DNA of 44,361 nt from a bacterium (GTDB lineage Bacteria; Zhuqueibacterota; QNDG01). The notes under the pieces are model-generated. The model saw only the letters and a list, made by a program, of their open reading frames with translations. It did no database searches and had not been told where the DNA came from. This document shows positions 1 to 44,361 of this stretch, piece by piece. Numbering within the stretch: position 1 is the first letter of the stretch; the number at the start of each line of letters is the position of its first letter. A program made the position numbers and the translations under genes. Location of the stretch: the NCBI GenBank assembly GCA_021158245.1, contig JAGGVB010000204.1:1-44361 (forward strand), written 5' to 3'.

Positions 1-29
1 ACTGCAATCAGTAAGTATCTTTTTTTCAT
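1..29 (-). CDS. Start of an exported protein (partial, runs off the left edge)
   Basis: Only the first nine codons and part of a tenth are present. They read MKKRYLLIAV, a basic N-terminus leading into a hydrophobic stretch, as at the start of a signal peptide. A strong Shine-Dalgarno sequence GGAGGG (positions 37-42 on the complementary strand) lies 7 nt upstream of the ATG, so the start is well supported. The product cannot be identified. It is the downstream neighbour of the DUF4416 gene on the same strand, separated by about 170 bp of AT-rich DNA. Confidence 0.6.
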
Positions 30-196
30 TTTGTTACCCTCCTAATAAAATTTACAGGTTGTTCTGAATTAATGAGTACAGGTATAAGAATTCTCAAAAT
101 CTCCTGTTTTACTCTGTATCTCTACTTCTTTTAAATCGTGACAACATTACAATATATTATTTTCTCTGCAATTAATAAATATATAAAATAGGTTTC

Positions 197-727
197 TCAG
201 TATGATTTCTGTAATACGGCTTTTTTATACTGAGTTCTCAACTCAAGGAAAAATTCGTCATACATCCCTGTTTTAAAATCAGGGAAACTCCATGGATACG
301 AAGTAAATCTGCCCTTGGAATAAAACAGGGTAAGATCAGCCCAAATACCCTTTTCAAGATAAACCTTGTTTCCGTTGTACTTTGCAGAAGGAAGAACCAC
401 CTTATCATAATCAAGATAACCTGGATCAAGATTTACTTTACGGTCAGATCCTTCAGCTATCCGGTCTTCAATTTCATTTGTCTTGATTTTTATTAAAGCA
501 ATACTGCCCGGATCGATTAATTTTTTATAGCTGTAAAAACATCTATAAATAGGAGTTCCCATCTCTTTTACATAATAATCGGAGACATCAAAGCTGTACT
601 CTCTGCTCTTTACGCCTGTTTCACCAAATTCATCGTATAGAAGAGAGAACGCTTTATCCAGCAATTGTTTTTGTGAATAAAGAATACCGACAAATAATTG
701 TACGGGAACGGGGTTTTGAGGTTTCAT
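197..727 (-). CDS. DUF4416 family protein (copy 1)
   Basis: A 176-residue soluble protein of the DUF4416 family, whose function is not established. It aligns along its whole length with the second copy at 17671-18207. Both have an early VQLF/VKLI strand, an SFDVSDYY or FDFSYTDYY block with YY..EMG, the block IKIKTNEIE or IKTETNEIE, (R)(K/R)VNLDPxYL, SAKxxxxxxYxxKG(I/V)(W/Y)xDLxL and a final YPWSFPDF or HPWTFPDY. The shared charged and aromatic residues suggest a conserved ligand or catalytic site, but nothing can be assigned. It follows the YkgJ-like gene after a 243-bp gap containing intergenic repeats. The start is an ATG with no strong ribosome binding site. Confidence 0.85.
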   Translation of the reverse strand: MKPQNPVPVQLFVGILYSQKQLLDKAFSLLYDEFGETGVKSREYSFDVSDYYVKEMGTPIYRCFYSYKKLIDPGSIALIKIKTNEIEDRIAEGSDRKVNLDPGYLDYDKVVLPSAKYNGNKVYLEKGIWADLTLFYSKGRFTSYPWSFPDFKTGMYDEFFLELRTQYKKAVLQKSY

Positions 728-757
728 TTTATTTTACCTGCAAATTAATTAAATACC

Positions 758-785
758 ATAAATTTAAGATGTTATAGGACATATC
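758..785 (-). promoter_or_regulatory. Conserved upstream element (copy 1)
   Basis: A 26-nt stretch matches 22 of 26 positions with one at 2283-2308. Each lies 30-60 bp upstream of a minus-strand start codon (DUF4416 and the HAD phosphatase). On the minus strand the shared core reads TATAAyATCTTAArTTTAT, which contains a -10-like TATAAy. No clear -35 is visible, so a promoter is an inference; it may instead be part of the dispersed repeat that follows. Confidence 0.35.
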
Positions 786-812
786 TTTCTTTTCTGCCCT
801 GCACCTGGTCTC

Positions 813-956
813 TCGCAACGCTCGCAGAGACCGCAAAGACAAAAAGGGATAAAGGATAAAACATTTTCTGAAAATCTCCGCTCATGACGGTATTCTGATG
901 ATGTCATTCCCTCATGTTTTTAGAGGGAATCCATGGGTGGGGTTTATTTAATCCTC
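813..956. repeat. Composite intergenic repeat, copy A
   Basis: This gap holds no gene. It contains three modules that recur at 18350-18580: the 15-mer GGATAAAGGATAAAA (847-861), TCTGAAAATCTCCG (867-880), and a stem-loop block. The stem-loop is ATTCCCTC/GAGGGAAT (906-913 with 923-930), followed by ATCCATGGGTGGGGTTT. The stem-loop has no T-run on either strand and is not a convincing terminator. Confidence 0.6.
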
Positions 957-970
957 TATCAGAAAAAACA

Positions 971-1399
971 TCATTTAACAGAATAATCAATCAGTTCCAG
1001 TATCTCTTCAAAAGAGAACAATTCCCCCTGCCCTATTCCGGGGCAGTTCTCTGCAGTCTTTTTCCACACATCTTCATTTCTCAAATTTTTAAACCAGAAA
1101 GGGAATGACCTGCACTGCACCGGTCTGACAGGATAAATCCTGCATCCTTTATCAAAAAAAATACATCTGCCGTCATCAAACTCCCTGACAACAACGCCAT
1201 GTTCACCTGTTTTCAGATATTTGGAAAACAAGTCTTGTTTGGAAATATTTAAAAATTCCGAAATCCTTTTAACATCTTCTCTGCTTACCCTTACAATACC
1301 CGGAGCTCCTGTACAGCATGCTCCGCATTGTTTACATGAGAATCTTAACCCCTGTTCAAAAAAATATCTGTTTTTATCTGCTTTTAACTTATCAGTCAT
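971..1399 (-). CDS. YkgJ/UPF0153-type cysteine-cluster protein
   Basis: A 142-residue protein of the YkgJ family (a putative Zn- or Fe-binding protein, formerly UPF0153). The signature is intact: CxxCGACC near residue 21-28, then a hydrophobic beta region, GRCIFF...GCRIY, RPVQCRSFPFW. The six to seven cysteines probably bind a metal or Fe-S cluster. The physiological role is not established for the family. The ATG directly follows the TAA of the HAD phosphatase (TAAATG), so the two are translationally coupled. Confidence 0.88.
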   Translation of the reverse strand: MTDKLKADKNRYFFEQGLRFSCKQCGACCTGAPGIVRVSREDVKRISEFLNISKQDLFSKYLKTGEHGVVVREFDDGRCIFFDKGCRIYPVRPVQCRSFPFWFKNLRNEDVWKKTAENCPGIGQGELFSFEEILELIDYSVK

Positions 1400-2230
1400 T
1401 TATATTCCGGCAAACTTTCTTACTGCATCGGAAAATCCGTTTTCATTGTTGCTTTTTACAACAGTGTATAAATTCTTAAGAAGAGGAATTCCGTTTGATA
1501 CAACTGCGGACTTTTCTGTCCATTTGAGAAGATCAATATCATTGTAGTCATTCCCAATACCAAAAGTAGTTTTTTGTTCAATACCTATAAACTTACACAG
1601 CCATTCGGCTGCACTGCTTTTTGACACCTCAGGAGGAAATATCTCAATCCATATTGACTCTCCGTCAAGCGGGGATGTGCTTCTGATTATGTGAGTCCCT
1701 TTCAGCTCATCTGTTATAGAAAAGTAGCGATCCTCATCATTTGGAATAATCACAATAAACTGACATGCCGGCCCGAATTTTTCAGCTCTGCCGTTTAAGG
1801 GCTCTGCATAATCTTCGTAAAGAGCAACTCTTGCAGAAAAATCCGTTTCTTCTCTTCCCGAATAAAAATATTTAAATGCATGATTTTCAGGAACAGGATA
1901 ATGTACAAAAAAATCAACATTCATTTTGATTAGTTTATCAATCATTGTCTCAACATAATCAGGATGCATTGAATGCTTTTTAAGAATTTTTCCGGTTTTC
2001 CAGTCCATTATTCCTGCACCGGAAGAAAAAATTAAGAAATCAATGGGGAAATCATTCGAAACAACATTTGAAAATGAAAAATAGGATCTTCCTGTGGCAA
2101 CAACTCTTGTAACACTGTTTTCACCCAAGCTGATAAGAGTATTCCAATCCCGCCTGCTGACAGCTCTGTCAGATCTAAAAAGCGTACCGTCGAAATCAGT
2201 CAGTATCATTTTTATATTAGAATTTTTCAT
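1400..2230 (-). CDS. Cof-type HAD-superfamily hydrolase (probable sugar-phosphate phosphatase)
   Basis: A 276-residue HAD hydrolase of the Cof/class IIB type. Motif I is LTDFDGTLF with the two catalytic aspartates. A C2-type cap occupies about residues 85-195, and motif IV is GIGNDYNDIDLL near residue 225-240. Motif II is a Thr/Ser in VVATGRSYF, and the motif III lysine is expected in the KSSAAEWL helix. It is likely a cytosolic phosphatase on a phosphosugar or cofactor; the substrate cannot be read from sequence. The start has a good CAGGAG ribosome binding site. It is the first gene of a two-gene unit with the YkgJ-like protein. Confidence 0.88.
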   Translation of the reverse strand: MKNSNIKMILTDFDGTLFRSDRAVSRRDWNTLISLGENSVTRVVATGRSYFSFSNVVSNDFPIDFLIFSSGAGIMDWKTGKILKKHSMHPDYVETMIDKLIKMNVDFFVHYPVPENHAFKYFYSGREETDFSARVALYEDYAEPLNGRAEKFGPACQFIVIIPNDEDRYFSITDELKGTHIIRSTSPLDGESIWIEIFPPEVSKSSAAEWLCKFIGIEQKTTFGIGNDYNDIDLLKWTEKSAVVSNGIPLLKNLYTVVKSNNENGFSDAVRKFAGI

Positions 2231-2282
2231 TCTACTCCTGATTAGGAAGGTAAAAAACAGCGTCTTTAAATTAAAAAATATA

Positions 2283-2340
2283 ATAAACTTAAGATATTAT
2301 AAAACATACTGCAATCTGAAAATCTCCGCCCGGAAATGGA
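2283..2340 (-). promoter_or_regulatory. Conserved upstream element (copy 2) plus repeat module
   Basis: The first 26 nt repeat the element at 758-785 (22 of 26 identical), and on the minus strand include a TATAAT. Directly adjacent is a copy of the 15-mer TCTGAAAATCTCCGC (2315-2329), also present at 867-881. The element lies 53-80 bp upstream of the HAD phosphatase start, so it may carry its promoter, but no good -35 is visible. Confidence 0.4.
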
Positions 2341-2389
2341 TGTAGAAATGTTCGCCTACAGCAGCGGGGATTTGTGACAAGTATCTACC

Positions 2390-4108
2390 CTACCTTACTA
2401 CAGCAATTTTACCCTTCCTTATCACATTACTACCCTGCAGAATATAATAAATATATACCCCTGACGCTACCTGCTCTCCGATGTTTCCAATACCGTTCCA
2501 TGAATAAAAATCAAAATCAGGTAAACACATTTTTTGATTTTTATACACAAGAAAACCTGAAGGTGTTATAATCCTCAATACACACAAACCCTCCTTATCA
2601 GAAAGAAAAGGAATAGTTAATAGGCTGCCTGAACCGGGGTTAAAAGGATTTGGAAAACTTTTTGGTAAATTCTCTTCTGAAAGCGGTTTTGCACCTTCAA
2701 ATACTTCCGCATTGTTTACATATCCTTCAGAGCTGTAATCAACAGATCCGCATTTCCATATCTGAGGATTATCAGACACAATACCGGCACTTGCATAATT
2801 GCCTACTGGAGTTAAAAACGGAGACTTTGAATAACGTGAAATTTTCAGATATGCCGAATCCGAAGCTGAGTATGTGCTTCTTCTTATATTAAGAGGTATA
2901 AGCATACAGCTTTCACCATTGCCATCAATGAATTTATAGTATGCAGCACCTGTTCCCACGATATTTACAGAAAACGCAGTATCACCTGACAAAGTAAAAA
3001 TTCTATCTGCACGCTGCTGAGGATATAAATCGCCTTCAGGATAGAAACGTGCAGTATCAGACATAGGCCCTGTAGTAGCATTCCACGTATAGAACAGAGA
3101 TAATTCATCGTTAAACGAGGAACCATGGGTTTTAAGAGTTTTATCAATAGCATCAATCACAGGCAAGGTTACAATATTTTCCCATATTGACGGGACTAAG
3201 TGTTTATCTCCGAATCTTTTACTCAAATAGTGAAACCACAGGCACTCTCCGTACATCCTCATTCCGGAATTATAACTAAAGCTGTAATTTGAGCCCCTAA
3301 AAAATTCCGGCAAATAATATATATAATCATTAACATAATCATAAACAACATCTTCCATCCACGTTGCACAGGCTTCCATTAAAAATATATCGGTATCACG
3401 GAAATTGTACCCGAACTGAATAACATGATTAAATTCGTGTGCAGTTGTGACCCGCATCCCTTTAATACCCTTTGTGTTCGTCTCCTTATAGTCATTATCA
3501 ATTACTATGTAGGTTATCCAGCCTCCTCCTGATCTGTCTGAATAACTCGTGTAACCGTAAAATCCATTTAAATCCATAATGTAAACATCCCATTCAGGGC
3601 CGTCAATATTGTTATCATCCGGAGGCGATTTAAAACCCATATTTTCGACTTCAACATGAAAAGAATAATCAAGGCTGTATGCTGTCTCCTCAACATAGTC
3701 GGGAACACCTGAATTATCTAAATCTGCATTAGAAACACTGCTTGAATCACTCTGCTCTGTAGTATAGTGTATCTTAAACAGCTTTTGCGGACTTACAAAA
3801 CTATTCGGCAGCACAGGCCTGCTTAATATTTTGGAAACTATTTTTCTCTGGCTTGATGAGAATTCATTCCTGTGAAGATAAATTTGATGCATAAGCTGAG
3901 TTCCGCATTTAACAGGTTCCTCTTTATATGCTTTTAAATATTCAGGCAGAAATCCGGGTTCAAACATTCTTACTGCTTTAAAGTACAGAGCATCTGTTGC
4001 TGAGATATTGCCCTGCTGCATCTCTTGATTAAGCTTTGCCTCAAACGTCTGAGAGAATAAATTCTTAGTAAAAATAATTATAACCACAGCATACAGAAGG
4101 TATTTCAT
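2390..4108 (-). CDS. Exported MXAN_6640-type zinc metalloprotease with C-terminal sorting domain
   Basis: A 572-residue exported protein. An N-terminal signal peptide (about residues 1-19, ending LFSQ) is followed by a prepeptide and a metalloprotease domain. That domain has a Ca/EF-like stretch (NADLDNSGVPDYVE, residues 127-140), the zinc site HEFNH at residues 224-228 and a downstream glutamate in FLMEACATWMED that could be the third ligand. The last 90 residues begin FPNPFNPGSG and end GVYIYYILQGSN..RKGKIAVVR, typical of the FlgD-like/type-IX secretion C-terminal domain of FCB bacteria. It probably degrades proteins outside the cell or on its surface. It is the last gene of the AI-2E permease, DUF512 and der unit, two bases after der. 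Confidence 0.82.
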   Translation of the reverse strand: MKYLLYAVVIIIFTKNLFSQTFEAKLNQEMQQGNISATDALYFKAVRMFEPGFLPEYLKAYKEEPVKCGTQLMHQIYLHRNEFSSSQRKIVSKILSRPVLPNSFVSPQKLFKIHYTTEQSDSSSVSNADLDNSGVPDYVEETAYSLDYSFHVEVENMGFKSPPDDNNIDGPEWDVYIMDLNGFYGYTSYSDRSGGGWITYIVIDNDYKETNTKGIKGMRVTTAHEFNHVIQFGYNFRDTDIFLMEACATWMEDVVYDYVNDYIYYLPEFFRGSNYSFSYNSGMRMYGECLWFHYLSKRFGDKHLVPSIWENIVTLPVIDAIDKTLKTHGSSFNDELSLFYTWNATTGPMSDTARFYPEGDLYPQQRADRIFTLSGDTAFSVNIVGTGAAYYKFIDGNGESCMLIPLNIRRSTYSASDSAYLKISRYSKSPFLTPVGNYASAGIVSDNPQIWKCGSVDYSSEGYVNNAEVFEGAKPLSEENLPKSFPNPFNPGSGSLLTIPFLSDKEGLCVLRIITPSGFLVYKNQKMCLPDFDFYSWNGIGNIGEQVASGVYIYYILQGSNVIRKGKIAVVR

Positions 4109-4110
4109 TA

Positions 4111-5424
4111 TTAATTCTTTCTAAATGTTATTGATATCGGTACACCTCTGAATCCAAATCGTGACCTGATTTGATTTTCCAGAAATCTTGCATAATTTTT
4201 ACTTACAAGTTTCGGATAATTTGAGAAAAAGACAAACCTTGGAGGGCTTGCATCAGGCTGAGTTCCGTAAAGCACGCGAATACGTTTTCCGCGCACTGCA
4301 GGATGCTGATAGTAACGATTAAGTTCAGCAAGCATTTGATTCAGTTCATGGCTGGAAACTCTCTTTTTACGCTCATTTGCAACTTCAATTACACCTTTTA
4401 TAACCTGATTGATTTTAAACTTTGTTTTACAGGACACACGTAAAAGCGGTACGTATTCGAATCCTCTCAATCTGATAAAGGAATCCATAGCTTCCCGCGA
4501 TTTATCTTCATCATTTCTTACAAGATCCCATTTATTCACAACAAGCACAACACCCTTTCTGGACTCTACTATACTTTTTAATATATGCATATCCTGTGAA
4601 GTTATACCTTCTTCTGCATCTGTAAAAAGGCAGGCGACATCACTTCTTTTAATTGCGCTCTGTGTCCTTATGTTGCTGTAATATTCAACGCTCTTTTTAA
4701 CGCGGGCTTTTTTTCTCAGGCCGGCTGTATCAACCATAATAAACCTGTACCCCTTTATATTTGTATAAGAATCAATTGCATCTCTCGTTGTCCCGGGCTG
4801 ATCTGTTACAACATGCCTGTCTTCTCCGATTATAGTATTAATAAATGTTGATTTGCCAACATTAGGCCTTCCGACAACTGCAAGGCGTATTTCATTCTCA
4901 TGCGAAGGGATTTCTTTATAATCGCAGTTCTCAATCTCTTGTGCAACAATAGTGAGCATATCACCCACACCTCTGCCGATTAATGCTGATATAGATATAG
5001 GGTCGCCAAGCCCCATCTTGGTAAAGACTGCAATTTCCGATTCTCTTAATTCATTATCAACTTTATTAACAACAAGTATACATGGTTTTTTGCTCTTTCT
5101 AAGCTGCCTGGCAACATCATCGTCAATATCTGTAATGCCTGTTGTAACGTCAGTAAGAAATATAATTACATCCGCCTCATTTACAGCATGCTGAGCCTGT
5201 TCCGTAACCTTCTCTTCAATTACATCTGCAGATTTCGGTACAAATCCTCCTGTATCAATAACAGTAAATTCTTGTCCTATCCACTCGGCATCTGCATAAT
5301 TTCTGTCTCTTGTTATACCCGGCTGATCATCAACAATTGCTTCACGTCGTTTAATCACCCTGTTAAACAGAGTAGATTTGCCTACATTCGGCCTTCCCAC
5401 AATTGCCACTACAGGCTTATTCAT
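4111..5424 (-). CDS. der: Ribosome biogenesis GTPase Der (EngA)
   Basis: A 437-residue double-GTPase needed for 50S ribosomal subunit assembly. Two G domains each show Walker A GRPNVGKST, DxxG (DTGGF and DTAGL) and NKxD (NKVDN and NKWDLV). A C-terminal KH-like domain ends RIRVLYGTQ...FVFFSNYP...RSRFGFRGVPI. A GTG at 5436 is possible, but the ATG at 5424 has GGGGA at proper spacing and forms an ATGA overlap with the stop of the upstream radical-SAM gene, so the shorter start was chosen. Confidence 0.97.
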   Translation of the reverse strand: MNKPVVAIVGRPNVGKSTLFNRVIKRREAIVDDQPGITRDRNYADAEWIGQEFTVIDTGGFVPKSADVIEEKVTEQAQHAVNEADVIIFLTDVTTGITDIDDDVARQLRKSKKPCILVVNKVDNELRESEIAVFTKMGLGDPISISALIGRGVGDMLTIVAQEIENCDYKEIPSHENEIRLAVVGRPNVGKSTFINTIIGEDRHVVTDQPGTTRDAIDSYTNIKGYRFIMVDTAGLRKKARVKKSVEYYSNIRTQSAIKRSDVACLFTDAEEGITSQDMHILKSIVESRKGVVLVVNKWDLVRNDEDKSREAMDSFIRLRGFEYVPLLRVSCKTKFKINQVIKGVIEVANERKKRVSSHELNQMLAELNRYYQHPAVRGKRIRVLYGTQPDASPPRFVFFSNYPKLVSKNYARFLENQIRSRFGFRGVPISITFRKN

Positions 5425-6701
5425 AAATTTCCCCACATCTCTGCAAAATTATCAACCGGTATAACATTTTTACCAGTTGCTTTTTCAACATCACCGATAT
5501 TCAGGTTATCAAGAAAAAGTCCCTTATTGTTTATTGTTTTCCCCGGAATCACCAATGTATCCGCATCTGTATTTTCCCCTGCATTTATAAAATCTTTTCC
5601 GCACAGCAAGCCGGAAACAGTGACATCGGGCCCGTAAAGAGAATTTTCAGAAGCATGCATTTTTACACTAAGGTTTTTAATTTTGTTAAGTTCTTTAATA
5701 ACATGCTTTTCAAGTATTGATACAGCCAGCTTTCCTGTAATAATTAATACACTCTTTTCTTTTTCAATAATTTTTGGAAATTGTTTTTTCTCTTCCCTGA
5801 AATTATCAATAAAATCCCTCACAAGCCCCACTCCGTTTTCTATCTGCCAGAACTCTCCGTAATGGAATTTATCAGGTAATTTCTCTCCGGCTTTAAGATA
5901 AAACTCATCACTGAAATAGACAAACGATTCCTTGAATTTTTTAATAAATTTTTTCTGATTCTTTCTTCCATTTTTCAGAATCTCACGTGCAATATTTTCA
6001 TTAACTCTTTTAAGCGGTGGAAGTTTTGCTCTGTGAGACGTAAGGCCTACCGGTACAACTGCGAGAGATCTGAAATCAGGATAATATTTTGACAAAGATT
6101 CAATAGTATTTTGCAAAATTTCTTCGTCATTAATTCCGGGGCATAAAACTATCTGTCCGTGAAGCTCAATATTGTTTGATGTTAAGAATTTTATCTTCTC
6201 TAACAGATGATCGTCCTTCTTAAGGCCAAGCATTTTTTCCCTTACATCAGGATCAACAGCATGCACAGATATGTAAAGGGGAGAAAGCCTCTGCTCTGCA
6301 ATTCTTTCCATATCATGCTTTGTTATATTTGTTAAAGTAACAAAATTTCCATGCAGAAAAGAATATCGGTAATCTTCATCTTTAAAATATAGATTTTTTC
6401 TTAATCCCGGGGGGTTTTGATCAACAAAACAAAAAATACAGGAATTTCCGCATCTCCTCGGTTTCATTGGACAAAATTCAATACCGAGATTACTGCTGTC
6501 ATCAATATTAACAACTACTTTTTGATTTTCTCTCTTAAGCTCAATTGAGAGATTATCTTCAATAGAATAAAAGTGGAAGTCCAGAACATCTTCCACTCTA
6601 TTGCCGTTAATACTTTTGATAACATCATAAGGTTTTATCCCTGCTTTTTCAGATACGCTCCCCTTATCTGTTTTCAGAACTATAAGCTCTCTTTTGTTCA
6701 A
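5421..6701 (-). CDS. DUF512 radical-SAM protein with N-terminal PDZ-like domain
   Basis: A 426-residue protein combining an N-terminal PDZ-like domain (SVSEKAGIKPYDVIKSINGN), a radical-SAM-type cluster motif CGNSCIFC followed by FVDQNPPGLRK, and the C-terminal DUF512 region ending in the TLVIPGKTINNKG/FLDN block. The family is widespread in anaerobes, often next to der as here, and its reaction is unknown. I chose the TTG at 6701 because GGAGAG lies 6 nt upstream and conserved sequence starts just after it. An ATG at 6737 is the alternative but lacks a ribosome binding site and would overlap the permease by 74 nt. Confidence 0.88.
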   Translation of the reverse strand: MNKRELIVLKTDKGSVSEKAGIKPYDVIKSINGNRVEDVLDFHFYSIEDNLSIELKRENQKVVVNIDDSSNLGIEFCPMKPRRCGNSCIFCFVDQNPPGLRKNLYFKDEDYRYSFLHGNFVTLTNITKHDMERIAEQRLSPLYISVHAVDPDVREKMLGLKKDDHLLEKIKFLTSNNIELHGQIVLCPGINDEEILQNTIESLSKYYPDFRSLAVVPVGLTSHRAKLPPLKRVNENIAREILKNGRKNQKKFIKKFKESFVYFSDEFYLKAGEKLPDKFHYGEFWQIENGVGLVRDFIDNFREEKKQFPKIIEKEKSVLIITGKLAVSILEKHVIKELNKIKNLSVKMHASENSLYGPDVTVSGLLCGKDFINAGENTDADTLVIPGKTINNKGLFLDNLNIGDVEKATGKNVIPVDNFAEMWGNL

Positions 6702-7881
6702 GAATCTCTCTCCAACGTTCTCTTCTTTTCCACTCATCTATAAAGAATTTTATTAATGCCGCAGTAGGAACTCCTATTATCAGCCCCCAAAATCCGAATA
6801 TCTTTGCGAAAATAAGTACTGAAAAAATAACTGCAACAGGATGAAGCCCAACTCTGTCACCGACAATTTTCGGAGATATTACATAACCTTCAAGCCCTTG
6901 TACAACAAGAAATACAGCGCCTATTTCTATTGCAGCCATAAGAGGGTTTGAAGTAAAAAGTGCTGTAAGAAGAGCTAATCCCAGGCTTATGTAAAGGCCT
7001 AAAAACGGGATAACATTTAAAAGCCCTGTCATAACACCGACTAAAATTGCAAAGGGTATGTTAAAAATAAACAGCCCTGCCGTTGTAAGGACTCCGACAA
7101 ATGTACAGACGATTATCTGTCCTCTGACATACTGTCCCAGGATTCTGTTCAGTCTCCATGAATAAAAATAGATATTTTTTCTATACTTTTTCGGGCCAAG
7201 GTCAAGAAGCCATTTTTTAATTACATCAAAATCTTTTAAAAAATAAAATGTTAAGATCGGAATCAGAATCAAATTAAAAATTCTGCTTAAAAAGGTGCTC
7301 ATTCCTGTAACACCTTTCAGCACATTGGACAGAATCTGCTCAAAAGTAGTAGGTATATTCCCCATAAAATGTTCTTTAAATGTATCAACATCTATGTGCA
7401 GAAAATGGAGGACTCTCGGTGTCATATCCTGGACCAGATCAGCTGTCTGTACTGCAAGTTGCGGTACTTTTTGTATAAGATCCTGTATTTCCTTGACAAG
7501 TGCTGGTAAAAGCAGGAACCCGAAGATTATTACAAGCCCCAACGAAACCAGCATAATAATCATTACCGATACTGTTCTTGAAAAACGGGCATTCTGAAGC
7601 TTATCTGCAACAGGATCAAAAAGATATGCTGTAATACCTGCAATGACAAATGGGAATATTACAGACTGAGTCCACGATAAAAACCATATAAAAAGTATAA
7701 AAAAAACAACAAATGAAAGAATTCTTGCCGCCTTGTACTCTCTTAACCCTGCAAGTATAATTAGCAGCAGAATCCCCACAAAAAGGGGAGATAAGACTGA
7801 ATATGCAGCCCATATAAATGCAGACAGAAAAACTAATATGGAAATTACAGACAGATAATTTTGGGTAATGTTATTTTTCAT
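6664..7881 (-). CDS. AI-2E family transporter (YhhT/PerM type permease)
   Basis: A 405-residue polytopic membrane protein of the AI-2 exporter family (PF01594). Paired hydrophobic helices occupy the N-terminus (residues 10-95). A periplasmic or cytosolic stretch with amphipathic helices (125-200) follows, then a cluster of helices in the second half containing the family block GVMTGLLNVIPFLGLYISLG and a terminal GFWGLIIGVPTAALIKFF. Members transport AI-2, Na+/H+ or unknown substrates, and the substrate here is not predictable. It is the first gene of the unit reaching the metalloprotease. It starts just downstream of a terminator belonging to the preceding operon. Confidence 0.92.
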   Translation of the reverse strand: MKNNITQNYLSVISILVFLSAFIWAAYSVLSPLFVGILLLIILAGLREYKAARILSFVVFFILFIWFLSWTQSVIFPFVIAGITAYLFDPVADKLQNARFSRTVSVMIIMLVSLGLVIIFGFLLLPALVKEIQDLIQKVPQLAVQTADLVQDMTPRVLHFLHIDVDTFKEHFMGNIPTTFEQILSNVLKGVTGMSTFLSRIFNLILIPILTFYFLKDFDVIKKWLLDLGPKKYRKNIYFYSWRLNRILGQYVRGQIIVCTFVGVLTTAGLFIFNIPFAILVGVMTGLLNVIPFLGLYISLGLALLTALFTSNPLMAAIEIGAVFLVVQGLEGYVISPKIVGDRVGLHPVAVIFSVLIFAKIFGFWGLIIGVPTAALIKFFIDEWKRRERWREILEQKRAYSSENR

Positions 7882-7889
7882 AAAATATT

Positions 7890-7919
7890 TAAAAAGGAGG
7901 GCTTTTAAAAAACCCTCCC
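7890..7919 (-). terminator. Rho-independent terminator of the CsgG/FlgT-like operon
   Basis: GGAGGG (7896-7901) pairs with CCCTCC (7913-7918), with further A/T pairing inside the loop. On the minus strand the stem is followed by TTTTT. It lies 21 bp after the stop codon of the CsgG-like gene and separates that operon from the AI-2E permease. Confidence 0.82.
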
Positions 7920-7939
7920 TGTTACCTGTTTCTTTTCAA

Positions 7940-8845
7940 TTAATTAACTTTTATAATATCGCCTTTTTTCATACCTCTGCCGCTTACAATAACAGCTTTT
8001 GCAGCCTTACCTCCTGTAATCAGCCCCGTTATTTTAATTACTCCTGTCTTCTTTTCCTCAACACCGAGAGAAAGCCCTGTATCCGGATCTATCAATTCTT
8101 CCCCTTTTGAATAGACCGTAAATAAATCCCCGGTTTTTACTCCTCCCTCAGATCCAGGTTTAATATAGATAATCGAACCTTTGACAAGAATAATCTTACC
8201 GCTCCACGGCATGACTTCCATCTGTTTTTCTATTAAAGCAACTACTGCATTAACAGCATTACGCGTTGCTTTTCCTACAAGAGAATTATCAAAGCTGGTC
8301 CTGTCATTAAATCTTCCATTCCTTGAAGAAAATGACAGCCCGGATGAAGATTCTTCTTTCCTCACATTCTCCGCTGCAAGAATTTCTCCTGTAGTAGTAT
8401 TCACAATTCTAACATCAATTGCCACAGTAGCAGACTGTTTTTTTACACCAATACCAATTCCTTTAATTCTTCCCCGTGTACTGGATTTCTTATAACCGAA
8501 CTCACTTACTGAACCAAATACAGCAAGTTCAACTCCAAGAAGACGGCCGATTGCTACAGCACTCTGCTGAGTAACTCTGCCGCTTTGGCCCAGGTTCTGC
8601 TCCTGCATAATTTTATCTATTTCCTGACGTTCAATCACTCTGTATTTTCCATTCTTTACAAGAGTGGTTACAAGCATGTCAGCCATTCCGTCTCCGGGAG
8701 AGCCCCCGTTCCACCATCTATAGGGGTGAGAGGTTTTATCTTCAAACGAAAATACAGCAATACGGCGTTTCAGCTGTGCATTGGCTGCTGATGAAAGTAA
8801 AATTATTACTGCAAAAAAAGTAAAATATACTATATTTTTCCGCAT
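7940..8845 (-). CDS. CsgG/FlgO-like exported protein with FlgT-C-like C-terminus
   Basis: A 301-residue exported protein with signal peptide MRKNIVYFTFFAVIILLSSAANA. A CsgG-fold domain (about residues 27-200) shows RIAVFSFED, the GMADMLVTTLVKNGKYRVIERQEID block and LGVELAVFGSVSEFG. The last 85 residues (IIYIKPGSEGGVKTGDLFTVYSKG...GVIKITGLITGGKAAKAVI) form an SH3-like domain resembling the C-terminal domain of FlgT. There is no lipobox cysteine, so it is probably periplasmic or inserted through partners. It ends the envelope operon, with a GAGG ribosome binding site and a 16-bp gap after the FlgT-like gene. It may contribute to an outer-membrane ring; curli-type CsgG secretion is less likely because no csgA, csgB, csgE or csgF is seen. 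Confidence 0.82.
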   Translation of the reverse strand: MRKNIVYFTFFAVIILLSSAANAQLKRRIAVFSFEDKTSHPYRWWNGGSPGDGMADMLVTTLVKNGKYRVIERQEIDKIMQEQNLGQSGRVTQQSAVAIGRLLGVELAVFGSVSEFGYKKSSTRGRIKGIGIGVKKQSATVAIDVRIVNTTTGEILAAENVRKEESSSGLSFSSRNGRFNDRTSFDNSLVGKATRNAVNAVVALIEKQMEVMPWSGKIILVKGSIIYIKPGSEGGVKTGDLFTVYSKGEELIDPDTGLSLGVEEKKTGVIKITGLITGGKAAKAVIVSGRGMKKGDIIKVN

Positions 8846-8861
8846 AGCGCTGCCTCAAAAT

Positions 8862-10070
8862 TTAATATATCGAAGAAATAAATGATATTGAAATCACATT
8901 CTGACTTATTCCGGTAACTTTAATTTTATAATCAGAAACTTTCTGGCCGTCAAGCCTTTCTGCAAATCTATCAGCATTCTCAGTTACAACAACTTCAAGA
9001 GTTGCAAAACCATTGTACCAATCACGCTGACTTACTGATTTTACTCCCCGCAAACTTGTAGACAGAAACCTTTTCAATTTTGCCAGTGTAGAAAAGCCTT
9101 TAACCCCTTTTACTTTCAGAACAATAACTCCTCCTGAAGACAGATCATCCTGCCATTTATCAAGAATCTTATTCATAATCTTAGTTGAAACAATATGGGA
9201 GGCTTTAGCTATTGCTTTTGTACCGCCTACAACATCATCTATGTGCGGAAATGCTCCGTTTGCCATTGCAGATCCAAGTATATCTCCCGTATCAGCTCTT
9301 ATTGCTTTCACGCTGACAGTTGCCTGCTGAGATTTCTGTTTTGCACCAAAGGCCTCCACAATCGTAGATTTAGCCATAGCCTTGCCTGTAATAATTACTT
9401 CAGCTCCTATTGCACGTGCAAGGCTTGCAGCTTCTGCAACATCTCCTTTTAGGATTGCCGCGGCTTTTTCTCTGTCAAGGTTCCTTTGAATAGTCCTTTG
9501 ATCTACGAATTTAAAACCTTTTTCCATAAAATCATTCATTATAGTATTTTCAGCTGTGTTTAAATCCGTACTTAGATAGGAAAATGACCCCGGTGCTTCA
9601 CCGATATTCTGCTCATCAATAATAACCATCATTCTCGGCGTGTTTTTCCTGCGCATAAGGTTCTGTATGGCTTCAAGGTCATTTTCAATATCAGCCATTT
9701 TAACAGTCGCCTGAACTGTAACTTCATACAGATATTGATCCCTTTTGCGTTCCCGCACAATTTTATAATTTTTTACATACCCTTTTGTTTTTGACATTAT
9801 ATTATCATCAATAACCTGAAAATTCTTCACAAGTGTTTCAGATTCGATCATCATGCCGAGGGTTTGTTCAACACTTCGCCTGAGAGCTTCAAGTATGGCA
9901 TCATCACGAGCATGTGCGATATCGTTCCCAATTATTGAACCTGTTCCGGTGGCAACAACACTCTTCTCTTTTTGGAGTCCTGCCTGGTCCTGAGCGTATA
10001 CAAAAAATGTAGCTCCGGAAAGCAATAGAAGGACAAAAAGGAATAAAACGATATTTTTAACAGCTCTCAT
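8862..10070 (-). CDS. FlgT-like exported protein (flagellar H-ring family N-terminal domain)
   Basis: A 402-residue exported protein with a signal peptide ending VYAQ. Residues 35-125 match the FlgT N-terminal domain: VVATGTGSIIGNDIAHARDDAILEALRRSVEQ, then SETLVKNFQVIDDNI..KTKGYVKNYKI. Residues 145-300 contain a middle domain with VIIDEQN and GAEVIITGKAMAKS, as in FlgT-M/CsgG-like folds. A C-terminal module (residues 320-400) has a RRFL/VSQRDWYNGFATLEV pattern. In Vibrio, FlgT stabilises the flagellar H-ring; no flagellar gene is present here. Strong GGGAGAG ribosome binding site. It probably works with its three neighbours in the periplasm. Confidence 0.8.
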   Translation of the reverse strand: MRAVKNIVLFLFVLLLLSGATFFVYAQDQAGLQKEKSVVATGTGSIIGNDIAHARDDAILEALRRSVEQTLGMMIESETLVKNFQVIDDNIMSKTKGYVKNYKIVRERKRDQYLYEVTVQATVKMADIENDLEAIQNLMRRKNTPRMMVIIDEQNIGEAPGSFSYLSTDLNTAENTIMNDFMEKGFKFVDQRTIQRNLDREKAAAILKGDVAEAASLARAIGAEVIITGKAMAKSTIVEAFGAKQKSQQATVSVKAIRADTGDILGSAMANGAFPHIDDVVGGTKAIAKASHIVSTKIMNKILDKWQDDLSSGGVIVLKVKGVKGFSTLAKLKRFLSTSLRGVKSVSQRDWYNGFATLEVVVTENADRFAERLDGQKVSDYKIKVTGISQNVISISFISSIY

Positions 10071-10085
10071 GATACTCTCCCTTCT

Positions 10086-11237
10086 CTAAAAAGTAAGCCT
10101 TAAAGCATTCTGAAACTTTCTAATCATCAGAAGAGCATCTGCTCCTGATACATGGTCTCTAATACCGAAAGCGCCGTCAAGGTTCTTTGTAGTCATGAAT
10201 CCTCTGTCAACAGCGAGGCATATTGCATTATATGAAAAATGGCTCGGATTTACATCCGGAAATCTTGAAGTTGATCCGAGATATTTTGTTGCAATAGAAT
10301 TATCGCCTTTAATAAGTATCAGCATATTCTGAAGGATCATGGCAAAATTTGCACGCGTTATTTTCTGGTCAGGATGGAATGTATTATCAGGAAATTTCTC
10401 CATAATTCCCGCATTTACTACCTGTGCAATCCATGTTTTTGCCCAGTGATCAGAAATATCAGCTATTTTTGCCTGTTCCGCTTCTTTCTTTTTCATTTCC
10501 GTCCGGCCTTCCGGTGCCCTGAAACTTGTATCATAAGTTTTTGTTTTTCTTTTATCAATAACAGTCAAAATTTTCAGTTCTTCAACGAGAAGAACAGCAA
10601 GATCCGACCTGTCAATCTCAGGTATCAGTGCTATTTTTTTACCGAGTTCAGTACCAGGCGCAGCTCTCTGAATTTTCTGTACAAGTTCCCATTCTTTATC
10701 TGCAGCCTGTGCATAATCACCTTTTGATGCAATGACCTTTCTAAAAGAATCTGCAGCATCATTAAACATAAAAGCTTCTTTGTACGCAATACCTTGATAG
10801 TACATTGCTTTATAGGATTTCGGATCAATTTTCAGCGCTTTGTTAAAACTTTTTTCAGCATTTTTGATCCAGTCTTTGTCTTTTTTCTCTGCAGTAAGAA
10901 TACGGCCTTTTATAATATATGCATCAACGAATTTTTTGTCTTTGCCAATGGCTTTATCAATCATTTTAAAAGCCATTCCAAAATCTTTATTTTTACAGTT
11001 TATCAAAGCTTTGCCCGCATATCCTCCTGCGTAATCCGGTGCAAGCCTGATCGCACGGTCAAATTCTTTATCAGCATCTGTTAGATTTCCTCTTTCAATC
11101 TCGCGCAGGCCTTGTTTGTAATGGTTCTGCGGTGTATCGAGAATAGACTGCTGTGGGATTGGCTTTGGGCCGCACCCTGCAATTACAAGAAGTGCTGCAA
11201 TACATACTCCCGCTGCAATTTTAATTCTGCTATTCAT
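10086..11237 (-). CDS. TPR lipoprotein with C-terminal SLH domain
   Basis: A 383-residue probable lipoprotein. The signal ends in VIAGC, with the lipid-attachment cysteine at residue 22 of the chosen start. About four to five TPR units follow (NHYKQGLREIERGNLTDADKEFD, and KAMYYQGIAYKEAFMFNDAADSF later). A linker leads to SLH-type sequence (ISDHWAKTWIAQVVNAGIM...FPDNTFHPDQKITRANFAMIL, then FPDVNPSHFSYNAICLAVDRG). The ATG at 11237 has GGAGGG at ideal distance; a TTG at 11258 is the longer alternative and is less likely. SLH domains usually bind cell-wall polymers, so this protein could tether the envelope complex made with its neighbours. Confidence 0.82.
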   Translation of the reverse strand: MNSRIKIAAGVCIAALLVIAGCGPKPIPQQSILDTPQNHYKQGLREIERGNLTDADKEFDRAIRLAPDYAGGYAGKALINCKNKDFGMAFKMIDKAIGKDKKFVDAYIIKGRILTAEKKDKDWIKNAEKSFNKALKIDPKSYKAMYYQGIAYKEAFMFNDAADSFRKVIASKGDYAQAADKEWELVQKIQRAAPGTELGKKIALIPEIDRSDLAVLLVEELKILTVIDKRKTKTYDTSFRAPEGRTEMKKKEAEQAKIADISDHWAKTWIAQVVNAGIMEKFPDNTFHPDQKITRANFAMILQNMLILIKGDNSIATKYLGSTSRFPDVNPSHFSYNAICLAVDRGFMTTKNLDGAFGIRDHVSGADALLMIRKFQNALRLTF

Positions 11238-11270
11238 AATTGCCCTCCCTATTGTCAATAAGTGTCTGAG

Positions 11271-12185
11271 TTACTGAAGAATAAACATAACTTTACAACG
11301 CTGAAGGAAATTCATATTACTTGCTGCATTGTGAATTTTCTTCGCATCAGCTTCACTTATTACAAGATCTGTTTTATTGGGCCCTTTTACATCAAGGGCT
11401 TTAACAACAAGCGGATTATCTGCAACTCTCTCATTTTTCACAGCACTATTTACGTCCTTATCATATCCTACCATTCCTATATCCACTGCATAGTCTCTGC
11501 TTACATATTTGGAACCGTAAATTTCATTGCCCTGAGGGTCAATTAGTTTAGGAGCCATTGCGGGACGCACATTAAGGCCTCTTGCATCAATAATCAAACC
11601 CGTATAAACAGCAGAGCTGTTACTATTTGCATTTCCGCCTGTTCTTATAAGTTCTACTCCGGCCGGTACCGGTTTACCGGCAGGCCAGGGCTGTCCGCAT
11701 ACAGGGCATAAAAGCTGGCCGCCTGTCATAAGAACACCGCCTCCGAAATCATGAGGCAAAAGTGCATCTGACATAACGCCTGTAATCGGAACTTCAACAT
11801 CAACTTCAACATCTCCTGTTGACATATACCTTGTGTCCACAACTCTGAACCCTCTGATTGCGCCCCGGATACGGCTGCTTATATTATCATCCACAATCAT
11901 AGCATTTCTCACTTCAGTCTCTGATGAAAGAGTAATCCCCTTGACAGTCTCAAGAATATTCCTCAATGCATCAAGTTTTGCAGCTCGTAATGCACCTGCT
12001 CTCTGAGCAGTTACAGGATCATTCGGATTAGGTGCACCGATTCCAGTGCATTTAATAACCTGGTTTGACCAGTCTACCCTTCCTGTACCCCCTACATCCT
12101 GGACATATCCCTGAGCAAACAGCAAAGGCGATACCATTAAAATAACAGTTATAACTACGCCCCAGATCAAACTTTTCTTATTCAT
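11271..12185 (-). CDS. LPP20/FlgP-like exported protein
   Basis: A 304-residue exported protein with signal peptide ending LLFAQ. Residues 40-135 match the LPP20/FlgP type fold: TAQRAGALRAAKLDALRNILETVKGI, SSETEVRNAMIVDDNISSRIRG, GDVEVDVEVPITG. A CPVCGQPW loop (one CxxC pair) lies in the middle. The second half (GLIIDARGLNVRPAMAPKLIDPQGNEIYG) looks like a beta-rich domain found in LPP20-type proteins. There is no lipobox. The start at 12185 has a perfect GGAGG at 5 nt; two upstream ATGs have none. It is the first gene of the envelope operon, 43 bp after tRNA-Gly. Confidence 0.8.
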   Translation of the reverse strand: MNKKSLIWGVVITVILMVSPLLFAQGYVQDVGGTGRVDWSNQVIKCTGIGAPNPNDPVTAQRAGALRAAKLDALRNILETVKGITLSSETEVRNAMIVDDNISSRIRGAIRGFRVVDTRYMSTGDVEVDVEVPITGVMSDALLPHDFGGGVLMTGGQLLCPVCGQPWPAGKPVPAGVELIRTGGNANSNSSAVYTGLIIDARGLNVRPAMAPKLIDPQGNEIYGSKYVSRDYAVDIGMVGYDKDVNSAVKNERVADNPLVVKALDVKGPNKTDLVISEADAKKIHNAASNMNFLQRCKVMFILQ

Positions 12186-12227
12186 AATAACCTCCATAGA
12201 CATTTATTGGTTATCTTCAAAAAAAAG

Positions 12228-12300
12228 AGCGAATGACGGGAATCGAACCCGCGACATCCAGCTTGGGAAGCTGGCGCTCTACCATCTGAGCTACATTCGC
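12228..12300 (-). tRNA. tRNA-Gly (anticodon CCC)
   Basis: The minus strand folds into a complete cloverleaf. The acceptor stem is GCGAATG/CATTCGC with U73, the D arm is GCTC-AGATGGTA-GAGC, the anticodon stem CCAGC/GCTGG holds the loop TTCCCAA (anticodon CCC), and the T arm is GCGGG-TTCGAAT-CCCGT. CCA is not encoded. A run of eight T follows within a few bases and may terminate some transcripts before the LPP20-like gene. Confidence 0.96.
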
Positions 12301-12328
12301 ATACCATAGTCAAAAAGAATTTATATAA

Positions 12329-12356
12329 AAGTTATTCTTTCTGATGTAAAAGTCAA
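12329..12356 (-). promoter_or_regulatory. Promoter for tRNA-Gly
   Basis: On the minus strand, TTGACT (12351-12356) is followed after 16 bp by TAACTT (12329-12334), which ends 28 bp before the tRNA. The same two hexamers and spacing occur before the GAF gene at 32780-32807. Confidence 0.6.
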
Positions 12357-12374
12357 GATTTTTCTTATTATTCA

Positions 12375-12899
12375 TCATTCTTCGTCATAGGATATAAGAG
12401 ACAGTACCGGCACTCCCTTAAACCTATCTCTTCCATTTAAAAATGCAAGTTCAATTAAAAATGCAGCTCCAACAACACTGCCACCCAACTCCCTGACCAG
12501 ATCAATTGCTGCGTTTACTGTTCCGCCTGTTGCAAGCAGATCATCAACAATGAGTACCTTTTCGCCTTTCTCAATTGCGTCTTTATGTATCTCAATAACA
12601 TTTGTACCGTATTCCAGAGCATACTCTTTCTGCAGGGTTTCTGCAGGCAGTTTGCCTTTCTTTCTTATAGGTACAAATTTTGTGCCTAATTGTACAGCCA
12701 TTGCACCGCCGAAAATAAATCCTCTTGATTCAATACCCGCAATAACATCCAAGTCTGAATCTTTATAAGGCTTGCACAAACTGTCAATTGAATCTTTAAA
12801 ACCCCTGGGATTCTTAAGCAGGGTTGTAATATCCTTAAAAATAATACCTTTCTTCGGGAAATCGGGAATATCTCTTATCAGATTCTTAAATTTATCCAT
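12375..12899 (-). CDS. apt: Adenine phosphoribosyltransferase
   Basis: A 174-residue purine-salvage enzyme that makes AMP from adenine and PRPP in the cytosol. It shows the N-terminal IRDIPDFPKKGIIFKDITTLL block, IESRGFIFG, and the PRPP-binding motif VLIVDDLLATGGTVNAA at about residues 115-131. Length is normal for Apt. AAAGGAT ribosome binding site. It is the last protein gene of the long purM-plsY-gpsA-asnS unit, just before tRNA-Gly. Confidence 0.97.
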   Translation of the reverse strand: MDKFKNLIRDIPDFPKKGIIFKDITTLLKNPRGFKDSIDSLCKPYKDSDLDVIAGIESRGFIFGGAMAVQLGTKFVPIRKKGKLPAETLQKEYALEYGTNVIEIHKDAIEKGEKVLIVDDLLATGGTVNAAIDLVRELGGSVVGAAFLIELAFLNGRDRFKGVPVLSLISYDEE

Positions 12900-12916
12900 T
12901 TTTAAATCCTTTACGA

Positions 12917-13195
12917 TTAATAGGCTACGTCAAAGCCTGTAAATTCATTCCTCGGATTTTCTTTTTTAACATTCAAATCTGTAACATCTGCCATTCTGTT
13001 TCCAACCGGAAGTGTTTTTATTAACTCGTCCACCATCCCTTCTTCGCCTTCAACAAGAATTTCCACTTTGCCGCTGTATAGATTTTTAACCCACCCTTTT
13101 AATTTCAGGTGCCTTGCAATCTTCATAACAAAAAATCTGAATCCTACTCCCTGTACACGCCCTGAAACAATTATATGTGCACGGATTTCAGCCAT
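12917..13195 (-). CDS. acyP: Acylphosphatase
   Basis: A 92-residue acylphosphatase that hydrolyses acyl-phosphates. The fold signature VSGRVQGVGFRFFV carries the catalytic arginine, and LKGWVKNLYSGKVEILVEG carries the catalytic asparagine. Length is standard. It lies 6 bp after the TIGR00725 gene and 17 bp before apt. Confidence 0.95.
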   Translation of the reverse strand: MAEIRAHIIVSGRVQGVGFRFFVMKIARHLKLKGWVKNLYSGKVEILVEGEEGMVDELIKTLPVGNRMADVTDLNVKKENPRNEFTGFDVAY

Positions 13196-13201
13196 GTTTA
13201 A

Positions 13202-13666
13202 TCAAACCTTTTTTTCGAGTATTGCAAAAAGAGCCGCTACTGCGGATTCAGGAGTTTCTTCATGAATTATTTTATCTGAGATTTCCCAGCTTTTTAATGA
13301 CACAACCGGTATTCCCTTCTGCAATGCGAAACTAATTTCTGACAATGTACCGAATTTTCCGCTGACTGCAATCACACCGCATACTGAATTAATGATAAGT
13401 GCATTCCTTGCTGATCCCATACCAGTTGCAATTACATAATCAACAAAAGCATTTGCATCCTCCGGTTTGTCTGCAGGAATAATCCCGATTGTAACGCCGC
13501 CGAATTCTTTAGCTCCTCTGCACGCAGCTTCCATTACGCCTCCCATACCACCGCATACAAGAGCCGCTCCCCTCTTTGCAATTTCGCATCCGACTATGAA
13601 GGCATCATCCAGAATTTGAGATGATTCTGATCTGCCTCCTATTACGCCTATCTGCATTTTATGCAT
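13202..13666 (-). CDS. TIGR00725 / LOG-like Rossmann protein
   Basis: A 154-residue protein of the TIGR00725 family, related to the LOG/lysine-decarboxylase-like fold. Motifs are IGVIGGRSESSQI, the nucleotide-site GGMGGVMEAACRGAKEFGG and GKFGTLSEISFAL. The family motif PGGxGTxxE is modified to SGKFGTLSE. Function is not established; related LOG proteins cleave nucleotide monophosphates. An upstream ATG at 13750 would overlap asnS by 73 nt. The ATG at 13666 has AAGGA overlapping the asnS stop codon, so it was chosen. Confidence 0.87.
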   Translation of the reverse strand: MHKMQIGVIGGRSESSQILDDAFIVGCEIAKRGAALVCGGMGGVMEAACRGAKEFGGVTIGIIPADKPEDANAFVDYVIATGMGSARNALIINSVCGVIAVSGKFGTLSEISFALQKGIPVVSLKSWEISDKIIHEETPESAVAALFAILEKKV

Positions 13667-13677
13667 GCCTGCTATCC

Positions 13678-14970
13678 TTACGGTGTCAGCCTGTGCATTA
13701 ATCTCGGGAACGGAATTGTTTCCCTTACATGAGGAAGCTTGCAGATCCACGCAACAGTACGTTCAATGCCAAGCCCGAATCCGGAATGAGGCACACTACC
13801 GTATTTTCTGAGGTCAAGATACCAGTCAAATGCTTCAACAGGCAGTTCCTGTTCCTTAATACGGGACACAAGGACATCATAATCCTCTTCACGCTGACCG
13901 CCTCCGATTATTTCACCGTATCCTTCAGGCGCAAGAACATCAACGCCAAGGGCTTTTGTGGGATCTTTTTCGTCGTGTTTCATATAAAAGGCCTTAATTG
14001 CCGCAGGATACCTGTGAACCATGACCGGCCTGTCAAATTCATCGGAAATAATTGTTTCATCAGCTCCGCCGAAATCATCGCCGTATTCAAAATCAGCATT
14101 GTTTTTCTTAAGTATCTCTGTTGCCTCGTCATAAGATATTCTCGGGAACGGTGCTACAACTTTTTCAAGAGGTGCAGTATCTCTTTCTATCACTTTTAGT
14201 TCTTCCTGCCTCTCTTCAAGTACTCTTTGAACAATGTATGACACAAACTCTTCTGCAAGTTTCATATTGTCATCAAGGTCAGCATATGCCACTTCCGGTT
14301 CAATCATCCAGAATTCAGTAAGATGCCTGCGTGTTTTGGATTTCTCTGCACGGAAGGTCGGGCCGAAGCAGTAGACTTTTCCGAATGCACCGATTGTTGC
14401 TTCACTGTACAGCTGGCCGCTCTGAGTCAGATAGGCTTTCTGTCCGAAATAATCGGTTTCAAACAGAGTTGTTGTACCCTCACATGCAGCAGGCGTAAAA
14501 ATTGGTGCATCAACAAGTGTAAACCCTCTGTTATCAAAGAAATCCCTGCATGATTTTATTATTTCATGACGAATTTTCAGTATAGCATGCTGTCTCATAG
14601 ACCTTATCCACAGATGCCTGCGGTCCATGAGGAATGCAGTTCCGTGCTCTTTCGGAGTAATAGGATAATCCTTTGCAAGCTGCTGAATTTTTACTGTGCC
14701 AAGCTGCAGTTCATAACCTCCGGGAGCTCTTTTATCTTCAGCAATTTTTCCTGTAACAATAACAGATGATTCCTGAGTGATTTTGTCGCACTCCTCAAAA
14801 GAAGAACTGTCAACATCTGATTTTGATGCAACGCACTGAATAAGTCCTGTACCGTCACGTACAAGCAAAAACCACAGTTTGCCGCTTGATCTTTTATTAT
14901 AAAGCCAGCCTCTGACTTCTACCTCTTTTCCTGCGTAATTTGAAACTTCGTTAATGTACACGTGCTCCAT
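13678..14970 (-). CDS. asnS: Asparaginyl-tRNA synthetase
   Basis: A 430-residue class II synthetase that charges tRNA-Asn. An N-terminal OB-fold ([25 protein letters not shown]) precedes a class II core. Motif 2 is [22 protein letters not shown] and motif 3 is [14 protein letters not shown] near the C-terminus. The [14 protein letters not shown] block is typical of AsnS. An AAAAAGGGG ribosome binding site is present. The gene lies between gpsA and the TIGR00725 gene. Confidence 0.97.
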
Positions 14971-14989
14971 TGTTACCCCTTTTTCTTTT

Positions 14990-16006
14990 TCATCCCCATT
15001 TTTCTGCTTTCGGATCTCTGGTCATAAGGTCTCTTACAGCATCTCTCGGATCTTTGCCTTCAAAAAGAACTCTGTATACCTGGCCTGATATAGGCATTTC
15101 TATTCCTTTTTTTATTGACAGGTCATGCACAGATAAAGTTGTCTTCACCCCTTCGGCAACCATGACCATTTTTTCAAGAACCTGATCCAAAGTTTTTCCT
15201 TTTCCGATTTCCTCACCAAGATACCTGTTTCTGCTGTGTCTGCTGGTACAGGTAACAATAAGGTCTCCCATACCGGACAGCCCTGCAAATGTCATCGGGT
15301 CAGCTCCCATTGCTGTTCCCAGCCGTGTGAGTTCAACCATTCCTCTATTCATCAATGCTGCTTTTGTATTGTCTCCATATCCGACACCGTCACTTATTCC
15401 TGCTGCAATTGCAATTACGTTTTTTAAAGCTCCCCCCAGTTCAACACCTGCCACATCAGTACTGGTATAGACTCTGAAAACTTCATTCATAAATATTGCC
15501 TGTGCTTTTTCCGCAGTTTCCCGGCTTTCCGAAGCAATAACAACAGCTGTCGGAATTTTTCTTCCCACCTCTTCAGCATGACTCGGCCCTGACAGTACTG
15601 CAATCTTTTGAGTAGCGGCCTGAGATAGATTTTCTTCCAATACTTTCGATAAACGTATTAAAGTTTTATTTTCTATACCTTTGCTGCAGCTTATAATAAT
15701 TGCATCTCCAAGCATGAACTTGTCAACATTTTCAGCAACGCGCCTGACAATATGAGAAGGGACAACAAATAATATAAAATCTTTATTTTCAACTGCTGTC
15801 TGCAAATCCGAAATTATTTTAATAGAGTCCGGAAGTTTGACTCCGGGCAGAAAATTATTGTCTTCTCTTTCCGAAGTTAGTTTTTCACAGCGTTTTTTGT
15901 CAAATTCCCATAAAGTAATTTCATGGCCGTTAGAGTTAAGAAGTACTGCAAGAGCAGTGCCCCAGCTTCCGGCCCCAAGGATTCCGACTTTTACTTTATC
16001 TTTCAC
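14990..16006 (-). CDS. gpsA: NAD(P)-dependent glycerol-3-phosphate dehydrogenase
   Basis: A 338-residue enzyme that reduces dihydroxyacetone phosphate to sn-glycerol-3-phosphate for phospholipid synthesis. It shows the dinucleotide motif [16 protein letters not shown], the catalytic lysine region [21 protein letters not shown] and the substrate-binding [23 protein letters not shown]. The start is GTG at 16006, overlapping the plsY stop as GTGA, with AAAGGTG upstream. It follows plsY directly, which supplies the next step for the same product. Confidence 0.97.
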
Positions 16007-16656
16007 TTTACACCTTTTGGTTCTGCTGCTTTTCTGTTCCCGAATTTATTTTCAGTTCCCTTAATCAGTCTTTTGATGTTAGTTCTATGTGTAATTAATA
16101 TCAGCAGTCCAAGCACAAATCCTAAAATTAAAAGAGGATTTGATACATCTTTATACAAAACATATTTTTGTATTGATAATACTGCAGGAATTGTAATTCC
16201 CGCTGCAATTGATCCGAGAGATACAATTCTGACAAGAAGCACAATTATAAGCCACACACCAAAAGCAATCAGCGACGGTATTGGAGTAAGTGCAAGAAGG
16301 GCTCCGAATGCTGTTCCCACGCCTTTTCCGCCTTTAAAACCTGCAAACATAGTCCATATATGCCCGCATATTGCAGCCATTCCTGCAAGAATTTTTATCA
16401 GATCTGCATTAACGACACTGCTGCCTATTCCTATTCTTGAGATAAAAAGCACTGCTGCAGCGCCTTTGCCGATATCAATTAACAGCACTGCGAGCGCAGG
16501 CTTCCACCCCATTACACGGAATACATTTGTCGCGCCTGCATTTTTGCTTCCGTAATTTCTTATATCGTCTTTAAGAACTATTTTACCGGCAATTATTGCG
16601 GTAGGAAAAGAACCAGCGAAATAACTTAGAATAATTGCAGCTGCGATCTGAAACAT
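16003..16656 (-). CDS. plsY: Glycerol-3-phosphate acyltransferase PlsY
   Basis: A 217-residue inner-membrane enzyme that transfers acyl from acyl-phosphate to glycerol-3-phosphate. The three conserved loops are visible: GSFPTAIIAGK near the start, the phosphate-binding GSKNAGATNVFRVMG, and the glycine-rich GFKGGKGVGTAFGALLAL. Five or so hydrophobic helices are present. The GGAGGAGG ribosome binding site is strong. It overlaps gpsA by 4 nt and follows purM by 11 bp. Confidence 0.97.
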   Translation of the reverse strand: MFQIAAAIILSYFAGSFPTAIIAGKIVLKDDIRNYGSKNAGATNVFRVMGWKPALAVLLIDIGKGAAAVLFISRIGIGSSVVNADLIKILAGMAAICGHIWTMFAGFKGGKGVGTAFGALLALTPIPSLIAFGVWLIIVLLVRIVSLGSIAAGITIPAVLSIQKYVLYKDVSNPLLILGFVLGLLILITHRTNIKRLIKGTENKFGNRKAAEPKGVK

Positions 16657-16667
16657 TATCCCTCCTC

Positions 16668-17687
16668 CTAAGCTCTGCCGGCCTGTACAGTTCCGATAAC
16701 AACAGGTTCTTCGCCTTCATCTTCCAATATCTTCATAAGAGGTGTAACTACTTCCGGCCTGATAATTAAAATAAACCCTATTCCAAGATTAAAAGTCTTG
16801 CGCATCTCTTCATCAGGCACGTTTCCCGCTTCCTGAATAAGCCTGAAAACAGGCGGTACAGTCCAGTTTCGCCAGTCAATTTTAAGTGTAAGGCCATCAG
16901 GAAGCACGCGAATTGTATTTCCTATTATGCCGCCTCCAGTAATATGCGACATACCTGAAATTTTTACTTTACCTAGAAGAGGCGAAATAACATTAAGATA
17001 ACTTTTATGAACTGCAAGCAGAGCCTCTGCTACGGTTGTGCCCAGTGCATCAATATAGGTATCAGGTTTATAACCTGCTGCATCAAAAAGTACTTTTCTC
17101 GCAAGAGAATACCCGTTTGTGTGCAGCCCGCTTGAAGGAAGCCCCAGAAGCATATCTCCATCTTTTATCTCTCTTCCGTCAATAATATCTTTTTTATCTA
17201 CAATACCTGTAATTGACCCTGCAAGGTCATAATCTCCCTCTTTATAGAAGCCTGGCATTTCTGCCATCTCTCCTCCTATAAGTGCACAGCCATTATTTTT
17301 ACACCCCCTTACCATTCCGCTGATTATCTGTTCCACAGCATCGGGTTTTAATGTGCATGTGCCTATATAATCAAGGAAAAATAGCGGACGCGCGCCGCCT
17401 ACAAGTATATCATTTACCGAATGATTTACCAAATCTTCGCCGATTGTATCGTGTTTTCCTGTCATTATTGCGACTTTAAGCTTTGTTCCCACACCGTCAA
17501 TAGAGCTTACAAGAACCGGTTCCGCATAGCCCTTAATATCCGGCATAAAGAAACCTCCGAATTTGCCAATATCCGTAAGGACATTATCATTAAAAGTCGT
17601 ACGCACTGCAGATTTTATACGGCGTACAGCTTCTTTTCCTGCTTCTATATCAACACCTGCATCTTTATAACTAATCTTTTTTGTCAT
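16668..17687 (-). CDS. purM: Phosphoribosylformylglycinamidine cyclo-ligase
   Basis: A 339-residue purine-synthesis enzyme that closes the imidazole ring to make AIR using ATP. Motifs include SYKDAGVDIEAG, the loop DGVGTKLKVA and GEDLVNHSVNDILVGGARPLFFLDYIG, followed by ALIGGEMAEMPGFY and MSHITGGGIIGNTIRVLP. Length is usual. It starts 17 bp inside the preceding DUF4416 gene, indicating translational coupling. Confidence 0.97.
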   Translation of the reverse strand: MTKKISYKDAGVDIEAGKEAVRRIKSAVRTTFNDNVLTDIGKFGGFFMPDIKGYAEPVLVSSIDGVGTKLKVAIMTGKHDTIGEDLVNHSVNDILVGGARPLFFLDYIGTCTLKPDAVEQIISGMVRGCKNNGCALIGGEMAEMPGFYKEGDYDLAGSITGIVDKKDIIDGREIKDGDMLLGLPSSGLHTNGYSLARKVLFDAAGYKPDTYIDALGTTVAEALLAVHKSYLNVISPLLGKVKISGMSHITGGGIIGNTIRVLPDGLTLKIDWRNWTVPPVFRLIQEAGNVPDEEMRKTFNLGIGFILIIRPEVVTPLMKILEDEGEEPVVIGTVQAGRA

Positions 17688-18207
17688 ATCTGTCTCCGGA
17701 TAAATATTTTTCTCTCACTCTTTTCAGAAAATCAATAACTGTATCCGATTTATAATCAGGGAAAGTCCAGGGATGCGGCCGGAAATCATTCTGCCTGTAC
17801 TGCAGCTGAAGATCTCCGTAAACACCTTTTCCTATGTAAATTCTATGGGCAAAATTCTTTGCAGATGCAACAACAAGTTTTGAGCCTGAAAGATATGCAG
17901 GGTCAAGATTAACCCTTCTATTGTTTTTTTCTGCAAATTCCTTTTCAATCTCATTAGTTTCTGTCTTAATTTGTGCAAGTTCTCCCGGGTTTATCAAATT
18001 TTCAAAACTAATAAATAATTTCTTGAGATATTTGCCCATTTCCCGTTCATAATAATCCGTATATGAAAAATCGAACTCATTACTTCTGTCATCAACCTCG
18101 CCGTATAAATATATTAATCTCTCTTCTACTTTATTAAGATCTACTCCTTGCGCGAATGTTACAGCGAATATAAGTTTGACAGGCTTAACTTTTCTAAACT
18201 CAGCCAC
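17671..18207 (-). CDS. DUF4416 family protein (copy 2)
   Basis: A 178-residue protein of unknown function, paralogous to the DUF4416 gene at the left edge and sharing the same blocks (SYTDYYEREMG, KTETNEIE, RVNLDPAYL, SAKNFAHRIYIGKGVYGDL, HPWTFPDY). It starts with GTG and an AAGGG ribosome binding site, and is the first gene of the operon that continues with purM (17-bp overlap), plsY, gpsA and asnS. Placement suggests a role tied to nucleotide or phospholipid synthesis, but that is only an inference. Confidence 0.85.
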   Translation of the reverse strand: MAEFRKVKPVKLIFAVTFAQGVDLNKVEERLIYLYGEVDDRSNEFDFSYTDYYEREMGKYLKKLFISFENLINPGELAQIKTETNEIEKEFAEKNNRRVNLDPAYLSGSKLVVASAKNFAHRIYIGKGVYGDLQLQYRQNDFRPHPWTFPDYKSDTVIDFLKRVREKYLSGDRYDKKD

Positions 18208-18277
18208 AGGATGCCCTTAAATTTTCTTTTTTTAATAAGGGGGGAATTGCTGTTAACTGCTTAATTGTCGTTCGTTT

Positions 18278-18306
18278 AATATCGAAAAATCCTTGAAGAA
18301 TGTCAA
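18278..18306 (-). promoter_or_regulatory. Promoter of the DUF4416-purM-plsY-gpsA-asnS operon
   Basis: On the minus strand TTGACA (18301-18306) is followed after 17 bp by GATATT (18278-18283). The distance from the -10 to the GTG start is 70 bp. Confidence 0.6.
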
Positions 18307-18349
18307 GCGATTTTCATTAACATTTACTTTAAAAAAAAATAAGAAAAAA

Positions 18350-18580
18350 GGATAAAGGATAAAAAAAGACAAAAGACAAAAAAACAGTTGTTTGCCGGCA
18401 TCTGGAAATTTCCGTTAAAAAAATATTAAAAAACGAACGTCCCGAGAATCGGGAGGAAACCAAGGGAGGAGGGGTTAATCAATAATGTATTTAAAACCCC
18501 CACCCCTCCTCTGGATGCCCATTTTCATGGGCACGACAGGATTGAGAATTTTTTCTCCGGCATCTGAAAATTTCCCTTAA
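18350..18580. repeat. Composite intergenic repeat, copy B, with internal direct repeat
   Basis: Most of the 18208-18825 gap is non-coding. It holds GGATAAAGGATAAAA (18350-18364, identical to 847-861) and two near-identical copies of CCGGCATCTG(A/G)AAATTTCC (18395-18412 and 18557-18574). Between them is a stem-loop block read on the minus strand: TGCCCAT/ATGGGCA (18516-18533), then ATCCAGAGGAGGGGTGGGGGTTT, matching the pattern of copy A at 902-956. The arms GAGGAGGGGT and ACCCCTCCTC can also pair. From 18590 to 18740 the sequence is simple AT-rich DNA with short repeats of AATTCAAAATT and AAATTCAACAT. Confidence 0.6.
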
Positions 18581-18825
18581 TTTATTTTAAATTCTTTTAA
18601 TTCGTGTTAATTTGTGTAATTCGTGGATTAATTAGTGGATCAAGAGGTAAAATTCAACATCTCTTTATCTTTTAATTCAAAATTCAACATTTAAAATTCA
18701 AAATTTTTCTCTTCTAATTCACTATTTAAAAATAATCCCCCAATGCCGTCAAGCAGGCCTTTATCACAACCATAGGATAGGCATTTATACAAATTTATAA
18801 ATATAAAGGCTCTATAAAAGCCGAT

Positions 18826-20793
18826 TTACACATTTTCATTATTGTACACAGTCTCTACTTCATCATGCTGTTTCTGTGTCATTATTTTTTCAATATCAAG
18901 CAAAATGAGAATATCATCTTTAATTTTTGCGAATGCCAGAATAAATTCCGTATTCATATTTGTTCTGAAACCGGGAGCATCATCAATATTATTCTTCATA
19001 ACATCAATTACAGCAATCACTTTATCAACAACAACTCCAATCTGGACAGAACCTTCCAAAGATTCGAATTCAAGTACAATAATCCTGCATTTTCTATCAC
19101 AATCTCTGTGTTCCAGCCCCATGGCAAGACGAAGGTCAATTACAGGTATAACCCGCCCCCTGAGATTCATAATTCCGGTTAATATTGGATCGGATTTCGG
19201 AACAGAACGCATAGGAGCGAATTGTATAATTTCTCTTATACTCATAATATCTATTCCGAACTGCTGGTCTCCTAGATCAAAAGTTAAATATTTCCCTTCA
19301 ATTCTTCTATCTTCAGCAATTATATCTTCTCCTTCGTCAACTCTTGAGCTGAGAATATCCATGGCCCTTTCACCTGCGCTGTATCCTGTTGTTTTTTTTG
19401 CGGCACTTCCATTAACACCACAGGCAGCATCTGCAAATCTAAGATCAACAAACTCATCAAGATCAATAATCTTTCCGATATTCATCTGATCGTGCATATA
19501 GTGCTGAACCCGCTCAAGGTCCTCTTTTACAGGATAAAGATCGTCTGTAGTAATTCCCAATGGTTCCGTCAGAACATTTTTCACAAGCTGCGGTTTAATT
19601 CCCAGGCTGCCGTCAGGATCAAGGAACGATACCCCAATCTCTGCAGCAAGCCCTGGCTTTTCAGAAATAAATTTTCCAGCTTCTACGAGATATTTTGAAA
19701 ACTCATATACAGCATCCGAATATTGATCAATAATTTCATCCCGCAATGTTACTACACAGCAAGGATGATCTTCCCACAACTCTTTTGAAAAAAACTGCAG
19801 AGAAGCATCCCCTGAAGCAATGGCTTTTGTACCAAGAGGTTCAGCAACGAGATAACCGCAGGCATCAGGGTTTTCAGCCAGCAGATTGGGCATTTTAATG
19901 GGAGGAACAACTTCAAAATTCACATCCGTACCTTCTCCTCCTGTAAAACTTGCATTAAGCCCTATATTATCGAAAAACATATGCGCCAGCATGTGATGAA
20001 TCGACAGCATGTGGGGGATGTAAAAAAATTTATTCCTGAAAAAATCCTGATACGGCTTTTGGTAATCCCCTCCTTTATTATTCCTTACAAAAATACTTCC
20101 GTTTTTATGAGCAAGAAGCACCAGTTTGATTGGAACGCCGTAACCGAACAAATCCATGGCAATGGGTGCAAGAACGCATGCTCCGTCAACACTCCCGCTC
20201 TCCAGCCCGCTGCTCACAGGATTCCAGCTTTCCATGCAGACTGTTTCAAGCTCAAAATATTCCGGAGAAACTTTACCTGAATCAATCATATGTTTAAGTA
20301 CACCGAGAACAAGATGGTCTGTAATCTGAATATGTGCAACACGGAATATCACCTTACCCGATTCACTGATTTTCGGCTCCCATGTTCCTTTTTTATTCCC
20401 CTCACTCGGGCCGCTGAATGCTTCTTCAATCTTTTTACTTAACTCTTCAGCATTAAATGGTTTTGCAATAAAACTGCTGACTCCTGCATTAGACGCTTTT
20501 TCAACCTCTTTTTTCTCACCGCGTCCTGTTGCCATAATAAAAGGGACATCTTTAAAATTCGGTTTCGATCGGACCCATTGCAAAAGCTCATACCCGTTCA
20601 TGTTCGGCATGTTCCAATCACTGATTACAAGCTCAATATCTTTTTCTTTCTTTAATTTATCAATCGCCTCATTCCCGTCTTTTGCTTCAATGATATTAGA
20701 AAACCCTATGCTTTGAAGAGTTTTTTTCTCCATTGACCTCATTACACCGGCATCTTCAACCAATAAAACTACAATGTCCCTGCTAACCGCCAT
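18826..20793 (-). CDS. Fusion protein: CheY-like receiver + NrtA/NasS-like solute-binding domain + CheW
   Basis: A 655-residue protein with no signal peptide or membrane segment. The receiver (about residues 6-122) is CheY-like: VEDAG, phospho-acceptor Asp59 in VISDWNMPNMNGYELL, MATGRG and IAKPFN. Residues 140-470 form a periplasmic-binding-like domain of the NrtA/NMT1 kind: MESWNPVSSGLESGSVDGACVLAP, MLAHMFFDNIGLN, VEPLGTKAIASGDASL-like text (VAEPLGTKAIASGD). A CheW domain (about 495-640) follows: GKYLTFDLGDQQFGIDIMSIREII, MNLRGRVIPVIDLRLAMGL, GVVVDKVIAVIDV. The ATG at 20793 has GGAGG; the ATG at 20808 has no ribosome binding site. It is the last gene of the signalling operon. It probably senses a small molecule in the cytosol and connects to a CheA/receptor array encoded elsewhere. 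Confidence 0.9.
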   Translation of the reverse strand: MAVSRDIVVLLVEDAGVMRSMEKKTLQSIGFSNIIEAKDGNEAIDKLKKEKDIELVISDWNMPNMNGYELLQWVRSKPNFKDVPFIMATGRGEKKEVEKASNAGVSSFIAKPFNAEELSKKIEEAFSGPSEGNKKGTWEPKISESGKVIFRVAHIQITDHLVLGVLKHMIDSGKVSPEYFELETVCMESWNPVSSGLESGSVDGACVLAPIAMDLFGYGVPIKLVLLAHKNGSIFVRNNKGGDYQKPYQDFFRNKFFYIPHMLSIHHMLAHMFFDNIGLNASFTGGEGTDVNFEVVPPIKMPNLLAENPDACGYLVAEPLGTKAIASGDASLQFFSKELWEDHPCCVVTLRDEIIDQYSDAVYEFSKYLVEAGKFISEKPGLAAEIGVSFLDPDGSLGIKPQLVKNVLTEPLGITTDDLYPVKEDLERVQHYMHDQMNIGKIIDLDEFVDLRFADAACGVNGSAAKKTTGYSAGERAMDILSSRVDEGEDIIAEDRRIEGKYLTFDLGDQQFGIDIMSIREIIQFAPMRSVPKSDPILTGIMNLRGRVIPVIDLRLAMGLEHRDCDRKCRIIVLEFESLEGSVQIGVVVDKVIAVIDVMKNNIDDAPGFRTNMNTEFILAFAKIKDDILILLDIEKIMTQKQHDEVETVYNNENV

Positions 20794-20808
20794 CTTTTCC
20801 TCCCTCAT

Positions 20809-21477
20809 CTATTTTACAGCTTCTTTTAATTTTCCATTCTCATCAACTAATTCAGGATAGAGCTTCTTTAAACAATCAGGACAATAGCTGTGTGTAAATT
20901 CAGCCTCAGAATGATTTTGGATATAAACTTCCACTTGATTCCAGTATCCTTCATCATCTCTAACTTTCTTGCAGTTGGCACAAATAGGGATGAGTCCGCT
21001 GAGAGTCTTAACTTTTGAAAGAGCCTCTTCAAGTTCATTAATCAATTTTTCCTTTTCAAGCTCAAGGCTTTTTCTTTCAATTGCATACCATATAGACCTC
21101 GCCAACAGGCTGCTGTTAACCGTACCTTTTACAAGATAGTCCTGTGCCCCTTCTCTTACTGCATCCACAGCTATCTTTTCATCATTCAATCCGCTCATAA
21201 CGATAATTGGTATCTGGCCGGCATGTTCTCTGATACTCTTGAAGGTATCCAGGCCGCTGCTGTCAGGAAGGGTTAAATCCAAAAGGATAATATCAACAGC
21301 TTTTTTATTAAGTGCAGCTGTAGCTGCATGAATACTTTTCTCCCACTCAAGATGATACCTGGATAAGATTGACCCTTTCCCCTCCTGATCCACAAACATT
21401 TCATGAATGAGGCGGGCATCACCTTTATTGTCTTCTACAAGAAGAATGCTTATATCTTTTACTTGATTTTCAGACAC
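20809..21477 (-). CDS. Response regulator receiver with C-terminal Cys4 (zinc-ribbon-like) module
   Basis: A 222-residue protein. The receiver domain (about residues 8-130) has LLVEDNKGDARLI, Asp in IILLDLTLPDSSGL, VMSGLND and the lysine in YLVKGTV. A short coiled coil (LELEKEKLINELEEAL) leads to a C-terminal block IPICANCKKVRDDEGYWNQVE...THSYCPDCLKKLYPEL. That CxxC...CxxC block is common at the ends of bacterial sensory proteins and probably binds zinc; its role is not known. The GTG at 21477 has GAGGG at 7 nt and avoids overlap with the upstream gene; an ATG at 21519 is the alternative. Confidence 0.85.
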   Translation of the reverse strand: MSENQVKDISILLVEDNKGDARLIHEMFVDQEGKGSILSRYHLEWEKSIHAATAALNKKAVDIILLDLTLPDSSGLDTFKSIREHAGQIPIIVMSGLNDEKIAVDAVREGAQDYLVKGTVNSSLLARSIWYAIERKSLELEKEKLINELEEALSKVKTLSGLIPICANCKKVRDDEGYWNQVEVYIQNHSEAEFTHSYCPDCLKKLYPELVDENGKLKEAVK

Positions 21478-21494
21478 TTTACTACCCTCTTTTT

Positions 21495-22853
21495 TCAAGT
21501 TATAAATAACTGGTTCCATTCAGGTTTATCTGTTTTAGAGAGCGTTTCCTGTACGTTCTTTCTTAATTCATGTATGTCAACAGGTTTTCTAATATATGGC
21601 ATTATTGTCTGCCCTCCGGTGACTTCCATTAGAATATTCCTGTCAAGATGAAAACCGCTTATTATTATTAAAGGTATATGCCTGCTGTTAAATTGATTTT
21701 TTACCTTTTCAATAAATTCATATCCGTCAATTCCCGGCATCATTAAATCCAGAATTATTAAATCGGGTTTTTCATCTTCCAAAATCCTTAAAGCATCTTC
21801 CCCGTCTGTTTTGCCAATTACACGGTACTTATCTCTCTCAAGTACATCTTTAACAAGCATCACAGTATTAAGGTCATCATCTATGATCATTACTGAAGGG
21901 ACAGGCTCTTTTGTTATTGAAAAATTTATAGAAGTATTGTTATTTCTGTTCCTGCTCAGCCATATTCTTCCCTTATGGCTCAATATACTTGCTCTTGCAA
22001 TGACCATGCTTAAAATCTCTTCATTTGACATCTCTCCCATAGAAGCCTGCCCGTTTATAAAGACCCTGTTAAATGCACCTCTTGAGAAATCGTGGAATTT
22101 TCCTGCAATTGTAAATATTATATCTGATTCAGTATCAACAACGTTAACCAATAACTTATCATTCTGATCAGAATAATAAACACAGAAGCCCAATATTTCA
22201 ATAATTGCATTCTTTATTTTATCAGAATCCGCATAAACAAATATCTCATCATCAGAGAATGACTTATCAACAGAAAGATTCTTCTCTTTTAAAAAACCAT
22301 TGGAAGCATCAAGAGACTGCATCACAACTTGGTTCATATTGAAAACGCTTCGCTTTAAACTAAAATATCCTGCTGCTATTGCTGAAAAATCCGCAAGTTT
22401 CTCAATAGGCATTATTATTTTTTCAAAGGATTCTCTAATCTCCAATAATTTTTTAATATTCCCGGGTGAGAGTGACTTTTCAGAATCAACAACAAATTTA
22501 TCAACCTTTTCCCGCATAGTCAGCATATTAATCTTTACGTTCCGGTTTAAAATACCAGGTATTGCATCCCTTAAGGCCTTAACATATTGGTCACTTTTTC
22601 TTTTTTTATAATGTTTTGCCGCCTCTTTTTCTTTTTTCATTACAATTATTGATATCATGCTGCTTGACAAAATAATTACAAACACACCGAGAAGCCTTAT
22701 CCATATTGTAATCGAATCTCCTGGCAGCAGATATTTGAAGAAATATTTACTGCCGGATAAAAATTCATCTCTCAAAGTATCGAGAAGCCAGTACAACATA
22801 CTGAAAAACACACCTGTCAGCATGATTTGAGTATAAATTTTTTTCTTTTTCAT
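21495..22853 (-). CDS. Membrane hybrid histidine kinase with degenerate kinase core and C-terminal receiver
   Basis: A 452-residue protein. Two hydrophobic helices (about residues 8-27 and 47-70) flank a short external loop with no recognisable sensor domain. The kinase region (80-305) aligns with histidine kinases only weakly: the DHp stretch has no HDLR/HELRTP phospho-acceptor, the N-box reads AIIEILGFCVYY, and no DxGxG or GxGLGL is present. A good receiver follows (about 320-440) with IDDDL, Asp in LIILDLMMPGIDGYEF, IISGF and IRKPVD. It probably acts as a membrane-bound receiver or scaffold instead of a kinase. ATG at 22853 (spacing from GGGA about 9) was preferred over ATG at 22862. Confidence 0.85.
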   Translation of the reverse strand: MKKKKIYTQIMLTGVFFSMLYWLLDTLRDEFLSGSKYFFKYLLPGDSITIWIRLLGVFVIILSSSMISIIVMKKEKEAAKHYKKRKSDQYVKALRDAIPGILNRNVKINMLTMREKVDKFVVDSEKSLSPGNIKKLLEIRESFEKIIMPIEKLADFSAIAAGYFSLKRSVFNMNQVVMQSLDASNGFLKEKNLSVDKSFSDDEIFVYADSDKIKNAIIEILGFCVYYSDQNDKLLVNVVDTESDIIFTIAGKFHDFSRGAFNRVFINGQASMGEMSNEEILSMVIARASILSHKGRIWLSRNRNNNTSINFSITKEPVPSVMIIDDDLNTVMLVKDVLERDKYRVIGKTDGEDALRILEDEKPDLIILDLMMPGIDGYEFIEKVKNQFNSRHIPLIIISGFHLDRNILMEVTGGQTIMPYIRKPVDIHELRKNVQETLSKTDKPEWNQLFIT

Positions 22854-22872
22854 ATTGTACATATCCCGATTT

Positions 22873-23247
22873 TTATGATAACATTGTTTCTACGGTATTC
22901 AACAGATCATCTTTTTCATAAGGTTTTCTGATTATCCTTTTCACTCCGTATTTATCTGCAGTTTTCTTAATAGAATCGTCTATTATTCTCCCTGTCAAAA
23001 TAATTACTGGTATTGTAGATGTCATAGGAATTTTACTGATACGATCCAAAAGCGAAAAACCGCCGCCTGCAGGCATCATAAGATCTAATATTATCAGATC
23101 CGGATTTGATCTTATTGCAGATTGAGTACCTCCGTATGCATCAGTTGAAATACTGACATCATATCCTGCAGACTGCAGCCTCACTGCAATCATTTTTGCA
23201 TATTGGATCTCATCCTCAACAACGAGAATTTTCTTTTTATTTTCCAC
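22873..23247 (-). CDS. Stand-alone response regulator receiver
   Basis: A 124-residue single receiver domain. It shows ILVVEDE near the start, phospho-acceptor Asp in LIILDLMMPAGGGFSLL, ILTGR and RIIRKPYE. No output domain is present, so it probably carries phosphate to another protein in the operon or acts by protein contact. The GTG start directly follows the TGA of the upstream kinase, with an AAGGA ribosome binding site, pointing to coupled expression with that kinase. Confidence 0.92.
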   Translation of the reverse strand: MENKKKILVVEDEIQYAKMIAVRLQSAGYDVSISTDAYGGTQSAIRSNPDLIILDLMMPAGGGFSLLDRISKIPMTSTIPVIILTGRIIDDSIKKTADKYGVKRIIRKPYEKDDLLNTVETMLS

Positions 23248-24513
23248 TCACGCTTCCTTGCTGACAACAGGGGAATTAACTATTTGGTTTTCCATACCTT
23301 TTACATTATATACAGGTATAGTGAAAAATATATCCGTACCTTTTCCTAAAACAGATTCCGCCCAAATTTTTCCGCCATGCCGCTCAACAATCCTTTTACA
23401 GAGCGCTAAGCCTAATCCTGCACTTTTTTGATTATTCCTATTCCCCAGGCTTTCGAATAATCCAAAAATCTTTTCTGAATCTTTCATGTCAAATCCGATA
23501 CCATTATCAGAAAATCTAAACTTCCATAATTTCGAATTTCTTTCTGCATGAATATTTATTACACATGTTTCATTCCTTCTGAATTTAATGCTGTTTGAAA
23601 CAAGATTTTGAAAAAGATGCCCTAACTGCACATTATCGCCTAAAATTACCGGCAGTTCATCTTTAATAATTACAGCACCGCTCTCCTCAATTAAAAATCT
23701 TAAATCCGAAAGAACTTTTTCAAGAACCATGTTTGTATCCACAGCCCTGAATTTTCGGCCGTGTGTATTTACCCTTGCAAAATCAAGAAGCCCTTCAATC
23801 ATTTCCTGCATCCTCTTTGCACCCTGTACAGCAAAATCAATAAAACTTCTTCCGTCTTCATCAATAGAATCTTTATACCTCTTTTCAAGAAGTGTTAGAA
23901 ACTCTGACACCATTCTGAGAGGCTCTCTTAAATCGTGGGATGCAAAATACGCGAATTGTTCAAGATCATTATTGGAACGATATAGCTCTTTATTTAATTC
24001 CGCCAATTTCTCCTCTGCCTGTTTCCGCGGAGTAATATCTTTTATTACACCTCTATAACCTTCAAAAGTGCCGCCTTCCGAGACTATTGGGATTCCTGTT
24101 AATGAGATGCATACCTTCAGCCCATTCTTATTTTCGGTCCACCATTCAAGCTCATTAATTATTTTTTGTTTTACCGATAGTTCATTAAATTCTGTTTCAC
24201 CCTCTCCACCCAGAAACTTTGATAAATTTTTATTTATAATTTCATGCGGTTCAAAACCTAAAATAGATTCTATTTTCTCTGAGCTGTATATACAAATTCC
24301 CTTTTTGTCCGTCTCCCATATCCAGCCTGCCATACTTAAAACAATATCTCTGAACCTTTCCCCGCTTTCCCGCAGAGCCTCGTCAAGTATCTGCCTCTCT
24401 GAAATCTCAAGTTTCAAAGCATCATTCTCAAGAACCAGCCTTTTGTTCTCATCTTCCAGCTTCTTCTCTGCTGTGCCGACAAGGACATCGATTTTTTCAG
24501 TTCTTTTCCTCAT
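23248..24513 (-). CDS. Cytosolic PAS-domain histidine kinase
   Basis: A 421-residue soluble sensor kinase. A coiled coil (residues 10-45) is followed by a PAS/PAC domain (about 45-165: MAGWIWETDKKGICIYSSEKIESILGF, GVIKDITPRKQAEE). HisKA carries the phospho-acceptor His in FASHDLREPLRMVSEF, and HATPase_c has N-box HLFQNLVSNSIKF, DNGIGFD, and GLGLALCKRIVERHGGKI. The DHp region is close to that of the 508-residue kinase at 24933-26459. No membrane helix, so the signal is intracellular. It overlaps the preceding receiver gene by 17 nt. Confidence 0.95.
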   Translation of the reverse strand: MRKRTEKIDVLVGTAEKKLEDENKRLVLENDALKLEISERQILDEALRESGERFRDIVLSMAGWIWETDKKGICIYSSEKIESILGFEPHEIINKNLSKFLGGEGETEFNELSVKQKIINELEWWTENKNGLKVCISLTGIPIVSEGGTFEGYRGVIKDITPRKQAEEKLAELNKELYRSNNDLEQFAYFASHDLREPLRMVSEFLTLLEKRYKDSIDEDGRSFIDFAVQGAKRMQEMIEGLLDFARVNTHGRKFRAVDTNMVLEKVLSDLRFLIEESGAVIIKDELPVILGDNVQLGHLFQNLVSNSIKFRRNETCVINIHAERNSKLWKFRFSDNGIGFDMKDSEKIFGLFESLGNRNNQKSAGLGLALCKRIVERHGGKIWAESVLGKGTDIFFTIPVYNVKGMENQIVNSPVVSKEA

Positions 24514-24952
24514 AAAACGGCAGCCTTACTGTTTTAAACCAAAATCTGTCAATAGTATCAATAATTTTGAAATATTCTTCCACATCTACAGGTTTCACAA
24601 TAAAACAATTTGCATGAAGATCGTAAACCATATTCACACTTGCACGAGAATCGTCTGTTGACATAATAATTACAGGAATCAAACGAAGAGTTCTGTTATT
24701 TTTTATTATTTCCAATATTTCCCAGCCGTTCTTCCCTGGCAGGTTTAAATCCAGAAATATTAAATCGGGAGAAAGTTCAGGATTTTCAGCTACTCTTTTT
24801 AAAAGATACTCAATTGCCTCATTTCCGTTACTCTGTACAGTAATTTCATAATTCCGGTATCTGCCGAATGCTTCTTTTGCCAGCCAGATATCTCCCTCGT
24901 TATCCTCAACAAGAAGAATGTTGTATTTATTATTACTCATCTTCCGTTTCAT
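24497..24952 (-). CDS. Rcp1-like response regulator
   Basis: A 151-residue receiver-only protein of the Rcp1 type (long N-terminal acidic site LLVEDNEGDIWLAKEAF and extended C-terminus FWFKTVRLP). The phospho-acceptor Asp is in LIFLDLNLPGKNGWEIL, with IIMSTDD and IVKPVDVEEYF. Rcp1-type regulators usually pair with phytochrome-like or PAS kinases carrying a SHDLREPL motif, as the two flanking kinases do. It starts 20 bp inside the upstream kinase gene and overlaps the next kinase by 17 nt. Confidence 0.92.
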   Translation of the reverse strand: MKRKMSNNKYNILLVEDNEGDIWLAKEAFGRYRNYEITVQSNGNEAIEYLLKRVAENPELSPDLIFLDLNLPGKNGWEILEIIKNNRTLRLIPVIIMSTDDSRASVNMVYDLHANCFIVKPVDVEEYFKIIDTIDRFWFKTVRLPFYEEKN

Positions 24953-26459
24953 ACTCTTTTTTAGGTAGCGTAAAAATAAATTCAGATCCTGTGTTATTTC
25001 GTGATTCCGCTTTTATTGTCCCTTTGTGATGTTCAATTATTTTTTTACACATAGCAAGCCCGATTCCCGTTCCCTGAACAGAATCATCCTTATCAAGCCT
25101 TTCAAAAATATTAAACATTCTTTGTGAATCCTTCACCTTAAACCCGGGGCCGTTATCTGTAACACAGAACTCAAAGAAGTGATCTGTTTCCCTTACAGAG
25201 ATATCTATTTCAGGCCTCTCTTTATCACAAAATTTAATTGAATTTGTAATTAAATTCTGAAAGACCTGGCCCAGCTGAATTGGATCGCCTGTAATGACAG
25301 GTAAATTCTTTTTTGTGATTTTTGTATCTGTCTCATCAATATAAAACATCAAATCAGCCTGCACTTTTTTCAGAACATCATTTAAGTCAACATTTGAAAA
25401 TTTCGTTTTCCTTGTTGTCAATCTTGAGAAATCAAGCAGGTCTTCAATCATAGCCTGCATCCTAACAGCGCCATTGGAGGCAAAATTTATAAAACTGTCG
25501 GCATCCTCACCAAGCCGGCCCTTGTATCTTTCCGAAAGAAGCCTCAAAAACTCTGTGACCATTCTGAGCGGTTCCCTTAAATCATGGCTCGCAACATAGG
25601 CGAATTGTTCAAGTTCGCTATTAGACCTCTCAAGTTTTCGATTTAAATCTCTTAACTTGTCTTCTGCAATTTTTCTCTCGGAAATGTCCCTGCTTATGCC
25701 CAGAATGCCTTCAGGTAAATTTGAATTATTTCTAATAAGGGATATTTTTGTTTCAGTCCATATATCTTTATTCTCTATTGTCCTGAACGGAAGTTCGATC
25801 ATTATAGACGAAAATTTATTATTTTCTGCTGTAATTTCCGTTAATTTTCCCAATTCTTTTTCCAGGACAACCTTTGCCTCGTCAGCCATAATATCCAGCC
25901 AGGGTTTATTAATTATTTCATCGCTTTCATATCCCAGAAGATTTTTCACAGAAGGGCTTGCAAACGTAATTTCAAGGTCGTAATTAACTATCCATACAAA
26001 ATCACTCATATTCTCAGCAAGAAGCCTGTATCTGCTCTCACTTCTTTCAAGTGCCTCCTCAGCTTCACGCCTTCTTGTTACATCAGTAACTATCAGCATT
26101 ACAGAAGATACAGCATCTTCTTCAAAAACAGGGCCGAACCTTACCTCATACCAGGCCTGTGCATTCGGATTTCCACTGCCTCTGCAAATAATACTATCAG
26201 GCCTGCCGGATTCAAAAACCCTGGTTATGTGCTCGTTAAATATCTCCGTATATTCTGTATCTGTAAATGCTTCAAACTTTTGCCCTATAACTTCTTCTTT
26301 TAAAAATCCGGGGAGTTTTCTGTTTACATAAGTAATTTTCCCTCTTTTATTGATATTCATAATAAAATCGGGAGAATTGCGCAATAGAACTTCGAATCCT
26401 TCGGCCTCAGGAAAATTGTTGCTTCTTTCAGTCAATGTACCCATATAAGGCATTTCCAT
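24933..26459 (-). CDS. Cytosolic tandem-PAS histidine kinase
   Basis: A 508-residue soluble sensor kinase. PAS 1 spans about residues 20-135 (FEVLLRNSPDFIMNINKRGKI), PAS 2 about 140-262 (YRLLAENMSDFVWIVNYDLEITFASPS). A HisKA domain with FAYVASHDLREPLRMVTEF and a HATPase with QVFQNLITNSIKFCDK, DNGPGFK and GTGIGLAMCKKIIEHHKGTI follow. The HisKA region closely resembles that of the 421-residue kinase, suggesting that the two kinase/receiver pairs arose by duplication. It is the second gene in the operon. Confidence 0.95.
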   Translation of the reverse strand: MEMPYMGTLTERSNNFPEAEGFEVLLRNSPDFIMNINKRGKITYVNRKLPGFLKEEVIGQKFEAFTDTEYTEIFNEHITRVFESGRPDSIICRGSGNPNAQAWYEVRFGPVFEEDAVSSVMLIVTDVTRRREAEEALERSESRYRLLAENMSDFVWIVNYDLEITFASPSVKNLLGYESDEIINKPWLDIMADEAKVVLEKELGKLTEITAENNKFSSIMIELPFRTIENKDIWTETKISLIRNNSNLPEGILGISRDISERKIAEDKLRDLNRKLERSNSELEQFAYVASHDLREPLRMVTEFLRLLSERYKGRLGEDADSFINFASNGAVRMQAMIEDLLDFSRLTTRKTKFSNVDLNDVLKKVQADLMFYIDETDTKITKKNLPVITGDPIQLGQVFQNLITNSIKFCDKERPEIDISVRETDHFFEFCVTDNGPGFKVKDSQRMFNIFERLDKDDSVQGTGIGLAMCKKIIEHHKGTIKAESRNNTGSEFIFTLPKKEYETEDE

Positions 26460-26461
26460 TT

Positions 26462-27298
26462 TCAGAATAACTCCTGTAAATCATGCACTATAGACCATGC
26501 ATTTTTCTGAACTTCCGCAGAAATTTTATGTTCATCAAAAATAATAATCAAATTTTGAAATTTCCCGTTTTTCGAATACAGAAAATATTTTTTTTGTATT
26601 ATTTTTTTAATTATTCCATTTATCGTTTTAAGATAAAGCCTCTGTATAGCAGGCCCTCTTTCAGTAATGATCCTGCTGCTGAAATTTATTCTTCTCCGGA
26701 CACAATCAGAATCTCCATATGTTTTATAAATCAAATCAACATTTGATCCTATGGTTTCTGTTTCAGGCCATTCTGTTATACCTGCCGCTCTATTATTAAT
26801 CATATTTATTTCACCTGCATCATCAACTAAAATTACCCCCGCGGACAATCTTCCTATCATACTGACAAGTTTCATATAGGCCATGCCCATCTTCTGCTCG
26901 AATTCAGCTTTATCCAAAGCGCATTTAATCGTTAAATTCAGCTCTCTTGAGTTAAATGGTTTTTGTATATAGCCGTAAGGATTTGTCGCCATGGCCCTGC
27001 CGTATGTATTCTCATCAGTATTGGCTGTTAGAAAAATTATCGGTATATTGAACTCCTTTCTAATTTTCTGAGAAGTCTCAATACCATCCATATTGCCCTT
27101 TAATTTAATATCCATCAAAATAACATCAGGAGTATGGTGATAAAGCTTTTCAATAGCATCAATGCCTTCATCAACAGACCCGATAATTCCATACCCCATT
27201 TGTTTTAAATGTTCCTGCAATTCAAGAGACACAATCCATTCATCTTCAACAATGAGTACAGATGGTTTCTGAACAGTCTTCAATTCCGCCGTATTCAT
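26462..27298 (-). CDS. Response regulator: receiver plus PAS-like domain
   Basis: A 278-residue protein. The receiver (about residues 10-130) has LIVEDEWIVSLELQEHL, phospho-acceptor Asp in VILMDIKLKGNMDGIE, FLTANTD and YIQKPFNSRE. A helical linker and a PAS-like fold (about 150-255: LSAGVILVDDAGEINMINNRAAGITEWP) follow, without a DNA-binding or catalytic output. ATG at 27298 with GGGAG was chosen over an upstream TTG. It is the first gene of the eight-gene signalling operon, immediately before the tandem-PAS kinase. Confidence 0.9.
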   Translation of the reverse strand: MNTAELKTVQKPSVLIVEDEWIVSLELQEHLKQMGYGIIGSVDEGIDAIEKLYHHTPDVILMDIKLKGNMDGIETSQKIRKEFNIPIIFLTANTDENTYGRAMATNPYGYIQKPFNSRELNLTIKCALDKAEFEQKMGMAYMKLVSMIGRLSAGVILVDDAGEINMINNRAAGITEWPETETIGSNVDLIYKTYGDSDCVRRRINFSSRIITERGPAIQRLYLKTINGIIKKIIQKKYFLYSKNGKFQNLIIIFDEHKISAEVQKNAWSIVHDLQELF

Positions 27299-27430
27299 AA
27301 ATCTCCCTGGAAGCAATGATATTTTTCAATTTATATCAGGGCAAAGTTCTTGCCATGAAGCCTATTTTTCAGATTTAAATTGGGCATGAAAATAAAGGAG
27401 TTACACGTAGAAATGCAATTTATTTAAAGT

Positions 27431-27466
27431 GAAATAATAAAAGGCAGGGAATTTCTACCCTGCCTT
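27431..27466 (-). terminator. Stem-loop terminator of the small lipoprotein gene
   Basis: AAGGCAGGG (27441-27449) pairs perfectly with CCCTGCCTT (27458-27466) across an 8-nt loop. On the minus strand it is followed by TTATTATTTC, a moderate U-rich tail. It sits 40 bp after the stop of the gene ending at 27506. Confidence 0.65.
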
Positions 27467-27505
27467 AAGTAATTTTTTCTTACCGGGGAAATATTCTATG
27501 TTTAA

Positions 27506-28000
27506 TTATTTATTTAGATTTTCATTTAACTTATCAGCAACAGTTTTAACAGCAGACATTATGTGTTCTGTTTTTGATGCAGTATTAATGATAACTAAGT
27601 ACTGTTTATTTAAAAATGAATATATTTTAATCTCACTACTGTCTTTGATATTGTACTCCGGGTTATCAATCAGGATAGAATCAGACAACATTTCGGCAAT
27701 GCTGTCGTTTCCTGATTTATAAATAGTAACTGTAAATGATGAATCAATATTACTGCCCCAACAATAGACAGCCTTTCCCATTTTATCAATTTTTGCGCTC
27801 AATCTCTGTTCTATCTCGCCCGCTCTGCCTGCAGCAATCTCTGAATGTTTATATTCCACAGGCATATTGTCCCATGACCATCCCTTTTCAAATCCAGGTC
27901 CGGGAAAAAGCGTCCTTAAATCATTTTTATCACCCTTATCACAAAAAAGAGAAACTGAAGCTAATGCAATTATTACAAATAAAATCCGGTTCCTTGTCAT
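27506..28000 (-). CDS. Small exported protein, possible lipoprotein
   Basis: A 164-residue protein of unknown family. The N-terminus MTRNRILFVIIALASVSLFC is a signal peptide; the cysteine at residue 20 could be lipidated, but Phe at -1 makes the lipobox atypical. The remaining 140 residues have an alpha/beta pattern, with KMGKAVYCWGSNIDSSFTVTIY and NKQYLVIINTAS near the end. The ATG has a good GGGAG ribosome binding site. It follows the other small exported gene by 23 bp and may be transcribed with it. Confidence 0.65.
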   Translation of the reverse strand: MTRNRILFVIIALASVSLFCDKGDKNDLRTLFPGPGFEKGWSWDNMPVEYKHSEIAAGRAGEIEQRLSAKIDKMGKAVYCWGSNIDSSFTVTIYKSGNDSIAEMLSDSILIDNPEYNIKDSSEIKIYSFLNKQYLVIINTASKTEHIMSAVKTVADKLNENLNK

Positions 28001-28023
28001 TTTTACTCCCTTATTAACTAATA

Positions 28024-28533
28024 CTAATTCTCATTCTTTCCTTTCACAGCAACTATTATGGAAGAAAACCTTTTTAACCATTTATGCCTTACTTTAGCAT
28101 CCTCATTTGAACGCGGTTTAACCTTGCTCCAGCTGTATGCCTGGCTTTCCAGAATTGAAGCCCATTCTCTTGCCTGTTTTATCAGCTTATCTGCACTTTG
28201 CTTATCTTTTTTATCTTTATCCCACTCTGCCTCGACAATTCTTGAAAAAACAATTGAGTATGTTTTAATGCTCCTGCAAGCTTCCCATGCAAAATGATCT
28301 GTAGGAGGGAATGTGTGGTTACTCAAAGAATCATTGATTTTGTGTAAAATGTCCAAAGACTTTGTATAATCTTTATCCAGCCAGCATTCTGCAGCTTTAT
28401 TAATAATAGTCTCTGTTTTCGTCAAATACTGCTCAATGCTGACCTGTCCGAAAATAGGGCCTGCAAACACATTAAAAACAAACAAAAAACAAATACAGAG
28501 TCGTATCCAATGTTTTATTTTAAAATCTAACAT
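28024..28533 (-). CDS. Small exported protein of unknown function
   Basis: A 169-residue protein with a signal peptide (LCICFLFVFNVFAGPIFGQ). The mature part is mainly helical, with a pattern like a degenerate TPR/four-helix bundle (IINKAAECWLDKDYTKSLDILHKIN...ADKLIKQAREWASILESQAY). No family was recognised. Adjacent to the small exported lipoprotein-like gene; the two could form a two-gene envelope unit. The ribosome binding site is weak. Confidence 0.6.
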   Translation of the reverse strand: MLDFKIKHWIRLCICFLFVFNVFAGPIFGQVSIEQYLTKTETIINKAAECWLDKDYTKSLDILHKINDSLSNHTFPPTDHFAWEACRSIKTYSIVFSRIVEAEWDKDKKDKQSADKLIKQAREWASILESQAYSWSKVKPRSNEDAKVRHKWLKRFSSIIVAVKGKNEN

Positions 28534-28564
28534 AGACTACAATCTTAATCCTGTTTGAAAATTT

Positions 28565-29206
28565 CTATCCCTCATCCCTGAAAATCACCTCAACGTTTTT
28601 AACATCCCACAGAGGTTCTATTCTCTCTATTATCTCATTTCTTATATTATTTGCAAACTGATGTTCAGGGGCTAAATTTACCCATACAGAAACATTTCCC
28701 TCATCAATCTTTACATCTGATACAAGTTTTGTTTTTACAATATCAACACCAACAATGGGATTTATCACTCTTGACAATCTTTTGGAAACTACCTTCTCAT
28801 CAGTCGGTATTTTGTTTTTAATCAGGCCATGCTGATGTTCATAGTTTTCAATTGCAGTATGCAGCGCATCAACTGCAAGTACAGCGCAGTGAACCTTAAC
28901 AGGAGGCAGCCCTCCAAGGGCTTTATCCGCTTCTTTCCAGTTGATCTTCTTTGCATCACCAATGGATTTTCCTAATGCAAGGTCTGTAATAATTGATCCT
29001 GTAGCAATATTTGAAGCGCATCCGTATGACTCAAACTTTACGTTACTGATTCTTTTTGTTTCTTCATCAATCTTGAGATAAAGTTTTACCATATCTCCGC
29101 ATGCAGGGCTTCCCTCTGTTGCCTTTGCGTCAGCATCCTCTATTTTACCTACATTATGCGGATGCCTGAAATGATCTAAAACTATATCAGAATACGGCAT
29201 TGACAT
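28565..29206 (-). CDS. IscU/NifU-N scaffold fused to a MIP18 (DUF59) domain
   Basis: A 213-residue fusion. Residues 1-125 are an IscU/NifU-N Fe-S scaffold with all three cluster cysteines: Cys36 in GSPACGD, Cys63 in YGCASNIATGS, and Cys107 in LPPVKVHCAVLA. Residues 137-213 are a MIP18/DUF59 domain (VVSKRLSRVINPIVGVDIVKT...VSVWVNLAPEHQFANNIRNEII), the family of SufT and the eukaryotic CIA targeting subunit. Such a fusion would assemble a cluster and help deliver it. The gene follows the cysteine desulfurase by 24 bp, so the two probably make a minimal Fe-S assembly unit. Confidence 0.88.
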   Translation of the reverse strand: MSMPYSDIVLDHFRHPHNVGKIEDADAKATEGSPACGDMVKLYLKIDEETKRISNVKFESYGCASNIATGSIITDLALGKSIGDAKKINWKEADKALGGLPPVKVHCAVLAVDALHTAIENYEHQHGLIKNKIPTDEKVVSKRLSRVINPIVGVDIVKTKLVSDVKIDEGNVSVWVNLAPEHQFANNIRNEIIERIEPLWDVKNVEVIFRDEG

Positions 29207-29230
29207 ATCTATTCTCCGTTAAATATTTAT

Positions 29231-30394
29231 TTATGACATAGGGCTTATTTTTCTTAATGTATCAACAATCTCTCTGGAAGCATCTACTGCTTTATCAATT
29301 TCTTTAATATTGTTAAATTTACTTAATGTAAATCTTATTGAGCCGTGGGCTCTCTCATGGCTGAACCCCATTGCCATCATTACATAACTAGGCTCAAGCG
29401 AACGTGAAAAGCATGCAGAGCCGGTTATTACTGCTATTCCCCTCATATCAAAGTGCAGGACGACTGATTCTCCTTCTATTTTATTAAAGGAAACATTAAC
29501 ATTTCCGGGAAGACGTCTGCTTAAATCCGCAGGCCCGTTCAGAACAACTCCTTCGATTTCTGAAGTTAATCTGCTAACAAGTCTTTTCTGCATACTCCTT
29601 ATCTTACTGATATCTTCGGTATTTGCAAGTTCAACTGCTTTTGCAAAGCCCACAGCACCCGCAACATTTTCTGTCCCAGGCCTTATATCGAATTCATTGT
29701 ATCCGCCATGAAAAATTTTCTTTAGATTAGTTCCCTTCCTCACAAAAAGAGCGCCTATTCCCTTAGGCCCGTGAATTTTATGTGCAGATAGAGATAAAAA
29801 ATCAGCAGGAATTTTTTTAAGGTCAATATTAATATTAGTAAAAGTCAAAACTACATCCGAATGAAAAAGCACTCCGTTTTCTTTACAGATCTCTGCAATT
29901 TTATCAATATCCTGCAATGTACCGGATTCCTGATTTCCATGCTGAATCGACACAAGAAGAGTTCTTTCATTAATTGAATCTTTAAGCTGGCCCATATCAA
30001 CAAATCCCTGGTTATCAACTTTAAGATATGTTACAGAATAGCCCTGCTCTTCAAGCCATCTGCAGGAATGAATAACGCTGTTGTGTTCTATCTCTGAACA
30101 AATTATATGATTTTTATTCTCATCTGCACCGTACACTACTCCTTTTACTGCAAGATTGTTTGATTCTGTCCCGCCTGAAGTAAAAATAATCTCCTCCGGC
30201 AAAACATTCAACTTACCTGCAATTATATCTCTTGATCTGTCAAGAGCATCTCTTGATCTGATTCCCGGTGTATGGCTGAACTGAGAAGATGCTACTGCAT
30301 AATTCTCTGTAAAATACGGAATCATCGCTTCAACAACAGCAGGGTCCGTTTTTGTTGTAGAAGCATTATCAAAATAGATTAAATTATCTTCCAT
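29231..30394 (-). CDS. NifS/IscS-type cysteine desulfurase (divergent active site)
   Basis: A 387-residue PLP enzyme that should move sulfur from cysteine to the Fe-S scaffold next door. The N-terminal FDNASTTKTDP, TSGGTESNNLAVKG, PLP lysine in SAHKIHGPKG, and the mobile catalytic cysteine in TGSACFSRSLEPSYV are present. Two usually conserved PLP-contact blocks look altered: NNEIG reads NQESG, and HxDAAQ reads HSDVVL, replacing Gln by Leu. The ribosome binding site is GGAG. It lies upstream of and close to the IscU-MIP18 gene and downstream of tRNA-Pro. Confidence 0.9.
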   Translation of the reverse strand: MEDNLIYFDNASTTKTDPAVVEAMIPYFTENYAVASSQFSHTPGIRSRDALDRSRDIIAGKLNVLPEEIIFTSGGTESNNLAVKGVVYGADENKNHIICSEIEHNSVIHSCRWLEEQGYSVTYLKVDNQGFVDMGQLKDSINERTLLVSIQHGNQESGTLQDIDKIAEICKENGVLFHSDVVLTFTNINIDLKKIPADFLSLSAHKIHGPKGIGALFVRKGTNLKKIFHGGYNEFDIRPGTENVAGAVGFAKAVELANTEDISKIRSMQKRLVSRLTSEIEGVVLNGPADLSRRLPGNVNVSFNKIEGESVVLHFDMRGIAVITGSACFSRSLEPSYVMMAMGFSHERAHGSIRFTLSKFNNIKEIDKAVDASREIVDTLRKISPMS

Positions 30395-30462
30395 TATTTC
30401 TCCACAAAAAAAGGGTTATACCGATATTCACTTTCCTCAGCAGAACCCTTTGGCAAATTTTG

Positions 30463-30537
30463 TCGGGGTGGTGAGATTTGAACTCACGGCTTCCTGCTCC
30501 CAAAGCAGGCGCGCTGACCGAGCTGCGCTACACCCCG
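30463..30537 (-). tRNA. tRNA-Pro (anticodon UGG)
   Basis: The minus strand folds into a cloverleaf: acceptor CGGGGTG/CACCCCG with A73, D arm GCGC-AGCTCGGTCA-GCGC, anticodon stem CCTGC/GCAGG with loop TTTGGGA (anticodon TGG), and T arm GTGAG-TTCAAAT-CTCAC. CCA is not encoded. It sits between rdgB and the cysteine desulfurase gene. Confidence 0.96.
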
Positions 30538-30550
30538 TAATACTCTTATC

Positions 30551-30616
30551 AAACGGATATAAAGATACGCTATTTTTACTTTTTATACAACACTTTTTTT
30601 CTCTTTTTATCCGTTT
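30551..30616. repeat. Inverted repeat flanking the tRNA-Pro promoter
   Basis: AAACGGATA (30551-30559) and TATCCGTTT (30608-30616) are perfect 9-bp inverted arms separated by 48 bp. The probable promoter lies between the arms. Confidence 0.5.
30562..30590 (-). promoter_or_regulatory. Promoter for tRNA-Pro
   Basis: On the minus strand TTGTAT (30585-30590) is followed after 17 bp by TATCTT (30562-30567), 24 bp before the tRNA. The -10 matches the one before the reductive-dehalogenase-like gene. Confidence 0.55.
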
Positions 30617-30640
30617 CACCCTGTTCTTTCCTCCTGATAC

Positions 30641-31243
30641 TCAGGGCATCAAAAAAATTTTCCTTATTTCTTCTGCAGCCTTTCTAAATGCTTTTCCTCT
30701 GTGGCTTATTCTGTTTTTCTCTTCCTTTGTCATTTCAGCAAAAGTTTTCCCCTCTTCTTTTACAAAAAAAACAGGATCGTATCCAAAACCCCGGGAACCT
30801 GTAATCTTGTCAAGAATCAGGCCTTCACACACTCCTTCCACGGAAAATTCCACATCTTTATAAACAAATGCTGCAACACAGCGGAATCTTGCGCTTCGTT
30901 TTTCACTGCTTACACCGTTTAAAAGTTCAATAAGTTTTTTATTGTTATCAGCATAAGTTGCATTTTCTCCGGCAAAACGTGCCGAATAAACACCAGGCGC
31001 CCCGTCAAGGAAATCAACTTCCAGCCCTGTATCATCTGCAATAGACGGCAGCCCTGTTTCTTTAAAAGCTGCATGTGCTTTTATTAAAGCATTTTCTTCA
31101 AGAGTACTGCCGGTCTCTTCAATATCTATATTGGAAATATCTCCCAAAGAAACAAGGGAGATATTCGAATTATCAAGTATTGCCTGCAGTTCTTTAATCT
31201 TGTCTTTATTATTAGTTGCAAGGAGTAATTTTGTTAATTCCAC
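30641..31243 (-). CDS. rdgB: XTP/dITP diphosphatase (RdgB/HAM1)
   Basis: A 200-residue house-cleaning nucleotidase that hydrolyses XTP, ITP and their deoxy forms in the cytosol. The family motifs are LLLATNNKDKIKELQ, IADDTGLEVDFLDGAPGVYSARFAG, GSRGFGYDPVFF and ISHRGKAFRKA. The start is GTG with a weak ribosome binding site; the ELTKLLLATNN block begins at once, so no earlier start is needed. It lies 6 bp after the small zinc-ribbon gene. Confidence 0.95.
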   Translation of the reverse strand: MELTKLLLATNNKDKIKELQAILDNSNISLVSLGDISNIDIEETGSTLEENALIKAHAAFKETGLPSIADDTGLEVDFLDGAPGVYSARFAGENATYADNNKKLIELLNGVSSEKRSARFRCVAAFVYKDVEFSVEGVCEGLILDKITGSRGFGYDPVFFVKEEGKTFAEMTKEEKNRISHRGKAFRKAAEEIRKIFLMP

Positions 31244-31249
31244 CTGAAT

Positions 31250-31438
31250 TTAACCCAGTATCTCTTTTTCATTACACTTACAGACACCAACCATCTTCTG
31301 GTTGAATCTCCATGCAGCACTTTTATCAGATTTTTCAGAAGTTATCAATTTCACATACGATATAGCTTCCCCGCATACAGGGCAGTGTTTTGAAAAATCA
31401 CTTGTAGCTTTGTTCATTTTGTCAGCAAATGATGCCAT
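31250..31438 (-). CDS. Small zinc-ribbon protein
   Basis: A 62-residue protein with a CPVCGEAI knuckle near residue 19 and a C-terminal CKCNEKEIL knuckle, which probably bind one zinc. The middle segment SAAWRFNQKMVGVC is basic. The function is unknown. The ATG has a strong GGAGG ribosome binding site and the gene is tightly placed between the GAF membrane protein and rdgB, so it is a real gene despite its size. Confidence 0.8.
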   Translation of the reverse strand: MASFADKMNKATSDFSKHCPVCGEAISYVKLITSEKSDKSAAWRFNQKMVGVCKCNEKEILG

Positions 31439-31458
31439 TTTTCCTCCGTTACTAATTA

Positions 31459-32736
31459 TTATTCGGTATTCATTGAATTATCATTAAAAATTATCGGCCC
31501 CTGTTTCAATTCACGTATCTGCTCTACAAGCTGTATACGCTCAAGTTCCGTTGTAAACTGCCCTGTAAGAAGAGTCAATATGTCTCTGCCTTTTTCACCG
31601 TATTGGTTTGGTGTAGAACTTTCAAAAGAGACACTTCCCCAGACATTCTCCCCTCTTCCGAGAGGTACTGCAAGAAAAGACCGCATTTTATGGTTATGAT
31701 CCTCATCTTTTGAAAATCTGGGCCTTACATAGTCGCCTTCTTCCATATCTCCAATTAAAAGCGGTGTTTTTCTTCTTATAACAAGCCCGGTAAGGCCGTC
31801 ATCAAGATTAAAGCGCCTTCCTTTATCGAGAGAATCTACTTCACCGAAAACACTCTGGATTACTCCCATATTACCGTCAACCGTACAAAGTGTAAATCTG
31901 TCAAAAGGAAACAACTTTTGTGTATACTGCACAAATATGTTAACCGCATTATCAAGATCTTCCGCATTTAAAAGTTCCCGTTCCATATTAAGATGCACGG
32001 CATATACTTCCTGATCTGTTTCCCATTGAAGTCCTCTGTGGCATACTGCCATAACCTGTGTTATAACATTTCCACAGCGTTCTACAATTTTAAAGTCTTC
32101 TTCGCCAAAACTCTCAGCCGTATCACTTCCAAGGGCAAGTACACCTATGATTTCATCAGACCATTTTAAAGGTATACCGACAAAAGACCTCATCTCAAAA
32201 TCAGGAAACCCGTCCAGTTCTGTTCCAATGGGGAGATTGCTTTCCATTAAAGGCTCTTTGCTTTTTGAGATTAAATCAACAAGCCCTTCTCTCGAAGCAA
32301 TTGCAGAATTCCTGATTATTTCACCGCCTGCAAGCCCTGCAAGCATCTCAAAAATTTCCGGTTCTGTTTTTAAATATATCGCAGCATAATTTGCAACAAC
32401 TGATTCTCTTACAATAAACAATATTTCTTCATAGGATTTTTTAAATGCTTCGGCAAAACCAGACCAGGATTCACTTTGTAAAACGCCTCCCGGAATATTG
32501 ACATCTGCACTATCATCAAAATCAGGTACTGACCTTAATTTAGCTGGCCCTGATTGAATTTTAACATAAAACAAAAGAAAATACAATACTCCGAAAACGC
32601 CGATAAAAAGCAACACTTTCAGAATCTGCATTAAAACATCTCTTCCGGAAACCGGAACAAAAAAACCAAAAATAAGTGCAATTACGACACTTATAAATAA
32701 TATCAGCCTTTGTTGTTTATTTTCAATAACTTTCAC
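31459..32736 (-). CDS. Membrane-anchored tandem GAF protein
   Basis: A 425-residue protein. Two N-terminal hydrophobic helices (about residues 10-27 and 33-58) anchor it in the inner membrane. Two GAF domains follow, about 80-225 (ANYAAIYLKTEPE, RSFVGIPLKWSDEIIGVLALGSD) and 245-405 (MRSFLAVPLGRGENVWGSVSFES). No kinase, cyclase or other output domain is present. GAF domains bind small ligands such as cyclic nucleotides; the ligand is not evident. The start is GTG with a weak ribosome binding site. It heads the unit with the zinc ribbon and rdgB. Confidence 0.85.
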   Translation of the reverse strand: MKVIENKQQRLILFISVVIALIFGFFVPVSGRDVLMQILKVLLFIGVFGVLYFLLFYVKIQSGPAKLRSVPDFDDSADVNIPGGVLQSESWSGFAEAFKKSYEEILFIVRESVVANYAAIYLKTEPEIFEMLAGLAGGEIIRNSAIASREGLVDLISKSKEPLMESNLPIGTELDGFPDFEMRSFVGIPLKWSDEIIGVLALGSDTAESFGEEDFKIVERCGNVITQVMAVCHRGLQWETDQEVYAVHLNMERELLNAEDLDNAVNIFVQYTQKLFPFDRFTLCTVDGNMGVIQSVFGEVDSLDKGRRFNLDDGLTGLVIRRKTPLLIGDMEEGDYVRPRFSKDEDHNHKMRSFLAVPLGRGENVWGSVSFESSTPNQYGEKGRDILTLLTGQFTTELERIQLVEQIRELKQGPIIFNDNSMNTE

Positions 32737-32779
32737 AGTTTATTATTTCTCATAAAAATTAATACTATGCAACGTAGTT

Positions 32780-32807
32780 AAGTTAATAAAAATATTAGCA
32801 AAGTCAA
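32780..32807 (-). promoter_or_regulatory. Promoter of the GAF-zinc ribbon-rdgB unit
   Basis: On the minus strand TTGACT (32802-32807) is followed after 16 bp by TAACTT (32780-32785), identical in both hexamers and spacing to the tRNA-Gly promoter. It is divergent from the promoter at 32839. Confidence 0.6.
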
Positions 32808-32838
32808 TAAAAAATCAAATTACATAAAGGAATTTTTC

Positions 32839-32867
32839 TTGACAAATTATTAAGATATGATTACATT
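32839..32867 (+). promoter_or_regulatory. Promoter of the beta-barrel gene
   Basis: TTGACA (32839-32844), 17-bp spacer, TACATT (32862-32867), with 56 bp to the TTG start codon. It is back to back with the GAF promoter, with 31 bp between the -35 elements. Confidence 0.65.
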
Positions 32868-32923
32868 AGAATATATTATTATAGATTTATTTCACCTTTG
32901 CAAAATGCCCGGAGTTTTTAATT

Positions 32924-33610
32924 TTGAAAATATTTCAGAAAATATTTTTCATACTGTTGATTTCAATTCCATCAAGCCCTGCTCTTTATGCTTTTCAAAT
33001 AAATCACCTGAATAAAACCATATTAAACCGGAATACAGCATTCACCAATAAAAACAACCAATTTTACCAAAACAGCTTTATAAAACGAAATAACAATTAC
33101 AAATATGAATTCGGATTTTCCGCACATCTTTTCTACCCGAAAGTAAAACTGGAAAAACTTTTTGAAACATCTTTTGGGCTTGGAATATCAGCATCGTACC
33201 GGATTTATCCCAAATGGAATGCCGGTATTTCCCTATCCTTCACCCCCCTTGTCCCGATATCCGAATTTAATAAATCGAATTTATTGAAATCCGCTTACAT
33301 TTTCAATACATCTATTCTGCTAAAATACATGATAGCTCAGGAAATTTTTCTTAATACAAAAGCCGGATTCCTTTACTATTCGGTAACAACCAACTCTTTC
33401 AATACAGATGATACAGAAAGCAGCGGTACTCTTCCCGATAAAATTAAAACCGGAACATGGTGCCCTGTAATTTCTTTAGGCCCTTCTTTTCTCTTCACAT
33501 GGATTAAGAATGTAAATTTTATGCTTGACTTAAGTTATAATACTTTCTTTTTTGATGCATCATACAGATATTATTTTCTCGCCAAAATAACAATTTCTTT
33601 TGTTAAATGA
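32924..33610 (+). CDS. Small outer-membrane beta-barrel protein
   Basis: A 228-residue exported protein with a signal peptide (IFFILLISIPSSPALYA). The mature part shows alternating hydrophobic/polar beta strands, such as YEFGFSAHLFYPKVKL, GLGISASYRIYPKWNAGISLSFTPL and a final strand ending YFLAKITISFVK, consistent with an outer-membrane barrel of about eight strands. No family was recognised. The start is TTG with GGAG 9 nt upstream; no ATG is suitable. It is the only plus-strand gene in the first 41 kb. Confidence 0.75.
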   Translation: MKIFQKIFFILLISIPSSPALYAFQINHLNKTILNRNTAFTNKNNQFYQNSFIKRNNNYKYEFGFSAHLFYPKVKLEKLFETSFGLGISASYRIYPKWNAGISLSFTPLVPISEFNKSNLLKSAYIFNTSILLKYMIAQEIFLNTKAGFLYYSVTTNSFNTDDTESSGTLPDKIKTGTWCPVISLGPSFLFTWIKNVNFMLDLSYNTFFFDASYRYYFLAKITISFVK

Positions 33611-33648
33611 CCACTTGTGACAGAAGCAGTTATCCTAAACTGTACAGC

Positions 33649-34134
33649 TCACTCGATAAATCTCTCATCATCTTTTGTTGTTGAAAGTTTACGTATATTT
33701 TTCTCTAACCATCCTATTTTATCTACTTCTCTTATATCAAATCCCGGAACATAGGGCTTTATATCTAAAAGAGGAGTTCCATCTACAATGTCCACATCCT
33801 GAATATGGAGTATATTCTTTTTAATTCCAATAAGACGCACTACAGAAATGCCTATAGGATTTGGTCTGCTTGATCCACGCATTGCAAAGACTCCGTGTGC
33901 ATCGTCATCCATGAACGGTTTTACAATCAGGCTGAAGTCTTTGGATAGATTAAAATGATATATCAAAATAATATGAGAAAAATCTTCCAAATCTTTTAAT
34001 CCATCGGTATATTCCGGAAATATCTCAATTGTTCCATCGACTTTTTCAGCACCTGCAGGTTGAATAGGTGTTCCTTTTGGTTTTTTAAATGGGGAATGTA
34101 CGACTCCGATTGGTTTATAAATTATCTCATTCAC
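33649..34134 (-). CDS. trmO: tRNA (t6A37 N6)-methyltransferase TrmO (TsaA)
   Basis: A 161-residue SAM-dependent methyltransferase that makes m6t6A at tRNA position 37. The beta-barrel core is complete: IGVVHSPF, EDFSHIILIYHF, the active block GVFAMRGSSRPNPIGISVVRL, and DVDIVDGTPLLDIKPYVPGFD. The C-terminal extension of E. coli TrmO is absent, as in many bacteria. I chose a GTG at 34134 with AAAGGT; the ATG at 34179 gives 15 extra residues, lacks a ribosome binding site and precedes the conserved start. Confidence 0.92.
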   Translation of the reverse strand: MNEIIYKPIGVVHSPFKKPKGTPIQPAGAEKVDGTIEIFPEYTDGLKDLEDFSHIILIYHFNLSKDFSLIVKPFMDDDAHGVFAMRGSSRPNPIGISVVRLIGIKKNILHIQDVDIVDGTPLLDIKPYVPGFDIREVDKIGWLEKNIRKLSTTKDDERFIE

Positions 34135-34337
34135 GATTTTACCTTTACATACGTAATATACATATAATTCCATACACAAATTCAGTCATTCAAAATATAC
34201 AGTTTTAATAACATTACCAAGAATCAATATGATATATACAATCAAATTATTTGAACCTGATCTATTTGAAATTTTAAATAACTTTAAATATTTCACTTAA
34301 GTAAGCGCCCATACAGCTTTTAGGAAGGGAATTAACA

Positions 34338-34369
34338 CAGGGTGCATATTTTAAAGAATACACACCCTG
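34338..34369 (-). terminator. Stem-loop after the tandem peptidase genes
   Basis: CAGGGTG (34338-34344) pairs with CACCCTG (34363-34369), extended by A/T pairs in the loop. It starts 11 bp after the stop of the second C1 peptidase gene. The U-tail on the minus strand is short (TGTTAATT), so efficiency is uncertain. Confidence 0.55.
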
Positions 34370-34380
34370 CATCATGTTTG

Positions 34381-35574
34381 TCATTTAATTTTCAATCTTT
34401 TTGCCAATCTTACCGGCAGTGCATCCTTATGAACCATTATTGCAATAGTCCTCAGGCGGAAATAAGCTTCTGACATATACAAATATCCGTTAAATTTTCT
34501 GTCTACTGTACCCCCCGAATTCTTAATATAATAAAATTTATCACCCTTCTGGTCATGTGCAAGCCCTACAATATGCATTAAATGATCATCAGTTGTGGTG
34601 AAATTATCATATGTCTCTTCTCTCATTTCCTGCGAGATTTTCTTTTCCTTAACCGGTTCGGTAATTTTTTGTTTACGCTCTTTCTTTGTCATATCTTCCC
34701 AGTCTTTTTCAGGAACTATTGCATAACCTTTTTCTCTCGAGCTGAAATTACGATCACTTACATCACCGTCCCAAACAACTGTGTACCCGTTTTTTAAAGC
34801 ATGGTCAACTATTTTTTCAAAATCTTTAAGAGGCACATTATAGTACTGCCTGTTAAAATCCCAGTTATCTGGAATTTCGGGAAGGCACTGTTTGTAGAAC
34901 GGAAAATGAGTGTAAGATGTCAATTCAATGTAATTATCAGGATTAAACTGAAGAACTTTCTCAGCAAATGTTTTTGGTGTATAACTTTCATTTTTATAAG
35001 TGAAGGATTCAGGGACTTTCCCAAGATAGGCATCAAGAGTTGCTTCAAACGCATCCTTCCACCTTGGAGTAAGTTTTCCTCCCCTTCTTTTAATTACCGC
35101 ATCAAGAATACCTTTTAAAACACTAAACATTTCTCCGTGATTGTGGCGTTTCTCTCCTATGTTCAAGCCTGTATATACATTATCAGGAACAATACCATAA
35201 TGCTTAATCGAATTCATCACATCATGAGCTTGCCCTCCTTGTCCGAAATTAGCTTCACCATGCCGTTTTACAAACAAATCAGCTTTATGAGGATATGTAT
35301 GTCTTACTGTGAACATTTCGGAAAGATCAAACTCACCCTTGCCCATTCTCAATAATTCCGATTCAACGTATGAAGTTGTTGAGAAGCACCAGCACGTACC
35401 TGTCCTGTACTGATTCTTAACAGGAGTATGGGGAAGCTCTGTATCAATTTTAAATTGATACGCTTCCTTTTTCTCCGTTTTCTTTTCCTTTTTATCCTGT
35501 GCAGAAACTGAAATAGATGAAAAAATGAAAAAGAAAAGAAGAACAAAGACATATAAAATTCTATTATTTCTCAT
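34381..35574 (-). CDS. Exported C1-family cysteine peptidase, copy 2 (altered NSWG motif)
   Basis: A 397-residue exported protein with signal peptide ending SVSAQ and a short charged linker. The bleomycin-hydrolase-like C1B peptidase fold has Gln in VKNQYRTGTCWCFS with catalytic Cys61, His334 in DDHLMHIVGLA and Asn352 in YIKNSGG. The tryptophan of the NSWG motif is replaced by glycine. It shares most of its length with copy 1 (LSEMF.VR.TYP, PESFTYKN, SDRNFSSREKGYAIVPEKDWEDMTK). Export is unusual for bleomycin hydrolases proper but known for FCB relatives. It is the last gene of the pyrK-containing operon, 16 bp after copy 1. Confidence 0.88.
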   Translation of the reverse strand: MRNNRILYVFVLLFFFIFSSISVSAQDKKEKKTEKKEAYQFKIDTELPHTPVKNQYRTGTCWCFSTTSYVESELLRMGKGEFDLSEMFTVRHTYPHKADLFVKRHGEANFGQGGQAHDVMNSIKHYGIVPDNVYTGLNIGEKRHNHGEMFSVLKGILDAVIKRRGGKLTPRWKDAFEATLDAYLGKVPESFTYKNESYTPKTFAEKVLQFNPDNYIELTSYTHFPFYKQCLPEIPDNWDFNRQYYNVPLKDFEKIVDHALKNGYTVVWDGDVSDRNFSSREKGYAIVPEKDWEDMTKKERKQKITEPVKEKKISQEMREETYDNFTTTDDHLMHIVGLAHDQKGDKFYYIKNSGGTVDRKFNGYLYMSEAYFRLRTIAIMVHKDALPVRLAKRLKIK

Positions 35575-35590
35575 TGTAATTCTCCCGGTA

Positions 35591-36763
35591 TTACTGAATA
35601 TTTAACTTTGTTTTTATATCATCCGGTAAAGCATTCTTATTTATCATTATTGCTATGTCATTGAGAAGCATGTAGGGTTTTGACATATAAAACATTCCCT
35701 TGTACTTCATATCTTTTCCCCAAGAATTTTTTGTAAAATAGAATGTAGCTCCGGTCTGGTCGTGAGCAAGGCCTACAATGTGCATGGCATGGTCATCTGT
35801 AGCTGTAAAATTATCAAAACATTCCTGCTTCATATCCTGAGTAATTGTTTTTTCGGGTACAGGTTCTGTAATTTTCTTTTCTCTCTCAGCTTTTGTCATA
35901 TCTTCCCAGTCTTTTAAAGGCACAATAGCATATCCGTCTTTCGGTGCTTTAAAGAAATGGTTGCTTACATCTCCGCCCCATACAAAAGAGTAACCGTTCT
36001 TTAAAGCATAATCGGCAATCCTCGACAGATCATCAATAGTTACATTATAGACCTTGTTATGGCACCAGTTATCAGGCACTTCGAGATCAAATTTCTCATA
36101 AAAAGGATGATGTGTAAACGATGATATTTCAATATAATCATCAGGATTAAGCTGAAGATAATTTTTTAAAAATGTTTTAGGAGTGTAAAATTTTCCTTCA
36201 TACGTAAACTTCTCCGGTACTTTGCCGAGATATGCATCAAGTACATCATCAAATGCTTCTTCCCACCTGGGAGTTAATTTTCTTCCCTTTTTGACAGCAT
36301 TAAGCATTGCAGTAAGAACACGGGACATTTCCGAATGGTTGTGTTTTTTCTCTCCGATATTCATTCCACTGTATGCAGACTCAGGAACCATTCCGTATCT
36401 TCTCATCTGATTTATAACATCATGGCTGTAAGCGCCCTCTCCAAAAGTAGTATTGCCGTGCAGTCTTATATAGCTCTCGGCTTTCAAAGGATATGTTTTT
36501 CTTACTATGAACATCTCGGAAAGATCCATCTCTTTTTTGCCCATTCTGAGCAGCTCTGATTCAAGAAATGAAACAGTTGAAAAACACCAGCACGTGCCGG
36601 TTTTTGCCTGGCTTTTAACCGAAGTATACTCGACTTTATAATCATCAGTAAACTGATATACATCTTTTTTCTTTGATGAATCAGCCGGAGTTTTCTCCTG
36701 AGAAAAAACTGAAACAGCAAAAAACAGCATAAACAATAAAAAAACTTTTCGCATCTTCAACAT
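35591..36763 (-). CDS. Exported C1-family cysteine peptidase, copy 1
   Basis: A 390-residue exported peptidase with signal peptide ending VFSQ. The catalytic residues are Cys58 in SQAKTGTCWCFS, His328 in DDHAMHIVGLA and Asn346 in FTKNSWGKD, all intact. It is clearly the duplicate partner of the next gene; similarity extends from the signal peptide to the C-terminal tail. Related enzymes are aminopeptidases or general endopeptidases. GGAGG ribosome binding site at 8 nt. It follows the nitroreductase by 4 bp. Confidence 0.92.
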   Translation of the reverse strand: MLKMRKVFLLFMLFFAVSVFSQEKTPADSSKKKDVYQFTDDYKVEYTSVKSQAKTGTCWCFSTVSFLESELLRMGKKEMDLSEMFIVRKTYPLKAESYIRLHGNTTFGEGAYSHDVINQMRRYGMVPESAYSGMNIGEKKHNHSEMSRVLTAMLNAVKKGRKLTPRWEEAFDDVLDAYLGKVPEKFTYEGKFYTPKTFLKNYLQLNPDDYIEISSFTHHPFYEKFDLEVPDNWCHNKVYNVTIDDLSRIADYALKNGYSFVWGGDVSNHFFKAPKDGYAIVPLKDWEDMTKAEREKKITEPVPEKTITQDMKQECFDNFTATDDHAMHIVGLAHDQTGATFYFTKNSWGKDMKYKGMFYMSKPYMLLNDIAIMINKNALPDDIKTKLNIQ

Positions 36764-36767
36764 AGTA

Positions 36768-37349
36768 CTACCTCCTTCTTCTTTTCAAATTAGACGGAGA
36801 ATTAAATGCAACTATATCCTCCAATGGTAAAAATTTTCTGTCTGCACTTCTCTTTTGAGTATCGGGATAACCTAAAGCCATGAGACTGTATACGTTAAAT
36901 TTTCCAGGAAGTTTCAGTTCTCTTTGTGCTTTTTTCCTGTTAAACCAGCCTATCCAGCATGTACCAAGCCCTAACTCTGCAGCCTGAAGGGAAATATGTT
37001 CACCTGCTATACCCAAATCAAGCACATGGAAAGGTATTCTCTGCAGTTTCCCTCCAATAGTATGAGCAAGGATATTTGTCTCAGCAATAATAATGATAAT
37101 AACAGGCGCGGAAAAAGCCCATTTTGTATGTTTGTATATTCCGCCTGTAACTTGTTTGAGGAAATCATCTTTTACTTCGGGATCATCTAAAACTAAAAAA
37201 CGCCATGGCTGAATATTTTCAGCAGAAGGCGCAAGGCGTGCAGCTTCTATACAGCAGAGGATTTTTTCCCGTTCCACTTTTTTATCCGAATAGGCCCTGA
37301 TACTTCTACGCTTCTTCACTGCGCTTATAATTTCACAATCTTTTATCAT
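36768..37349 (-). CDS. Nitroreductase-family flavoprotein
   Basis: A 193-residue FMN-dependent oxidoreductase of the nitroreductase fold. It shows the FMN phosphate-binding KKRRSIRAYSDKKV, AARLAPSAENIQPWRFLV, GIAGEHISLQAAELGLGTCWIGWF, and the C-terminal LMALGYPD. The natural substrate is not evident; it may act on quinones, nitro compounds or flavins. It overlaps the stop of pyrD as ATGA, so it belongs to the pyr operon. Confidence 0.93.
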   Translation of the reverse strand: MIKDCEIISAVKKRRSIRAYSDKKVEREKILCCIEAARLAPSAENIQPWRFLVLDDPEVKDDFLKQVTGGIYKHTKWAFSAPVIIIIIAETNILAHTIGGKLQRIPFHVLDLGIAGEHISLQAAELGLGTCWIGWFNRKKAQRELKLPGKFNVYSLMALGYPDTQKRSADRKFLPLEDIVAFNSPSNLKRRRR

Positions 37350-38260
37350 TTTTTATTAGCAATTCCACACAAATCTTCTATTTTCATTATCCCTTTTTCC
37401 CTGCAGAAATCATTGATTCCCTTAACAATGCTCAGGGAAGCCCTGGGATCAACAAAATTAAGAGTACCCACCTGAACCGCAGACGCTCCGGCCATTATGA
37501 ATTCAACAGCATCTCGCCAATTCATAATCCCGCCAAGCCCTATTATTGGAATATTTACAACTTGTGCTACCTGATATACTTTTGCAACTGCTATTGGCTT
37601 GATAGCAGGCCCGGATAAACCTCCGGTTCCCCTTGCAATAAGAGGTTTTGCGGACTCGATATCAATTACCATTCCAACAAGTGTGTTAATAAGAGAGACT
37701 GCATCTGCGCCTGCCTCTTCAGCAGCTTCTGCAATTTGAGTAATATCAGTAACATTTGGAGTAAGCTTGACAATTATCGGTTTATCTGTTGTCTGTCTGA
37801 CTCTTTTTGTAACTTCAAAAGTACCTTCAGCAGAAACACCAAGTGCAATACCGCCTCTGTCAACATTAGGGCATGAAACATTGACCTCAATTGCATCAAC
37901 ACGTTTATGGCCTTGTACAAGCTCTGCAACTTTGCCGTACTCTTCCACCGTGCTTCCGGCAATATTAACAACAACGGCAGAATCCAGGGTTTCCAGTGCA
38001 GGCAGTTTTTCCAAAAGGAATTTTGCCGAGCCTACATTTGCAAGTCCGATAGAATTTATCATGCCTGCAGGAGTCTCTGCAATACGCGGCACAGGATTGC
38101 CTTCCCGCGGCTCCAAAGTTATTGTTTTGGTAATTATTCCGCCGAGTTCGGAAGGATTCATAAATTCCGAATATTCAGTACCATATCCAAATGTTCCGGA
38201 CGCTGTGAGTACAGGATTCTTCAGTTTTAATGATCCTATATTAACTGTAAGGTCAACCAT
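37346..38260 (-). CDS. pyrD: Dihydroorotate dehydrogenase B, catalytic subunit
   Basis: A 304-residue FMN enzyme (class 1B) that oxidises dihydroorotate to orotate in pyrimidine synthesis, coupled to NAD+ through PyrK. It shows NPVLTASGTFGYGTEYSEFM, EVNVSCPNVDRGGIALG with the catalytic base cysteine, IIVKLTPNV and IPIIGLGGIMNWRDAVEFIMAGASAVQVGT. The neighbouring pyrK confirms the 1B type. An upstream TTG at 38263 adds one residue. It overlaps the end of pyrK by 8 nt. Confidence 0.96.
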   Translation of the reverse strand: MVDLTVNIGSLKLKNPVLTASGTFGYGTEYSEFMNPSELGGIITKTITLEPREGNPVPRIAETPAGMINSIGLANVGSAKFLLEKLPALETLDSAVVVNIAGSTVEEYGKVAELVQGHKRVDAIEVNVSCPNVDRGGIALGVSAEGTFEVTKRVRQTTDKPIIVKLTPNVTDITQIAEAAEEAGADAVSLINTLVGMVIDIESAKPLIARGTGGLSGPAIKPIAVAKVYQVAQVVNIPIIGLGGIMNWRDAVEFIMAGASAVQVGTLNFVDPRASLSIVKGINDFCREKGIMKIEDLCGIANKK

Positions 38261-39041
38261 CAAAATCTATATCCTCTAATTTAAATACGGGACCGTCTTT
38301 ACATGCCATTTTATAACTCTTATTCTTCATCTGTACTGCACAGCCCATACATACACCTACTCCGCATGCCATTCTCTCTTCCATGGAAACATACCATTCA
38401 ATACCTATTTTATCAGTCATAGACTGTACTTTTGCAAGCATTGGATTCGGCCCGCAGATAAATCCCCTAACTTTGATATTCGGGTCAGTATTGAGAATAA
38501 ACCTTGCAATAAGGTCTGTAACAAACCCTTTATGGCCTATAGATCCATCATCTGTCGCGAATTTAACTTCAATATTTCTATCCCTTAAATAACCGGCATT
38601 CCATATTTCTTCTTTTGATTTCGCACCCCACAAAAATGTTGCTTTTTTCCCTGCTTTGGCAATTTCATCAGCGAGGAAAAAAAGAGGTGCAACACCCATT
38701 CCGCCTCCTGCAATAAGAGCATGATCAAAATCCTCTCTTATATCAAATCCTCTGCCAAGCGGCCCCATAACATCAAGTAGAACCCCTTCTTTTACATTAG
38801 CGAGAATCTCAGTGCCCCTGCCTATAACACGAAAAAGGACAGAGACTTCCTGCTTTCTTTTATCAACGTGATGAATTGAGAAAGGCCGCCTTAAAAGCGG
38901 GTCTATGGAATTACTAACTCTGATATGTACAAACTGTCCGCTCTTTGCGGATTCAGCTATTTCAGGAGCTCTAATATTCAGGATAAAAACATTACTGCAT
39001 AATTTATTGTTTCCGGTTACAACGCAGGAAAATATATCCAC
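38253..39041 (-). CDS. pyrK: Dihydroorotate dehydrogenase electron-transfer subunit PyrK
   Basis: A 262-residue FAD and [2Fe-2S] protein that passes electrons from PyrD to NAD+. FAD-binding RRPFSIH, NAD-binding ALIAGGGMGVAPLFFLADEI, and the cluster motif ACGVGVCMGCAVQ with a distal cysteine in YKMACKDGPVF are all present. The GTG start has GAGG at 6 nt. It follows the large TPR lipoprotein by 11 bp. Confidence 0.96.
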   Translation of the reverse strand: MDIFSCVVTGNNKLCSNVFILNIRAPEIAESAKSGQFVHIRVSNSIDPLLRRPFSIHHVDKRKQEVSVLFRVIGRGTEILANVKEGVLLDVMGPLGRGFDIREDFDHALIAGGGMGVAPLFFLADEIAKAGKKATFLWGAKSKEEIWNAGYLRDRNIEVKFATDDGSIGHKGFVTDLIARFILNTDPNIKVRGFICGPNPMLAKVQSMTDKIGIEWYVSMEERMACGVGVCMGCAVQMKNKSYKMACKDGPVFKLEDIDFDG

Positions 39042-39052
39042 AAATTGCCTCT

Positions 39053-41575
39053 TTATTCTATTTTTAATTCCTTAAGCCGGATGCGCAGAGTCAGCCATGA
39101 ACCAACAGGCTTTCCCATAGCAACTGCAGGTTTGAATTCTGTTTTTCTTACAGCAGCACTTATCACAGCAAGTAATGTCGAATTTTCTTCCTTGCCCACA
39201 AGTTCAATCTTTTCAGGTTCTCCCTTGATATTAATAAATACCTGGGCTACAACGATCGTAGGTACTGACTTTTTAAGCACATCAGGAATTGAAATATTTT
39301 TATTTAAAGCTTTTATACCGCCGACAACGTAAGCATTTGTTTTTACTGATACTCCTGTACTGTCTGTAAAGGGAGTTTCTTTTCCAATATTCGGAGTTTG
39401 AGGAGGTAATTCTTTATATTTAATCTTTTTCTCAAGCGTTTGCATAGATTCATCTTTTTTCAGGGCAGGTTTCTCTTTGCTCTCAGGAATCTCCTTTTCT
39501 TTCTCCAATTTTTCTAATGTTTTATCTTTTATCAGCACAGATGCAGAATCTTTATGTACAGCAGCATTCTTAAAAATTTCAGCGTTATCTGTACTCTTTT
39601 CTGTTTTCTTTGCTTCTGCTTCAGCTTTCCTATTTGCCTTTTCAAGTTCTGCTTCTGCCTGTTTCTTTGCCTGATTCACAGCTTCTATCTTTGGTTTCAC
39701 ATTAATTGAATATGGTGAATCCGGATATCTAACAAGAAGTGTGTCATATATGGAAGTTGCCAGCCTTAGGGAATCCCACAATGTTTCGCATATCCAGCCC
39801 TGAATATAAAGAGCTTTTGCATCAAATTCAGTTCCGGGAAAACGCTTATGTACATCATCATAAATTTTAAAAGCTTCATAAGCATTGTTTTTTTCAAAAA
39901 GAATTTTTTCGGCCTTTTCAAACAAACTTTTAACAGAATCAATTTTTGTAGGAATTACATCCATACCCAGTTTTTTTCTTGCATAATTTGCAAAATCAGT
40001 AGCAGGATAATCTTCTATCAATTTTTGATAACAGGTATCAGCACTGGCAGAGTCATGGTAAATATCTGAATTTATATAACTTATCACATACAGAGCTTTC
40101 GGGGCATATTGACTTTTGGGAAATTTATTCAACAGCATTCTGAATCTATTTACTGCAGAATCATTTAAAGAAAATATTGTAAAATAAAGCTCTCCAAGCA
40201 GATAAATATTTTTATCCAGTTCCTCTTTTTTAAATGATGACAGCTCGGGATTTTCTGCAGGGCGCTTTGGTTTCTTTTTTGCCTGCTTCTTTCGCATCTC
40301 ATCATCCCGCAGCAAAGCACTACTTTCATCTTCTGCAGCCGGAGGCCTCATTCCATTGCTGAGATCTTCTGAATTTATATTCCGGGAATCCAGTTCCTTT
40401 CCGTTTTTCAGTGTGGAATCTCTCTCTGCAATTGCTGCCAGGGAATCTGCCTCAAATTGAGTACTGTCTTTTTCAATAGAAACTCCTTCGCCTTTTTCGC
40501 CGGTAACTGCCATTTTAATAACCTGCCTTAAAGCCTGAAGACGCAGAATATCCCTCTTTTTGATTTCTGCAGAATCTGCATACGCCGAAGCCCTGAATTG
40601 GCTTTTTACCTGCCCGTAATTAAATGCCGCCTTATCATAATCCATCTTCTGCTTTTCAAGTATTTCTCCAAGGCGGTAATATGCTTCCGCTGCTTCCTTC
40701 TTCTTTTTAAATTCCTGAGTTATGTCTTCCAATGCGATAACAGCACCGTCAACATCCCCTTTTAATGCAAGACAGTCTGCAATTTCAAGATTCAATCGCC
40801 CTGCATGCTTTTTATTGAAATCGTTCAACAGAAGGCGTTCAAATATTTTTATTGCACTGTTATAATCCCCGATCTTCTTTTTAAGCACTCCGATGTTAAA
40901 TCGTGCCTGAAATCTTACTTCACGGGTTTGCCCTGTTTTCAGTGATTTTTCACAATACTTAATTGCATTTTCAAACTCGCCGAGCGAATCAAAACAAGCT
41001 GAAATTGTAAAATAATAATCGGATTCTGCCTCTTTTTCTCCGGATTTAAGGGCATTTTTGTATTCATCAATTGCCTGCTTAAAGCGCCCCGTGTGCAAAT
41101 AAAGTTCACCGAGAGAGCTGTGAACACTGCTTCTAAGCCGCTTTGGTATTGTACTGTACTTTAGATTATTAAGCGATGTTTCAGCTTCATTGTATTTTTC
41201 TTCGGCAATTGCAATCTTACCAAGCCACAGGTTTGCATCAAAAGAAAGCTTGCTGTCAGGGAAATGCTCCTTAAGTTTTAAGAGCCTCTCTTTAGCTTTA
41301 TAAAACTGCTTTAGATAAAAATGGGATTCACCCATAATAAGCAGTGCATCATCAACGTATTTACTTTTCGGGTATAGAGTAATAAGCTTTTCCGACTTTT
41401 CAATTGCCTTTTTGTAACTGGCTCTTTCTTCCGATGAAAGTTTATCGCTTATATTCTTTTTTGTTGCACGGGTACCTTTGCCGAAATAGTATTTAGCATT
41501 ATAAAAAGTATTAAAATATGCACATGAAAAAATAACAGGAATAAAAAGCAGAAGGAGTAAATAAATTTTCTTCAT
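39053..41575 (-). CDS. TPR lipoprotein with C-terminal TonB domain
   Basis: An 840-residue lipoprotein with the signal ending VIFSC (Cys18) and then AYFNTFYNAKYYF, as in envelope TPR lipoproteins of FCB bacteria. About ten or more TPR units occupy residues 45-340 and 460-620, split by a charged linker (SLAAIAERDSTLKN...KKQAKKKPKRP). A coiled/charged segment leads to a TonB C-terminal domain in the last 80 residues (IPDVLKKSVPTIVVAQVFINIKGE, TEFKPAVAMGKPVGSWLTL). It may be an outer-membrane-attached assembly factor of the SprE/PorW or YbgF/BamD kind; the TonB domain is unusual here. First gene of the operon with pyrK and pyrD. Confidence 0.85.
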   Translation of the reverse strand: MKKIYLLLLLFIPVIFSCAYFNTFYNAKYYFGKGTRATKKNISDKLSSEERASYKKAIEKSEKLITLYPKSKYVDDALLIMGESHFYLKQFYKAKERLLKLKEHFPDSKLSFDANLWLGKIAIAEEKYNEAETSLNNLKYSTIPKRLRSSVHSSLGELYLHTGRFKQAIDEYKNALKSGEKEAESDYYFTISACFDSLGEFENAIKYCEKSLKTGQTREVRFQARFNIGVLKKKIGDYNSAIKIFERLLLNDFNKKHAGRLNLEIADCLALKGDVDGAVIALEDITQEFKKKKEAAEAYYRLGEILEKQKMDYDKAAFNYGQVKSQFRASAYADSAEIKKRDILRLQALRQVIKMAVTGEKGEGVSIEKDSTQFEADSLAAIAERDSTLKNGKELDSRNINSEDLSNGMRPPAAEDESSALLRDDEMRKKQAKKKPKRPAENPELSSFKKEELDKNIYLLGELYFTIFSLNDSAVNRFRMLLNKFPKSQYAPKALYVISYINSDIYHDSASADTCYQKLIEDYPATDFANYARKKLGMDVIPTKIDSVKSLFEKAEKILFEKNNAYEAFKIYDDVHKRFPGTEFDAKALYIQGWICETLWDSLRLATSIYDTLLVRYPDSPYSINVKPKIEAVNQAKKQAEAELEKANRKAEAEAKKTEKSTDNAEIFKNAAVHKDSASVLIKDKTLEKLEKEKEIPESKEKPALKKDESMQTLEKKIKYKELPPQTPNIGKETPFTDSTGVSVKTNAYVVGGIKALNKNISIPDVLKKSVPTIVVAQVFINIKGEPEKIELVGKEENSTLLAVISAAVRKTEFKPAVAMGKPVGSWLTLRIRLKELKIE

Positions 41576-41604
41576 TGATAATTCCTTAAATATTAGTGAT
41601 GTTT

Positions 41605-41633
41605 AAGTTACAATAAAATTAAATCTTTGTCAA
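41605..41633 (-). promoter_or_regulatory. Promoter of the TPR lipoprotein-pyrK-pyrD-peptidase operon
   Basis: On the minus strand TTGACA (41628-41633) is followed after 17 bp by TAACTT (41605-41610), 29 bp before the ATG. Confidence 0.65.
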
Positions 41634-41688
41634 GAATAAAATCCGGCCTACACCAGGCATACACTTAACCCTGTTTCCAATCCAGAGG

Positions 41689-41764
41689 TTTTCCTGACAC
41701 AGAGGAAAAATATTAAATGCAATTTCCAGAATTTTTCGGTGAGTGCAGGAATAAAAATCCTGCA
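41689..41764. promoter_or_regulatory. Two palindromes upstream of the reductive-dehalogenase-like gene
   Basis: TTTTCCT/AGGAAAA (41689-41695 with 41703-41709) and TGCAGGA/TCCTGCA (41744-41750 with 41758-41764) are perfect 7-bp inverted arms, each with a 7-nt spacer. The second ends 8 bp before the predicted -35 of the plus-strand gene. They could be operator sites; they lie outside the predicted transcript. Confidence 0.4.
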
Positions 41765-41772
41765 TATTATTC

Positions 41773-41801
41773 TTGAATTTAGAAATATTATTAATTATCT
41801 T
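41773..41801 (+). promoter_or_regulatory. Promoter of the reductive-dehalogenase-like gene
   Basis: TTGAAT (41773-41778), 17-bp spacer, TATCTT (41796-41801), 41 bp before the ATG. Confidence 0.5.
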
Positions 41802-41842
41802 TACTGAACTAATCCTTATTAATCCAAAGACGAGTTTAACTT

Positions 41843-43216
41843 ATGGTACCTATTATCCTATTCCTTTCATGGAGCCTTTTTGTACTTTTAATCTCAATGT
41901 CTCTTGCATTTATCATTACTTCCATTCATGAAAAACGATTCAGGCCGGTTTTTAAAATCCTTGCAATTCTGCCGGGAATATTCTTTTACGGCCTTTTGTT
42001 GTACATATCGTTCCCTTATAAATACATTATTCTTGAAATTATTTTAATTTTTACATTTGCCGGATCCCTTATTTTCTTTTTTATACCAGTGGGAAGACGA
42101 AACAATATAAAAATTGTCGGCAGCCAGGAAAAAGTTGATGAAAGAGATGCACTTTTTCATAGATTTTACAGGATTAAACCCGGGATGGAAGAATTCGATA
42201 AGTACTACAAAATGCACCCTGAAAATAAAGAGATTGACAATGAAGTAAGGGAACTTCCCAACCTTAATGAACCCGGATCAATTTCTTACAATAAGATGAC
42301 ATCTCCTTTTCAACAGGCTGCTTTTGACATATTGGATACATTTAACAAACAAGTGGACTTCTGGCCTCCTGTTAAAACTGACATTAAAGTTGCTGCATCC
42401 GCAAAAGAGTTTACAAAAAGAATCAAGGGTTTTGCCCGGTATCTCGGAGCAGACCTTGTAGGAATAACACCTCTAAATCAGGCCTATGTTTACAGCAACA
42501 TCGGAAGATCTCCGGGAGAATGGGGTGAAGAAATAACATTAAACCATCCTAATGCAATTGCAATTGCAGTAAAGATGGATTTTGATATGATGAGATTTGC
42601 TCCTCATCACATTGTAACAACTGAAACTGCTTTCAAGTATTTTGAGGCGGCAAAAATTTCGGCAATAGTAGCGAGATACATTCAACTTCTCGGTTACAGT
42701 GCAAGAGCAAACCTTGATGGGAACTACCGCGTCATGTGCCCTCCCATTGCTGCAGATGCAGGGCTTGGAGAACTGGGACGGCTCGGTCTTCTTATAACTC
42801 CCAAATTCGGCCCTCGCGTAAGAATTGCCGTAGTAACAACAGATATGCCTCTGGAATTTGATAAACCGATCTCTTTTGGTGTTCAGGATTTCTGTACTTT
42901 TTGTAAAAAATGTGCGGTTAATTGTCCGTCCGGTTCTATTGATAAAGGGGATAAGAAAGTTTACCGCGGAGTTGAAAAATGGCAATCCAATCAGATTACA
43001 TGCTACAAATTCTGGAGAATGCAGGGTTCTGACTGCTCTATATGTGTTAATGTCTGCCCATTTTCGCATCCTTCAACATTTCTGCATAATATTATACGAT
43101 GGGGTATAAAGCGCAACTGGTTTTTCAGAAGATTTGCACTTATTGCTGATGACTTCTTCTACGGAAGGCGTCCTGTTAATCAGGCACCGTTCCCATCCTG
43201 GCATAAGCCTGCATAA
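41843..43216 (+). CDS. Reductive-dehalogenase-like protein with N-terminal membrane helices
   Basis: A 457-residue protein. Three hydrophobic helices (about residues 4-27, 36-56 and 60-83) replace the Tat signal of classic enzymes. The reductive dehalogenase/epoxyqueuosine-reductase-like core (190-345) has FARYLGADLVGITPL, the LGYSARANLDGNYRVMCPPIAADAGLGELGRLGLLITPKFGPRVR block, and two [4Fe-4S] motifs: Cys351-x2-Cys354-x2-Cys357-x3-Cys361-Pro and Cys387-x10-Cys398-x2-Cys401-x3-Cys405-Pro. Corrinoid binding is expected from the family but not provable here. Substrates of the membrane-helix type are unknown. The ribosome binding site is weak. It is upstream of a GNAT gene in the same direction. 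Confidence 0.88.
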   Translation: MVPIILFLSWSLFVLLISMSLAFIITSIHEKRFRPVFKILAILPGIFFYGLLLYISFPYKYIILEIILIFTFAGSLIFFFIPVGRRNNIKIVGSQEKVDERDALFHRFYRIKPGMEEFDKYYKMHPENKEIDNEVRELPNLNEPGSISYNKMTSPFQQAAFDILDTFNKQVDFWPPVKTDIKVAASAKEFTKRIKGFARYLGADLVGITPLNQAYVYSNIGRSPGEWGEEITLNHPNAIAIAVKMDFDMMRFAPHHIVTTETAFKYFEAAKISAIVARYIQLLGYSARANLDGNYRVMCPPIAADAGLGELGRLGLLITPKFGPRVRIAVVTTDMPLEFDKPISFGVQDFCTFCKKCAVNCPSGSIDKGDKKVYRGVEKWQSNQITCYKFWRMQGSDCSICVNVCPFSHPSTFLHNIIRWGIKRNWFFRRFALIADDFFYGRRPVNQAPFPSWHKPA

Positions 43217-43235
43217 TATCTTTAAAGGATGTAAT

Positions 43236-43685
43236 ATGTACGGTAAAAGAATTAATATCAAAATTCGCAAATGCACATCTGAAGACTATAATATTATCAT
43301 AGACATCTGGGAAAAAGCCGGGCTTAAATTCAAGCCTCTCGGAAGAGACAGCAGGGAGAAGATGGCTGCTGAAATGGAAAGAGGAGTCGGCACTTTTTTT
43401 ATCGGTGAAATTGACGATAAACCTGCAGGCTGCATTCTTGCCACACACGACGGCAGAAAAGGATGGATCAACCGCGTTGCTGTTGACCCTGAATACAGAC
43501 GGCTCGGCATAGCTACAGCTCTTATCCGCCATGCAGAAAAACACCTCGAAAACCTTGGTATGGAGATAATTACATGCCTGATAGAGGATTGGAATAAATC
43601 CTCGATGGAACTATTTTTGTCTCTCGGGTATGTTAAGCATGACGATATAATCTATTTCAGTAAACGTAAAAACGATGATGTATAA
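43236..43685 (+). CDS. GNAT-family N-acetyltransferase
   Basis: A 149-residue GNAT acetyltransferase that uses acetyl-CoA. The fold is clear: IKIRKCTSEDYNIIIDIWEKAG, GCILATHDGRKGWINRVAVDPEYRRLGIATALI with the acetyl-CoA pyrophosphate loop, and the C-terminal NKSSMELFLSLGYVKHDDIIYF. The acceptor is not predictable. ATG at 43236 has AAAGGA and lies 19 bp after the reductive-dehalogenase-like stop; an upstream in-frame ATG at 43134 would overlap that gene. Confidence 0.9.
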   Translation: MYGKRINIKIRKCTSEDYNIIIDIWEKAGLKFKPLGRDSREKMAAEMERGVGTFFIGEIDDKPAGCILATHDGRKGWINRVAVDPEYRRLGIATALIRHAEKHLENLGMEIITCLIEDWNKSSMELFLSLGYVKHDDIIYFSKRKNDDV

Positions 43686-43687
43686 AA

Positions 43688-43711
43688 GAATGAATCAGAT
43701 TCTATTTTTTC
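43688..43711 (+). terminator. Possible terminator after the GNAT gene
   Basis: AGAAT pairs with ATTCT across GAATCAG and is followed by ATTTTTT. The stem is short and AT-rich, so it is a weak candidate. Confidence 0.4.
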
Positions 43712-43854
43712 CAAAAAAATACTATTTTAAAATATAGGCTGTTCTAAACTAACTTGCATTATTCACAAATTTAAGAGGGAAAAAGAAAAATGTGGATTCC
43801 CCCCGATTTCATCAGGGAAATACACACTATTAACGGACAATACGTGCTTTCATG

Positions 43855-43945
43855 GCCACGATTTTTAGATCGTGGCTTAAAAAATTCTAAAATCTTTGGG
43901 CTTTAGCCCCAAATTTAATGTTATTTTATTGGGCTGAAGCTCGTG
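43855..43945. repeat. Stem-loop intergenic repeat cluster
   Basis: No gene is visible in 43686-44035. GCCACGAT/ATCGTGGC (43855-43862 with 43869-43876) is a perfect 8-bp stem with a 6-nt loop. TTTGGGCT/AGCCC(C)AAA follows at 43895-43913. A related unit TTGGGCTGAAGCTCGTGGCAAT (about 43929-43950) combines the GGGCT and CGTGGC words of the two stems. The words suggest a short palindromic element family. Confidence 0.5.
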
Positions 43946-44035
43946 GCAATAAAAACTCTCAATTGCCGAATATACACTAATGTCTCCCCTATGAGGTTCT
44001 GTATTTAGGGTTTCCTTAAAAAATAAAATTCAGTA

Positions 44036-44361
44036 TTAAAAGGCAATTTGTGGATAAAAAAACCAACCTTTTTTGAAATTTATCAACCTTGCAAAAAAAG
44101 AAAAAAGAGAACGGATACGCTCCCAACGCGCAAGGTTCATTACAAACAGCACTGCTACTATCCAACTTTCACTTGTGCTCATTGTCTTTGCCTTTACAAG
44201 GCCAAGATCATACTTCCTTTTGCCTTAGATTACGTCTATTATCCGTTCTGTGTGTTCTCTAACGTCATTTAATAGATCAATGTCAGTAGGAAATTGGATA
44301 TCCTGAGGCGCTACTGATGCATCTATTATCAAAATTCCTTTTTTATCCGGCTTCCCTGAAG
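44036..44361 (-). pseudogene. Decayed DDE transposase of the IS5/IS1182 type (runs off the right edge)
   Basis: Reading the minus strand in one frame gives KPDKKGILIIDASVAPQDIQ then FPTDIDLLNDVREHTERIID (44228-44359), a conserved block of this transposase family. A TAA follows at 44225-44227. In the same frame the text resumes at once with GKRKYDLGLVKAKTMSTSES and WIVAVLFVMNLARW, the C-terminal part of the family, ending at the TAA at 44036. The roughly 130-170 residues expected between the two blocks are missing, so an internal deletion plus a stop has killed it. Coverage at the window edge is partial. Confidence 0.8.

Follow-up and report, generated by a model that had tools for sequence, protein, structure and literature searches.

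A receiver, solute-binding and CheW fusion protein as a candidate cytosolic sensor of the CheA array

The gene described here encodes a single protein in which a CheY-like receiver (REC), an importer-type solute-binding domain (SBP) and a CheW domain follow one another. We propose that it is a cytosolic sensor of a soft metal or a sulfur compound that would dock in the CheA array in the manner of CheV and CheWS, with the REC serving as phosphorylation input or feedback, and we put the probability of this reading at roughly 0.6. Within the window, by which we mean the whole 44,361-nucleotide stretch of DNA that was analysed, a minus-strand open frame of 655 codons fills positions 18826-20793. 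Its features are listed below.

18826-20793, minus strand: REC-SBP-CheW protein of 655 aa (ATG at 20793, stop at 18826-18828)
20799-20805, minus strand: AGGGAGG ribosome-binding site of the REC-SBP-CheW gene, read straight from the sequence
20425-20769, minus strand: CheY-like receiver, residues 9-123 (Pfam PF00072 Response_reg, E 8.3e-25)
20617-20619, minus strand: codon of the phospho-acceptor D59, in the SDWNMPN motif of the receiver
19414-20349, minus strand: NMT1_2/SsuA/NrtA-like solute-binding domain, residues ~149-460 (PF13379, 3un6 profile)
19756-19767, minus strand: HPCC motif H343-P344-C345-C346, in which C346 occupies the position of NrtA K269
18874-19293, minus strand: CheW domain, residues 501-640, with the NLRG arginine R545 (PF01584, E 6.9e-33)

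A preliminary description of this DNA had reported the three domains in one frame without stating the strand, and Pfam bears it out, with the Response_reg, NMT1_2 and CheW matches each above the curated cut-off. The NMT1_2 match (PF13379) covers residues 176-385 (E 1e-21; 78 bits versus a cut-off of 24.7), and homology to solute-binding proteins extends more widely, across residues ~149-460. AlphaFold returned a pLDDT of 52 for the full protein and for the SBP alone, from an alignment of only five sequences. No signal peptide precedes the receiver, which begins at residue 9, and a transmembrane segment is not evident either (19-residue hydropathy maximum 1.61). Because it opens with a receiver and is without a strongly hydrophobic stretch, its SBP should be located in the cytosol, as had been predicted.

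The residues expected of functional domains are invariant. In 39/39 REC-SBP proteins the receiver retains E13, D14, D59, T89 and K111, D59 being the phospho-acceptor already picked out in SDWNMPN, and this complete set supports a receiver that should be phosphorylatable. Invariant in the same 39 proteins are SBP residues H154, D159, H160, W190, H229, G232 and S233, together with H261, S264, H266, H343, P344, C345 and C346. R545, the arginine of the CheW domain, is present in 32/32 and is compatible with predicted docking in the CheA/CheW ring. The invariance of these functional residues speaks against degeneration in any one of the domains.

Operon, array and proposed signalling

The REC-SBP-CheW gene closes a tight run of eight two-component genes, whose gaps range from -25 to +15 bp. 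Of the seven genes upstream (20809-27316), two encode PAS histidine kinases and five encode receiver proteins.

20809-21519, minus strand: receiver protein with a C-terminal Cys motif, co-directional and 15 bp upstream of the REC-SBP-CheW gene
21495-22862, minus strand: membrane-anchored protein with a C-terminal receiver; the middle is kinase-like by eye, with no Pfam kinase match
22873-23247, minus strand: single-domain receiver
23248-24513, minus strand: PAS histidine kinase (HisKA, HATPase_c)
24497-24952, minus strand: single-domain receiver
24933-26459, minus strand: two-PAS histidine kinase
26462-27316, minus strand: receiver protein, first gene of the eight-gene run

Further from the gene, the window encodes a NifU-like protein and a cysteine desulfurase at 28565-30394, about 8 kb upstream and probably outside the sensor operon, and two DUF4416-type genes, at 17671-18207 (Pfam) and at 197-727 (by eye only).

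No cheA or MCP gene adjoins the REC-SBP-CheW gene in the window's genome, which counts against our reading. The preliminary description had suggested that both be sought elsewhere in the genome, and there they are found: other contigs carry the CheA, CheW, MCP, CheR and CheB genes, and FliM is present. CheA is encoded in 31/31 carrier genomes tested and FliM in 27/31, the four without it being one family, in which REC-SBP-RsbW-STAS proteins encoded beside CheA occur as well. The background frequency of FliM is 30/82 in the window's phylum and 238/395 in the phylum of a Desulfobacteraceae MAG, and the enrichment in carriers gives Fisher p values of 0.005 and 3e-4, uncorrected for relatedness. 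Chemotaxis genes also occur beside the sensor. In two genomes the next gene downstream encodes a CheX phosphatase, and after it come a standalone SBP without a signal peptide and a ferredoxin-type (Fer4) protein; a CheY gene lies 31 bp upstream at one locus (L182) and an MCP gene is upstream at another (L196).

For array docking, phosphorylation, ligand binding, the identity of the ligand and the direction of signalling, we infer the following scheme. The SBP would have been taken from an importer-type binding protein, would have lost its export signal and would now read a small intracellular ligand. The CheW domain would dock the sensor into the CheA signalling array, as in CheV and CheWS, and opening and closing of the SBP would be passed to the array through it. 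The receiver would obtain phosphate from CheA, and perhaps also from the operon's own pair of histidine kinases, and it would tune or reset the coupling like the receiver of CheV. The earlier proposal that the protein modulates a CheA array under phosphorylation control is plausible in view of the CheA genes and the invariant REC residues; the small anion that it suggested as ligand is the part that is not supported.

In an alternative reading phosphorylation would come first: the histidine kinases of the operon would drive the receiver, the SBP would be a ligand-free, repurposed scaffold and ordinary two-component signals would be coupled to the CheA array. This alternative would fit the place of the gene at the end of the eight-gene run, behind two PAS histidine kinases and several receivers, and also the invariant REC residues. 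It is nevertheless unlikely, because the pocket-type residues are invariant in 39/39 proteins and the SBP exceeds the other domains in conservation, unlike a degenerate scaffold, and because the two-component operon context was not seen in other genomes.

An equally improbable alternative is that the output is not taxis at all, and that gene expression or uptake would be controlled through CheA-like kinases and partner switching, the CheW domain serving for docking only. Some relatives do carry other outputs. Four proteins in the family around the Desulfobacteraceae MAG have the order REC-SBP-HATPase_c_2-STAS, an RsbW/anti-sigma type pair; a CheA gene follows in 4/4 of these loci and a REC-PP2C gene precedes three. 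Three REC-SBP proteins of one family around that MAG have no output domain. In the four related FliM-less genomes the CheW version is the first gene of an operon that goes on with the genes of an ABC importer of the same superfamily (ATPase, SBP with a Tat signal, permease); because FliM is absent, flagellar taxis cannot be the output in this one family. Against a general non-taxis output stand the presence of FliM in all other carriers tested (27/27) and the occurrence of CheX, CheY and MCP neighbours.

Candidate ligands of the binding domain

To judge from predicted pocket residues and relatives, the likeliest ligand is either a metal ion of soft or borderline character, like Ni or Zn, or a small compound of sulfur. 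The closest solved structure for the SBP is 3un6 (profile E 5.9e-22). There is also a match to the NCBIfam model TIGR01728 (SsuA family), below its cut-off. Residues D159-H160, H229, H266 and C345-C346 are common to the sensor SBP and to exported SBPs linked to Ni-CODH. In 8/8 such loci, from two phyla, an SBP-permease-ATPase importer lies beside the CODH catalytic subunit, which at one of them matches TIGR01702 with 507 bits. An importer cluster of this kind was described for clade B Ni-CODH by Inoue et al. in 2019, who proposed Ni import and noted homology between its SBP and 3UN6, a periplasmic metal-binding protein from Staphylococcus aureus (PMC6344411). In a 2026 survey clade B was again accompanied by ABC transporters, and the function of clade B was called open (PMC13056359). 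Importer linkage would place the CODHs at our loci in clade B. A metal is our leading idea for the ligand because the pocket-type residues are shared with these Ni-CODH-linked SBPs, for which Ni import has been proposed. The metal/CODH link itself belongs to the exported relatives; the sensor has no CODH neighbour.

The main alternative to a metal is a sulfur compound, and it is toward this that some neighbours point. A DUF169 gene is beside the sensor in three lineages, and in two of them a fusion of a DsrC/TusE domain with a NifS/IscS-type cysteine desulfurase is encoded next to DUF169 and the sensor (L125:12365-13798 and L126:7794-9392). For a Desulfovibrio gene cluster that includes DUF169, a connection with thiosulfate uptake has been proposed (PMC4001038). 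The ligand cannot be read from the Cys pair alone, because the HPCC motif is also present in SBPs adjoining cyanase genes.

The preliminary description had instead pointed to nitrate, bicarbonate and similar anions, which would make the protein a NasS-like oxyanion sensor in the cytosol. The SBP superfamily is indeed the same, and NasS shows that such domains can work in the cytosol (PMC3795266). In NrtA, H196 and K269 have been named as nitrate determinants (PMC8786288), and the chain alignment, which sets the 2g29 offset at 29, places H196 at H266, so that this histidine is kept, and K269 at C346. Nitrate is unlikely because K269 is replaced by a cysteine that is invariant in 39/39 proteins, whereas NasS retains all the nitrate-coordinating residues of NrtA (PMC3795266). 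NrtA is also a distant profile match, at 1.8e-5 versus 5.9e-22 for 3un6; 3UN6 and TIGR01728 both score above it, and the nearest exported kin are Ni-CODH-linked. Neither nitrate genes nor a NasT-like gene were recognised by eye among the neighbourhoods read. We therefore abandon nitrate and bicarbonate as the ligand class and consider an oxyanion sensor very improbable.

Distribution, origin and meaning of the fusion

Complete REC-SBP-CheW proteins number 36 and come from three phyla. A genome of the same genus encodes a copy with 71% identity, two genomes of the same order and phylum have copies that are 56-57% identical, and a fifth carrier (G077) is known; copies in named Bacteroidetes and Ignavibacteria MAGs are 52-54% identical. 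The sensor was found in 5/82 sampled genomes of the window's phylum, in 21/395 of the phylum of the Desulfobacteraceae MAG (excluding three further matches that were exported SBPs only) and in 5/396 of the phylum of an Ignavibacteria MAG. The SBP was the best-conserved region in every comparison made. A search of a plasmid collection returned distant exported SBPs only, with <30% identity, and a viral origin was rejected since the 16 pattern matches in IMG/VR included no relative. Fusion of separate genes by misassembly or sequencing error, which the preliminary description had named among the possible objections to its reading and which a draft genome of 233 contigs might invite, has a negligible probability and is excluded by the homologues, in which the same fusion recurs in independent assemblies of three phyla, including contigs of 3.1 Mb and 3.66 Mb.

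In the SBP tree the 39 REC-fused domains form one clade (SH-aLRT 100). The neighbours of this clade are two standalone SBPs without a signal peptide (L189 ~7320-8240 and L191:9391-10311), encoded between CheX and the Fer4 protein in the sensor's operon, and then the exported SBPs linked to Ni-CODH. REC-SBP is also joined to RsbW-STAS beside CheA and so seems to be a portable unit for input, whose SBP probably came from one of the exported type. Descent from a recent copy of the organism's own transporter SBP was considered and dropped, since the SBP of the co-operonic importer in the four FliM-less genomes is not the closest kin in the tree.

Among the SBP genes collected, one that adjoins an ABC permease (L124:1723-2830, minus strand) has a single in-frame TGA, in GFLPVT*HLTCPVTDW, which falls at about the position aligned with D159; it is a candidate SaoB-like selenoprotein.

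A broader interpretation is possible, and we offer it tentatively, as a reading that is more likely wrong than right. It supposes that the family, found in three or more phyla, detects a metal inside the cell, such as Ni, through an importer-type domain wired to the chemotaxis array. Motile anaerobes would then navigate according to the metal or sulfur status of their cytosol, with the sensor's own phosphorylation as adaptation, and in non-flagellated relatives REC-SBP would have been moved to an anti-sigma/STAS switch.

Teaching usually presents chemotaxis as the sensing of the outside, with periplasmic binding proteins feeding the receptors. If an importer-type binding domain has been moved to the cytosol and combined with CheW and a receiver, the internal state of the cell would set CheA activity directly. 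The shared pocket residues tie the sensor to the uncharacterised importer beside clade B Ni-CODH, and one binding assay could inform both. REC-SBP attached to CheW and REC-SBP attached to the RsbW-STAS switch would be a natural pair for studying how the module signals.

Relation to known systems

NasS resembles the sensor as a cytosolic relative of an NrtA-type binding protein that acts as a sensor (PMC3795266). It differs in being a separate protein, with the nitrate residues intact and an ANTAR RNA-binding protein under its control, whereas here the domain is fused and K269 is replaced by Cys. SaoX belongs to the same SBP superfamily, and relatives of the sensor give weak NCBIfam matches to it, but SAO proteins are importer subunits and often selenoproteins (PMC13188914). 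Membership in the SAO system was rejected for the sensor: the cut-off of NF040735 is 300 bits, the window's domain has no match at E 0.1 and that of a homologue (L012) reaches 23.5 bits.

The SBP of the NitT/TauT importer linked to clade B Ni-CODH is the nearest exported kin, with the D-H, H-x-N-G-S and S-x-H motifs and the CC pair in common. Unlike the sensor, it is exported with a Tat-type signal, is part of an importer next to CODH and is without REC or CheW.

In CheV the CheW domain comes first and the receiver last, with nothing between them. The precise role of this CheW-receiver fusion is not understood; docking in the ring and tuning by phosphorylation have been predicted (PMC4742279). 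The protein described here is CheV-like in combining CheW with a CheY-like receiver, predicted to be phosphorylatable, in one chain. We do not file it as CheV, since the receiver is first, CheW is last and an SBP of ~310 residues lies between. Should our reading be right, CheV-like proteins would gain a ligand.

CheWS of Treponema denticola was reported as the first characterised CheW-fused sensor (PMC10653840). The preliminary description knew of no system with the present domain order, and this holds for the literature searched, where we found no description of the REC-SBP-CheW architecture. It does not extend to the principle, as CheW-fused intracellular sensing has been known since CheWS (2023), and the REC-SBP-CheW order may already be among the 30 undescribed CheW architectures that the same paper counts in Pfam (PMC10653840). 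CheWS and the sensor would be alike in that CheW is fused to a cytosolic domain that reads a small molecule, as predicted here. They differ in that CheWS has a CheR-like SAM-binding domain C-terminal to CheW and no receiver, whereas the protein described here has an importer-type SBP and a receiver. With the REC-SBP-CheW proteins included, CheW-fused sensors would extend from a single characterised case to a widespread group.
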